From a virus: a DNA stretch of 38,251 nt. Each line of letters begins with the position of its first letter. Within the stretch, counting starts at the first letter, position 1. Where the stretch lies: the IMG/VR virus record IMGVR_UViG_3300025949_000056, positions 1-38,251 of that record. One strand, written 5' to 3'. The position numbers and the translations under genes are program-made. Below are positions 1 to 38,251 of this stretch, piece by piece. Under the pieces are notes generated by a model. That model worked only from the letters and a program-made list of their open reading frames with translations. It did no database searches and was not told the DNA's origin.

Positions 1-49
1 GTCTTGCAGCTCTGCGTGGTCCAAAAACCAGCGATTGAAATGCGGAGAG

Positions 50-319
50 TCACCAATTGCGGGATGCGTGCACATATGAGGCTGGGATGCCGTGTGTCTT
101 GCGGTAGGTGGCTTGTCCGCCTCGTCTTGCCCCGTCGAGGCTGTTGCACCAGGTGTGGGTGAGGCCGCGGTAGGCGGTGCCGTCTACGGTGTGGTCGAGG
201 GCTAGGCCTTGGTCCTGGTACATGGGTTCACCGCAGAGGTGGCAGGTGTCGCCGTCGGAGTGTGCGGCGAGTGCTCGTTTGCGGGCTTGTTGGTGGGCGT
301 AGCCGTAGCGGCTGGGCAT
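50..319 (-). CDS. HNH endonuclease (end of early operon, probably cos-proximal)
   Basis: An 89-residue HNH-type nuclease. It shows a CHLC zinc pair (residues 26-29), an LDH with the likely catalytic histidine (41-43) and a WCN (57-59) typical of the second half of the motif. The ATG at 319 follows an AGGAG. In many cos-type siphophages an HNH nuclease next to the terminase genes is needed for packaging cleavage. Here the terminase genes are at the opposite end of the window, so the pair would be adjacent if the ends join. That role is inferred. A homing-type HNH is the alternative. The nuclease family itself is clear. Confidence 0.85.
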   Translation of the reverse strand: MPSRYGYAHQQARKRALAAHSDGDTCHLCGEPMYQDQGLALDHTVDGTAYRGLTHTWCNSLDGARRGGQATYRKTHGIPASYVHASRNW

Positions 320-334
320 GGGGTCAGAGGGCTC

Positions 335-490
335 CTAGCGGCGGTGTGTGGCTTCGTGGCGTCGCTCGAGGAGGTCGTCGATCTCCTCCTGTAACACCAC
401 GACCAACTCGAGGTTGAAGCGTTTCTCGGCCCGATCCAACTCCCGGGACTTCTCGGCTAGGAGCGCGTCGATGCGGGAGGTATCCGACAT
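335..490 (-). CDS. Small charged helical protein (51 aa)
   Basis: A 51-residue protein starting at the ATG at 490, which is preceded by a good GGAGG ribosome site. An upstream in-frame extension is open but has unnatural composition. It is highly charged (E, D, R rich) and predicted helical throughout (SRIDALLAEKSRELDRAEKR), suggesting a short coiled coil. Function is not recognised. It sits 15 bases upstream of the HNH gene and probably shares its transcript. Confidence 0.6.
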   Translation of the reverse strand: MSDTSRIDALLAEKSRELDRAEKRFNLELVVVLQEEIDDLLERRHEATHRR

Positions 491-524
491 GAACGGAACC
501 TCCGTTACCCGCGGGTGACGATGT

Positions 525-653
525 CTAAGATGTCCGGAATGCACAACAGCCGCCCCGAAGGACGGCTGAAGTGTTGTCCGCGGCAAACTCGGACTTGCCC
601 GTCTACACGGAGGCCACGACTTGCCAGCCCTTGTGGGCATAGCTCGTCAGCAC
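525..653 (-). pseudogene. Possible amber-interrupted gene remnant
   Basis: A GTG at 653 overlaps the stop of the HTH gene and opens a 16-codon reading frame ending in TAG at 603-605 (TSYAHKGWQVVASV). The same frame continues past the TAG with natural-looking codons (TGKSEFAADNTSAVL) to a second TAG at 525. It reads like a small gene of about 40 residues with an in-frame amber where a tyrosine could stand. No ribosome site is obvious. The call is speculative; the stretch could equally be non-coding spacer. Confidence 0.25.
547..568 (-). other. Stable hairpin with UUCG loop
   Basis: On the minus strand a 6-bp CAGCCG/CGGCTG stem, one mismatch and two further G-C pairs close a UUCG tetraloop, the classic extra-stable form. 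It lies in the only sizeable non-coding gap at the end of the early operon, upstream of the gene starting at 490. No U-tract follows, so it is more likely a processing or stability element than a strong intrinsic terminator. Confidence 0.45.
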
Positions 654-832
654 GAAGCGTTACAGTCCGTTTCCTTCTTGTCAAGGAAGGCGAGCAGCGA
701 CACGCCGTCATAGCCGCCCTTGACCCGCTGGATGTGGCCGCGATAGACCCACAAGCGCAGCAAACCAGGGCTGACACCGCTGATGGAGCGGGCCAGCTCG
801 GCCGAGAGGACGATCGGGCGCGGGTTTGTCAT
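647..832 (-). CDS. Small helix-turn-helix DNA-binding protein (MerR/excisionase-like)
   Basis: A 61-residue protein that is almost entirely one winged-helix module: an SAELARSISGVSPGLLRLWVY helix-turn-helix, then a basic wing (RVKGGYDGVS) and LLAFLDKKE. This is the shape of MerR/AlpA/excisionase-type phage regulators. Its ATG overlaps the upstream stop as ATGA. It could be a recombination directionality factor for the integrase, but it lies 15 kb from int, so a transcriptional regulator is equally plausible. The HTH call is firm, the role is not. Confidence 0.7.
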   Translation of the reverse strand: MTNPRPIVLSAELARSISGVSPGLLRLWVYRGHIQRVKGGYDGVSLLAFLDKKETDCNASC

Positions 833-987
833 CCCCAGCCTTCTCCGCCTGGCGTGGCGCGCGGCGGATCCATGTCGCAGAACATGTTTCCGCTAGCAGC
901 GTGTACCCATTTGACATCTTCAAGGGAATACCCGTCTTCGGCAGTTGCCGGCCGGATAACCTCGCCGCAGTTCGCGCATATGTTCAT
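829..987 (-). CDS. Small zinc-ribbon-like protein (52 aa)
   Basis: A 52-residue protein starting at the ATG at 987, directly behind an AGGAGG; a longer upstream extension lacks such a site. It carries CANCGEVIRPA (CxxC) near the N-terminus and a WVHAASGNMFC segment, consistent with one zinc site using the Cys pair plus a downstream His/Cys. Both junctions are ATGA overlaps, so it is translationally coupled to its neighbours. Function unknown. Confidence 0.65.
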   Translation of the reverse strand: MNICANCGEVIRPATAEDGYSLEDVKWVHAASGNMFCDMDPPRATPGGEGWG

Positions 988-1649
988 CCGGCCTCCTGCA
1001 TGAGTCGTAAACGGACTAACTCTCGACCTGACCATGACGAATGGCAGTGTCGGCACTTCACCGAACCCGTGTCAGGATCAGCGTACAAGTTCGTGGAGCA
1101 TTCCTTGCCGTCATCCAACAGGACAGGGCACTTCCCGATGGGTTTCGGGTCTTGATGCCCGACGGCTTGGGCGAGGACGCGGCGGGCGTTGCGGATCTCT
1201 AACCAGTACTCGTCCAGCCAGGGTTGTTGGGCGATCCAGTTGTTGTGGCGTTGTAGGAACCGGCAGTTCTCCGTCACCGTCACACCCGTGTAGTCCAGTG
1301 TGCGTTCCTCAACGACCAGGTTCACCCAGCCAGCGAGCACACCGGGAATATCTGGGATGTCGCCAGATTGGACCACAGGGCCGTTGCGGCGGTCCGTGAG
1401 AGCTGCCACATCCAGCCGGATCGGCGCTTCGGCGTCCGGCTTCTTGGTGCGCTTGATGTCGTCGGAATCCGGCATCGATCCGGGCAGGGTGAACCAAGGC
1501 AGGATCGCTACGAACTCGAGAATGTCCGTGAGGGTCTCGCGCACCATGGCCAAGTGGTGGTCGCACAGGTAGCCGACGGTGGCCCTAGCTGCGTCTCTGT
1601 GTTGAAGGATGCACGGCCGGTCTGCTTCTCGGGTCCCTAAATCAGCCAT
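984..1649 (-). CDS. Zinc-ribbon protein of early operon (221 aa)
   Basis: A 221-residue protein. An N-terminal cluster (C13, YLCDHH at 27-32) and a C-terminal region of about 40 residues with CPVLLDDGKEC and VKCRHCHSSW look like two metal sites flanking a helical middle (AALTDRR, WLDEYWLEIRNARRVLAQAV). Proteins with this C-terminal CP..C...CRHC..W ribbon recur in actinophage early regions and are usually annotated as DNA-binding or hypothetical. A regulatory or DNA-binding role is inferred. The gene overlaps the next one by ATGA. Confidence 0.65.
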   Translation of the reverse strand: MADLGTREADRPCILQHRDAARATVGYLCDHHLAMVRETLTDILEFVAILPWFTLPGSMPDSDDIKRTKKPDAEAPIRLDVAALTDRRNGPVVQSGDIPDIPGVLAGWVNLVVEERTLDYTGVTVTENCRFLQRHNNWIAQQPWLDEYWLEIRNARRVLAQAVGHQDPKPIGKCPVLLDDGKECSTNLYADPDTGSVKCRHCHSSWSGRELVRLRLMQEAG

Positions 1650-1866
1650 ACAGAACCTCCATGAGCGCGACCCCGAACTGTTCCAACCCAGTCTTGAAGT
1701 TCATGTAATCCTGAGCTGCGGCCTTGATGCGGGCCAGCTTGCTCTCAGCCGTCTGAAGTTCTGAGACCAACCAGACGACATCCTCATGGCTGTAACGGGC
1801 CATCTGAATGGCCAAGCCATTGTCGACGTTCACGGCAGCTGCGATGCGCTCCAAGCGATCAGTCAC
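1642..1866 (-). CDS. Hypothetical helical protein (74 aa)
   Basis: A 74-residue protein. I chose the GTG at 1866 because an AGGAGATG lies just upstream and because it makes an 8-bp GTGACTGA overlap with the preceding gene, a junction repeated elsewhere in this operon. The sequence is helical (MTDRLERIAAAVNV; DVVWLVSELQTAESKLARIK) and has no recognised motif. It overlaps the start of the 221-residue zinc-ribbon gene by 8 bases. Confidence 0.6.
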   Translation of the reverse strand: MTDRLERIAAAVNVDNGLAIQMARYSHEDVVWLVSELQTAESKLARIKAAAQDYMNFKTGLEQFGVALMEVLYG

Positions 1867-2185
1867 GAGACATCTCCTCGTTTGCGATGTGAAGTAGGAC
1901 GTCTGCGTGGCACGGCTGATCCAGCGGGCACCAGCACGCCAGGTCACGGCCAGCTAGTTCGCGGCGGATCGTGTCGATCACGGGCTCTCCGGGCAGGCCC
2001 CAGTTGCCATCGCCTAGTGGAGCTCGGGCCAGCATGTCGCGGAACAGCTCGACGGCTCGGACCGCATCGCTGCCGTGGACCCGGTACGGATTCCCCCACT
2101 TGCTCGGCCGGCTAACGACGATCGCACCCTCAGGCTTACGCCACGCCTTGGTCCGCCGCAGCTGAATCCGCTTCGGTTCGGTCAT
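1859..2185 (-). CDS. DUF4326 domain protein
   Basis: A 108-residue protein matching the DUF4326 layout: an early SKWGNPYRV segment, then RRELAGRDLACWC and PLDQPCHADVLLHIAN. The paired WC..PCHAD motif is highly characteristic of this family, which is widespread in actinobacteria and their phages. Its biochemical role is not established. The conserved Cys/His/Asp cluster could bind metal or be catalytic. The start at 2185 overlaps the upstream stop as ATGA. Confidence 0.88.
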   Translation of the reverse strand: MTEPKRIQLRRTKAWRKPEGAIVVSRPSKWGNPYRVHGSDAVRAVELFRDMLARAPLGDGNWGLPGEPVIDTIRRELAGRDLACWCPLDQPCHADVLLHIANEEMSRD

Positions 2186-2721
2186 GTCATCTCCCAGGCA
2201 GGATCAAACTCAGGATGGCCGGCGAAAGGGGCGGCGAGGGCGCGCAGAGTGAGGCAGCCGGTCAGATCTGGCACCGGATACGTGCCCGAGTACTTCTCCA
2301 TCCACTGGCTCTCAACTTCTCGGACCCAGCCGCAGACCGCGCAGGTTTCCTCGTCGATGAACTTCTCGTACTTCCGTTCCCCATGCGGGAGTTCGAGGTT
2401 CTGCCAGTCCCGGCTGCGTTGCGTTGAGAGGTGATGCTCCTCAATGATGCGGCGTTTGGCGGCGCATTCTGCTAGCACCCGAGCAGGCGACCAAGCCACA
2501 ATATGGGGGGCGTTGTTGGCGTCAACCGCGCCATAGCCGGCCTCGCGGTCGTAGTCATAGGCAATGTTGAAGTGCTCACTGGGTGTCTCGCTGGTGATGT
2601 TCCCACTTCCTCCCGAAAACTCGACGTCGGCGCTAAACGTCCACACGCCCGGATCGGCTTCCTGCGCAACTCGCTCGTCCTCTTCGATGCGGTTGAGGAG
2701 GAACGTCACTAGATCAGCCAT
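2182..2721 (-). CDS. DUF6221 family protein
   Basis: A 179-residue protein with the family hallmarks: an N-terminal LVTFLLNRIEEDERVAQ helix, a central HIVAWSPARVLAECAAKRRI, and a C-terminal LTLRALAAPFAGHPEFDPAW. It has one internal CAVCGW pair. DUF6221 proteins are common in actinobacterial genomes and phages and have no known function. The gene starts 13 bases inside the preceding small membrane-protein gene. Confidence 0.85.
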   Translation of the reverse strand: MADLVTFLLNRIEEDERVAQEADPGVWTFSADVEFSGGSGNITSETPSEHFNIAYDYDREAGYGAVDANNAPHIVAWSPARVLAECAAKRRIIEEHHLSTQRSRDWQNLELPHGERKYEKFIDEETCAVCGWVREVESQWMEKYSGTYPVPDLTGCLTLRALAAPFAGHPEFDPAWEMT

Positions 2722-2873
2722 AGCAGCAACGCCCCTTCAACCGCGACGACGGCCAGGAACGGATGACTCACGATCGCGTCAGCGATAGCCGACCAACCGG
2801 TCTTCTCACCTTCCCAGATATCAAGCAGGGCCCGCTTTAACCACCGCCCTACTCGCGTCACTAGATCAGTCAC
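2709..2873 (-). CDS. Small membrane-anchored protein (54 aa)
   Basis: A 54-residue gene with a GTG start at 2873, forming the repeated 8-bp GTGACTGA overlap with the preceding gene, and a TAG stop inside the DUF6221 gene. The protein has an amphipathic basic N-terminus (VTRVGRWLKRALLDIW) and a hydrophobic C-terminal helix (HPFLAVVAVEGALLLWLI), suggesting a tail-anchored membrane peptide. It is short and GTG-started, so it is easily overlooked. Function unknown. Confidence 0.6.
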   Translation of the reverse strand: MTDLVTRVGRWLKRALLDIWEGEKTGWSAIADAIVSHPFLAVVAVEGALLLWLI

Positions 2874-3066
2874 CGATGGCCTCCATTGGTCGGAAGGTGC
2901 GCAGCGAGGCGACGCCGCCTTGGGTTGGCTCTATACAGCGGAGGCTCGCTGCGTGGTACTCACAGAGCAGCAGTGGGCCGAGCCCGGCGTCATAAAAGAA
3001 CGTTGCCCAATACCGTGGCTCTTCGCTACAGCTCCAGCAACTGCAAACCTGCCGTTGGTCAGTCAC
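2866..3066 (-). CDS. Cys-rich small protein (66 aa)
   Basis: A 66-residue protein from the GTG at 3066, picked for its GTGACTGA overlap with the upstream stop and the GGGGG upstream. It has VCSCWSC near the N-terminus and LLLCEYHAASLRC in the middle, enough ligands for one zinc site (two Cys plus C/H/C). Both ends overlap neighbours by 8 bases. No known family recognised. Confidence 0.6.
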   Translation of the reverse strand: MTDQRQVCSCWSCSEEPRYWATFFYDAGLGPLLLCEYHAASLRCIEPTQGGVASLRTFRPMEAIGD

Positions 3067-3349
3067 CGACAACCCCCGACCCGGCGTAGAAAGGATCACC
3101 TGTCAGCGGGGATAGCGCCGAGACTGTTCCAGCAAGAGATGCACCCGCCAGATGTGCTCGGGCTAGAGATTTGGCTATGCCGTGCTGATTACCTGACGTC
3201 CCCTGCTCACGAGCGTACGAATCGATGGTCTCGTCATCGGCGCAATTCGACTTGGCGTAGAGGGCGGCCAACTCGCACACGACGAGCTCGTACCCCCAGC
3301 CTTCGAGCTCGAACGTTTCATGGTAGGTGCTGTGCAGATGCTCGGTCAT
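3059..3349 (-). CDS. Hypothetical protein (96 aa)
   Basis: A 96-residue protein starting at the ATG at 3349, which makes an ATGA overlap with the upstream stop. It begins MTEHLHSTYHETFELEGWGY, continues with a helical ELVVCELAALYAKS and an Ala-rich SLARAHLAGASLAG, and ends in a Gly-rich tail. No recognisable domain. It is placed within a run of small zinc-binding genes but lacks a full Cys set itself. Confidence 0.55.
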   Translation of the reverse strand: MTEHLHSTYHETFELEGWGYELVVCELAALYAKSNCADDETIDSYAREQGTSGNQHGIAKSLARAHLAGASLAGTVSALSPLTGDPFYAGSGVVGD

Positions 3350-3537
3350 CGGGGCTCGATGGTGGTCAGCGGGAACGTTGCCGCCCCGAACTTCAGATAA
3401 CAATCCCACGAACACACATGCCGTTCACCCTGCAACAACTCCGGGCTCGAAATGGTGATCCAGTCCTGCTTCAACGAACTGTCAACCTTCTGCAACGTCT
3501 CACAACCAGGGCCGTCGCAGCGGCGCATCCACGACAT
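3346..3537 (-). CDS. Small zinc-finger-like protein (63 aa)
   Basis: A 63-residue protein. The ATG at 3537 has an AAAGGG about ten bases upstream; a second ATG lies three codons further in. It contains CDGPGC near the N-terminus and CSWDC in the second half, spaced like a treble-clef or FPG-type small zinc module. Function unknown. The stop overlaps the next start as ATGA, and it begins 4 bases after the previous stop. Confidence 0.6.
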   Translation of the reverse strand: MSWMRRCDGPGCETLQKVDSSLKQDWITISSPELLQGERHVCSWDCYLKFGAATFPLTTIEPR

Positions 3538-3541
3538 CAGG

Positions 3542-3748
3542 TCACACCCTTTCCGGGGCGAACACATCACGGCACGTTTGGCAGAGGTGGTTACCCTCGG
3601 CCGGCCAATCTTCCGGGACATCTAGGACCACGCCGATCGGCTCCTCGTACACCACGTCACCCACCTCGAACGCTTGTGAGCACCGGTCGCAGCCCCAACT
3701 TCCAGGGCCGTAGGGTTGAAGGTCAGCGGCTGTCACAATCTGGCTCAC
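3542..3748 (-). CDS. Zinc-ribbon protein (68 aa)
   Basis: A 68-residue two-CxxC zinc ribbon: WGCDRCSQAF (about residues 18-27) and LCQTCRDVF (about 55-63), separated by a beta-rich segment (VGDVVYEEPIGVVLDV). This is a complete four-Cys site. It is likely a nucleic-acid or protein binder, with no specific family seen. The ATG overlaps the preceding stop as ATGA. Confidence 0.65.
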   Translation of the reverse strand: MSQIVTAADLQPYGPGSWGCDRCSQAFEVGDVVYEEPIGVVLDVPEDWPAEGNHLCQTCRDVFAPERV

Positions 3749-4191
3749 TTTCCGGCCTCCTTGGTTGGCTCGTCTGGCTCAATAGGCGCCGACACCGAAC
3801 GGCGGGGATCAGGTAAGCCCAGCAGCAACGCAGCGACAACGGAGTACGGGCAGACGTTGCCGAAGTGGTACGCGGTGTGGTCCTCGGGGCCGGTGTAGAT
3901 GCCTGACACCCAATCACAGGCCTCAGTGACTTGATCTGGCGTCATTGTCGGTGGGACCGGTCGATGCCCGCACCAATCGCAGTAGCCCTTTGACGCGGGG
4001 AACTTGAGGCCGCAGTTTGGGCATGTCGTGTCGTCGGTGGGTGGCACAACCGGCGCCCGCAACGGATCAACAACAATGAGGCCCGAGGCGTCGCTCAGGA
4101 TGAGGTCAGCTGCTTCCTCAGCTTCGAGACCACCGATACCACACGAAGTCATGCAGTCGATCAAGACATCGCGGCGGACGTCGGCGCTCAT
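3745..4191 (-). CDS. Protein with central zinc ribbon (148 aa)
   Basis: A 148-residue protein. The N-terminal 45 residues are helical and acidic (RRDVLIDCMTSCGIGGLEA), followed by a canonical zinc ribbon CPNCGLKF..YCDWCGHR (about 57-76). The C-terminal half contains a Trp/Tyr-rich segment (ACDWVSGIYTGPEDHTAYHF) that may be a separate fold. The ribbon is certain; the biochemical role is unknown. It overlaps the genes on both sides by 4 bases. Confidence 0.65.
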   Translation of the reverse strand: MSADVRRDVLIDCMTSCGIGGLEAEEAADLILSDASGLIVVDPLRAPVVPPTDDTTCPNCGLKFPASKGYCDWCGHRPVPPTMTPDQVTEACDWVSGIYTGPEDHTAYHFGNVCPYSVVAALLLGLPDPRRSVSAPIEPDEPTKEAGK

Positions 4192-4529
4192 CCCTGGCCC
4201 GCCTCTCTGAACTGGGATACGACCTCGACTGGGGTGATCGAGGAAACCTGGACATCATCGATGGGGTCCACGCCACGTTTGATGCGTTCGACATTGCGGT
4301 GATCGTTCAGCCTTTTCAGCTCGCGGGCCTGAGCGACAACTTTCCCTTCCAGCCAAGCAACGTCTGTCCGGTCACGGAACATCTGAAACTCGCGGTCCGC
4401 CTCAAGCTCAGCCACCCGGCGTGCGTTCTGCTTTGCCACCTGCTGCCAGTACTGCGCCTCGTCCCGTATGCGGGGGAACGCGCGCACTCGCCAGGAGTTC
4501 GCTTTACACTCTGCGCATCCGTCGCTCAT
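4188..4529 (-). CDS. CxxC plus coiled-coil protein (113 aa)
   Basis: A 113-residue protein starting at the ATG at 4529 behind GGAGAA; the long upstream extension overlaps another gene and is not credible. It starts MSDGCAECKANSW (one CxxC) and then has a long charged helix (RIRDEAQYWQQVAKQNARRV, continuing through LEGKVVAQARELKRLNDHRN), giving a probable coiled-coil dimer. A single Cys pair could bind zinc across a dimer. Function unknown. Confidence 0.65.
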   Translation of the reverse strand: MSDGCAECKANSWRVRAFPRIRDEAQYWQQVAKQNARRVAELEADREFQMFRDRTDVAWLEGKVVAQARELKRLNDHRNVERIKRGVDPIDDVQVSSITPVEVVSQFREAGQG

Positions 4530-4687
4530 GTCTGTTCTCCGTCTTCCGGTGCACACGACTTCCGATGAGCAGCCATGGCTTCGTCGATCCGGGCACGGCG
4601 CCACTTCGGTGTGGAATTGATGTCTACCTGCACGGTGACGACCGTGCCGCACTCCGAGCATCGGGCTGATTGACGCACGGGGATCAC
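4526..4687 (-). CDS. Small zinc-binding protein (53 aa)
   Basis: A 53-residue gene found by reading the interval between two larger genes. The GTG at 4687 overlaps the previous stop as GTGA and is preceded by GAGGAG. The stop overlaps the next ATG as ATGA. The protein has ARCSECGTVVTVQVD (CxxC in a ribbon-like hairpin), a basic middle (STPKWRRARIDEA) and a late HRKSC that could complete the metal site. Coupling at both ends supports it as real. Confidence 0.65.
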   Translation of the reverse strand: MIPVRQSARCSECGTVVTVQVDINSTPKWRRARIDEAMAAHRKSCAPEDGEQT

Positions 4688-5448
4688 GGCTGCTCCTCTT
4701 CCGTTGGGGCCGGTGTGTTGGTGGGAGCCGCCAGAACAGCGCGCAGCAGAGTGGCAGCTGCCTGAGCGCCACGCTCGAACTCCGTTTGCGGCGGATCACT
4801 TTCGATGTACGACAGTTCGGCGGTGATGCGGGCTACGACACCCTCAGCGGTCCTCTGGCGCTTGGCGACTTGGCAGCCGCCCATCGCGTCCAACCACGGC
4901 TCACCGCAGGTGCAGTTGTAGCCGCCGAACATGTTGCCGATCTCGGTGCATTCGTGGCGGCCGTCGATCAGGGCTTGCCGCTGGTCGCCGAGTTGGATGA
5001 TCTCGGCGAGGTTGCGCTCGTCCTGTTCTTCCATCTGTCGGCGCCCAAGATCGCTCTCGGCTAGTTGGTCGCGTAGTCGTTGTCCGTCTTCGAGCGCATC
5101 CTCCAACTCACGAACCTGGGTGCGGAGACGGGACACCTCGGCCAACAGTGCAGGGATGTCCGTGCGGGCGTGAGCGATGAACTCGGCGTCGGCTCTCGCC
5201 TGTTTGAACTCGGCAGGCTCCATGTCGGTCAGGAATTCTGGCCGCTCAGCGCCACGCCAGAAGTTGGCCCAGCCGCCCGGCCCGTCAATATCAACGCGGT
5301 GCGGGAACGCTTCGTAGCCCCACTCGCCTGGTGTTGCTGCTTCTGCTCGTGCTGTGATCGCGTCGAGGTCGAGCGGGACGTCGGCGCAGATCTCACAACC
5401 GGCCACACCATGCCGGTCGCAACCGGCCAAGCGGCGAATATCAGGCAC
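4684..5448 (-). CDS. Ea22-like phage protein with coiled coil (254 aa)
   Basis: A 254-residue protein. The GTG at 5448 is preferred because it follows a GGGAG and gives the 8-bp GTGCCTGA overlap seen at other junctions. The N-terminal part has the EAATPGEWGYE and DAEFIAHARTDIPALLAEV segments common to lambda Ea22-like and many actinophage early proteins. A coiled coil follows (SRLRTQVRELEDALEDGQRL), then a C-rich patch (YNCTCGEPW). These proteins are expressed early; their function is unknown. Confidence 0.65.
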   Translation of the reverse strand: MPDIRRLAGCDRHGVAGCEICADVPLDLDAITARAEAATPGEWGYEAFPHRVDIDGPGGWANFWRGAERPEFLTDMEPAEFKQARADAEFIAHARTDIPALLAEVSRLRTQVRELEDALEDGQRLRDQLAESDLGRRQMEEQDERNLAEIIQLGDQRQALIDGRHECTEIGNMFGGYNCTCGEPWLDAMGGCQVAKRQRTAEGVVARITAELSYIESDPPQTEFERGAQAAATLLRAVLAAPTNTPAPTEEEQP

Positions 5449-5839
5449 GCCGAACTCCCATCGGGTTGCGCAGGCTGGTGTCATAGGACTCCCACTCGTC
5501 GAGTGGTTGGAGCTGGAAGTCGATGGGGAGGCCGGTCTGCTGGCGCAGCAACTCGGAGATCGCGATGTTGATCAGCAGCCGGATCTGCTCGTCCTCGATG
5601 ACGAACTCAGTGCCGTACCAACGCTCGTTCTGCCCCATCGGCATACGCAGATCAACGTCCCGATAGTCCGGCCTGGTCTGCACCGATCCGACGAGGAACG
5701 GCGTCACGCCGAACGCGTCATGGATTGGCCGGCACGCCCAGTTCAGCCGGTGGAATTGCGGCACCGTGAGGTAGCTCGCCGCACGAACTTGCGACTTCTC
5801 GGCGGGGTCGAGCGGGACAGTATCAGACGGCTCAGTCAT
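5441..5839 (-). CDS. Nucleotidyltransferase-fold protein
   Basis: A 132-residue protein with the minimal polymerase-beta-type nucleotidyltransferase signature: FLVGSVQTRPDYRDVDLRM gives the GS at 51-52 and the metal-binding Asp pair D61/D63. The N-terminal helix FHRLNWACRPIHDAFG precedes it as usual, and a later strand (FVIEDEQIRLLI) follows. The family transfers nucleotidyl groups to proteins, RNA or small molecules. Here the substrate is unknown and no antitoxin-like partner is adjacent. The motif is clear; activity is inferred. Confidence 0.72.
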   Translation of the reverse strand: MTEPSDTVPLDPAEKSQVRAASYLTVPQFHRLNWACRPIHDAFGVTPFLVGSVQTRPDYRDVDLRMPMGQNERWYGTEFVIEDEQIRLLINIAISELLRQQTGLPIDFQLQPLDEWESYDTSLRNPMGVRRA

Positions 5840-6036
5840 GGCTTGGCTCCGGTCTCATATGACGGCAGCAGATGTTGAGAGTCCACCAATGCGGCGACTG
5901 GTTGACCTCGGAATCGTTCGGTGTGGCCACAGCACGTAGGTAGCGCTCGCCTCGGTGGATGCCCATCCGTACAGCGCGGGTAGTCGTCGCATGGCTTGTC
6001 GGTGCGGGCCGTGCGGTACTGCTGCATCGTCGCCAT
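5836..6036 (-). CDS. Small His/Cys-rich protein (66 aa)
   Basis: A 66-residue protein. The ATG at 6036 overlaps the previous stop as TGATG; an internal ATG three codons later is possible. It contains KPCDDYPRCTDGHPPRR and LPTCCGHTERFRG, so Cys and His ligands for a zinc site are present. It overlaps the nucleotidyltransferase start by ATGA. No family recognised. Confidence 0.55.
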   Translation of the reverse strand: MATMQQYRTARTDKPCDDYPRCTDGHPPRRALPTCCGHTERFRGQPVAALVDSQHLLPSYETGAKP

Positions 6037-6146
6037 CAAAGGTCCGGGTCGGTGTCTGTTGGGGTCGGATCAGGGCGTCGAACAGCGTCGAGGCTCTCCT
6101 TCAGTGCCTGCATCAGGTTGCGGGTTGGGGTCGGATCGTCAGACAT
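6036..6146 (-). CDS. Very short protein (36 aa) with duplicated DPTP motif
   Basis: A 36-residue gene between two larger ones, with ATG at 6146 giving an 8-bp ATGTCTGA overlap and a stop overlapping the next ATG as TGATG. It begins MSDDPTPTRNLMQALKESLD and repeats PDPTPTDTDPD near its end; both copies come from a repeated GTTGGGGTCGGATC on the plus strand. Function unknown. Tight coupling on both sides is the main support. Confidence 0.5.
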   Translation of the reverse strand: MSDDPTPTRNLMQALKESLDAVRRPDPTPTDTDPDL

Positions 6147-6336
6147 CGGCCAGCTCCGTTCCAAAGTCCAGGATCGCAGCGACTTCAGCAGCTCCGAATG
6201 GTTTCCGTATCCAGCCCGCCGAGCTGCCCTGTTGCACGCAACCGTCAGGATCGACGAGATACCACTGATCCGGGCGCAGGGTGATCACACCCGGCAGCGT
6301 CACGTACTCGCGGTCGTCGGTTGGGTCTGGGCTCAT
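6139..6336 (-). CDS. Hypothetical protein (65 aa)
   Basis: A 65-residue protein, beta-rich in the first half (EYVTLPGVITLRPDQWYLV) and helical at the end (AAEVAAILDFGTEL). The start MSPDPTDDRE resembles the MSDDPTP and MTDDPTP starts of nearby genes, hinting at shared origin of the 5-prime ends. ATGA overlap upstream and ATGTCTGA overlap downstream. No domain recognised. Confidence 0.55.
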   Translation of the reverse strand: MSPDPTDDREYVTLPGVITLRPDQWYLVDPDGCVQQGSSAGWIRKPFGAAEVAAILDFGTELADV

Positions 6337-6626
6337 GAGTTGTACTCCGCTCGCTGCTTGATGTCCCAGTTGCGCGGCCGGCGGACGGCCTCGCAGGGCA
6401 GCCGGTCCTCGGCACTAGACATGCACTTGCCGGGATGCCCGAACAAGCGCTCACAGGTGTGGCCGAAAGTGTGTACACAGTTCACGGTTGGCGGGCCCCA
6501 CCCATAGAGGCATCGCGGATCGTCGGCGATGGTGTAGGCCGGGTCGTTGATGGCACGATCGGTTGCCGCGTTCCAGTCGGCCGTGCTGACGAACTTCACA
6601 CGGGCTGGGGTCGGATCATCAGTCAC
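6333..6626 (-). CDS. Cys/His-rich protein (97 aa)
   Basis: A 97-residue protein from the GTG at 6626, chosen for the GTGACTGA overlap with the upstream stop. It starts MTDDPTPARVKF, nearly the same as the small gene starting at 6146. The centre is rich in possible ligands (NCVHTFGHTCERLFGHPGKC), as if for one or two zinc sites, and it ends in a basic stretch. Similar Cys/His central blocks occur in actinophage unknowns. Function unknown. Confidence 0.55.
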   Translation of the reverse strand: MTDDPTPARVKFVSTADWNAATDRAINDPAYTIADDPRCLYGWGPPTVNCVHTFGHTCERLFGHPGKCMSSAEDRLPCEAVRRPRNWDIKQRAEYNS

Positions 6627-6948
6627 GGCCGGGCTCCTCAAGAGAACTGAGCGGATCCCGGTCACGAAGGAACTGCGCGGCCCAACGAACACCAGCGGAC
6701 TTCTCGTTGCCGGCCGATGCCATCAGGTCGGCGCAGATCTCCAACTCCTCGGCGAGGCCTACCGTTGAGTCGTAGAAGGTCACCGGCTGAGGGATGGCGC
6801 TGTTGTCCGGGTTCACTGGGGCCATCGACCACATGTCCGGGAACGCACGCCAGACGTAGCCCTTGGCGTCAACCGCGATCCTATGGGGGTGCCGCAACCA
6901 ACTGCTCAAATCAGCAGCCGTGGGGGTTCCCGATACAGGCTCAGCCAC
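6619..6948 (-). CDS. Hypothetical protein (109 aa)
   Basis: A 109-residue protein. The GTG at 6948 gives the GTGGCTGA overlap and follows a GGGGG. It has LSSWLRHPHRIAVDAKGYVW and a helical C-terminal half (VGLAEELEICADLMASAGNE). No metal site or known motif. It is part of the translationally coupled run of small early genes. Confidence 0.55.
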   Translation of the reverse strand: MAEPVSGTPTAADLSSWLRHPHRIAVDAKGYVWRAFPDMWSMAPVNPDNSAIPQPVTFYDSTVGLAEELEICADLMASAGNEKSAGVRWAAQFLRDRDPLSSLEEPGRD

Positions 6949-7168
6949 GGCCAACCCCCGAACCGCCTAGGCCCATCCGGCTCAGATTCGCCTCAACGAT
7001 CACGGCAGACTGCTCAGGCGTCTCGTTTGGTGGTTCGAGAATCGACCGGATCACCTCGGCCAAGTCATTCCAGCCTTCAACATAGGCCGGGTCCCTCTCG
7101 TCGGCGTTGAGCAGTTCCAACGCGTCGAGAATTAGTTCGTCGGTGGGTGTTGCTGGTGAGTCAGACAT
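6941..7168 (-). CDS. Hypothetical acidic protein (75 aa)
   Basis: A 75-residue acidic helical protein starting at 7168 (MSDSPATPTDELILDALELL), with a Gly-rich tail. A GGAG lies a few bases upstream of the ATG. The MSD.P.PTD start resembles those at 6146 and 6626. No domain recognised. It overlaps the following gene by 8 bases. Confidence 0.55.
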   Translation of the reverse strand: MSDSPATPTDELILDALELLNADERDPAYVEGWNDLAEVIRSILEPPNETPEQSAVIVEANLSRMGLGGSGVGRG

Positions 7169-7180
7169 AGGAAACTCTCC

Positions 7181-7441
7181 TCAGAAATCGTGTGCGCAAA
7201 GTGGGCAGTGGAACCAGTCGTCAGCTGGCCGAGCAAGAGCAGCAGCAAGGGCTTCGGGCTCGCCCTGGTAGATGTCGCGGTACGTGTTCGCCACGTCGGC
7301 GAGGAAGTCAGCTTCGGTCGGCCAGACATGCCAGCACTCACTGCACGCCTTGTAGTCCACCCTTGGCGTGTACGGCTCGTCGACGTCATGCCAGAAGCAA
7401 CGAGCAACCTCGGTGTTCTGGTCTACTCCGTCAGCGGACAT
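7181..7441 (-). CDS. Zinc-ribbon-like protein (86 aa)
   Basis: An 86-residue protein. The ATG at 7441 overlaps the previous stop as TGATG; an in-frame GTG three codons upstream is an alternative. It has ACSECWHVWPTEADFLADV and a terminal FHCPLCAHDF: two CxxC pairs at a distance, plus a helical middle (TYRDIYQGEPEALAAALARP). It is likely a four-Cys zinc module of unknown function. Confidence 0.6.
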   Translation of the reverse strand: MSADGVDQNTEVARCFWHDVDEPYTPRVDYKACSECWHVWPTEADFLADVANTYRDIYQGEPEALAAALARPADDWFHCPLCAHDF

Positions 7442-8034
7442 CACGAACACAACCCAGGCAAAGAATCAGGATTATCTACGCCAGGAGGCGACTGCCGCGG
7501 GACCGCTTCACCGGCAAGATCGCTTGTCTCCTGTCCGGAGACGCGGGCCACAGGAAGGGCAGCACACAAATCAGCGAACCGGTGGTAATTCTCGGCCCAT
7601 TCACGGCGCTCCACGTCGGGAAGTCCGATTGGCCGAGCATCAGCGAGAAGGACGATCGCCAGATCCACCGCCCGATTGAGTAGCTCCCGTTCGTAGCTGA
7701 TCTCGTCGTCGTCCTCATCAGATTGCGCGGAGTACAACCAATTTGCCTCGTTCATACGCTGGGGCTTAGCTAGCATGCTCCGTAGCGCCAATATCTCACG
7801 GTGCTGCCGTTCGGCGATCGCAATGTTGTTGTTGAACACAACCATGTCCCGCTCATGCCGATCGCGAAGCTCGGCCAGCTCGGCCCGCGCCTGAGCGCGT
7901 TCTTTCACCAACTCAACACGGGCCGCCACGCAAACATGTAACGCGGCCCTTAGCTCATCGACTTTCTGGTTGGCCTCGTCAGCGTTGCCCTGCAAGATGT
8001 CCCGCCCATCTTCGTCGTAAGCCATTTCCTTCAT
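7441..8034 (-). CDS. Coiled-coil protein (197 aa)
   Basis: A 197-residue protein dominated by a long charged helix from about residue 18 to 95 (ADEANQKVDELRAALHVCVA; VKERAQARAELAELRDRHER), then an acidic patch (SDEDDDEISYERELLNRAVD) and a Pro-rich tail. It is probably an elongated dimer. Function is unknown. It overlaps the cytosine methyltransferase gene upstream by ATGA and so is coupled to it. Confidence 0.6.
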   Translation of the reverse strand: MKEMAYDEDGRDILQGNADEANQKVDELRAALHVCVAARVELVKERAQARAELAELRDRHERDMVVFNNNIAIAERQHREILALRSMLAKPQRMNEANWLYSAQSDEDDDEISYERELLNRAVDLAIVLLADARPIGLPDVERREWAENYHRFADLCAALPVARVSGQETSDLAGEAVPRQSPPGVDNPDSLPGLCS

Positions 8035-8681
8035 GCTGCTACCGCCAGGTGGTCTAGAAGTTGCTCACCGATGAATTGGGTGTAAGCCGGCGGGATAGCC
8101 TCGGCCAGCTCATCGCGATTCGTCCAGTCGATCCCCATGGCTTCTCGGGCGAGCTTGATCGGGTAGCAGTTCCCGGCGACGGAGATGATCGTCCCCGGCA
8201 CCCAGTGACCGGCCTTGCTAGCGGGTATCAGGTGACGCGGGTGATCGGGTGTCGTCAGTGCGAAGCTGACCTCGAACAGGCGGTGCCGGTACAGCGGTAG
8301 CCCGAACATTGCCCCGCACAGCTCGGCCCCGTAAGCGCCGAACAGATCATCTTGCCGGGGCAACCCAGATCCGGACACGTTCTCGATGACGTAGGGCAGT
8401 GGCTGCGATCTCAGGCGTTCCCTGGTGCCGTCAAGCATCCACGCGGTGCCGTGGTCGATCGAGGCGACGTTTAGCCCTGACCAGTCGTGACATGGCGGCG
8501 AGGCGTGGATCGCGGCGAAGCCTTCGAGCGGCCAGGTCATCGCGTCGCCCTGGTGGAACTCGAACGGGTAGTTCGGCATCGGCTCCTTGTCAACGCCGAC
8601 GACATCGAACCCGGCGCGGTGGTATCCCATCGCCGCCCCGCCCGCGCCGCAGAACAGGTCGAGGAGTCGTGGGCGGCTCAT
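8031..8681 (-). CDS. C5-cytosine DNA methyltransferase-like protein
   Basis: A 216-residue protein with the ordered C5-methyltransferase motifs: I (DLFCGAGGAAMGY, residues 8-20), IV with the catalytic cysteine (SPPCHDWSG, C64), VI (VIENV, 98-102) and VIII-like (YRHRLFE). It is much shorter than typical M.HhaI-like enzymes because the target-recognition region between VIII and IX is minimal, as in many phage versions. It may protect phage DNA from host restriction or use a relaxed specificity. ATGA overlap with the adenine methyltransferase gene suggests joint expression. No cognate nuclease is adjacent. Confidence 0.85.
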   Translation of the reverse strand: MSRPRLLDLFCGAGGAAMGYHRAGFDVVGVDKEPMPNYPFEFHQGDAMTWPLEGFAAIHASPPCHDWSGLNVASIDHGTAWMLDGTRERLRSQPLPYVIENVSGSGLPRQDDLFGAYGAELCGAMFGLPLYRHRLFEVSFALTTPDHPRHLIPASKAGHWVPGTIISVAGNCYPIKLAREAMGIDWTNRDELAEAIPPAYTQFIGEQLLDHLAVAA

Positions 8682-9205
8682 TCGCTGCTCCTGTAGACAA
8701 CCGGCGAGACCCAGATCAGAAGGCAGCTACCGAACGGCGGCCGCGAGTTCGGCGGAATCTCCGTGTCACCGGGCATGAGGAACCGGATCCGGCCAGCCAG
8801 AAACTCGACGTGGAAGTCAGGCCGCCGGCTGCGCAGGAACGGCTCGACCAGCTCCTGCCACCAGCCCTGCTCCGTGCGGTTTGCGGGCAGCAGCATGACG
8901 ATGCTGCCCATCGGCGTACCGGCGTGGTCCCACTCGTACCAGGCCTTCTCGACCCATGGCCGGATGCTGCTGTACGGCGGGTTGCACCAGACGCGCTCAT
9001 CAGCCCATGACTGGGCAAGTCCATCGTCCTCGATCGAGTAGTACCGCTCACACTTGGTGTTGTGCGCCGCAGCTGCTACGTCGATCGTGAAGCCGAACCG
9101 CTCGTTGAGCGGGCCGAACACCTCGGGCACCGTGGCCCGATCGTCCACCGACGGCTTGGCGGACTGCTGCGGGTGGTTCTGCGCCTTGAATCGGACGAGG
9201 CTCAT
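8678..9205 (-). CDS. Phage N6-adenine DNA methyltransferase (Dam-like)
   Basis: A 175-residue protein of the phage N-6-adenine methyltransferase type. It shows FTIDVAAAAHNTKCERYYS (an S-adenosylmethionine-proximal region), the catalytic NPPY at 75-78 within VWCNPPYSSIRPWVEKA, and a C-terminal FLAGRIRF segment. Such enzymes usually methylate phage DNA against restriction. A candidate promoter lies just upstream, and an AGGACC precedes the ATG, so it may head a sub-operon with the cytosine methyltransferase. Confidence 0.88.
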   Translation of the reverse strand: MSLVRFKAQNHPQQSAKPSVDDRATVPEVFGPLNERFGFTIDVAAAAHNTKCERYYSIEDDGLAQSWADERVWCNPPYSSIRPWVEKAWYEWDHAGTPMGSIVMLLPANRTEQGWWQELVEPFLRSRRPDFHVEFLAGRIRFLMPGDTEIPPNSRPPFGSCLLIWVSPVVYRSSE

Positions 9206-9220
9206 TGGTTGGTCCTGTTC

Positions 9221-9249
9221 TTATCAGAGAGACCAACGTGAAGGGTCAA
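9221..9249 (-). promoter_or_regulatory. Candidate sigma70-type promoter for methyltransferase genes
   Basis: On the minus strand TTGACC (9244-9249) and TGATAA (9221-9226) are separated by exactly 17 bases, with the ATG of the adenine methyltransferase at 9205. The 64-base gap here is one of the few non-coding gaps in the early operon, which supports an internal promoter. The -35 is good, the -10 only fair. Confidence 0.45.
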
Positions 9250-9269
9250 GCAAAACTCCTGCAAAACCA

Positions 9270-9671
9270 TCACGCCACATCCTTCGGTAGACCCTTAGCG
9301 GCCGACTCGACCAGCTCGAGGACTTCCGGCCGCGGCACAGCCTCCACCGATGCGGGCCTGTAGCGGCCCTCACGGATCGCCGCCAGGTAGGCCGGCACAT
9401 CGTCCGGGTCAGCGTCCGGAACAGCGTGAGGGTCGTGCTGGCGGACGTAGGCGATACGTTCCCGGTGGATGGCGCGCACACCGGCTCGGACATGGCTGGG
9501 CATGATCCACTCGGTCGACTCGCGGTAGTGGTTCTTCACGGCGTCGATGCAATCCTCGAGCCGCAGATCATCCAACGTGGAGGCCCATGCCATCGCGTCA
9601 GCTTCGCCGACGGTGCGGCGGTCGAACGCTGCGGCGAGGGCGAGAAGCTTCGCGGCATCTCCGGGTGTCAT
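9270..9671 (-). CDS. Putative replicative helicase loader-type protein
   Basis: A 133-residue protein directly downstream of the replication initiator, with ATGA coupling. Its N-terminal helical block (LLALAAAFDRRTVGEADAMA, then CIDAVKNHYRESTEWIMPSH) resembles phage helicase loader/inhibitor proteins such as G39P, where a W..L......A...HY......P pattern recurs. The family match is by appearance only. The rest is a charged tail. It could instead be an unrelated replication accessory protein. No helicase gene was recognised in the window, so any loader would act on the host helicase. Confidence 0.45.
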   Translation of the reverse strand: MTPGDAAKLLALAAAFDRRTVGEADAMAWASTLDDLRLEDCIDAVKNHYRESTEWIMPSHVRAGVRAIHRERIAYVRQHDPHAVPDADPDDVPAYLAAIREGRYRPASVEAVPRPEVLELVESAAKGLPKDVA

Positions 9672-10453
9672 CCAAGTGCCTTTCGGTCTAGGCGTTCAGC
9701 AAGGGCAAGAGCTTCGTTGACACGCTGGTCAGTGGTCGACGGTTTCGGCGATGCCCTGGTGGGCAGGCCATCGAGTTCGTGGCGGAGCGTGTCGGTGGTG
9801 ACGGATCGGCCGTCATCGGCGAGGCGTCCAAGCGCAGCGACGATCGCCACGTCGGGGTAGTTCGCAGCTACGGCCTTGCGGACAACACCACGGATCGCGG
9901 CGAAGTTCGAGAGTTTCACGCGGCTGGTGTAGGTCTGGGTTAGCCGGTTGGCGCGTTGATCTGCGGATTCGGCTGCCGACGCGTCCGCGTCGGGCTTACC
10001 TGCAACATGCTCCATGCCACCTGCTACATGCAACATGCTTAGCGCGTTTTCATTCACACCTTGATCGGAGAAATTCCCAGACTCGTTCGGGACATTCCCG
10101 GATGACGGTGTGGATTCATCCGGACCAGGGAGCCGTGACGGCACCTTCTCCGTGTCCAGCCGCTGATGCTTCGCCAGCTTCGGCAAGAACAGATAGACCG
10201 CGCCCCGGACCGTGTACCGCTCGACCTTGCCGATGCTTACCAGGTGATCAAGCAAGGCGCTGATCTTCGTCGGGTTAAGGTCGTCGTCGTAGGGGAAGAC
10301 CTGACCTTTGAGGTACCGAGGGTCGCCTTGCAGACGGGAGTGTTCATCGGCGAAGTTCCACAGGGCCATGTACAGCAGCCGTGCATCACGAGGTATGCGC
10401 GTGATCTCTTGGTCGTGCCAGAACTCAGGCTTCAGCGAGCGCATGCGGGCCAC
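9668..10453 (-). CDS. Phage replication initiation protein (winged-helix, DnaD-like tail)
   Basis: A 261-residue protein. The N-terminus (MRSLKPEFWHDQEI, then ARLLYMALWNFADEHSRL) is the standard start of siphophage replication initiators, followed by a winged helix (LDHLVSIGKVERYTVRGAVY). Next come a variable linker (about 100-170) and a C-terminal helical DnaD-like region (IRGVVRKAVAANYPDVAIV). It probably binds an origin and recruits host replication proteins. The GTG at 10453 is placed by an excellent AGGAGGTGA. The origin may lie in its variable linker, as in related phages, but no iterons were seen. Confidence 0.78.
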   Translation of the reverse strand: MARMRSLKPEFWHDQEITRIPRDARLLYMALWNFADEHSRLQGDPRYLKGQVFPYDDDLNPTKISALLDHLVSIGKVERYTVRGAVYLFLPKLAKHQRLDTEKVPSRLPGPDESTPSSGNVPNESGNFSDQGVNENALSMLHVAGGMEHVAGKPDADASAAESADQRANRLTQTYTSRVKLSNFAAIRGVVRKAVAANYPDVAIVAALGRLADDGRSVTTDTLRHELDGLPTRASPKPSTTDQRVNEALALAERLDRKALG

Positions 10454-10595
10454 GGGTCACCTCCTCCATGAACGCGATCCGTTCGAACGCTGCCAGCAGC
10501 TCGGCATGGGACTGGTGGTACTCGATAACGGGATTGCCCTTCACAGCGGCAAGCTCGAGCCGGGCAGCCTCAACTAAGGCTTCGCTGCCAGTCAT
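10425..10595 (-). CDS. Small hypothetical protein (56 aa)
   Basis: A 56-residue gene whose ATG at 10595 overlaps the HNH stop as ATGA and whose 3-prime end overlaps the replication initiator by 29 bases, so the initiator's ribosome site lies inside it. The protein is helical and slightly acidic (GSEALVEAARLELAAVKGNP; SHAELLAAFERIAFMEEV). Function unknown. Tight coupling supports it. Confidence 0.55.
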   Translation of the reverse strand: MTGSEALVEAARLELAAVKGNPVIEYHQSHAELLAAFERIAFMEEVTRGPHALAEA

Positions 10596-10879
10596 GCCGC
10601 GTCACCGCTCAAGTCCATGTAGTACGGCACGACCATCACATCGGCGGGGTCGTCGTAGGAGTGCACCAACAACCCCCGCCCATACGAGTCGGTGGGGTTG
10701 GCGTGGATGCTGTTGTGGCAGTCCGAGCACACATGCAACAGATTGATCAAGGAGTGATCCCCGAACCTGCGGAGCTTCCGATGGTGGATATGAACGGCTC
10801 GGGCGGCGGCGCAGGCCTCACACAGCAGGTTGGAGCGCATCCGAACCTGTAGCTGGATCTTCGGTGACGGGGCAGTCAT
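10592..10879 (-). CDS. HNH endonuclease
   Basis: A 95-residue HNH protein: LLCEAC zinc pair, HIHHRKLRRFG with the catalytic histidines, and LLHVCSDCHNSIHANP holding the second zinc pair and the N/H residues. All core residues are present. It sits between recombination and replication genes, a common place for free-standing HNH nucleases. It may act in DNA processing or be a selfish homing nuclease. ATG at 10879 overlaps the upstream stop as ATGA. Confidence 0.85.
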   Translation of the reverse strand: MTAPSPKIQLQVRMRSNLLCEACAAARAVHIHHRKLRRFGDHSLINLLHVCSDCHNSIHANPTDSYGRGLLVHSYDDPADVMVVPYYMDLSGDAA

Positions 10880-11127
10880 ATCCCCAACTCCCGCTCTTTG
10901 CTACTAACCAAGGCAACAAAGTCGTCGGGGTACTTTCTGGCGAGCTCCCATAGGGCACGTGTGCGCGCATTGTTCCTCGCACGTTCAAGCCGCCGCCTGG
11001 GCGCATCACTGCGCAGTTGCCGTTGATACTCAGCATGGGCAGCCCTGCATTCCTCACAGCTTGGCGTCCCATACCTGGTGTGGTGCTGGTATCCAGCATC
11101 TGTGCCGTGCTCGACCATCTTGCTCAT
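10876..11127 (-). CDS. Small Cys/His protein of a common actinobacterial type (83 aa)
   Basis: An 83-residue protein with the HGTDAGYQHHTRYGTPSCEEC block (about 7-27) found in many actinobacterial and actinophage small proteins, followed by a basic helix (AEYQRQLRSDAPRRRLERAR) that could contact nucleic acid. The H/CxxC set suggests zinc. Function unestablished. Flanked by ATGA overlaps. Confidence 0.65.
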   Translation of the reverse strand: MSKMVEHGTDAGYQHHTRYGTPSCEECRAAHAEYQRQLRSDAPRRRLERARNNARTRALWELARKYPDDFVALVSSKERELGI

Positions 11128-11231
11128 TGGTGATCACCTGGGCGATGCCATCCGTACTTGACGCAGTACCACCAGGCAGTTCCGTTGATGACAACAGACT
11201 CGTGCGAGAGGCGTCTCTTGCGGTGTCTCAT
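11124..11231 (-). CDS. Tiny basic protein (35 aa)
   Basis: A 35-residue gene bounded by ATGA overlaps at both ends (start 11231, stop inside the next ATG). It is very basic at the N-terminus (MRHRKRRLSHESVV) with an aromatic centre (GTAWWYCVKYGWH). A GGCTTGGG lies upstream of the ATG. Double coupling argues it is translated. Function unknown. Confidence 0.5.
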   Translation of the reverse strand: MRHRKRRLSHESVVINGTAWWYCVKYGWHRPGDHQ

Positions 11232-11572
11232 CCCAAGCCTCCGATCTCGGCTCTGAGAGCTGCGTTGGCGGAGCGGCCGACGTCGATGCGGACCTTGATG
11301 GTGTCTCTAGCCCGGATGCCTTGCTTGACCGCAGCTTCAGCCATGTCAGCTTTGAACCGCAGATCAGCGGTCTCAACCTTGGCGAGGTGCCGGCGGACAT
11401 CCATCGGGCCATCAGCGGTGAGGAACGCTTTCGATTCGGCGACATCGGCGGCGTGCTTCGCGTCCACGTACGCCACGTCAGCCGCATCCAGGTCGGTGGA
11501 CACCTTCTCCAGCTGTTTCGACAACGCGAGGAGCCCCATGGCGATCTCAGAGGCCGTCAACTGGCCGCTCAT
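11228..11572 (-). CDS. Coiled-coil protein in recombination block (114 aa)
   Basis: A 114-residue, almost fully helical protein (AMGLLALSKQLEKVSTDLDA; VRRHLAKVETADLRFKADMA; IKVRIDVGRSANAALRAEI). Similar helical proteins often sit beside ERF/RecT and exonuclease genes in actinophages, so a recombination accessory role is plausible but unproven. ATGA overlap with the exonuclease gene. Confidence 0.6.
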   Translation of the reverse strand: MSGQLTASEIAMGLLALSKQLEKVSTDLDAADVAYVDAKHAADVAESKAFLTADGPMDVRRHLAKVETADLRFKADMAEAAVKQGIRARDTIKVRIDVGRSANAALRAEIGGLG

Positions 11573-12117
11573 GCGATCGCCGCCTGGTATTCGTCCATGA
11601 ACGACCGGAGCGTCGGCAGGTTCCGATCAAGCCAAACCCGGTCGCGTCCTACCCGTTCGATGATCAGTGGCTCGCGCTGGCGCCAGATGAGGAAATCGCA
11701 GGAGTCGTACATCATGCATGCCAGCTGAAGCTGCACCTGTGCCTCGTACTCTGGCTTTTGCTTGATGCTGGTGTACTGCGCTCGGAATGGCGCTTTAACC
11801 TCCACGATCAGGTCCTCATTGGCGATGCCGTCGATCGTCACCGCCAGGAACTCAAACTCGTCATGCATGACGAATGTCTGGCATCCGTAGACCATGGCGC
11901 CGCGCTGACGCTCGTACTCCTCGATGGCATCGCGTTCGTGATCCTGGCCCCATTGCGTTGCGTCATTTCCGACGAATAGCTGCTCCTGGCCGCGGGCTTG
12001 GGCGACCATCTCAGCGAGGACATCTTCGCGGCTCTGGTACTTGTTCAACCCCAGGACCGCACCGACTCGAGACCCGGTGATCCGGCCTACCCGCAGAGGA
12101 CTCAACATCGCGGTCAT
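11569..12117 (-). CDS. YqaJ-type viral recombinase/exonuclease
   Basis: A 182-residue PD-(D/E)xK exonuclease of the YqaJ (lambda Exo-like) class. Motifs in order: GSRVGAVLGLNKYQSR (15-30), WGQDHERDAIEEYE (56-69), catalytic IDG (95-97) and VEVKAP (105-110), then YEAQVQLQLACMM (124-136). It would degrade one strand at dsDNA ends to feed the adjacent ERF annealase. The ATG at 12117 is chosen for its ATGA overlap with the ERF gene; an upstream ATG would add five residues. Confidence 0.9.
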   Translation of the reverse strand: MTAMLSPLRVGRITGSRVGAVLGLNKYQSREDVLAEMVAQARGQEQLFVGNDATQWGQDHERDAIEEYERQRGAMVYGCQTFVMHDEFEFLAVTIDGIANEDLIVEVKAPFRAQYTSIKQKPEYEAQVQLQLACMMYDSCDFLIWRQREPLIIERVGRDRVWLDRNLPTLRSFMDEYQAAIA

Positions 12118-12716
12118 CGCAGCGACTCCCACCGGGAGTTGTACAAAGCCCGCAGACGGTCACGCTCGGCGCCAGTGATATCAGACGTCGCCAGGTCGTC
12201 TCCGATCCGTTTCAACTGGACGCGGGTGTTCGCCATGTCCATCAGCGCGTCCCAATTCACAGCGGGCAACTCAGCCTCACTCACAGGCCGTGGAGCACGG
12301 CTCCGAGCAGGCCGGTTTGGCTGGGCTGATGCTGCGTTCCCGTCGTCGTCCTCGGGTGCGATCCCGACCATTGCCATCAGCGCGTACCGGCGGGCGTACG
12401 TCATCGCCGATCCCTCGCCCTGAGGGTCTTGCTTCACAGCGTTGACTGGGTACTCACCAGACAGCCACTCCCCTGATGTGTGCAGCAGTTTGGTGACGAG
12501 CACAGTCTTGCCGTCAACGATCTTCGTCGGCTGGACGGACGCGATGCCGTTGTCTAATAGGGCGTCCCGCACGGCGTCGTAGACGCCTTCCAGGCTCACG
12601 AACTTCGACCGGAAGTGTGGGTTCTCCGAGTCCTTCACGGCCGGCTTGAACGCCCGCATGGCCTGGATGAGTGCCTTGGTGATCTCGGCGACGCTGTCGC
12701 TTTGCAGGGCGGTCAC
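12114..12716 (-). CDS. ERF-family single-strand annealing protein
   Basis: A 200-residue ERF (essential recombination function) protein. It shows the N-terminal VAEITKALIQAMRAFKPAVK, NPHFRSKFVSLEGVYDAVR (32-50) and the signature GSAMTYARRYALMAMVGI (102-119), followed by an acidic linker and a C-terminal helical region. It anneals complementary ssDNA and, with the YqaJ exonuclease next to it, forms a two-component recombination system that may circularise or repair phage DNA. The GTG at 12716 has a GGGAGGA upstream; the longer in-frame extension overlaps the neighbour. Confidence 0.9.
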   Translation of the reverse strand: MTALQSDSVAEITKALIQAMRAFKPAVKDSENPHFRSKFVSLEGVYDAVRDALLDNGIASVQPTKIVDGKTVLVTKLLHTSGEWLSGEYPVNAVKQDPQGEGSAMTYARRYALMAMVGIAPEDDDGNAASAQPNRPARSRAPRPVSEAELPAVNWDALMDMANTRVQLKRIGDDLATSDITGAERDRLRALYNSRWESLR

Positions 12717-12877
12717 AGGTGGTCCTCCCTGAAGTCGTCCTCGTCGTCGACCATCGCTGCTAGTTGTTCGGCTTCGCAGTCCCGGCAAGGAACACCCAAA
12801 CGATCACACCGACCATCACAGTCGTTCCAGTGATCGTCATAACCGGAAGGACCGTGATCCTCGAAGATGTCGGTCAT
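12713..12877 (-). CDS. Strongly acidic small protein (54 aa)
   Basis: A 54-residue gene with ATGA overlap at its start (12877) and TGA overlapping the ERF GTG. About a third of the residues are Asp or Glu (MTDIFEDHGPSGYDDHWNDC; AMVDDEDDFREDHL), with a Cys-rich middle (CDGRCDRLGVPCRDC) that could bind zinc. The charge is reminiscent of DNA-mimic proteins, but the Cys pattern suggests a small zinc module. Function unknown. Confidence 0.55.
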   Translation of the reverse strand: MTDIFEDHGPSGYDDHWNDCDGRCDRLGVPCRDCEAEQLAAMVDDEDDFREDHL

Positions 12878-13194
12878 GACTGCTCCAGGAGGGCGTCGAT
12901 ACGAGATCGCAGATACACGGAGTCGTAGGTGGTCGAGTCATATACGTGCTGCCGCCAGTCGTGCAGTCCCTTCCTGAGGGCCACGATGCGGTCAGTCTGT
13001 TCGTTGTACATACGGCGTAAGCCGATCAGGTTTCCAACGTTGTCAGCCTGCTGCCAGCGATTGCTATGTAGGTACTCGGCCCACTTCCAGGTCGTACGAA
13101 CATTCGTGCACCAAGTGCCCCTAGCAGCGCCGCAGCGATTACAGGTGAAGAGAAGCTCGGCTCGGTCAACGTCCGTTGGGTTAGTTCGGCTCAC
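12874..13194 (-). CDS. Zinc-finger protein (106 aa)
   Basis: A 106-residue protein with an N-terminal zinc module, FTCNRCGAARGTWCTN, followed by LHSNRW, matching a short C..CGA..G..C....H..R pattern seen in many phage and actinobacterial small proteins. The C-terminal 55 residues are helical (GLRRMYNEQTDRIVALRKGL). Likely nucleic-acid binding. It is upstream of the acidic small gene and the ERF gene. Confidence 0.65.
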   Translation of the reverse strand: MSRTNPTDVDRAELLFTCNRCGAARGTWCTNVRTTWKWAEYLHSNRWQQADNVGNLIGLRRMYNEQTDRIVALRKGLHDWRQHVYDSTTYDSVYLRSRIDALLEQS

Positions 13195-13562
13195 GATGTC
13201 TTTCCCTTCATCCGGAAACGGACGTCAGCGAAGTAGCCGGATACATCAGCTTTGAGCCATTCCGTCGCGACCTGAGATCCACGGCCGCAGATCGCCTCAT
13301 AGACCTGATCGCCGACGTAGCGGCGAAGGGCGTCACGTTCGCGCAGCACTCGATCGAAGACCAATGCGTTGACCTGAGCGTCCTGTTTCAACTTCGCTAT
13401 CTGTTCCTCGTACGGCTCGGCAAGGACCGCAGCCGACTCTAGGAAGTCTCGCGCTTCAGGGGTCATACCGTCATCTGCGGGGAGCTGTGGCGGCGGCGGA
13501 CCGGTCTTAGCAGCGCCGGGTTTCGCTTGATACCCGCCTTTGCGCGGAGCAAGCCAGCTCAT
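13191..13562 (-). CDS. Hypothetical helical protein (123 aa)
   Basis: A 123-residue protein: a basic, Pro-rich N-terminus (APRKGGYQAKPGAAKTGPPP) then a helical body (EQIAKLKQDAQVNALVFDRV; LRERDALRRYVGDQVYEAIC) and a basic end. It resembles a linker plus coiled coil. No domain recognised. ATGA overlaps at both ends. Confidence 0.55.
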   Translation of the reverse strand: MSWLAPRKGGYQAKPGAAKTGPPPPQLPADDGMTPEARDFLESAAVLAEPYEEQIAKLKQDAQVNALVFDRVLRERDALRRYVGDQVYEAICGRGSQVATEWLKADVSGYFADVRFRMKGKTS

Positions 13563-13729
13563 CGCTGTACCTCGTCCCGCAGTTGGGCAACGACCGCCTC
13601 AAACTCCCGATCACCCAAAGACGGCTCCCCCAGCAACACCCGCAACCTTTCCTGGGTGTCGGCTTTCAGCTCTTCCGGTGTGGGGAAGAACCTGAACCGG
13701 GAAGCGAGGAACAACCACACACGGCGCAT
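13559..13729 (-). CDS. Small hypothetical protein (56 aa)
   Basis: A 56-residue gene filling a 170-base interval. The ATG at 13729 overlaps the preceding stop as TGATG with GGAG ten bases upstream, and the stop overlaps the next ATG. The N-terminus is basic and aromatic (MRRVWLFLASRFRFFPTPEE) and the remainder helical (FEAVVAQLRDEVQR). It might associate with the membrane through its first 16 residues. Function unknown. Confidence 0.55.
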   Translation of the reverse strand: MRRVWLFLASRFRFFPTPEELKADTQERLRVLLGEPSLGDREFEAVVAQLRDEVQR

Positions 13730-13956
13730 CACGACTCCATCTCCAAACGGGCTAACAGCCGCCGTGAAGGGCCGTCGTCCAGGGTGAACGTGAGCAAGTC
13801 GATATCGGCTGTTACGGTCACTTCGTCTTCCTGAAGTTCTGGCATAGCGCGGTCGATGGCCACCAGAAGCTTGCTAACTTCGCCGAAGTTCGTCGGTAAC
13901 CGCAGTTCCCAGACAACGTTGGTCGTCTGAATAATTCGTCGGGTGTAGTCGGCCAT
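13729..13956 (-). CDS. Hypothetical protein (75 aa)
   Basis: A 75-residue protein from the ATG at 13956. The ribosome site AAGGAG lies within the last codons of the wall-anchor gene, one base separating that stop from this start. It alternates helix and strands (FGEVSKLLVAIDRAM; DEVTVTADIDLLTFTLDDG) and looks like a small alpha/beta fold. Function unknown. Confidence 0.6.
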   Translation of the reverse strand: MADYTRRIIQTTNVVWELRLPTNFGEVSKLLVAIDRAMPELQEDEVTVTADIDLLTFTLDDGPSRRLLARLEMES

Positions 13957-13957
13957 G

Positions 13958-14782
13958 TCAGTGCTCCTTCTTCGATCCGAGCGCCCACCCAGCAACACAC
14001 AGGGCTACACCAAGGAGCAGGGCCATGCCGCCGATGCGGAGGAACTTACTGGTCTCCGCACCTGTGTTGGCTAGGGTGTTTGAGGCTGTTGGGCCGGCGC
14101 CCTGAACCATCACCGGCCCAACAGTCGCCTCGGCGGTACCAAAACCGCTACTCGGGTTGCTGCTGTCGGTAAGCGTGGCGGAGGCCGGAGTCGCTTTCAC
14201 AGGCGAGGAGTGCGTTGATGTCTGCGGCGATGTCGTAGCCGATGGTGTGGGCGACGTGGGCGAGGAACTCAGCCCGCTGCTCATCGGAGAGCTGGTCGGC
14301 GAAGGTGGTGTTGTCGTCGACGAAGTGGGCAAAGGTGAAGTTGATGAGGTCGGCGAGGACCCTGTGGTGGTCACCGGCGACGTTAAGGGTGAAGTGACTG
14401 GCGCCGTAGGTGAGCTTGACGTCGAGGCTGATTTCGTCGGGCACGGTTTAGTCGCTTTCTGCGTGCTGGGCGCGGTACCCATAGGAACCCCACCAGGACC
14501 GACGGAGATCGTTCTGGACGGGCTGCTGTGGGACGGCGAGACGGACATCGATCCAGTCGATGAACCACTGGACTTCCCGCTCCAACTCGGCCACGGACCA
14601 TGGCTGTGCGTCGGACACGGTGTTCTCCCTGAAGTAGCGTGAGCGGGCACCAAAGCCCACGGACCAGACAAAAACCCAAGAACGAACAACCCGCCGAAGA
14701 TCAACAACTTTGCCCGCCGGGTCAACCGCCAATCCGGATCCCCACGATGATCCGAATACCGGAACTCATCCATCGGACTCAT
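13958..14782 (-). CDS. Probable sortase-anchored surface protein (LANTG), Ser/Thr/Pro stalk
   Basis: A 274-residue frame. Residues 21-48 are a basic then hydrophobic segment (RRAKLLIFGGLFVLGFLSGP) like a signal or membrane anchor. Residues about 55-225 are a Ser/Thr/Pro-rich stalk. LANTG stands at 237-241, followed by a hydrophobic helix and a basic GSKKEH tail, a textbook cell-wall sorting signal of the LAxTG class used by actinobacterial class E sortases. The ATG overlaps the upstream gene as ATGA and the next gene starts one base after its stop. Oddly, residues 55-212 are overprinted by two convincing genes in another frame, so the stalk may partly be a by-product of their codons. If expressed it would decorate the host envelope, perhaps blocking superinfection. 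Confidence 0.6.
   Translation of the reverse strand: MSPMDEFRYSDHRGDPDWRLTRRAKLLIFGGLFVLGFLSGPWALVPAHATSGRTPCPTHSHGPWPSWSGKSSGSSTGSMSVSPSHSSPSRTISVGPGGVPMGTAPSTQKATKPCPTKSASTSSSPTAPVTSPLTSPVTTTGSSPTSSTSPLPTSSTTTPPSPTSSPMSSGLSSSPTSPTPSATTSPQTSTHSSPVKATPASATLTDSSNPSSGFGTAEATVGPVMVQGAGPTASNTLANTGAETSKFLRIGGMALLLGVALCVAGWALGSKKEH
14148..14444 (-). CDS. Hypothetical protein nested inside wall-anchor gene (98 aa)
   Basis: A 98-residue protein from the GTG at 14444, starting four bases after the preceding nested gene ends. Its codons end in C or G almost throughout, the typical bias of this phage, unlike the overlapping anchor frame. The fold looks natural: strands at the start (EISLDVKLTYGASHFTLNVA), then helices (LADLINFTFAHFVDD; DEQRAEFLAHVAHTIGYDIA). 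No family recognised. The ribosome site is weak, so translation is probably coupled to the upstream nested gene. The codon evidence makes it likely real. Confidence 0.65.
   Translation of the reverse strand: MPDEISLDVKLTYGASHFTLNVAGDHHRVLADLINFTFAHFVDDNTTFADQLSDEQRAEFLAHVAHTIGYDIAADINALLACESDSGLRHAYRQQQPE
14448..14618 (-). CDS. Hypothetical protein nested inside wall-anchor gene (56 aa)
   Basis: A 56-residue protein from the GTG at 14618, preceded by AGGGAGAA at good spacing. The sequence is natural and Trp-rich (AQPWSVAELEREVQWFIDWI; RRSWWGSYGYRAQHAE), suggesting a compact helical protein. It lies wholly within the wall-anchor frame, in the same alternative frame as the next nested gene, with a TAA stop four bases before it. 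Function unknown. Confidence 0.6.
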   Translation of the reverse strand: MSDAQPWSVAELEREVQWFIDWIDVRLAVPQQPVQNDLRRSWWGSYGYRAQHAESD

Positions 14783-15138
14783 GACGGAAGCTCGGCAATC
14801 TGCCTCAACGCTTCGCGCACGTCATCAACCGTCAAGTCACCGAGTACGTCGTCGGTGATAGGCGTGTCGTAGCAGAGGTGGCCATCCGAGTCGAGCACCG
14901 CCAGTTCGTAAAGGCCACGGTTACCGCCGTAGGCCATCGGACTGTTGATCACGCTGGCGCCGTAACCATTCGCGAACTTGAACTTCCACTGGTCTCCACC
15001 GTTCAGGCGGCAGTGCTCTGAGGGGGACTCGATGAATGGATTCGAAGAAGGGACCGGTACCGTCGGCGGTTCGTAAGGCGTCGCCGCGTAACGGCCCATG
15101 CTGTCTATCGCGTCCATAATTCGGCTAAGATCGGTCAT
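14779..15138 (-). CDS. Hypothetical early protein (119 aa)
   Basis: A 119-residue protein at the head of the early operon after the switch. The first third is Pro-rich (ATPYEPPTVPVPSSNPFIES), the middle beta-rich (DQWKFKFANGYGASVI; LYELAVLDSDGHLCYD), and the end helical (VDDVREALRQIAELPS). No family recognised. A GAAAGAGGC upstream of 15138 serves as ribosome site. Confidence 0.6.
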   Translation of the reverse strand: MTDLSRIMDAIDSMGRYAATPYEPPTVPVPSSNPFIESPSEHCRLNGGDQWKFKFANGYGASVINSPMAYGGNRGLYELAVLDSDGHLCYDTPITDDVLGDLTVDDVREALRQIAELPS

Positions 15139-15175
15139 TGCCGGTGCCTCTTTCTTCAGGTAGGGGTGCTGGTCT

Positions 15176-15205
15176 GGCGTCGTTCCCGTGCTGGGGAACG
15201 ACGCC
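15176..15205. other. Perfect 12-bp hairpin between Cro module and early operon
   Basis: GGCGTCGTTCCC (15176-15187) and GGGAACGACGCC (15194-15205) form a perfect 12-bp inverted repeat with a 6-base loop. It lies just past the stop of the small gene downstream of cro and before the first long early gene. No U-tract follows on the minus strand. It may act as an attenuator, antitermination site or mRNA-stability element. A protein-binding site is also possible. Confidence 0.5.
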
Positions 15206-15213
15206 GCTTTACG

Positions 15214-15342
15214 TCAGGACGCTCGCGAGGCGTGTTGGGGCGGCGAGTCCGTCCAGCCACTTCTGCTGCCGGCATCGCCCCCGATGGGCGCCGGTGAAAC
15301 GGGGGGCTGCTCGCTCTTACGTGTGGCTTCGCCCCGGCGCAT
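15214..15342 (-). CDS. Small basic Pro/Ser-rich protein after cro (42 aa)
   Basis: A 42-residue frame whose ATG overlaps the cro-like stop as TGATG, so it would be translated by coupling. The product is basic then Pro/Ser-rich (MRRGEATRKSEQPPVSPAPI) with no recognised fold. In related phages the gene after cro can be an excisionase, but no helix-turn-helix is visible here. Real coding is uncertain. Confidence 0.35.
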   Translation of the reverse strand: MRRGEATRKSEQPPVSPAPIGGDAGSRSGWTDSPPQHASRAS

Positions 15343-15563
15343 CAGGCTGCGACCTTTGAGAAGAAGCTGCTCACCGGCACGTTCAGGAAGGTCGCTATCT
15401 CCTGAAGGTCTTCGATCCGGAACGAGGCCTTGCCTGCGAGGCGTCGGCTGATCGTGGCCTGGGTTACGCGCAGATGTCGGGCCAAATCGCCCTGTTGCTT
15501 CTGCTGCCGGGCCATCTCTGCCCGCACCTCCGCCGCTACTGCTTCGGTCAGAGTTTGCGTCAT
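15342..15563 (-). CDS. Cro-like helix-turn-helix regulator
   Basis: A 73-residue XRE-type protein. The helix-turn-helix is about residues 22-45 (QQGDLARHLRVTQATISRRL), followed by FRIEDLQEIATFLNVP, the usual HTH_3 ending. It is divergent from the repressor gene and heads the long leftward early operon, the position of a Cro. Residues 10-20 (AAEVRAEMARQ) are identical to residues 22-32 of the repressor, showing common descent. It ends in KVAA, like the short -AA ends of the repressor and integrase. The promoter is so close that the mRNA may be leaderless. Confidence 0.82.
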   Translation of the reverse strand: MTQTLTEAVAAEVRAEMARQQKQQGDLARHLRVTQATISRRLAGKASFRIEDLQEIATFLNVPVSSFFSKVAA

Positions 15564-15571
15564 GGGTACTT

Positions 15572-15598
15572 TTTATAAGCTGAGCTGAAAAATGTCAA
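15572..15598 (-). promoter_or_regulatory. Leftward early promoter (PL/PR-like) upstream of cro-like gene
   Basis: On the minus strand a perfect TTGACA (15593-15598) is followed 15 bases later by TATAAA (15572-15577); a 17-base spacing would use TAAAAA. The cro-like ATG is at 15563, so transcription would begin at or next to the start codon, implying a leaderless message, which is common in actinobacteria. It would drive the entire early operon. Confidence 0.65.
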
Positions 15599-15611
15599 GT
15601 CAGCTGATCAG
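15578..15611. promoter_or_regulatory. Palindromic operator candidates over the early promoter
   Basis: Three short palindromes or near-palindromes flank the -35 box: AGCTGAGCT (15578-15586, odd-length near-palindrome), TCAGCTGA (15600-15607) and CTGATCAG (15604-15611). They share an AGCTGA core on both sides of TTGACA, as expected for repressor or Cro sites. This is inferred only from symmetry and position. Confidence 0.4.
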
Positions 15612-15641
15612 ATATGCGTCCGCGTGTCGCTTACATGCCAG

Positions 15642-15698
15642 GGATGTAGATCACGCTCTGTGCCCGTTGCTACATCCGTGCATGGGATATACGCTCTG
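15642..15698 (+). promoter_or_regulatory. Repressor promoter region with inverted and direct repeats
   Basis: GGATGTAG (15642-15649) and CTACATCC (15670-15677) form a perfect 8-bp inverted repeat, weakly extended by CATG on both sides. ACGCTCTG occurs as a direct repeat at 15653-15660 and 15691-15698. A weak TTGCTA (15667) and TATACG (15688) could form the repressor promoter, ending only ten bases before the ATG at 15702. These look like autoregulatory sites. Confidence 0.4.
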
Positions 15699-15701
15699 AG
15701 C

Positions 15702-16091
15702 ATGACAAGTGCACCGATTGACGAATACACGCCACCGGATCTGGATCGCTACACACGCCTGATCGCTGCCGAGGTCAGGGCTGAGATGGCACGCCAGAAC
15801 ATCACTCAGACGGCGATCGCCAGGAATGTCCTGGGCACCTACCCGTCGAAGGCTCAGCCACGCTTCAAGGGCCTGATCCCCTTCACGGCCGCTGAGCTGC
15901 TAGCTATCGCCGATTACCTCGACACAGATGTCGTCCAGTTCCTCGCCGCAGCCAAGGGCAACCGGCCTACACCCTTCGGGGGCGTCATAGGTTCTCAACG
16001 GTACGAGGAGTCGTACATGTCACTCATCGCTGGTACGGCCGAGATTACGTCTCCTCGGACCGGACAGCTAGCTCTGGTCGGCGCTGCGTAA
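15702..16091 (+). CDS. Immunity repressor with possible degradation tag
   Basis: A 129-residue protein from the ATG at 15702; a GTG 26 codons upstream would run through the promoter repeats and is unlikely. Residues 15-80 form a helix-turn-helix domain (TQTAIARNVLGTYPSKAQPR; FTAAELLAIADYLDTDVVQF) sharing AAEVRAEMARQ with the Cro-like protein. The last about 44 residues (from 86) have no clear fold and end in LALVGAA, resembling an ssrA-type tag. Order and orientation match BPs-type phages in which attP lies inside the repressor gene and integration removes the unstable tail. The repressor role is strongly suggested; attP inside the gene is inference. Confidence 0.72.
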   Translation: MTSAPIDEYTPPDLDRYTRLIAAEVRAEMARQNITQTAIARNVLGTYPSKAQPRFKGLIPFTAAELLAIADYLDTDVVQFLAAAKGNRPTPFGGVIGSQRYEESYMSLIAGTAEITSPRTGQLALVGAA

Positions 16092-16092
16092 A

Positions 16093-16128
16093 GCAAATGT
16101 TTGCAAACTTTGCCTATTGCGCTTTGCC
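16093..16128. repeat. AT-rich inverted/direct repeats between repressor and integrase (attP arm-site candidates)
   Basis: GCAAATGTTTGC (16093-16104) and GCAAACTTTGC (16103-16113) are adjoining inverted repeats, and CTTTGCC recurs at 16108-16114 and 16122-16128. The interval 16092-16192 is AT-rich against the GC-rich genome. Such repeats next to int are typical of integrase arm-type binding sites; they could also terminate the repressor message. The core attP cannot be fixed without host sequence. Confidence 0.4.
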
Positions 16129-16192
16129 ATAACACAGGCCTAACGTCCGGGATGCGCGCATACCATACTTAGAACACATAACAGGGGCAAAC

Positions 16193-17041
16193 GTGACAAC
16201 AACGGACCAAGACACAGTGAAAACATTCGCCGAAGCCATGGGCGCGCTGAAACTCCGCCCTATCACGATCAGTAAACGGCTCGACATCATCCGCCGACTC
16301 TCGTTCTTCCTCGGCGACACCAATCTCCTCGCAGCTGACCTTGACCAGCTCCGCGAGTTTCAGAAGACCTTCGCGAACCTCAGCCCTGCCTCCGTCAACG
16401 TGTACACACGGCACGTGCGGGCGTTCTACCTGTGGGCGTTCGACACCGAACGGATCCCCGCCAACACCGCGGCCAGGCTCCGCGTCCCCCGAGTCCCCAA
16501 AGCGGTACCCCACCCCACATCGATGGCGGACCTTCGAGTAGTGCTGAAGTGCGCACCCAACCACCTACGCACCACCTACATCCTGGCGTCGTTCGCTGGT
16601 CTCCGCTGCGGCGAGATCGCCCGCCTACGCACCGAACACCTCGACCTCAACACCCCCACCCCAACCGCCCTCATCGACGGCAAAGGCGGCAAACAGCGCA
16701 TCGTGCCGCTCCTCTCCCCCGTAGCGAACGAACTCCGCTACCGAGCTCGAGGATGGGTCGTCACCCAAACGAACGGCGGGAACTGGTCACCCGAATCCCT
16801 ATCGGCGCAGTCCACCGCGTTCCTGCACTCGATCGGCGTCCCCACCACCCTGCACTCCATGCGGCATTTCTTCGCCACCATGGCTGTGCGGCTCACCAAG
16901 GACACCCTGTTGGTTCGAGACCTCCTGGGCCACGCCAGCGTCCAAACAACTGAGGGGTACATGCAGATGGACCCCACTTCGGCGTTCAGCCAATTGGACG
17001 GGCTGAACAGCATCTTCAGCGACCTACTCGGAGCGGCTTGA
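16193..17041 (+). CDS. int: Tyrosine recombinase integrase
   Basis: A 282-residue tyrosine integrase. The N-terminal SAM-like core-binding domain covers about 8-95, and the catalytic domain about 105-282 with R138 (GLRCGE), K167 (GGKQR), H221..R224 (HSMRH), H247 (LLGHAS) and nucleophile Y256 (EGYMQM), all present. It is shorter at the N-terminus than lambda-type integrases. The GTG at 16193 follows AGGGGC. It ends in SDLLGAA, again an -AA terminus like the repressor and Cro-like proteins, which in BPs-type phages makes integrase short-lived. It directs site-specific integration into the host chromosome. Confidence 0.95.
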   Translation: MTTTDQDTVKTFAEAMGALKLRPITISKRLDIIRRLSFFLGDTNLLAADLDQLREFQKTFANLSPASVNVYTRHVRAFYLWAFDTERIPANTAARLRVPRVPKAVPHPTSMADLRVVLKCAPNHLRTTYILASFAGLRCGEIARLRTEHLDLNTPTPTALIDGKGGKQRIVPLLSPVANELRYRARGWVVTQTNGGNWSPESLSAQSTAFLHSIGVPTTLHSMRHFFATMAVRLTKDTLLVRDLLGHASVQTTEGYMQMDPTSAFSQLDGLNSIFSDLLGAA

Positions 17042-17073
17042 CAGTCCTCTTACTCGCAGTCAGGATCACGCTC

Positions 17074-17487
17074 ATGGGCTTATTCCGCGAAACACCCGAG
17101 CAGAAGGCCGCACGGCTGGCCCGGCGCGCTGAGGGTTTCCAGAAGATCCGCGATAACCAGGCAGCACGAAAGGCTGCCCACGAAGCGCGGGCGTTCAAAG
17201 GGCTGAAGATCGATGGAGACCAGATCTCCTACCAGGGAGAAGGTGGGCCCCTCGCGGGTGCCCGCGCAACAGTGGAAAGCGAGGGCGACATCGACCGGAG
17301 GATCACCGCGACACGCCTCATCCTGACCGGCCCGTTCGCCCTCGGCATGCGGAAGAAGAGGGACACTCGACAGCTCTATCTGACTGTTGAAGGTGTCGGC
17401 TTCGGATTTGTGGTGGAAGTCCACCCGAGCAAGAGCCTTGAGGCGAGACGACTAGCTGCCCAGATCAACGCCGCGAGTACCGCCTGA
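17074..17487 (+). CDS. Unknown protein co-oriented with integrase (137 aa)
   Basis: A 137-residue protein from the ATG at 17074 (AGGATC upstream); an earlier TTG overlapping the int stop is less likely. The first 45 residues are a charged helix (TPEQKAARLARRAEGFQKIR). The remainder alternates strands (LKIDGDQISYQ; RLILTGPFALGMRKKRDTRQ; LYLTVEGVGFGFVVEVHP) and ends in a helix (LEARRLAAQINAA). This resembles short PH-like/DUF4429-type bacterial domains, with low certainty. Being on the lysogenic strand, it may be expressed from the prophage. Confidence 0.6.
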   Translation: MGLFRETPEQKAARLARRAEGFQKIRDNQAARKAAHEARAFKGLKIDGDQISYQGEGGPLAGARATVESEGDIDRRITATRLILTGPFALGMRKKRDTRQLYLTVEGVGFGFVVEVHPSKSLEARRLAAQINAASTA

Positions 17488-17500
17488 AAACGCAAAAGGG

Positions 17501-17544
17501 CCGCCCCTGCACTCGTCTCGGGGGAAAGACGTGTGCAGGGGCGG
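17501..17544. terminator. Strong bidirectional terminator between convergent units
   Basis: A 17-bp stem with one T-T mismatch: CCGCCCCTGCAC (17501-17512) pairs with GTGCAGGGGCGG (17533-17544), extended by CGTCT/AGACG, with an 8-base loop. It lies between the plus-strand gene ending at 17487 and the minus-strand fibre gene ending at 17549. On the minus strand a CCCTTTTG follows, giving a U-tract for the late transcript. Confidence 0.8.
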
Positions 17545-17548
17545 GGCG

Positions 17549-19948
17549 TTAGTTGGTCGTGACCGTGACCAAAGGGGCAGAACTAGACGTCACCGACACC
17601 AACGGCGCAGCAGAGGACACCGCTGTGACCAAAGGTTGGGTGGATCCGGTGACGGTGATCGGTAGGACCGCGGGGTTGGGGCCGGCGCCCGAGATGGTCG
17701 GGGCGGGAGCTGCCGTCACCACGATCGCCTTGACGGCTAGAACAACCGCGCCGACGGTTACGGTGGGCGGTTTAGCCAATGCAGTGGCAGTCGCAACGAC
17801 AGCCGTGACAGCACCCGTAACAGCGCCTGTGACTGCGGGCGCTCTCGCCGCTGTGACAGCCGAAGCGGCTACAGCAGCAACCGCTCCGGCGGCTGTCCCC
17901 GTGACCGCAGGCGATGCTGCCGCAGCAGTGGCCGCCGCTGTGACCGCTGTGACTGCGGCGTTCGCGACACCGGTAACCGTGGGGGCCTTGGCCTGAGTAG
18001 TGATGGTGGCCACCGTGGCGATCACGGTGCCACCGGACGTGGTACTCACCGCGGGTGCCACCGCCACCGTTACAACAGTGGCTGTGACCGCTGGGACGGT
18101 TGCGCCGCCCTGCACTTGGGGGGCGGAGGCGTTGGCGGTGACCGTCGCTGGGCCGCCACCGGAGATGACCGTTTCCCCCGTGATGCCCGGTGCCGGCGCG
18201 GTGGTAGTTGCGGTCGCTACTGTCACGGTGGTCGTGACGTTGATGACCCCAGTCACCACGGGTGGTTTCGCCAGCGTTATCGCGGCAGCTACGACGGCGT
18301 TGACCTGCCCGGTGGAAGCAGCCGACACGGCTGGTGTCGGTGCGACCGCAGCGGTTGTGGCCACCACGGCAGCGACCACAGCAGCACCTGTGACGACAGG
18401 AGGACGCCCCGCCGCTACAGCGGCCGCTGCGACCGCGGTCACAGCGCCACCCCCTGACGCCCCTGGGGGGACAGCAGTGGCCGTGCCGGTAGCAACGACT
18501 GCCGCGACGGTGGCGCCACCAGCAACAGTCGGTGGAACACCGACCGCAGTCGCAGTGGCTGCGGTCGCGATGACCGACGCGTCACCGCTGGACCCAGCTG
18601 TTACTTCGATGTCGGCGTAGAAGTTCGTGTTCGTCGTGCTCGTGGGTTCAGCCAGGCTGGTGCCGTAGGTGAACACCCCACCGCCGGCGATGGAATGCAA
18701 CGGGGAGTTATTGATCGCCGAGGCGAGCTCGCTGCCGGTGAAGGGGTACCCGGACCCTGATCCCTGATCGGGAGTCAGGTAGCCAACCGTGTATGTCTGC
18801 CCTGTGGTGAGGCTGGCGGAGGCTGACCAGTTGATCCACACCCAGGAGTCGTTCGGGTCGCCTGCGACCTGGGTTCTTGAGCCGGACGCGATCAGCGTTC
18901 CGGCGCCGTTCCATAACCCCATGTTGATGGTGGCGTTGTCGTACAGGGAGCGGATCGACGCGAATAGGTAGTACCGTGCCCGGGTCGTCGTGCAGTTGGT
19001 GTCGACGGTGAACTGAACACCTACGTTGACTTGGGAGTCAGCTCCGCCATTCTGTGGGGTTTGGGTCGTGAAGATCGTCGTCGGGGTGCCCCCGCTGCCA
19101 CCAGATACAACAGGCACTGCAGCGGCGGTGACAGCGGCAGCCGCGACGGCTGTGACGGAACCGGTAGCCGTCCCACTGACCGCGGGGGCGGCGGCTGCGG
19201 TAGTAGCCGCTGCGGTAACGGCGGTCACCGCAGCGTTGATGACCCCAGAGACCGCGGGGCCAGGTGCTGCGGTGGTCGCGGTTGCGGTAACGGCGGTGAC
19301 CGAACCGTTCGTGGATCCAGCTTGGATCTCGACGACGATCAGGGAGTACTTCTGCCCGGTCGGGGCGCTCATGCCGTAGGTGTTCGCGCCAGCGGTGCCG
19401 GCGTTGGCGTAGTACTGGATGTAGGCGCAGTAGTGCGCACCATCCTGCGAGCTGATGATGTTCGAACCGGTCGAGCTGTTGACCGTGCGATACGTGGTCG
19501 CGCCAGTAACAGCGTTCCAGTCCGCGCACGCCATCACAACGAAACTGCTCGAAGCGCCAGTGGTGAACGACAACGACGGCGCACCGGTGGTCACCGTCGC
19601 TTTCGCTGACGTGACCGTCCCGGACCCACCAGTGATGCGGATGATCGTGAATCCCCAGTTCACCGCAGTGCCAGTATTCGCCACCGACGCGGTGAACGTC
19701 TGCCCCTGCCCCGTTCCGACAACGGCGGACCAGACGTGGTTTTCTGATGTTGATGCGGCGGAGATCGCCTGCTGACTGGTCCACGAGAACCCGGTCTGCC
19801 CGGTTGGGGTTCCCAGGGTGGTGGTGCCCTCGGACATGCCGACGCAGATCAGCACATCTCCGACCGCGCAGGTGACGCTCACCGTTTTGGTGGTGGTGGC
19901 GTTCTGGTACCCGACCGCTGGGGTGTAGGAGGTGCTGAGCGCAGGCAT
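17549..19948 (-). CDS. Large repeat-containing tail fibre/appendage with DUF4082-like domain
   Basis: A 799-residue protein. Residues 1-210 form a beta-rich head (SYTPAVGYQNATTTKTVSVT; SSSFVVMACADWNAV). Residues 211-284 hold three Ala/Val/Thr/Pro repeats. Residues about 290-450 resemble a DUF4082 carbohydrate-associated beta domain (VQFTVDTNC; MGLWNGAGTLIASGS; YTVGYLTPDQG). Residues 452-753 hold about thirteen more repeats, and a Ser/Thr-rich tail ends the protein. It is the last gene of the late strand, after the beta-helix spike, so a host-surface binding fibre is likely. The repeat DNA is open in several frames, which produces spurious frames on both strands. Confidence 0.72.
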   Translation of the reverse strand: MPALSTSYTPAVGYQNATTTKTVSVTCAVGDVLICVGMSEGTTTLGTPTGQTGFSWTSQQAISAASTSENHVWSAVVGTGQGQTFTASVANTGTAVNWGFTIIRITGGSGTVTSAKATVTTGAPSLSFTTGASSSFVVMACADWNAVTGATTYRTVNSSTGSNIISSQDGAHYCAYIQYYANAGTAGANTYGMSAPTGQKYSLIVVEIQAGSTNGSVTAVTATATTAAPGPAVSGVINAAVTAVTAAATTAAAAPAVSGTATGSVTAVAAAAVTAAAVPVVSGGSGGTPTTIFTTQTPQNGGADSQVNVGVQFTVDTNCTTTRARYYLFASIRSLYDNATINMGLWNGAGTLIASGSRTQVAGDPNDSWVWINWSASASLTTGQTYTVGYLTPDQGSGSGYPFTGSELASAINNSPLHSIAGGGVFTYGTSLAEPTSTTNTNFYADIEVTAGSSGDASVIATAATATAVGVPPTVAGGATVAAVVATGTATAVPPGASGGGAVTAVAAAAVAAGRPPVVTGAAVVAAVVATTAAVAPTPAVSAASTGQVNAVVAAAITLAKPPVVTGVINVTTTVTVATATTTAPAPGITGETVISGGGPATVTANASAPQVQGGATVPAVTATVVTVAVAPAVSTTSGGTVIATVATITTQAKAPTVTGVANAAVTAVTAAATAAAASPAVTGTAAGAVAAVAASAVTAARAPAVTGAVTGAVTAVVATATALAKPPTVTVGAVVLAVKAIVVTAAPAPTISGAGPNPAVLPITVTGSTQPLVTAVSSAAPLVSVTSSSAPLVTVTTN
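17690..18595 (-). repeat. About 13 tandem 22-25-residue Ala/Val/Thr/Pro repeats in fibre gene
   Basis: Coding repeats of residues 452-753 of the fibre. The consensus is roughly G-x-V-x-A-V-x-A-x-A-x-T-x-A-x-x-P-x-V-x-G, for example GAVTAVVATATALAKPPTVT and AAVTAVTAAATAAAASPAVT. The alternating small/hydrophobic pattern with a Pro-rich turn suggests two short beta strands per unit stacked into a rod. Individual units are diverged but in register. Unequal recombination could change length. Confidence 0.7.
19097..19318 (-). repeat. Three further copies of the fibre repeat
   Basis: Residues 211-284 of the fibre, upstream of the DUF4082-like domain, hold three copies of the same unit (GSVTAVTATATTAAPGPAVS; AAVTAVTAAATTAAAAPAVS; GSVTAVAAAAVTAAAVPVVS). 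The globular domain is therefore inserted between two blocks of the same rod-like repeat. Confidence 0.7.
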
Positions 19949-19957
19949 CAGTACCCC

Positions 19958-20992
19958 CTAGACGTCGGTGTTGGAGATGAAAGATGCCTCGCTGTATGAG
20001 CCGGAATAGTCACCGCCGCCGACATCTGACCCGTCGGGGATCCAGTACTTCCCGTCGTTCCCGGAAGTCCCCCACGCCCACGTCAACCCCGACAGCCACG
20101 GGAAGCGGGCCAACATGTTGCTGTCCGCCTGGGTGCGCCACTTGTTCCGCGCCCACGTCGACCCCGTCGCGGTCACCCAATCCAGGTTCGGGTACATCGG
20201 CCCGAACGCCGGCTTCAACAGAGTCCACCACTCGTTGTCGGTGAACGTGATGTTCGTGGCCATGCCGTTGGAGACGCCGAAGCAGATGCCGTACCCGGCG
20301 CCGTAGAACACACTGTTGGTGACCTTGATGTTGGAGAAGGTGCCGTTCTGGAACGCCAGCAGGTTCGTGTTGCCGGTGAACCCGATGATGCAGTGGTCGA
20401 TCCAGATGCCCTTCGCGGTCTCCCCGTTGTTCAGGGTGCCGATGCCGTCGGTGTGATAGGTGTTGTCCGGGCAGGCGTCGTGGATCCAGGTGTCCTGGAT
20501 GAGTAGCCAGTCGGATTGGGTGGCCCCGTTGTCGCCGAAGCAGGTGATGCAGTTACCGAAGCCGCGGAAGTCGCAGTTCGTGATCTGCGTGCCCTTCGCC
20601 ATGGCGGTGCTGCCCCAGTCGCCCATGGCGAACCCGAACTGGTACGAGTTCGCGAACGATGTGGGCGGCCCGGAATCGTTTGGGACGAACGTCCCGTAAT
20701 CCAGCTTCGGACCGGTGCCGGCGGTTTGCAGTCCCCACAGGATGTCTTGGTTGCCGATCTTCGCCTGGAATCCCTGAAAGGTGACGTTGCTGTTCGTGAT
20801 CAGCTTCGTCCCGAAGGAGTAGTTCCGGTACGTGCCGTTGTCCGCGACAGTCAGGCCCGATCCGCTCGCGAGGCTGCCGGCATAGTTCGGTGAGCCTGCG
20901 AACCCGGGGGTGTTGCGGTAGCCGGCGCCGGTTAGGGACGGCTCGACCGTGTTCCGATCCTTGAACGTGGCACCAACAATGTTGATGGCCAC
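19958..20992 (-). CDS. Right-handed parallel beta-helix tail spike-like protein
   Basis: A 344-residue protein with repeated short strands and Asn/Gly turns (ITNCDFRGFGNCITCFGDNG; DGIGTLNNGETAKGIWIDHC; NIKVTNSVFYGAGYGICFGV; NITFTDNEWW), the pattern of pectate-lyase-like parallel beta-helices. IWIDHCIIG resembles the WIDH element of pectate lyase C. It could be a receptor-binding spike or a polysaccharide depolymerase; catalytic residues cannot be assigned by eye. It lies between a small structural gene and the repeat fibre, in what looks like a host-recognition cluster. Confidence 0.72.
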   Translation of the reverse strand: MAINIVGATFKDRNTVEPSLTGAGYRNTPGFAGSPNYAGSLASGSGLTVADNGTYRNYSFGTKLITNSNVTFQGFQAKIGNQDILWGLQTAGTGPKLDYGTFVPNDSGPPTSFANSYQFGFAMGDWGSTAMAKGTQITNCDFRGFGNCITCFGDNGATQSDWLLIQDTWIHDACPDNTYHTDGIGTLNNGETAKGIWIDHCIIGFTGNTNLLAFQNGTFSNIKVTNSVFYGAGYGICFGVSNGMATNITFTDNEWWTLLKPAFGPMYPNLDWVTATGSTWARNKWRTQADSNMLARFPWLSGLTWAWGTSGNDGKYWIPDGSDVGGGDYSGSYSEASFISNTDV

Positions 20993-20993
20993 A

Positions 20994-21422
20994 TCAGGAA
21001 GCGGTGATAGTCACGATCCCGGCAGCGTCCCAGGTGATGACGAAGTTGCCACCCGAGGACACCACATCAGCGCCGAAGTCGACGTAGCAGATCAGGGCAC
21101 TGGTCGAGTCCGTTCCGGTGGAGTCGTACACCACGGCGTAGCGGGCGGTGATTGTCGACGATGACCAGGTGACATCCGCAGCATCTAGGGTCGTAACTTC
21201 CGACGTCGAGGAGATCGTCTTCGACGCCAACGTGGCCCCACCTGCGGTGTACCCAGTACCGGTCACCTCGTTCGTTACTGAGGATTTGTAGGCGTGGGTG
21301 GCCTGCGCCGGGGTGTACGCCGACGTGCACAGCATCACTTTGATGGTGTCGGTGTCGTAGTCGATTTCCTTGTTCAACATCTTCACGGGCGCCTGGCCGT
21401 AGACGTGCGCGGTGACTGCCAT
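20994..21422 (-). CDS. Small structural protein preceding beta-helix spike (142 aa)
   Basis: A 142-residue protein from the ATG at 21422, which has a clear GAGGAG upstream; an in-frame TTG further up lies against the terminator and is unlikely. It is beta-rich and Thr/Ser-rich with IKVMLCTSAYTPAQATHAYK and NEVTGTGYTAGGATLASKTI, a pattern seen in many siphophage minor structural proteins. It is likely an adaptor or base for the spikes. Confidence 0.65.
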   Translation of the reverse strand: MAVTAHVYGQAPVKMLNKEIDYDTDTIKVMLCTSAYTPAQATHAYKSSVTNEVTGTGYTAGGATLASKTISSTSEVTTLDAADVTWSSSTITARYAVVYDSTGTDSTSALICYVDFGADVVSSGGNFVITWDAAGIVTITAS

Positions 21423-21449
21423 TCCGGTCTCCTCGTTTTCGGGCAACAA

Positions 21450-21475
21450 AAAGCCCCACCAAGTGGCGGGGCTTT
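21450..21475 (-). terminator. Rho-independent terminator after lysis module
   Basis: Minus-strand hairpin AAAGCCCCGCC/GGTGGGGCTTT (21450-21460 with 21465-21475, one A-C mismatch) followed by CTTTTTG, a classic intrinsic terminator. It lies between the holin-like gene (ending 21488) and the spike-adaptor gene starting at 21422. The downstream appendage genes would be expressed only by read-through or antitermination, or from an unseen promoter. Confidence 0.8.
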
Positions 21476-21487
21476 CAGGGATTTGGG

Positions 21488-21823
21488 CTAGGTGGTGGGT
21501 GGAACGGCAGCAGTGGAGATATCAACTGCGGGCGCGGCAACCACCCCGTCGAGCTTGTCCTGCACCTGGTTGGCGAGCTTCGCGACAGGGGTGACGAACT
21601 TGCGCACCACCCACGCCAACCCCAACGTCGCCACAGGGACAGCAGCGGTCACCACAACTTGGGTGAGGCTTGAGGCCTGCGTGGAGGTGATCACCCCGTG
21701 AGTGACCAGGAACGCCAACACAGCCCCGGTAACGGCTTTCACCACGCCCGTGACCATGACCGGTTCGTAGGAGATCAGCTTCGCCAGCAGGCTGTCTCCG
21801 ACCTTCTCGTGATCGCCGGTCAT
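21488..21823 (-). CDS. Holin-like membrane protein
   Basis: A 111-residue protein with two hydrophobic segments (VVKAVTGAVLAFLVTHGVI and VVVTAAVPVATLGLAWVV) separated by a short polar loop, then a basic/amphipathic helix and a Pro/Ala-rich tail. This is the layout of actinophage class II holins. It is located three genes after the start of the lysis module, immediately before the terminator. The other membrane protein at 22946-23287 is a competing holin candidate. Confidence 0.7.
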   Translation of the reverse strand: MTGDHEKVGDSLLAKLISYEPVMVTGVVKAVTGAVLAFLVTHGVITSTQASSLTQVVVTAAVPVATLGLAWVVRKFVTPVAKLANQVQDKLDGVVAAPAVDISTAAVPPTT

Positions 21824-22071
21824 GAGAGATGCGCTTTCACGCTGGAACCGACAGACGCAGCAGTCAGCGAATAGCTAGTGTCCGTCGACGTCGAGCACCA
21901 GATCGTCGCCGGGATGTATCGGTGAATCGGGCACCCCGCCGTTGATCCGCAGGTGCACATCATCGACGGATAAACCCCGTCGTAGTAGCTGTGCTCGGTC
22001 TCAGTGATGGTCTCCGACACCATGCGGCCCTCTTCATCGAACTCCCGCTTGGTCACCTTCGTCTTTGTCAT
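21820..22071 (-). CDS. Small Cys-containing lysis-module protein (83 aa)
   Basis: An 83-residue protein with ATGA overlaps on both sides. It has a charged N-terminus (TKTKVTKREFDEEGRMVSET), a central MMCTCGSTAGCPIHR with four potential metal ligands, and a Ser/Thr-rich end. Sandwiched between the lysin and a holin-like gene, it may be a lysis accessory protein, but no family is recognised. Confidence 0.55.
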   Translation of the reverse strand: MTKTKVTKREFDEEGRMVSETITETEHSYYDGVYPSMMCTCGSTAGCPIHRYIPATIWCSTSTDTSYSLTAASVGSSVKAHLS

Positions 22072-22937
22072 GGCTTCACCGTCGGGATGGCGTTCAGCTG
22101 CGCCTGCGAGAACGACCGCTCCTCATACGACTGGGTTTCGCTGATCATCCGCTGGATGATCGCTTCGTCGTTGCCGGTCGCGACCTGGATCTTCGCGGTC
22201 AGATCGTTGCGCACGATGAACGTCACCGGATTGCCGGCTGCGTCCTGACCTTTCACGTGGAAGTTCTTGGGCATGTCGTCCTCGTCCCCCTCAGTTGGGT
22301 TGGTGATAGGTGTCCCCCCGCCCGAAGGCGAGTAGCTGTTCAGCCAACGGTTGGCATCACACCGACCCGGCAAACCCGGGAAGATCTGCGCGTTGGTGTA
22401 CTGGCGGGCCAGAATGTTCAGGCTGAACCGGTTATTGATCTGCCCGTCCGAGCTGTTGCTGTAGTCGGACAGGTACACCGGAAGTCGGCTCACGGCGGCA
22501 ATGCACTGCGGCTTACCTTCGAGGTACCAGTTGCCGGTGTAGACACCGAGCCGGTAGCCGGGCATCTGCGTATGCACCCGGGCGGCGAACTGGTTCAGTT
22601 GATCGGCCCGCTGCCCGTCCCCCGGGTCTTGTGCCTTGTCCGTAACCTCGAAGTCGACCATCAGCTCGTCGCCGAGCTTGAGTTGCGAATCGATCAGACC
22701 TAGGAAGTAGTCGGCCTGCTGGATTGGGTCGGCGTCCGGGCGCAACCAGTGGTACCGGCCCACAGAACCGCCCAGGCCGTGCATGGCGGCCGCGATCGTG
22801 TCCCCGTACCCCCAGTGGTACCCCACACCTTCTGAGGCCTTCAGCATCACGAACGTCCGCCCCGAACGCACGTAGGCGCCGACATCCATCGTCTGACTGC
22901 CGGTGAAGTTGTTACTTGATAGATCGGCGAAATCCAC
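22068..22937 (-). CDS. GH25-type lysin (muramidase)
   Basis: A 289-residue endolysin. The GTG at 22937 has AGGGGG upstream and lies just after the previous stop. The GH25 lysozyme core spans about 1-200: FADLSSNN (N-terminal Asp5), LKASEGVGY, GRYHWLRP, and the catalytic MVDFEVTD with D95 and E97. It cleaves between N-acetylmuramic acid and N-acetylglucosamine. After a Gly/Pro linker (about 205-225) a 65-residue C-terminal region (KNFHVKGQDAAGNPVTFIVR) is probably a wall-binding or structural domain. Its neighbours are membrane proteins, as in a lysis cassette. Confidence 0.85.
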   Translation of the reverse strand: MDFADLSSNNFTGSQTMDVGAYVRSGRTFVMLKASEGVGYHWGYGDTIAAAMHGLGGSVGRYHWLRPDADPIQQADYFLGLIDSQLKLGDELMVDFEVTDKAQDPGDGQRADQLNQFAARVHTQMPGYRLGVYTGNWYLEGKPQCIAAVSRLPVYLSDYSNSSDGQINNRFSLNILARQYTNAQIFPGLPGRCDANRWLNSYSPSGGGTPITNPTEGDEDDMPKNFHVKGQDAAGNPVTFIVRNDLTAKIQVATGNDEAIIQRMISETQSYEERSFSQAQLNAIPTVKP

Positions 22938-22945
22938 AATTCCCC

Positions 22946-23287
22946 CTAGTTGACTTGTCGCAGGATGCGTTCGTGTTCCTTCGCAGCCCACGCCTCATGC
23001 TGATCCATGCGGGACTTCAACACTGCCGTCGTCTCACGCATCGTCTGGATCGCCGACTTCGAATCCGATATGTCTATCTGCATCGGAGCCACCTGTGTCA
23101 CAAGTACCGCGAGCGCCCTCGACTGTTCCGCCATCGCTGCTGCGTGCTCGTCCAATTTCGCATCCACCGATCCGAACTTGGCCAAGAGCTGCTTCAAGAC
23201 CCAGCCCACGGCAACAAGAAGCACCGGCAAGCCGATACCGGTGATGTATCCGGCGGGGGTCGAAGCGAAATCAACTGCACTGATCAA
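22946..23287 (-). CDS. Membrane protein with coiled coil, holin/DUF2746-like
   Basis: A 113-residue protein with one N-terminal transmembrane helix (YITGIGLPVLLVAVGWVLKQ) and a long soluble coiled coil (DAKLDEHAAAMAEQSRALAV; IQTMRETTAVLKSRMDQHEA). This resembles the DUF2746-type membrane proteins next to actinophage lysins, often proposed as holins. The start is an unusual TTG at 23287, supported by AGGAG six bases upstream. It may be a holin, pinholin partner or regulator. Confidence 0.65.
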   Translation of the reverse strand: MISAVDFASTPAGYITGIGLPVLLVAVGWVLKQLLAKFGSVDAKLDEHAAAMAEQSRALAVLVTQVAPMQIDISDSKSAIQTMRETTAVLKSRMDQHEAWAAKEHERILRQVN

Positions 23288-23336
23288 GACCGGCTCCTAT
23301 CCCCACATATCCCGTGGGCGCTGTTTGCCCAGCCAC

Positions 23337-23816
23337 TTACGTAGTGCGATACGACGCGAAGATGTACATGGCATCCCCCGCCGCAGGTGCCGCAGGTTCC
23401 GCAGATCCCCAGATCTTCGCCGAGGCGTCACCGCGGAGCATCTGCATGATCGACCCGTTCAGGTAGGCGTCGTAGTGGTAATACGCCGACGAATGAAGGA
23501 GGTTCGCAGTACCGACCTGCGCGATCGCCGTTGCCACCGGCAAAGAAACCGAGTACGCCCCCGACCCGGCCGTCGGGCCGGTGCCGAAACCGATCTGGAT
23601 GTGGACGATGACCAGCTTCCCCAGTTGCAAGTACTGCCCTGCGGTGGAACCACCCGTCCCCAAGTTCGGGTTGGTCACCGCACCGGTCACGGTGGGGGTG
23701 TAGGACAACCATGCCCCACCCAAAGCGTTCAGGTCAGCGGCGATCACCCCAGCCTGGGCGGCGGTGATCTCATCCCCCACTGCTGGGGTAGTGACGGTTG
23801 TCCCTGACCAGGCCAC
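23337..23816 (-). CDS. Minor tail/fibre-tip-like protein (159 aa)
   Basis: A 159-residue protein with a short helical start (VGDEITAAQAGVIAADLNAL) and a beta-rich body (GAWLSYTPTVTGAVTNPNLG; QYLQLGKLVIVHIQIGFGTG; AYSVSLPVATAIA). The AWLSYTPT..G..T segment and GKLVIVHI strands match small fibre-knob proteins of siphophages. It follows the large minor tail protein and probably attaches to the tail tip. Confidence 0.65.
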   Translation of the reverse strand: MAWSGTTVTTPAVGDEITAAQAGVIAADLNALGGAWLSYTPTVTGAVTNPNLGTGGSTAGQYLQLGKLVIVHIQIGFGTGPTAGSGAYSVSLPVATAIAQVGTANLLHSSAYYHYDAYLNGSIMQMLRGDASAKIWGSAEPAAPAAGDAMYIFASYRTT

Positions 23817-23825
23817 AAGAATCCC

Positions 23826-26021
23826 CTAAAGTGTGTAGGTAGCTTGGTGTGCGAGATGCACTTGGGAGCCAGCCGCCTGCGACGCCGCGATCGTGTGATT
23901 CGCACCCCGGGTGACACCGGTGAACGTCTGCGGCGACGACGACCCACTGGGGGCGGAGTTCAAAACGATCTCTTCCTCATTCACCTTGATCGACAACGGG
24001 TACCTCGCCGACACTGTGGTGAACGTCGGATACCCGGCGGTCGTGGTGACCTGAATGGTGGTTGTTCCAGCCGCGTACGTGCTTGTCAAGGTCATCGACG
24101 TGCCCGGCCCGTACCGGCCCTGCGTGGTGTCGTCATACAACCCGCGCACCGGATTGTCAGCCGAGGACAGGTCGTAGGTGATGGTGAAAACATCCGCGCC
24201 GAGGTTCACCGTCCAACCCTCAGCGTAGAAATCCATCTGAGATACCGGGGCCGCAGCCGCATCCAGTGAGGTAGCGCGGATCCTCGAGCCGATCTGCATC
24301 AACCCCACCGCGGTGAGAGACGCGGATGTGGCGGTCAGCATGTCCACCGTCAACTGGGGCACCCGGTAGGCGGGGTTTGCCTGCGCCGCCACCGCGTACT
24401 GCCCCAACGCCAACGCATCCAGGTCACTCATCGCGTACGATGTCAACGAGGTGGAGAACAACCCGAAGGCGGCAACCGAGTCCGTGTCGGTGTAGGTCTG
24501 CGTCGACGCCGTGTCTGAGGCGGTCGCCCGTGACACCACCGCTTGATTGACCAGGGTGCGGGAATCCAATGCGGGTGTGAACGTCACATCCAAATCCGCG
24601 CCCGCATCGAAGGTGGCCGCCACAGTGGTGCTGCGGAACGAACGGTCCGCGAACCTGGCCTTCCCATCGGGGGTCACATAGAACGCAGCCCCACCACCCT
24701 CAGTGACAGCCATGTCCTGGCAGTACTGAAGAGCTGTTTTCCCCGCCTGGGGGTAGGAGTTCACCACGGCGGAACCGGTGTCCAGGTTCCACTGTGAGGA
24801 ATCCAAACCAGCCCACGTCAACACCCGGGCGATCCTGGCGCCCGTGGTGTCACCGGCGTACCCGGTCGCCGCTGCGTAATGCGCCGCCAACCGGGTGCTG
24901 CTTGGTGCTGTGGGATACAACGACAGGTACCCGACATTCCCGGAGAACAATCCGCCTGGCTTGCCCACATACACACCGCTGGCACCAGTGGAAGTGCCGC
25001 TGACGTTCGCGGAACCGATCGATACCGCATCCACCCACAGCGTCAGCTGGGTCCGCGGCGGCCCAGTCAGGGTGACCACTGTGAACGCCAACGCATGCCA
25101 CAAACCGTCGGCGATACTGTTCGTGGAGGTGGCCACGGTGCTGCCGTTTTGCACCATCACCACATGCCCACTGGTATCGACCTGAATCTCCAAGGACACC
25201 AGAGTGGTGTTCACGAGAAGCGCTGTCTCCGTGGCCGCCGGCACACTGAGTTGGACGAAGATCTCCCCACCGAACATGCCGAACGTCCCAATGGTGGTCT
25301 GCAACGGCGCGAACAAGTAGCTACCGTTGCTCACCGACGGTGGGGTCAACGCAAAGGCGGTCCCATTCCCAGAGCCGACGCCGTTACCACCGAAAGCCGC
25401 ATCCCCACCGCCCGTGCCCGTAACGGCTGGGACCAGCGGGTAAGCCCCCGGCGGAACCTCATACAGAGCCGTGGTCGGGGAAGAGAACGACCCCAACTGA
25501 ACTGCGTACGCCGACCCCGTGGGGTCCGTCAACGGCCAGAACAAACCCGGGTCGTCGAACAGGACCTCCTGCATCAAAGGGGCCTGCAACACGCACCGAC
25601 TAAGCCGGTCAGAGATGTCGATGGCCTCCACCACCACGGATGGGGTCATCCCATCGTTGCCCATCGTCGGCTTCCACGCCTTGATGAACCCCGTGTACAG
25701 GTAGTAGGTGGTGGCCGATACCACGTACAGGAGTTGGATCCGCTTCTCCGGAACCACATTCGGGTACAGGCTGTTCGCTGTCGTCCCATCCGCGAGCACC
25801 TGCCGGCCCGGGGTGTACGCCCCCTCACCTTTCGAGCAGGCCCTCGAGTTATCCAACGTCACCGTAAACGACGCAGGCGCGGCAGCGGAGTACTCGGAGT
25901 TCCGGCCGAACTTGAATGACGCCGCCGACATTGACGCGTCCGCGGTCACATCAGTCCACATACCCGAGTACAGGGCGCCGAACTCGATCTGTAACTTCAC
26001 CCCAGGAGGCAGCCCCGTCAT
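23826..26021 (-). CDS. Large minor tail protein with LamG-like domain
   Basis: A 731-residue protein directly after the tape measure gene, the place of distal tail/tail-associated proteins. Residues 1-150 are tail-scaffold-like (IEFGALYSGMWTDVTADASM; VVVEAIDISDRLSR). About 160-400 looks like an inserted concanavalin/LamG sandwich (PGLFWPLTDPTGSAYAVQLG; GLWHALAFTVV; LTLWVDAVSIG; AAHYAAATGYAGD). About 410-640 resembles a tail-hub region. It is probably a baseplate protein that binds host glycans. No separate Dit gene was seen. Confidence 0.75.
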   Translation of the reverse strand: MTGLPPGVKLQIEFGALYSGMWTDVTADASMSAASFKFGRNSEYSAAAPASFTVTLDNSRACSKGEGAYTPGRQVLADGTTANSLYPNVVPEKRIQLLYVVSATTYYLYTGFIKAWKPTMGNDGMTPSVVVEAIDISDRLSRCVLQAPLMQEVLFDDPGLFWPLTDPTGSAYAVQLGSFSSPTTALYEVPPGAYPLVPAVTGTGGGDAAFGGNGVGSGNGTAFALTPPSVSNGSYLFAPLQTTIGTFGMFGGEIFVQLSVPAATETALLVNTTLVSLEIQVDTSGHVVMVQNGSTVATSTNSIADGLWHALAFTVVTLTGPPRTQLTLWVDAVSIGSANVSGTSTGASGVYVGKPGGLFSGNVGYLSLYPTAPSSTRLAAHYAAATGYAGDTTGARIARVLTWAGLDSSQWNLDTGSAVVNSYPQAGKTALQYCQDMAVTEGGGAAFYVTPDGKARFADRSFRSTTVAATFDAGADLDVTFTPALDSRTLVNQAVVSRATASDTASTQTYTDTDSVAAFGLFSTSLTSYAMSDLDALALGQYAVAAQANPAYRVPQLTVDMLTATSASLTAVGLMQIGSRIRATSLDAAAAPVSQMDFYAEGWTVNLGADVFTITYDLSSADNPVRGLYDDTTQGRYGPGTSMTLTSTYAAGTTTIQVTTTAGYPTFTTVSARYPLSIKVNEEEIVLNSAPSGSSSPQTFTGVTRGANHTIAASQAAGSQVHLAHQATYTL

Positions 26022-27844
26022 CGGACCGCAGTCGCGGGGATCTGGAACTGCCCCTGGTAGGCCTGCCGGCTGATCTCCGGGGTGATCTTCTGCGCGAACT
26101 CCTGCAACGACCCATACACCGCGCCCGTGAAGTGGATGTGGACTTCGGCAGGGCCGGTGCTGATACCTCCGCCACGAACAGCCTGGGCGTCCCCAGCAGC
26201 GATCGCCTTCGAGGTGGTGTTATCCGACAGCAGCGCCGTCATAGACCCGGTCGCCAGCCCGGCGTTTGAGGTGATGCCGTTGCTGAATCCGGTCACGACG
26301 TTGGTGCCGATCTCGTGGAACACCGTGGATGGGGAGTGGATGCCGAGGAGACCCTTCGCACCGTCGACGACGGACCCGGCGATGTTCTTCGCGACGTTCT
26401 TAGCGGCATCGAGCATCGACTTCATGCCGTTGATGAGGCCTTGGATGAGGTCCTTGCCGGCGTCGTACAGCAGTGTGCCGGCGTTGCTGAAGACGTCGGC
26501 GATCTTCCCCGGCAATGACAGGTAGAACCCGACGTAGGTTTCGACGGCGCCCTTCGTCCAGTTGATGACGTCCTGGAACCCTTGCTTGATCGCGCCCCAG
26601 TTCTTGACGATCGCCGCCACAGCCAACCCAATCGGGCCGGTGAGGATCGTCAGGATGAGTGGCCAGTTCGATTTGATCCAGTTCCACACAGCGGATGCTG
26701 CGTTCTGGATTGCGCCCCACGCTGCACGCCATAGTTCCTGGAACCACTGGGTTTTCGTGGCAATGATGACGATCACTGCGATGACCGCGACGATCGCCAA
26801 CGCCAGTAGGACCAGCGGATTAGCTGACATTGCAGCGTTGAACAGCCACTGTGCAGCAGTAGCGACCCCCAGGGCGACCTTCTGAGCTCCGAGCGCGAAC
26901 GTTTGCAGGCCGGTAGCTGCCGCGGCTTCGCCCGCCAATACCGCTTGGACACCTTGCACCACATTCCACGCAGCCGTAGCTGCGGTCAAACCAACGATCG
27001 CGGCAACGATGATCCCGACTATGACCTTGTGGTCCATCCAGAACTGAGTCATGGCCTTGATCGCTGGTAGCGCGTAGTCGGTGATGAACCCGATCAGGCT
27101 CGTGACCGCCGGCAGCAGATCAGTGACAACGGCTTGGGAGATGTCCTCGAACGACCTCTGAGCCCTCTGTAACTGCCCCGGCAACGACTGTCCCGCAGCC
27201 TTCGCAGCCCCACCGAACTCGGTGTTGAGCTCACCCAGGATGACCTTCTGCGCACCAGCAGTGTCACCGGTCTTCACCATCGCCGCGATGGTTTCCTTCT
27301 GCTTATCCGTGAAGGACACACCAACACGGGTCAGTGCAGTGATGCCCTTCACCGGATCGTTCAACGCCTTGCCCAACACGATTGCCTGAGACGAGGCATC
27401 CCCGCCGAGCTTCGCGGCCATGTCCGCGGCGGCAACGGTGGCCTGGTCAAAGATCTTGTCCGGGCCGTTGTTCTTGATATTCGTGAACGTCAGCAGCAGT
27501 TGCTCCGCGCCAACGATCGAATCGTCCGTCTGCCCAGAATAGTTCTGAATGCTCGACGCCAGGGCTTCCATGCTGTCAACGGTGGTGTTCGCCGCGTTGC
27601 CGGTGGACTTCAGGCCGGCCTCGAGCTGCGCCTGACCCGCCGATGCGTCCTTCGTCTCGTCATACCCGGTCTTCAGAAGAACCCCAACACCACCAGCGAT
27701 AGCCGCCAGCCCGATACCGGCGGCTTTACCCAACGCGGCAGCTTTCGACGACGACTTCTCAGCCTCATCACCAACACCTCTAAGGGCGCTAGTCGCGGAC
27801 TTATCTATACCGAGAAGGATCATCCTGAGGGTCATGTCAGCCAC
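26018..27844 (-). CDS. Tape measure protein
   Basis: A 608-residue tape measure protein: an Ala/Gly-rich helical N-terminus (AAALGKAAGIGLAAIAGGVG), the conserved family core (AEQLLLTFTNIKNNGPDKIF; IVLGKALNDPVKGITALTRV), several hydrophobic helices (WFQELWRAAWGAIQNAASAV; LILTILTGPIGLAVAAIVKN), and a GIHSPSTVFHEIG.N...G motif. Its length sets tail length, so a fairly short siphovirus tail is predicted. The GTG at 27844 overlaps the chaperone extension as GTGGCTGA. Confidence 0.92.
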   Translation of the reverse strand: MADMTLRMILLGIDKSATSALRGVGDEAEKSSSKAAALGKAAGIGLAAIAGGVGVLLKTGYDETKDASAGQAQLEAGLKSTGNAANTTVDSMEALASSIQNYSGQTDDSIVGAEQLLLTFTNIKNNGPDKIFDQATVAAADMAAKLGGDASSQAIVLGKALNDPVKGITALTRVGVSFTDKQKETIAAMVKTGDTAGAQKVILGELNTEFGGAAKAAGQSLPGQLQRAQRSFEDISQAVVTDLLPAVTSLIGFITDYALPAIKAMTQFWMDHKVIVGIIVAAIVGLTAATAAWNVVQGVQAVLAGEAAAATGLQTFALGAQKVALGVATAAQWLFNAAMSANPLVLLALAIVAVIAVIVIIATKTQWFQELWRAAWGAIQNAASAVWNWIKSNWPLILTILTGPIGLAVAAIVKNWGAIKQGFQDVINWTKGAVETYVGFYLSLPGKIADVFSNAGTLLYDAGKDLIQGLINGMKSMLDAAKNVAKNIAGSVVDGAKGLLGIHSPSTVFHEIGTNVVTGFSNGITSNAGLATGSMTALLSDNTTSKAIAAGDAQAVRGGGISTGPAEVHIHFTGAVYGSLQEFAQKITPEISRQAYQGQFQIPATAVR

Positions 27845-28109
27845 GGCCGCTCTCCTTCATCGATTCGTTGTAAGCATCAGCGGCCTGCGCCAAGCCCAGC
27901 CATACCCCGTAGGGCAGGTTCCAAATGGAGGTCGGAACCTCATCTCCGTGTGGGCTGATCGACGGCCACAGGTGGCACACCGTGGTGATCCTTCGGTACA
28001 CCGAAGACTTCAGATCGTCGGAGTGTCTACTACTCCTGGGTTTGCGGCCTGCCCGGAACCCTTGCGGCTCCGGGCCTTCGTAGGGTTTGGCCTTTTGTGG
28101 TCCTGAGGA
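27837..28109 (-). CDS. Tail assembly chaperone extension reached by -1 frameshift
   Basis: An open frame, -1 relative to the upstream chaperone gene, from just after a TGA at 28110-28112 to a TGA at 27837-27839. It has no start codon of its own at the 5-prime side but reads as a natural protein (RHSDDLKSSVYRRITTVCHL; NLPYGVWLGLAQAADAYNES) ending at the tape measure start. This is the standard gpG-gpGT arrangement of siphophages; the fusion would be about 191 residues. The best slip site seen is GCCAAAC (minus strand, 28085-28091), which is not a perfect heptamer. Confidence 0.75.
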   Translation of the reverse strand, partial: SSGPQKAKPYEGPEPQGFRAGRKPRSSRHSDDLKSSVYRRITTVCHLWPSISPHGDEVPTSIWNLPYGVWLGLAQAADAYNESMKESGRG

Positions 28110-28411
28110 TCAGGGAGCACCACCAACTTCGACATCGGGAAGTCGATGGCCTGTTCGAACGTGACCTGCTCGCCTGCGAGTTTCCGCGCCGCCCAAATGC
28201 TCACCGCGGTCATCCACATGATGTCCGGGTGCGCAGCCCGTTCCTTGTCGGTCTTCAGCTCGTTGATCGAATCGGACATCTGCTGTAAGACTCCGGTGTT
28301 CAGGGGGCGCCCGAAGTCCGCTGTCTCTTTCTCAAGTTGCAACAGGTACTTCAACGACAGGTCATCCAAAGACCCCGAGTCGTACAGCTTTCCCTCAATT
28401 TGGAACTTCAT
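28010..28411 (-). CDS. Tail assembly chaperone (gpG-like)
   Basis: A 133-residue protein immediately upstream of the tape measure gene: MKFQIEGKLYDSGSLDDLSL, a helical centre (QQMSDSINELKTDKERAAHP; VSIWAARKLAGEQVTFEQAI) and a basic/Pro-rich end (DPQDHKRPNPTKARSRKGSG) just where frameshifting is expected. It binds the tape measure protein during tail assembly. The zero-frame product ends at 28010, while a -1 shift gives the longer form. Confidence 0.82.
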   Translation of the reverse strand: MKFQIEGKLYDSGSLDDLSLKYLLQLEKETADFGRPLNTGVLQQMSDSINELKTDKERAAHPDIMWMTAVSIWAARKLAGEQVTFEQAIDFPMSKLVVLPDPQDHKRPNPTKARSRKGSGQAANPGVVDTPTI

Positions 28412-28899
28412 GTTTCCCCCTGGGCTAACCTGTTGACCAACTCGGTGACGTCATCGACAATCTTCTGCTGAATGGCCGGTGCGTCCTCGTTGAACGCATC
28501 GGTGAACGCATGCGCGGGGATCGCCTGGTCAACCCAAAGCTTCACCTGTGTCGTCGTTTTACGAAGCCATTTACGGGTTGTGACCGCTTTGGTGCGCTCG
28601 AACACGGGGTGCCGGATGGTGCCGGCGTCCATCGCACCAAGCTTGTACTTTTGCCGCGTCGTTAACGTGACAGCGGCGCGCAGCGATGTGGCCTGCACCC
28701 GGACAGTTCCACTGGCGACGCGGTCCCGCAAACCGCCCTTGGCGGGAAGCTTCTGCGCTCCCTTCAGGAGAACGTATTTCCCGAAGGGTTGGGCCACATC
28801 CCGGATCGACTTCGCGAGTTCCTTTTGCAGCCCGGCGTCTTTGAGGCGTTGCGCAGCGCGTTGAAATTCCGCTGTGTTGACCTCAATGTCATCGGCCAT
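28408..28899 (-). CDS. HK97 gp10-like neck protein
   Basis: A 163-residue protein with ADDIEVNTAEFQRAAQRLKD at the start, LLKGAQKLPAKGGLRDRVAS, and a conserved-looking HAFTDAFNEDAPAIQQKIVD end, the pattern of HK97 gp10-type head-tail (neck) proteins. In most phages this gene precedes the tail tube gene; here it follows the tube gene and precedes the chaperone, overlapping it by ATGA. Confidence 0.7.
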   Translation of the reverse strand: MADDIEVNTAEFQRAAQRLKDAGLQKELAKSIRDVAQPFGKYVLLKGAQKLPAKGGLRDRVASGTVRVQATSLRAAVTLTTRQKYKLGAMDAGTIRHPVFERTKAVTTRKWLRKTTTQVKLWVDQAIPAHAFTDAFNEDAPAIQQKIVDDVTELVNRLAQGET

Positions 28900-29901
28900 C
28901 TACAGGGCGGTGTCGGCGGTGCGGGTCACGATCCAGATCGGCTGCGCCGCCGTGAGGTTGTCCAACACCTGGAAGGACATGTTCTGCAAGATCAGGTCGG
29001 TGCCGTTCGTCTTCGCCAACTCGGAGTCGAACTTCACCTCCGGTAGGACGATCTGCAACGTCTCATTACCCGTGGTTAGGGCGCCGGCGGTGTAGTTCAG
29101 GATGATGCACAGCGGGGTCTCGTTCAGCACCGCGTCACGGAACGTGGTGGAGTCGTACTCCACATCCATTTTCCCGCTGATTTCCCGCAACCCAACGGTG
29201 GGCTTCGACATGCGCCCTGACCCGCCGAAGTTGTACCGGTTGTCGGTCAGGTTGTGGTTCACCGTGAACGACCCGCCACGAACGTCTGCGATCGTCGTCG
29301 ACCCCGACGCCAACGTCGTGGAGGTGGGGGCCGTCAGCGTGCCGGACGAGATCGAGCCGTTCGCGAAGTGGAACAGGTTCGGCGACGTCACATAGGACGG
29401 GGACGTGTACGCCGTGGCCGTGGTCAGATCAGCGGCGACGATGGTGGTCTTCAGCATGGCGATGTCATCGTTGGTGAAGTCGAACTCGAACGACTCCACC
29501 ATGCACCCCAGGAAGGTGTAGGCATCGACGGTTCCGCCGACCTCCGCCAAACCCTTCTGGATCGTCGCCGACTTCGGGGTATCACCCAGGGTGAAGACCT
29601 GCTGATACACACCCGTGGACACAAGGGTGGAGGCGCCGGAGCCCATGCACAGCTCCCATAGGGTGCCCATGCCCTTCGAGGTGCACTCCATCGTGAAGTC
29701 CCCACCACCAGCAGCGGTGGGCACCACGCGGCGGGCGGAGCGGGCTACCCGCCCACCAACGCGGAGGCCTTTGCCTTGCTTGATGTTCTTCTTCCAGTCC
29801 AATGACTCATCGACGTACTCCACCCAACGGTCGACCGTGACACCGGTCTTGTAGGTGGTTTCGGCTTTGAAGCCGACAGACGCATCCTGGAAAGTTGCCA
29901 T
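28900..29901 (-). CDS. Major tail tube protein
   Basis: A 333-residue tail tube protein with the actinophage start MATFQDASVGFKAETTYKTG, DRWVEYVDESLDWKKNIKQG, and GGDFTMECTSKGMGTLWELC, then beta-rich repeats (SYVTSPNLFHFANGSI; GLREISGKMDVEYDSTTFRD; VLPEVKFDSELAKTNGTDLI). Position between the connector genes and the chaperone agrees. It polymerises into the tail tube. TGATG coupling to the previous gene. Confidence 0.85.
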   Translation of the reverse strand: MATFQDASVGFKAETTYKTGVTVDRWVEYVDESLDWKKNIKQGKGLRVGGRVARSARRVVPTAAGGGDFTMECTSKGMGTLWELCMGSGASTLVSTGVYQQVFTLGDTPKSATIQKGLAEVGGTVDAYTFLGCMVESFEFDFTNDDIAMLKTTIVAADLTTATAYTSPSYVTSPNLFHFANGSISSGTLTAPTSTTLASGSTTIADVRGGSFTVNHNLTDNRYNFGGSGRMSKPTVGLREISGKMDVEYDSTTFRDAVLNETPLCIILNYTAGALTTGNETLQIVLPEVKFDSELAKTNGTDLILQNMSFQVLDNLTAAQPIWIVTRTADTAL

Positions 29902-30131
29902 CAGGCTTCCTCGTTCGACTCAGGGGTGGGTTCGGGATCAACGGGATCGGGGGCCGCGGCCTGCGCTGCGGCATCAACCGGCGCGAACACCTCCGGTTGG
30001 ATCAGTAGCAGCCCCGCATGCTCGTCGGAGACCTCGATCTCCTCGCCGGCCTTCAGGCAGTTGTCCCCCTGCCGGTTCAGCAGAGGAACATCCAGGTCAC
30101 CCAGTGGGCTGACGTTCTTGATGGTCGGCAC
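29901..30131 (-). CDS. Small acidic structural-operon protein (76 aa)
   Basis: A 76-residue protein with a compact N-terminal part (IKNVSPLGDLDVPLLNRQGD; EIEVSDEHAGLLLIQPEVF) and an acidic Ala/Pro-rich tail (DPVDPEPTPESNEEA). Similar small proteins with EVSDE.A.LL occur just before tail tube genes in actinophages and are unnamed. It is probably a neck or tail accessory. Confidence 0.6.
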   Translation of the reverse strand: MPTIKNVSPLGDLDVPLLNRQGDNCLKAGEEIEVSDEHAGLLLIQPEVFAPVDAAAQAAAPDPVDPEPTPESNEEA

Positions 30132-30142
30132 AATTGCCTCCG

Positions 30143-30640
30143 TTAGTAGCGGATGAGGGCGGTGAGGGTGGCGGTCAACTCGACGACCCGACCCATCACG
30201 GATGGGGTGCCGGCGCGAACCGACTCAGGGTCATACGCAATGGATCCGGTCGGACCGGAGATCGCTGAGATCCACGAGTCCCGGCACGTCCCACCGAAGG
30301 ATTCGTTGGGGCTGACCCGGAGGTAGTTCTCCAACGCCAACTCGAGGGCGGTCACCGATGTCAGGCAGGGTGCGTACGCTTCCGGGCCGCCAGGGGTGTA
30401 CACGGAGAACAGCACCGACAGCTCACACGCGAGTTCCCTCGAGCGGTTCGTCCCCAACGTGGGGCGGGCGATTTGCGAGGGCTGTACGTCCATTACAGCG
30501 ACGATCGCCGACGGCTGGTACTGCCCCGGGTCGCCGAAGGACACCAACACTGGTGTCCCGTCTGGGGCCGTTGATGAGGCGTATAGCGATTGGCAGGCGG
30601 TGTAGACACCGGTCATGACACCGATGAGGGTTTGCGTCAT
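30143..30640 (-). CDS. Tail terminator/completion-like protein
   Basis: A 165-residue protein from the ATG at 30640, which overlaps the connector stop as TGATG. The order (adaptor, this gene, tail tube) and features such as LFSVYTPGGPEAYAPCLTSV followed by LELALENYLRVSP, and a closing VVELTATLTALIRY strand, fit the tail terminator family that caps the tail at the neck. The assignment rests mainly on position. Confidence 0.6.
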   Translation of the reverse strand: MTQTLIGVMTGVYTACQSLYASSTAPDGTPVLVSFGDPGQYQPSAIVAVMDVQPSQIARPTLGTNRSRELACELSVLFSVYTPGGPEAYAPCLTSVTALELALENYLRVSPNESFGGTCRDSWISAISGPTGSIAYDPESVRAGTPSVMGRVVELTATLTALIRY

Positions 30641-31500
30641 CAGCCGATCCCTGGGGGGCGGGACGAGTCGGCGCACAACTCGATCACCGCACGCGGAACC
30701 GCATACCCCGATGGTGTCGACCCGAGCGTGGTTTCGGGGGAACCCATCTGCGGGCGGAAACCCTGCTGCTCCGTCTGGTACAGGTGGCGGATCAGGCGGC
30801 GGGCAGCCAGCAGATGGTTCCCGGCCAGGACCCGGCCGGTGACGTAGGTGACCTGAACGTTCCTAGTTCCGGAGACGAAGTTGATCGCCACCCCGGAAGC
30901 GCGGCGGGTGATGATTCCCGTGGTCAAATCCACGGTGTAGGCGAACGCATCCCCTGACCCTGACCCGGAGAAGATGTCCTGCGCGGTGAGGGTGCGCACA
31001 TAGTTGGATCCGTAGGATTCGATGATGCTGGTGATCGACATGACCGGCGCCCACAACAACCCGATCTGCGGCCGCCCACCGTCATACGACTCGATGCGGG
31101 TCCGGGCCACGATCGAGCCGATGAGGTCTTCCATGATCGGGGTTGCGGCCTGAATGAATAGGCGCAGGTCCTCATCGTTGACCGTGTTCGCCGCCGCCAA
31201 CCCCAACCCTTTGCGGGCCTGGTCGAGGGAGATCACGAACGCTGGGGCGGCAACGTTGAACACGTCGGACTGGACGAAAGCGTTCGACCCCGTCGCGGTC
31301 CACGTGAACGTGTGCTGCCCGACCTGGGTGGTGACGTAATTGAACGAGTAGTTCCCCGTCGACGGGTGCAACACCGAGGGGCTGGCGGTGGACTGGTCCG
31401 GCAACGTCACCAACACGCTCACAGACCCGGCATCAACAAGGGTGCCGGTAGCGTCCTTCACGGTGATGGCGTTGGTGTAGGTGTCACCTGCCTCATACAT
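30640..31500 (-). CDS. Head-tail adaptor with N-terminal Ig-like domain
   Basis: A 286-residue fusion. Residues 1-88 resemble an Ig/MG2-type beta sandwich (DTYTNAITVKDATGTLVDAG; NYSFNYVTTQVGQHTFTW). From about 90 a connector domain follows: SLDQARKGLGLA, DEDLRLFIQAATPIMEDLIG, GRVLAGNHLLAARRLIRHLY, typical of gp6-type adaptors that bridge portal and neck. The Ig-like part may decorate the neck. It overlaps the upstream gene by the 8-bp ATGTATGA. Confidence 0.75.
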   Translation of the reverse strand: MYEAGDTYTNAITVKDATGTLVDAGSVSVLVTLPDQSTASPSVLHPSTGNYSFNYVTTQVGQHTFTWTATGSNAFVQSDVFNVAAPAFVISLDQARKGLGLAAANTVNDEDLRLFIQAATPIMEDLIGSIVARTRIESYDGGRPQIGLLWAPVMSITSIIESYGSNYVRTLTAQDIFSGSGSGDAFAYTVDLTTGIITRRASGVAINFVSGTRNVQVTYVTGRVLAGNHLLAARRLIRHLYQTEQQGFRPQMGSPETTLGSTPSGYAVPRAVIELCADSSRPPGIG

Positions 31501-31693
31501 CGGTGACCTCGGCTAAGGTCTCGACGTCCAATTGGCATTCGAGCACGATCGTGGCCGTGACGAAGTTCCGGGCGTCGGCATGAATATCGACTGAGATGAC
31601 ACCGAGGGTTATGTCCTTACCGTCGAGTTCAACCACGCAATCGTTGCCGAAACCGGTTGGGCATTTCAGGGACAGCAGCTGGTAGTCGCTCAC
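31493..31693 (-). CDS. Small beta-rich protein (66 aa)
   Basis: A 66-residue protein from the GTG at 31693 (GTGA overlap). It is almost all strands (YQLLSLKCPTGFGNDCVVEL; DITLGVISVDIHADARNFVT; ATIVLECQLDVETLA), as in small head decoration or phage neck accessory proteins. Similar short unnamed proteins occur between capsid and adaptor genes in actinophages. Function unknown. Confidence 0.6.
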   Translation of the reverse strand: MSDYQLLSLKCPTGFGNDCVVELDGKDITLGVISVDIHADARNFVTATIVLECQLDVETLAEVTDV

Positions 31694-31833
31694 GTGTGCT
31701 CCTCAGGTGGGCGCACAGCGGTCTCCCGACGGTTCAGCTTGTCCAGTTCCGCCTTCAGCTCTTGAGCGCGTTTGCGGTCACCTGAGCGGATAGCGACAGC
31801 GAGGCGGGCGCGGAGTTGACGCAAACGGTCCAT
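31690..31833 (-). CDS. Small helical protein (47 aa)
   Basis: A 47-residue gene whose ATG overlaps the glycosyltransferase stop as TGATG, and whose stop overlaps the next GTG. It is a single highly charged helix (MDRLRQLRARLAVAIRSGDR; AQELKAELDKLNRRE). GAGGGGCACGTG precedes the start. Probable short coiled coil. Function unknown. Confidence 0.55.
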   Translation of the reverse strand: MDRLRQLRARLAVAIRSGDRKRAQELKAELDKLNRRETAVRPPEEHT

Positions 31834-32519
31834 CACGTGCCCCTCGCTGCTAGATGGTGCTTCTCGGACAACCAGAACCGCTTACGATGCGGCAACGTCA
31901 CCCCGGTATTCGCATGGATCCGGTACCCGAGCTCGCGGGCGCGGGCGCAGAAGAAGTGATCCTCGGAGAACCAATCCCCGTTCACCGGCATGTCCTGGAA
32001 CCAGCACCAGTTCAAACCTTGGTGGGGTGAGGCATCGGCTTGGAACTTCTCGAACACCGACCGGTGCACCATTAGGCAGCCGGTGCCAGCGGAGTCGACC
32101 TCGATCACACTGTCCTGCGGGTAGTCCATGATCGGCAGGAACGTCGCCGTCCCAGGGACAGAGGTGAAGATAAGCGGGCAGGCGGTGGGGTAGTACTCAC
32201 CCGGCCACGCCCCGAAGTACAGGCCGGCCATGATCGGCCGCTCCACATCGTGAACCGAGTCGATGAGCTTGTCGAACGCCTCCAACGACATCTGCTCGTC
32301 GGAGTCGATCATCAGCAGCCACTGCGAATCCGTGTGCTCGAGGTACTGAGCGACCAGTTCGTTGCGGCCCCTGGATAGCAGGCCGCCCGCTTCAACCCTC
32401 AACAGGCCTTCGATGCGGCCCAACCGTTCGGCGTAGATCGACGCGATCGACATGGCGAACATGCCATCCACCACGCCCGGGTCGAGCCAACCGATGGCAA
32501 CTTTGTCCCGGGCTCGCAT
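31833..32519 (-). CDS. Glycosyltransferase-like protein (GT-A type) in head operon
   Basis: A 228-residue protein with a GT-A pattern: SRGRNELVAQYLEHTDSQWL, the DxD at 72-74 in LLMIDSDEQM, IEVDSAGTGCLMVHRSVFEK, and WFSEDHFFCARARELGYRIH near residue 190, then a terminal LPHRKRFWL. These are the donor-binding, acceptor and catalytic-base elements of GT2-like enzymes. Located between capsid and adaptor genes, it may glycosylate virion proteins, as glycosylated capsids and tails are known in some mycobacteriophages. A host-modifying role is an alternative. It shares its junction bases with both neighbours. Confidence 0.78.
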   Translation of the reverse strand: MRARDKVAIGWLDPGVVDGMFAMSIASIYAERLGRIEGLLRVEAGGLLSRGRNELVAQYLEHTDSQWLLMIDSDEQMSLEAFDKLIDSVHDVERPIMAGLYFGAWPGEYYPTACPLIFTSVPGTATFLPIMDYPQDSVIEVDSAGTGCLMVHRSVFEKFQADASPHQGLNWCWFQDMPVNGDWFSEDHFFCARARELGYRIHANTGVTLPHRKRFWLSEKHHLAARGT

Positions 32520-32725
32520 CAGTCGATCTCTCGCAACACCCGAGCGTGCAACCCTGAACTCAGGATCATGATGCGGCGGGTGGTGTACCGACCGATCAGT
32601 TCTTTGATCCGGGCCGCCGCTTCATCGGATACCGGCCCGGGTGTCTCGAGCACGAACACATCGTCTGGCCGAAGCTCGAGGATGACTGCGTCTTGGACAA
32701 GCTTCTGAAGCTCTTCGTCTGTCAT
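32519..32725 (-). CDS. Small hypothetical protein (68 aa)
   Basis: A 68-residue alpha/beta protein (EELQKLVQDAVILELRPDDV; FVLETPGPVSDEAAARIKEL; RRIMILSSGLHARVLREID). Such small proteins with a VFVLE.PG.....A..I pattern are common between phage structural genes and unnamed. AGGAGAAGGC precedes the ATG. It ends at the glycosyltransferase start. Confidence 0.6.
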   Translation of the reverse strand: MTDEELQKLVQDAVILELRPDDVFVLETPGPVSDEAAARIKELIGRYTTRRIMILSSGLHARVLREID

Positions 32726-32744
32726 TTGCCTTCTCCTGGTAGGC

Positions 32745-32777
32745 GGGCGGCCCAGACCCAGGAGATCTGGGCCGCCC
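32745..32777. terminator. Strong hairpin after major capsid gene
   Basis: GGGCGGCCCAGA (32745-32756) and TCTGGGCCGCCC (32766-32777) form a perfect 12-bp stem with a 9-base loop, between the capsid stop (32810) and the next gene (start 32725). No U-tract follows on either strand. It may act as a partial terminator or as a 3-prime stabiliser raising capsid mRNA over downstream messages. Confidence 0.55.
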
Positions 32778-32809
32778 TATCCCCGTCAGCTATGCGGGGA
32801 CACTTTGTG

Positions 32810-34159
32810 TTACGGAGCGACAAGCCCCGTACCGCGGAGCACCTGCACCGCGCCGGTGTAGCGGTTCGGGATGAACGCCAGGTAGCCCAGGACGCGGAAC
32901 AGGATCGACGCGTTGTCCGCGTAGGTTGCGTCGAAGCTGGCGGTCTGCATCGCCGACTCGTACAGCCACAGCTGGTCCGTGCGCAGGACGTAAACCTCGT
33001 CCTGGTTCGTCGCGCTGTTGGCGGTGAGGGAGATGTTCGGGTCGGTGTACACGTTGTACGACCCGATCGTTCCCGCGAAGCCTTGGGCGACCTGATCCCC
33101 CGTGGTGCCAACCCCGTTGAAGCCAGGGCCGGCCGGGACGATCAGAGGGCGGTTCGAGGAGTCAGCGGAACCGACCACCCACGCCCACCGGTTCGGGTGC
33201 ATGACCACAGCGTTCGCCGGCTCGAAGATCGCCGTCTGCACCGCAGCGGCCGCCTTCGACAGGGCGTAGTAGAACGAGTTCGCCGACGTGGTGCCATCCG
33301 CGACCTTCGGGGTCGCCGTGGTGAACGCCGTCGCCGTGGGAACACCGACGAGGCCTCGTACCTGGCCGTTCGCGTTCGTGCCGTACAGCACCTGAGTGTC
33401 GACCTGCACCGCGTACGCCTTCGCCAGGTCCTGAAGGATGACCCGGTCGAACGGGATACCGGACTGCTGCAGCAACTGCAAGGAGATGATCTGCTTGCCG
33501 CCGACAGTCGTGATACCCGAGGACACCGACGTGGTCGTCATAGCCGTGTCAGACAGGGCACTGTTCTGCGTCTGCTGCACGGCCACGGTGACACCGGAGG
33601 CGACCTTCGGGAGGTTGATCGAGGACACACCGGAAGGCAGCGTGTCCTTCTGGCACAGATCCGCTGTCACGCGGCCGGCACGGGCCAGGGCGATGAAGTT
33701 CTCGATCTGCCACAGGGGCGGCGCGAACTCACCACCAGCACCAGCCGAGGTGGTCATGTCACCGGCGCGGGTTTCCTGCGACGCCGCAAGACGCGCACGG
33801 GCCGCATCAGCGCCGTTGAGTTGCAGCTTCGTCACCGCGATGTCGCGGAAGAAGCTGGTCGAGTGGTCACCATCGCGGTACACCGGGTTCGGTTCATTGC
33901 GGATACCCGAACCGACGGCGGTGGTCTGCCGGGCGCGGGTCTCCTCAGCGGCGACCGCGTCAGCGGCGGCCTGTCGAGCAGCGAGCTCGGTCAGCTCGTC
34001 GATGCGAACATCGATCTGCCGGATCTCTTCCACGGCCGCGGTGAAGCGGGCGTCCTCTTCGGGGGTGTACTTCAGGTCGGCGCGGGTCTCGACGGCCAGG
34101 TTGATGGCGTCGAGCTCGGCCTTGAGCGCAGCACGGCGCTCACGGAGCTTCTCTAGCAT
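32810..34159 (-). CDS. Major capsid protein (HK97 fold)
   Basis: A 449-residue HK97-type capsid protein from the ATG at 34159 (AAAGGG upstream; a longer in-frame start is unlikely). The N-terminal about 110 residues form a coiled-coil delta/scaffold domain (LEKLRERRAALKAELDAINL; VEEIRQIDVRIDELTELAAR), cleaved by the protease encoded just upstream. The rest is the capsid fold (SVSSGITTVGGKQIISLQLL; VVMHPNRWAWVVGSADSSNR; EVYVLRTDQLWLYESAMQ). Order portal-protease-capsid is canonical. Confidence 0.93.
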   Translation of the reverse strand: MLEKLRERRAALKAELDAINLAVETRADLKYTPEEDARFTAAVEEIRQIDVRIDELTELAARQAAADAVAAEETRARQTTAVGSGIRNEPNPVYRDGDHSTSFFRDIAVTKLQLNGADAARARLAASQETRAGDMTTSAGAGGEFAPPLWQIENFIALARAGRVTADLCQKDTLPSGVSSINLPKVASGVTVAVQQTQNSALSDTAMTTTSVSSGITTVGGKQIISLQLLQQSGIPFDRVILQDLAKAYAVQVDTQVLYGTNANGQVRGLVGVPTATAFTTATPKVADGTTSANSFYYALSKAAAAVQTAIFEPANAVVMHPNRWAWVVGSADSSNRPLIVPAGPGFNGVGTTGDQVAQGFAGTIGSYNVYTDPNISLTANSATNQDEVYVLRTDQLWLYESAMQTASFDATYADNASILFRVLGYLAFIPNRYTGAVQVLRGTGLVAP

Positions 34160-34273
34160 GATGGGCCCTTTCTGGGCTACGGGAATCGGGATGCCGGTTC
34201 GCGCGCACAGCAGGGACACCAAGGCCGCTAAGCGTTGATGTAGCCGGTGTTCGTCGGGATATGGCGGGTGGTG

Positions 34274-35032
34274 CTACAGCGCGAAGGTGCGCCGCTTACG
34301 GAGTTCCAGGAGCGCCTTCGCGGCGTTCTCCTGCATCTCCGACATCATGTCCGCGTCCTGCTCAACATCCGGGTTGGGGATGCCGAGGGCGTCGGCGATT
34401 TCATCCTGGGCGTTGTCGACGATCATGTCGATCGACGAGAAATACGCCAAGGCACGGGTAAGGACTGAGGCAATGTCCTCGTCGGTGGCGTCGCGGGTCT
34501 CCAACGCACGCAACGCTGAAGCGATCGCATCGATCGGCCGACCACCAGCCCGCACCGACACAGACGTGTTCGGGTTCGCCGGGTAGGTGACCACGCTGAC
34601 GTCGCCGCCGTTCAAGTCCAACGACCTGAGGGTGCGTTTCGTCATGTCGTTCTCCCAGATGTCCTCGAGGACACGGAAACCGAATGACATTTCGTTGAGG
34701 TCACCGCGTTGCATCTTCGGCACCAGCGCTTGCACATCCGGGTCGGACCGGTCGAGGTTCGCCTCCGCCAGGAGGCCCTTCTTGTCCGTCGACAACATCA
34801 ACGTCCCCGAGGTGGTCCGCGCCAACGGCAACCCGTCATGGTTGATCAGGAGCCGCACATCCGGCTTCTGCCCCAGTGTTCGCTTGAACGCATCCGGGTC
34901 GACGGTTTCGGTGTACCAGCCCATGTCGTACGGCTGGTTGAACGTGGACGCGTACCCGGTGAGGGTGAGGTGGTCGTCCCCCTGACGCACCTCGAGACCT
35001 GTCACCGCCATGCGACGCTCGAAAGTCTTCAT
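34274..35032 (-). CDS. HK97-type prohead protease
   Basis: A 252-residue prohead protease of the U35/HK97 type: LTLTGYASTFNQPYDMGWYT, RLLINHDGLPLART with H65, and LNEMSFGFRV with the catalytic S116. The C-terminal 70 residues are helical and acidic. It cleaves the capsid delta domain during maturation. It overlaps the portal stop as ATGA. The 114-base interval to the capsid start carries no gene. Confidence 0.92.
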   Translation of the reverse strand: MKTFERRMAVTGLEVRQGDDHLTLTGYASTFNQPYDMGWYTETVDPDAFKRTLGQKPDVRLLINHDGLPLARTTSGTLMLSTDKKGLLAEANLDRSDPDVQALVPKMQRGDLNEMSFGFRVLEDIWENDMTKRTLRSLDLNGGDVSVVTYPANPNTSVSVRAGGRPIDAIASALRALETRDATDEDIASVLTRALAYFSSIDMIVDNAQDEIADALGIPNPDVEQDADMMSEMQENAAKALLELRKRRTFAL

Positions 35033-36216
35033 GCAGGTTGCTCCGAATCAGCGGGGGCAGGGAGTGGAATGAGCTTCGGTTTACCGGTCGGGCCGACATC
35101 CATCGGCACCAACGCCAACAGGGCCTTCTGCTGGTCGGTCAGCGGCGGCATATCAGCCATAGCCCGGGCCTCATCCGGGGTCATCTGCTTCGACGCAATA
35201 CCGATCGCCGTCGCCGTCAACTGGGTCATCAGATCCGTCCGCAGCAGCACCGACGGGTCGAACCGCACATGCTTCCCACCCGGCATCAACTGGGAGATCG
35301 CCGCTTCGATCTTCGACAGCCAGGGCTGAATGCTGTAGGTGAGGAAGTCGATGCCCTTGGATTGGATGTTCGCGTACGTCATCGAATTACCGGCTTCGGC
35401 GGCGATCATCTCCGGGGGCACACCGAAGATCCGGGCGATCTCCGCCACCCCCAACTTCTGGGTGGCGAGGAACTGCGACTCCTCCGGCGACACCGACAGT
35501 GTTTGGTACGTGGCGCCCGCGCCCAACACCAACGGTTCCCGCCCGATTATGCGGGACAGGATCCGTTCCTTGATCGTGCGGGCCTGCTCATCGTTGATCG
35601 GCGACTCGGACGTGATCACCGCCTGCGGATGCGGGGCGTCATTGAAATATCCCAGGGAGAACTGCTGGATCGCCTGCTCCCGGTTGATCACCGTCGCCGC
35701 ATACTGAATCGGCGACAATCCCATGCTCGAGCCGGGCATGCGGTACGCCCGAACATGCATCACATCATTCGGGTCCGGAACCTCAACACCGTTGATCGTG
35801 TACACCAACTGCGCCGCACCATCAGGCTTACGGACCCGCACCTGATCCGGGGACGCCAACTCGATCTGCACCGGGTACTGCTGCGCATCCCGACGAACGA
35901 TCCGCCCATACGCGTTACCCCGCAGCATCAACGACGCCACGATCATGTACACCCATTCAGGGGTCGTTGCGTCAGCCGACGGATTCACCAACAGCGGCGG
36001 ATCCGGGATCGGCACCCGCACACCGGCCTTCATCGTGAACGCATGCAACGGCATCATGCTCACCGTGTCAGCGACTAGGCGCACACACGCCCACACCGCC
36101 GACACCCGCAGCGCGTTGTCCATCGTCACAGCCCCGCCGAACCCCACACCGGGGAACGGGGGCACGAACGGCTCCGGCGTCCACTGCCGGCGCTCACGAG
36201 GCCGCAAAAGGCTCAC
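35029..36216 (-). CDS. Portal protein
   Basis: A 395-residue HK97-type portal: ALRVSAVWACVRLVADTVSM (clip/wing start), VYMIVASLMLRGNAYGRIVR, VMHVRAYRMPGSSMGLSPIQ, and IFGVPPEMIAAEAGNSMTYA, the last being a highly conserved portal motif. It forms the dodecameric packaging pore. The GTG at 36216 overlaps the preceding small gene as GTGA; a longer in-frame start runs through that gene and is rejected. Confidence 0.93.
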   Translation of the reverse strand: MSLLRPRERRQWTPEPFVPPFPGVGFGGAVTMDNALRVSAVWACVRLVADTVSMMPLHAFTMKAGVRVPIPDPPLLVNPSADATTPEWVYMIVASLMLRGNAYGRIVRRDAQQYPVQIELASPDQVRVRKPDGAAQLVYTINGVEVPDPNDVMHVRAYRMPGSSMGLSPIQYAATVINREQAIQQFSLGYFNDAPHPQAVITSESPINDEQARTIKERILSRIIGREPLVLGAGATYQTLSVSPEESQFLATQKLGVAEIARIFGVPPEMIAAEAGNSMTYANIQSKGIDFLTYSIQPWLSKIEAAISQLMPGGKHVRFDPSVLLRTDLMTQLTATAIGIASKQMTPDEARAMADMPPLTDQQKALLALVPMDVGPTGKPKLIPLPAPADSEQPA

Positions 36217-36353
36217 GAGTTGGCCACCCCAACACCCACCAAAGCCAACCCGCCGGTCCCAATCCCGAACCACAGCCCGAACTGGAACCCAACAGCGACC
36301 GACAGCATCGCCAAACCGACGGATTCGATAATCGTGGTGATCAGAGACCGCAT
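36213..36353 (-). CDS. Small membrane protein between terminase and portal (46 aa)
   Basis: A 46-residue gene with ATG at 36353 (AAAGGAA upstream) and a stop overlapping the portal GTG. It is almost wholly hydrophobic (VGLAMLSVAVGFQFGLWFGI; TGGLALVGVGVANS), giving one or two membrane helices. Small membrane proteins in this slot are seen in actinophages. Function unknown. Confidence 0.65.
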   Translation of the reverse strand: MRSLITTIIESVGLAMLSVAVGFQFGLWFGIGTGGLALVGVGVANS

Positions 36354-36364
36354 CGGGGTTCCTT

Positions 36365-37843
36365 TCACCAGATGTTGTTGACGGGGTGCAGATTCATGTT
36401 CTCGGCCTCAATAGCGGCCCAGAGAGCCCACGAAGCCGCGCAGAGGGCTGTGATGTCACCGGATTTACGTTTCCCCCAGCCCCATGTGCCGTCGCCGACG
36501 TTGCGTCGTTGAGCGGTAGCAACCGCATCTGTGAGGGCAGGTTGGCCTGAATGCTTCACTTTCCGGGCGTTTACGAGGTCGTAAAACAGGCCAGCAGCAG
36601 CCGAAACGTCACTGGAAGACAGCAATTTGATCGTGAAACCGGCCTGTTCCAGGGCTGGCACAAGCGATTCCGCCGCGGAACCGGCCGCAATGGTCACTTC
36701 GGTCAATCCCCACCGCTGTTTCAGCTCCACCAGCCGCGGTAAAACCCACTGGGTGCCCTCGCGGTGATCAACAACCTCGTTGTGTTGCGTCAGCTCGAGG
36801 TGTTGCAGCTTCGCACCGTTCAAACCAGCCACCGCGACAGCCGCGAAGCCCCTATTCGGGGCCACATCCAAGCCCAGGTACGGGGCGCCGACGATCTCCG
36901 ATGTCGTATCGAACCCATCCGCCCACACCACCGGGGCAATGACCGCCTCACCCGTCGATTCGTCCCACCACCCCAGGCGTTCACGGGCGAACTCAGCCGG
37001 CGGCAACGCCCTACGCTCAGCGGCGATGTACTCCGCAGTGATGCGCCGGCCCATCGCGGGGTTCGCTCGCTGCCACCGCGCCGGATCATCCAGCCGGCAA
37101 CCATCCACCCCGACCTGATGCTCACAACTCGCGGAAGCGCAATCCCCACCCAAGTCATCGCACCACTCGAGGTACGCCAACGAAGGATCATCGCCCGCAC
37201 GTCCCCGATCGCGGATACCGCGCAGCACACCGGACTCAGCCAACCCAGCCGATGACCCGTACACCACCTGCGGATCAGGTCGGGCCGACAACGTCGGCAA
37301 CAACGACCCCATGTGCGATGGCTTTAACGCGAAAGCCTCATCGAGGATGACTTTGTCCCCGGTCAACCCGCGCCCACCACCATTAGTGCGGGCCTTGAAC
37401 ATGATCCGCTGCCCAGTCGCAAGCTTGATCGACTCCTCCCCATTGCCCCGGGAGATGCCATTCGACGGGCCGCCGGCAAGCCTCGCCGCTAACACCGGTG
37501 AACCGCAGATCAAATTCTCAAGGTCAAGGAACGCTTCCTTCGTGGTCTTCATCTCGTGCGCCGACCACACAATCAGCCGCTGCTCCGTAACGAACAACCA
37601 TCCCAGGGCGGCCATCTTGAACAACCCGGTCTTCATGTTCTGCCTCGAGCACACCAACGCGAACTCGAAAGCAGCAGCATGCCCACTCGGCTTGAACGCA
37701 AACAGAATGTCCAACGCCAACTGCTGCTCAGGATCAGGCTCAAACCCCGCCAGCCGACAAATGTCAGCAACCTCAGGACCCAACGTGTCCTTGAACGGTG
37801 GCCGACTCACAAACGCAGGCTCAACCAGCAAGCTTGCGGTCAC
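36365..37843 (-). CDS. terL: Terminase large subunit
   Basis: A 492-residue large terminase. ATPase: a Walker A-like CSRQNMKTG (65-73), Walker B VILDEAF (165-171) and coupling motif YGSSAG (195-200). C-terminal RNase H-like nuclease begins near PYLGLDVAPNRG with its metal Asp, followed by the VATAQRRNVGDGTWGWGKR region near the end. It cuts and pumps phage DNA into the prohead. The GTG at 37843 lies 23 bases inside the TerS-like gene. Confidence 0.95.
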   Translation of the reverse strand: MTASLLVEPAFVSRPPFKDTLGPEVADICRLAGFEPDPEQQLALDILFAFKPSGHAAAFEFALVCSRQNMKTGLFKMAALGWLFVTEQRLIVWSAHEMKTTKEAFLDLENLICGSPVLAARLAGGPSNGISRGNGEESIKLATGQRIMFKARTNGGGRGLTGDKVILDEAFALKPSHMGSLLPTLSARPDPQVVYGSSAGLAESGVLRGIRDRGRAGDDPSLAYLEWCDDLGGDCASASCEHQVGVDGCRLDDPARWQRANPAMGRRITAEYIAAERRALPPAEFARERLGWWDESTGEAVIAPVVWADGFDTTSEIVGAPYLGLDVAPNRGFAAVAVAGLNGAKLQHLELTQHNEVVDHREGTQWVLPRLVELKQRWGLTEVTIAAGSAAESLVPALEQAGFTIKLLSSSDVSAAAGLFYDLVNARKVKHSGQPALTDAVATAQRRNVGDGTWGWGKRKSGDITALCAASWALWAAIEAENMNLHPVNNIW

Positions 37844-38204
37844 GAGCCGCCTTCACCTCGTCAACCACATCAGCGGTCCGCTCAACACCAGCCAACGCCG
37901 CATCCATCGTCGACCGCAGCTCCTTCACCAAAGCCGCGAACCCCATCACCGCAGTCGCCGAATCAATCCGCTCAGCCAACGCCACCGCAGCCGCACCCAG
38001 ATACGTCTCAGCACGCCCAGCAGCCTCGAGCTCAACCCGAACCATCGCCGCCGTTCCAGGACGTTCCAACTCCGTCCCCAACGTCACAACCTGCGCACCA
38101 CCACGCAACCGGAACGCAGCCTTCCGACACTTCGACCCGCAATACTTGGCCTTCGGCGAGGTCGACTCAAAAGCTTCACCGCAATTCGAGCACGTGATGG
38201 TCAC
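37821..38204 (-). CDS. Probable small terminase subunit with N-terminal zinc ribbon
   Basis: A 127-residue protein immediately upstream of and overlapping terL. The N-terminus is a zinc module (ITCSNCGEAFESTSPKAKYC, then GSKCRKAAFRLRGG); the C-terminal half is helical (TYLGAAAVALAERIDSATAV; AALVKELRSTMDAALAG), like the oligomerisation helices of actinophage small terminases. No classical HTH is seen, so the role is inferred from position. It starts with GTG at 38204. The 47 bases to the right edge are non-coding and may contain part of cos. Confidence 0.6.
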   Translation of the reverse strand: MTITCSNCGEAFESTSPKAKYCGSKCRKAAFRLRGGAQVVTLGTELERPGTAAMVRVELEAAGRAETYLGAAAVALAERIDSATAVMGFAALVKELRSTMDAALAGVERTADVVDEVKAARDRKLAG

Positions 38205-38251
38205 CGTCGCTCACCGTCCCGTGTGTATCGACTGTTCAGAAGCAGGCTTAG

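Follow-up and report, generated by a model that had tools for sequence, protein, structure and literature searches.

Can one stretch of phage DNA encode a wall-anchored surface protein in one frame and two small proteins in another? The question is raised by positions 13958-14782 (minus strand) of the window, i.e., the entire 38,251-base virus record analysed here, in which a frame of 274 codons with the ends of a sortase substrate is overlapped by two tandem ORFs, n1 and n2, in a second frame of the same strand. The reading that we favour, with a probability of about 0.52, is that a real gene for a wall-anchored stalk protein lies in the early operon of this phage, and that n1 and n2 are shadows cast by its codons.

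The phage and its early operon

By its gene content the record comes from a temperate, siphovirus-like phage. Its terminase has no relative above 58% identity (best segment) in phage records, IMG/VR or named genomes, and the best relatives lie in phages or genomes of actinobacteria, e.g., Mycobacterium, Streptomyces and Micrococcus. Two divergent HTH genes are likely the Cro-like and repressor genes of the switch, and the stalk gene is located two genes behind the former, in the leftward early operon. The features relevant to the locus are as follows.

26 to 38 kb: tape measure, capsid, portal and terminase genes
15.3-17.0 kb: integrase and two HTH repressor-like genes
15624-16091, plus strand: HTH gene, likely the switch repressor, matching phrog_4583 (transcriptional repressor)
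15342-15563, minus strand: HTH gene, likely Cro-like, also matching phrog_4583 (transcriptional repressor)
14779-15138, minus strand: upstream gene of unknown function, phrog_4074, its stop overlapping the stalk start as ATGA
13958-14782, minus strand: wall-anchored surface protein gene ("stalk"), 274 aa, recognised by its sequence, TIGR01167 and synonymous nulls
14630-14782, minus strand: signal-peptide part of the stalk, codons 1-51, recognised by eye and by hydrophobic windows
14448-14618, minus strand: n1, nested ORF of 56 aa with a GTG start, a possible gene by its codon score and ribosome site
14148-14444, minus strand: n2, nested ORF of 98 aa with a GTG start, a possible gene by its codon score
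13958-14074, minus strand: sorting signal of the stalk, comprising LANTG (residues 237-241), a hydrophobic helix, KKEH and the stop, recognised by TIGR01167
13729-13956, minus strand: downstream gene, 75 aa, starting one base past the stalk stop
11.6-12.8 kb: ERF and RecE-like recombination genes

Elsewhere in the record, a 799-aa protein encoded at 17549-19948 (minus strand), containing numerous degenerate AVTAVTAAATTAAPAPAVSG-type repeats and lacking any Pfam or PHROG match, is probably a tail or surface-binding protein. A gene on the same strand, at 19958-20992, encodes a 344-aa protein that appears beta-helix-like by eye and has no Pfam or PHROG match.

The frame of the surface protein

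The encoded protein consists, in this order, of a signal peptide, a linker rich in S, T, P and G, the LANTG sorting signal, a hydrophobic helix and KKEH, so that the signal peptide and the sorting signal occupy the opposite ends of one unbroken frame. As judged by eye, the signal peptide has a basic n-region, a hydrophobic stretch and the sequence AHA|TS at residues 47-51, with a signal-peptidase-like cleavage predicted after AHA (residues 47-49). In a scan with 19-residue Kyte-Doolittle windows, those exceeding the threshold of 1.6 start at residues 26-28 and 245-253. S, T or P account for 117 of the 186 linker residues (51-236), and G for 16. The NCBI LPXTG-anchor model TIGR01167 (cut-off 15.9 bits) gives 17.7 bits with the C-terminal 62 aa and 16.6 bits at the stalk in a six-frame search of the record, both over the cut-off; the full-length protein, at 8.4 bits, stays under it, which counts against the favoured reading. 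The 65-bit cut-off of NF058583 (LAXTG motif-containing small protein) is missed both by the full-length protein (12 bits) and by its C-terminus (13.7 bits), and neither Pfam nor NCBIfam recognised any domain besides the anchor. LANTG conforms to the LAXTG pattern, the sorting signal of class E sortases in Actinobacteria (PMC5148588). A sortase (PF04203) is absent from the 38,251-base record, and the host's enzyme would therefore be used, in keeping with the favoured reading. The original prediction of a 274-codon frame with a signal segment, LANTG, a hydrophobic helix and KKEH is thus borne out by the sequence and by the match of its C-terminus to TIGR01167.

The frame also fits its surroundings, and the tight operon junctions predicted at both of its ends are indeed present. 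The stalk ATG and the upstream stop share the sequence ATGA (14782-14779), and the stalk TGA is separated by a one-base gap from the ATG of the next gene (13956), the ribosome site of which sits within the KKE codons of the stalk. The stalk's own ribosome site has a value of -2.2 kcal/mol. These junctions, together with the early place behind the Cro-like HTH gene, argue for a genuine member of the operon.

It had been proposed that reading the nested codons one base out yields exactly the Ser/Thr/Pro stalk, and that the stalk may have been created as a by-product of overprinting. In the corresponding null the n1 and n2 proteins were kept fixed and their codons redrawn, 5000 times with phage usage and 4000 times with local usage. 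Over recoded n2 the stalk frame was open in only 0.6% of draws with phage usage and 0.4% with local usage, and the S/T/P content, 0.77 as observed, fell to means of 0.50 and 0.47, respectively, the observed value being reached in none of the 5000 and none of the 4000 draws. Over recoded n1 the frame was often open (0.68 with phage and 0.52 with local usage); here the S/T/P content of 0.54 compares with 0.38 and 0.35 after recoding, and was reached in 0.3% of 5000 draws with phage usage and in 0 of 4000 with local usage. Neither proposal finds support in these figures, as ordinary codons for n1 and n2 rarely leave the frame open over n2 and do not yield the S/T/P content seen. Moreover, the 45 fourfold sites of n2 carry 37 C and 1 G, compared with 36% C and 40% G in the phage (C vs G, p = 5e-12), as expected if the stalk came first; the 26 fourfold sites of n1 carry 15 C and 4 G (p = 0.003). 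Since n2 recodings rarely leave the stalk frame open, lose S/T/P and leave this C excess to be accounted for, the stalk frame owes its form to selection and does not simply fall out of n1 and n2, a conclusion drawn from tests of composition. Either the stalk was selected jointly with n2 or n2 is no gene, and in both cases the stalk is real.

The codons of the stalk are nevertheless less phage-like than those of the nested ORFs: synonymous usage gives z of -2.0 and -3.1 for the stalk, as against -0.1 for n1 and +0.6 for n2, and the non-overlapped stalk ends are unusual as well (z -3.3 and -2.0). This difference speaks against the favoured reading and would suit an arrangement in which n1 and n2 are the only genes, the long frame being open by accident and the end motifs belonging to separate short frames. 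Such an arrangement is very improbable. Under it the frame would be open with a chance of only about 0.68 x 0.006 and would contain far less S/T/P than observed; it would place a signal peptide and a sorting signal in one frame merely by accident, and it would leave the ratio of C to G at the fourfold sites of n2 unexplained. The stalk-frame nulls and the two end motifs in one frame exclude it for practical purposes. The sorting-signal protein is more than chance, and we consider the stalk, with its complete sorting signal, to be real.

The nested frame

The coordinates originally given for n1 and n2 proved correct; together they span stalk codons 55-212, where both frames are open, with start and stop. 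The GTG of n2 lies three bases past the TAA of n1 in the junction TAA-ACC-GTG. The good ribosome site claimed for n1 was found as AGGGAG with -8.0 kcal/mol, a value matched or beaten by 6% of the 1842 minus-strand start codons; that of n2 is weak (-1.8 kcal/mol). Both ORFs had also been credited with the ordinary C/G third-base bias of the phage, which holds roughly for n1 (C 0.44, G 0.33) and fails for n2 (C 0.74, G 0.12). The codon scores of n1 (-3.90) and n2 (-3.81) lie inside the range of the known genes of this phage. On the opposite strand, a 161-aa ORF rich in D, E, V and G extends over the stalk at 14157-14642 and has no PHROG match; it is a composition shadow of the S/T/P codons, and an open antisense frame was dropped as evidence, as this composition accounts for its openness.

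The main alternative to the favoured reading is true dual coding, in which, besides a real stalk gene, n1 or n2 or both are translated, selected genes, read one base earlier than the stalk; we give it somewhat less than an even chance. According to this alternative, n1 would start from its own ribosome site just past the signal-peptide codons and n2 would restart after n1, a sequence-tolerant stalk being a place where two messages can share DNA; the products would be small cytoplasmic early proteins with no assigned role. The fuller claim, that the S/T/P stalk DNA is double-coded for two tandem small early proteins, with about 158 of the 274 codons carrying two messages and the frames mutually shaped, we advance a shade more tentatively. 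Dual coding draws its support from several sources. With the stalk fixed, an open nested frame of the observed gene-likeness arises with P of 0.0008-0.02 for n1 and 0.0008-0.015 for n2, depending on the null, and none of the 27 spurious same-strand ORFs found in the known genes of this phage scores as high. In the nulls with a stalk as sole gene, n1 and n2 score above expectation, which counts against the shadow reading. When the look-elsewhere effect is taken into account by a joint null over the two same-strand frames, P is 0.012 with phage usage and 0.0015 with local usage. Further points in its favour are the ribosome site of n1, the junction between the two ORFs and their ordinary synonymous usage, which the stalk does not share. 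AF2 predictions from single sequences present n1 as a putative helical hairpin (pLDDT 82) and n2 as a putative hairpin plus helices (pLDDT 62.8). Finally, n1, one of eight proteins scanned, has a weak match (E=0.0097) to positions 31-63 of the 74-position profile phrog_3496.

Against this, the threshold of the joint null was the n1 score itself, set after it had been seen, and in a rerun the threshold was therefore varied over four values and the codon table trimmed to 19 genes, leaving out two genes of odd composition and two ORFs that match no family. The joint P for total length then became 0.03-0.12 under phage usage and 0.0007-0.02 under local usage, and that for two or more ORFs was 0.001-0.043 at the three thresholds that two ORFs exceed. 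Overall, the joint P for selection on the nested frame ranges from 0.0007 to 0.12 by the assumptions made on codon table and threshold. When spurious ORFs on both strands are counted, 12 and 5 of the 89 reach the scores of n1 and n2, respectively, all of them antisense. Open second frames are also frequent over real stalks: out of 70 control loci (L039-L108), 27 stalk genes from actinobacterial genomes satisfied the filters at 98 residues, and in 13 of these 27 the second frame is stop-free over 98 codons. Only these stop counts serve as evidence, since the codon scores of the controls were computed with the table of the window phage on other genomes; one control (L100) outscored the window, and it and two others (L082 and L050), all kept among the 27, look by eye like wrong frames. 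An open second frame is by itself not beyond chance, since stalks rich in S/T/P often produce one. Two further arguments for n2 were dropped. Over n2, the stalk has wobble bases that differ from those of the phage (p=0.0007) and not from those of local genes (p=0.41), and the hydrophobic moments of n2 are unremarkable (P 0.14-0.29), which leaves amphipathicity without force. Of the original prediction that both frames are functional, the half concerning the stalk has stood, and n1 and n2 do score as gene-like, to a degree that depends on the null.

Searches for homologues weigh on both readings. No relatives of the stalk, n2, n1 or the 45-aa sorting signal were found in 50,697 phage records, nor any of the stalk, n2, the upstream gene or n1 in IMG/VR, which tells against the stalk gene as well as against the nested ORFs. 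Among the neighbourhoods of ERF genes (L002-L017) there was nothing related to n1, n2 or the stalk and no gene with a sorting signal; a regular-expression match in one of them (L017) was rejected, as it is a hydrophobic tail that lacks the layout of a sorted protein. Searches starting from the exonuclease and from the Cro-like gene each led to a single distant locus (L109 and L110), neither of which contains anything related to the nested region. In 296 actinobacterial genomes there were weak matches only, two for n2 and one for n1: those of n2 were dismissed as chance, one having internal stops (L036) and the other lying within a 328-codon frame (L037), and that of n1 (L038) is weak, with one internal TGA. 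The profile phrog_3496 was found in the window only among 27 records and genomes (0 of the 26 others); it was likewise found in 0 of the 296 genomes, where the controls were silent too, and this count therefore does not show absence. The n2 model had no match in BFVD at E <= 0.001, and among PDB sequences n2 gave nothing at E < 0.6 and n1 none.

The favoured reading, a stalk gene with n1 and n2 as its shadows, accounts for the second frame in simple terms: it would be open and rich in C at its third positions because C is what the stalk requires at second positions. The evidence on the age of the frames points both ways. The extreme C content at the third positions of n2 fits a stalk that came first, or else strong joint selection. 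By the criterion that the frame with the poorer codon usage in an overlapping pair is the younger one, as described in PMC8227390, the poorer usage of the stalk fits a newcomer, and the unusual codons of its non-overlapped ends fit a gene acquired from elsewhere.

Predicted surface role and related systems

The place of the gene in the early operon suggests that the stalk would be synthesised upon induction or at an early stage of lytic growth, its translation probably being coupled to that of the preceding gene. The protein would be exported by the Sec route, its signal peptide removed, and a class E sortase of the host would cut it at LANTG and join the product to peptidoglycan. What would be displayed is a bare S/T/P/G-rich stalk of about 190 residues without a recognisable head. 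It would probably serve to alter the surface of cells that are infected or induced, e.g., by covering a receptor and so hindering further phages. A more specific proposal, compatible with either coding reading, is that the stalk acts as a superinfection shield or decoy through its bulk or through glycosylated Ser/Thr; the headless S/T/P composition and the early operon would fit a surface-modifying role, the stalk has no PADLOC family match, and we regard this proposal as rather unlikely.

If only the surface protein is real, the locus adds one more phage-encoded substrate of sortases, early in position and with a signal of the class E type, and gives a lead on how actinobacterial phages alter the host surface. 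If n1 and n2 are real too, it represents a compact example from nature of a disordered stalk that, being constrained in composition only, leaves room for a second message, with two frames that are separable by synonymous mutations. The locus also carries a warning for gene calling: in GC-rich genomes an S/T/P stalk generates ORFs that look like genes in the frame one base earlier, and these may be called in place of the true gene.

The arrangement was not found described in the literature on phage-encoded LPXTG proteins and overlapping phage genes, as far as titles and abstract openings tell. The viral overprinted genes reviewed in PMC8227390 resemble n1 and n2 in having two open same-strand frames, one of them of low complexity and sequence-tolerant; in contrast to those cases, two tandem ORFs are here nested inside one gene of a tailed phage, and coding in the second frame is only putative. 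Actinobacterial substrates of class E sortases with LAXTG signals include the Streptomyces chaplins ChpA-C (PMC5148588) and CwpA and CwpB of Actinoplanes (PMC13251363). Like them, the stalk has a signal peptide, a LAXTG-type pentapeptide, a hydrophobic helix and a basic tail; unlike them, it is encoded in a phage early operon, has no Pfam or NCBIfam domain beyond the anchor, and is S/T/P-rich with two ORFs in a second frame. The anchor model TIGR01167 was found in 2 of 25 virus and phage records, the window and Microbacterium phage Pumpernickel. In the latter, gp243 (L111; NC_073468.1, 142344-144170), annotated as "membrane protein", ends in LATTG and gives 27.7 bits. It resembles the stalk in being phage-encoded with an LPXTG-type end, and differs from it in being much longer (CDS of 1827 bases), with a long non-S/T/P region before the signal; by its sequence, gp243 is a candidate for a second sortase substrate of an actinophage.

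What the first reader, a model, noticed from the sequence alone, without database searches (positions are those of the whole stretch)
15342..17041. Immunity switch with the architecture of integration-dependent immunity
A Cro-like gene is divergent from a repressor, and the repressor is followed on the same strand by a complete tyrosine integrase. The repressor has a 60-70-residue HTH domain and then about 44 residues of unstructured-looking tail. This is the gene order of BPs-type mycobacteriophages, where attP lies in the 3-prime part of the repressor gene and integration creates a shorter, stable repressor. The sequence shows the order and tail; the mechanism is inference. If right, lysogeny is decided by integration itself, in a phage apparently outside the classic group.
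Basis: partly seen in the sequence, partly recalled or inferred. Interest (0 to 1): 0.85.

Follow-up and report, generated by a model that had tools for sequence, protein, structure and literature searches.

The report
Phage switch likely set by integration
This uncultured phage carries a compact lysis/lysogeny switch (Cro, repressor, integrase) whose layout and destruct-tag-like protein ends match a known design in which inserting into the host chromosome trims the repressor into its stable form; the insertion site itself could not be located, so the mechanism is likely but unproven.

Summary
Cro-like 15342-15563(-), repressor 15702-16091(+, 129 aa: HTH, then a 44-residue tail) and a complete XerC-like tyrosine integrase 16193-17041(+, 282 aa, no N-terminal arm-binding domain) are all there. 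I add a discriminating feature: repressor (-LVGAA) and integrase (-LLGAA) both end in ssrA-like -AA, and Cro ends -VAA; only 1 of 39 other window genes does. The integrase's nearest named relatives (M. abscessus MabC prophages, phiT45-1, Whack, Phrann) share the layout; MabC and Phrann carry attP inside the repressor. In a comparator with the same tags and a 102-bp gap (L130/L133), phage and provirus forms show integration cutting 26 codons, tag included, off the repressor. Across 27 repressor-integrase pairs, all six with a tRNA-derived core inside the repressor have an -AA repressor; none of the 12 untagged ones has such a core. Integration-dependent immunity is the best reading (about 0.7), but attP was not found: no tRNA core in the window, no credible attB in about 570 actinobacterial genomes. 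The system is already described in mycobacteriophage, Gordonia, M. abscessus and Bifidobacterium phages: a new member of a known kind, perhaps with a non-tRNA attB.

The parts
15342..15563 (-). Cro-like HTH protein, 73 aa, C-terminus -FFSKVAA
   Evidence: 58% identical to L050 Cro
15564..15701 (.). divergent control region between cro and rep
15632..15648 (.). imperfect palindrome TACATGCCAGGGATGTA (7 of 8 pairs), candidate operator
15670..15701 (+). conserved segment CTACATCCGTGCATGGGATATACGCTCTGAGC just before the rep start: likely rep promoter with operator
   Evidence: 24/32 identical to L050 at the same distance from the start codon, about 1 in 1000 shuffles
15702..16091 (+). repressor, 129 aa; HTH (BetR) at residues 20-89, C-terminus -LALVGAA
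15957..16091 (+). 44-residue repressor tail; predicted to hold attP
   Evidence: tail without family match and with weak codon-position bias; attP location inferred from relatives
16000..16017 (.). palindrome GGTACGAGGAGTCGTACA, one candidate attP core
   Evidence: not proven, other palindromes exist
16083..16088 (+). codons for the repressor's terminal Ala-Ala (ssrA-like end)
16092..16192 (.). 101-bp rep-int gap, low GC, with a palindrome at 16096-16111 (the rival place for attP)
16193..17041 (+). tyrosine integrase, 282 aa, XerC-like, no N-terminal arm-binding domain, C-terminus -SDLLGAA
17033..17038 (+). codons for the integrase's terminal Ala-Ala (ssrA-like end)

Best explanation
This is an integration-dependent immunity switch of the kind first described for mycobacteriophage BPs. 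Shown here: a Cro-like gene divergent from a repressor that is followed on the same strand by a simple (arm-domain-less) tyrosine integrase, with repressor and integrase both ending in -AA. Inferred: after infection the full-length repressor and integrase are made together and both are degraded through their C-terminal tags, so lytic growth is the default. When enough integrase survives, it recombines an attP in the 3' part of the repressor gene (most likely about 15985-16075) with a host attB. That cuts the tag off the repressor and leaves a stable product of very roughly 95-125 residues (most likely near 100) that shuts the Cro/early promoter, so integration itself sets immunity. The attB is probably not a tRNA gene.
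For: Gene order and domains. Both repressor and integrase end -AA; with Cro, 3 of the 4 -AA ends among 42 window genes are the switch genes (chance 0.0003 for all three, 0.007 for rep plus int). Nearest named integrases belong to phages with the same layout; MabC prophages have attP annotated inside the repressor, with an 18-bp core at about codon 91-97 of a roughly 129-codon repressor (PMC8092301), and Phrann has a tRNA-derived core inside its repressor. Best PDB match is 5vfz 'Gp33', which from memory I take to be the integrase of Brujita, a cluster I phage; cluster I uses this system (PMC4557955). L130/L133 (rep -AA, int -AA, 102-bp gap) against proviruses L132/L135/L128/L131/L134: the junction lies inside rep and the provirus repressor stops at the host border, losing 26 residues and the tag. 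Survey of 27 pairs: a tRNA T-arm core inside rep in 6, all with rep -AA, and in none of the 12 pairs whose repressor lacks -AA. Mapped core-to-int distances of 116-120 bp (MabC) and 181 bp (L130) would place a core inside this rep. The rep tail loses coding periodicity.
Against: No attB or attL/attR found: blastn of the rep tail and gap against 396 Actinomycetota genomes and 175 of one order gave only chance-level matches, none in a tRNA, the only recurrent one apparently inside ftsZ. No tRNA T-arm in the rep tail, nor a full five-pair one anywhere in the window, and no meaningful Rfam match. Palindromes also lie in the rep-int gap, so attP could be there. The closest relative, L050, has neither tag. 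The Galaxy precedent shows that the layout can occur without attP in the repressor.
Confidence: 0.7

Rival explanations
1. Conventional temperate switch with attP between rep and int (16092-16192): integration leaves the repressor intact, and the -AA ends simply tune protein turnover.
For: The gap is 101 bp, low in GC (47.5%) and holds a 16-bp palindrome AATGTTTGCAAACTTT at 16096-16111; L050 has a similar gap of about 110 bp; no core identified in rep.
Against: Mapped core-to-int distances in relatives are 116-181 bp, more than this gap. A tag that destroys the repressor would be counterproductive in a lysogen unless removed. L130/L133 has a 102-bp gap and still has attP in rep.
Confidence: 0.2
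2. Galaxy-like arrangement: the layout is ancestral, but attP lies elsewhere in the phage genome (or integration is no longer used), and immunity is independent of integration.
For: Arthrobacter phage Galaxy has this order with attP five genes away (PMC5513430); no att core could be identified here.
Against: Galaxy lacks degradation tags whereas both are present here; no full tRNA T-arm anywhere in the 38-kb window; the integrase active site is intact.
Confidence: 0.08
3. The -AA ends are compositional accidents of a GC-rich genome and the resemblance to the BPs system is only gene order.
For: Ala is common; -AA ends occur in 4-7% of coding-like ORFs in related loci.
Against: Only 1 of 39 other window genes ends -AA; 15 of 27 repressors of this layout end -AA and all with a tRNA core in rep do.
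Confidence: 0.02

Closest known systems
BPs-type integration-dependent immunity (mycobacteriophage clusters G, I, N, P; e.g. BPs, Phrann)
   Same: Divergent cro-rep, rep-int on one strand, ssrA-like repressor end, integrase without need for arm-type sites.
   Different: Those phages use tRNA attB sites; no tRNA core here. Sequence identity is low (Phrann Int 30%).
M. abscessus MabC prophages (prophi104-2, prophi62-3) and phage phiT45-1
   Same: Best-scoring named integrase relatives (31-34%); cro/rep/int layout; viral repressor of about 129-133 codons; MabC attB is not a tRNA and attP is annotated in rep.
   Different: Their repressors and integrases lack ssrA-like ends; the window's have them. 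Their core does not align with the window above shuffle level.
L130/L133 phage group (IMG/VR) with provirus forms L128, L131, L132, L134, L135
   Same: -AA on repressor and integrase, about 100-bp rep-int gap, related Cro; truncation of rep on integration visible in the sequences.
   Different: tRNA-derived core; integrase and repressor only distantly related to the window's.
L050 (IMGVR_UViG_3300036793_000125)
   Same: Closest relative in all three proteins and in the rep promoter.
   Different: No -AA on repressor or integrase; longer Cro and repressor tail.
Arthrobacter phage Galaxy
   Same: Same gene order (PMC5513430).
   Different: No tags, attP outside the repressor: order without the mechanism.

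Membership tests
Integration-dependent immunity (BPs type) | Cro-like gene divergent from the repressor, with operators between | tested here: met
   operator binding itself not tested, conserved segment and palindromes
Integration-dependent immunity (BPs type) | Repressor immediately upstream of the integrase on the same strand | tested here: met
   101-bp gap, no terminator-like site in it
Integration-dependent immunity (BPs type) | attP inside the repressor reading frame | tested here: inconclusive
   no attB or junction found; placed there only by analogy with mapped relatives
Integration-dependent immunity (BPs type) | Viral repressor ends in an ssrA-like tag (-AA) | tested here: met
   -LALVGAA; function of the tag not tested
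Integration-dependent immunity (BPs type) | Integrase ends in an ssrA-like tag (common, not universal) | tested here: met
   -SDLLGAA
Integration-dependent immunity (BPs type) | Simple integrase without arm-type DNA-binding domain | tested here: met
   282 aa, SAM-like domain hit (below Pfam's cut-off) starts at residue 11, XerC-like over residues 12-260
Integration-dependent immunity (BPs type) | attB overlaps a tRNA gene (mycobacteriophage members; not in MabC) | tested here: not met
   no full T-arm or tRNA in the window; this is not required, MabC uses non-tRNA sites (PMC8092301)
Integration-dependent immunity (BPs type) | Provirus encodes a shorter repressor | not testable with these tools
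   the record is the phage form (switch in the middle of the genome); no lysogen available
Integration-dependent immunity (BPs type) | Long repressor unstable, short one active | not testable with these tools
   needs experiment

The most novel reading that the evidence does not exclude
A three-tag version of the switch: Cro as well as repressor and integrase is proteolytically controlled, and the attP is a short non-tRNA core inside the repressor. In support, the Cro-like proteins of these actinophage switches end with two Ala/Ser residues in 12 of 15 cases (-AA, -ASA, -AAS) against about 10% of coding-like ORFs; I found no mention of Cro tags in the papers read.
Probability: 0.25. Interest if true: 0.5.

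Novelty: new member of a known kind. Interest (0 to 1): 0.36.

Why it matters
It extends a switch in which site-specific recombination itself sets immunity to an uncultured phage with no near relative in the collections searched, with the best-scoring named integrases using non-tRNA sites. The survey also suggests a testable new detail: the Cro-like partner may be degraded through its C-terminus too, so that host proteolysis would set all three players.

Tried and rejected
tRNA-type attP: no T-arm in rep or gap, no full one in the window, no meaningful Rfam hit. Matching the MabC core to the window: below shuffle level. Shared att motif between window and L050: none beyond 8 bp. attB searches in 396 and 175 genomes: chance-level matches; the recurrent 36-bp match at 16059-16094 reads, by eye, as the interior of ftsZ and was rejected. 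Repressor structure: pLDDT 41, not used. Searches with Int, Rep and terminase to find the host: only distant hits. Long inverted repeat 15999-16062 as an att structure: in the top 4 of 151 genome windows, not specific enough.

Full report
WHAT IS THERE. The window is a 38,251-base virus record. Structural genes (terminase, portal, protease, capsid, tape measure, lysin) run on the minus strand from the right end to about 17.5 kb. The early genes (Erf, RecE, replication initiator, methylases) run on the minus strand leftwards from the Cro-like gene. Between them three plus-strand genes oppose this: repressor, integrase and a 149-aa gene. The switch sits in mid-genome with phage genes on both sides, so this is the phage form, not a provirus, and it can hold no host junction.

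Cro 15342-15563; repressor from ATG 15702 with HTH at residues 20-89 and a 44-residue tail; integrase 16193-17041 with a complete active site and a XerC-like architecture that has no room for an N-terminal arm-binding domain. Its best match among solved structures is 5vfz 'Gp33', which I take, from memory, to be the integrase of Brujita, a cluster I phage; cluster I is one of the groups that use this immunity system (PMC4557955).

Repressor ends -LALVGAA, integrase -SDLLGAA, Cro -FSKVAA. Only one of the 39 other window genes ends -AA. The chance that all three would be among the four is 0.0003. ssrA-like ends on repressor and integrase are the second hallmark of integration-dependent immunity (PMC4557955, PMC8092301, PMC9262239) and are what Arthrobacter phage Galaxy, which has the same layout but attP elsewhere, lacks (PMC5513430).

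RELATIVES. Integrase hits in phage records include M. abscessus prophages of cluster MabC, phiT45-1, Rhodococcus phage Whack, Phrann and Gordonia phages (about 29-34% identity); those examined have the repressor upstream of the integrase. The MabC-like records annotate attP inside the repressor; the 18-bp core AGTTCTTACTCACGAGTA lies at about codon 91-97 of a roughly 129-codon repressor, and the MabC attB sites are not tRNAs. The nearest relative overall is an IMG/VR contig, L050 (Int 48%, Rep 54%, Cro 58%). It conserves the DNA just before the repressor start (24/32; about 1 in 1000 shuffles), with a palindrome-like ACATSC..GCATG element in the presumed repressor promoter. It lacks the tags.

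A DIRECT EXAMPLE OF THE MECHANISM IN A SIMILAR LAYOUT. Loci L130/L133 carry the uninterrupted switch (rep ends -LPVRAA, int ends -SWHSAA, 102-bp gap, Cro related to the window's). Loci L131, L132, L134, L135 and L128 are provirus forms. BLAST breakpoints and end sequences put the junction inside rep, at the antisense 3' end of a tRNA, and the provirus repressor reads into a TGA at the host border, losing 26 residues including -AA. So sequence alone shows integration-dependent truncation in a system with the same tags and the same gap as the window.

SURVEY. Of 27 repressor-integrase pairs, 15 repressors end -AA; 6 contain a tRNA T-arm inside rep, all of them -AA, and none of the 12 other repressors has one. 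Background for -AA is about 4-7%. The rep tail in the window, L050 and several mapped cases has weaker codon-position GC bias than the HTH part, as expected if the DNA there is constrained by att function; this is supportive, not decisive.

WHERE IS attP? Not found. The window has no full tRNA T-arm, no tRNA and no Rfam match at curated thresholds. BLAST of the tail and gap against 396 genomes spread over Actinomycetota and 175 of one order gave chance-level hits; the one recurrent hit, 36 bp at 83-86%, reads as the interior of ftsZ and is rejected. With mapped core-to-int distances of 116-120 bp (MabC) and 181 bp (L130), a core here would end at about 16010-16075, inside rep. A palindrome, GGTACGAGGAGTCGTACA, lies at 16000-16017, but palindromes also occur at 16058, 16096 and 16149, the last two in the rep-int gap, which keeps the rival alive.

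VERDICT. What it works like: an integration-dependent immunity switch, probability about 0.7. Membership: the defining feature, attP within rep, was tested and is inconclusive, so I call it a probable member. The kind is known and already reported beyond the classic mycobacteriophages. Possible new elements are a tagged system with a non-tRNA attB, and Cro proteins that also end in Ala/Ser pairs (12 of 15 against about 10%).

Noticed in passing
15342-15563 and Cro-like genes of L050, L064, L089, L100, L120, L121, L124, L127, L129, L130, L136: Cro-like proteins of these switches end in two Ala/Ser residues in 12 of 15 cases (background about 10%), as if Cro also carried a weak degron; not mentioned in the papers read.
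   Followed up: partly
15999-16062; L050 3248-3298: A long inverted repeat inside the repressor tail (17-nt arms, 88% complementary, 30-nt loop) enclosing the MSLIAG codons; L050 has a 9-bp perfect one (33-nt loop) at the equivalent place enclosing LTLIRG. Function unknown.
   Followed up: partly
13958-14782 (-): ORF with a signal-peptide-like start, Ser/Thr/Pro-rich linker and a LANTG plus hydrophobic stretch plus KK end (sortase-type sorting signal). It overlaps two ORFs (14148-14444, 14448-14732) in other frames that have the better coding bias; possible overprinted surface protein.
   Followed up: partly
16092-16130: Cluster of related motifs in the rep-int gap (GCAAATGTTTGCAAACTTTGCC, then CTTTGCC again), perhaps protein-binding sites.
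   Followed up: no
L002 4445-6489; L003 2296-4623: IMG/VR phages with a divergent HTH pair, a repressor-like 148-150-aa protein ending -VAA, and an integrase further downstream: possibly more members of this switch type.
   Followed up: no
17038-17487 (+): 149-aa gene (phrog_26783, unknown function) overlapping the integrase stop codon, a position where genes expressed from the prophage often sit.
   Followed up: no
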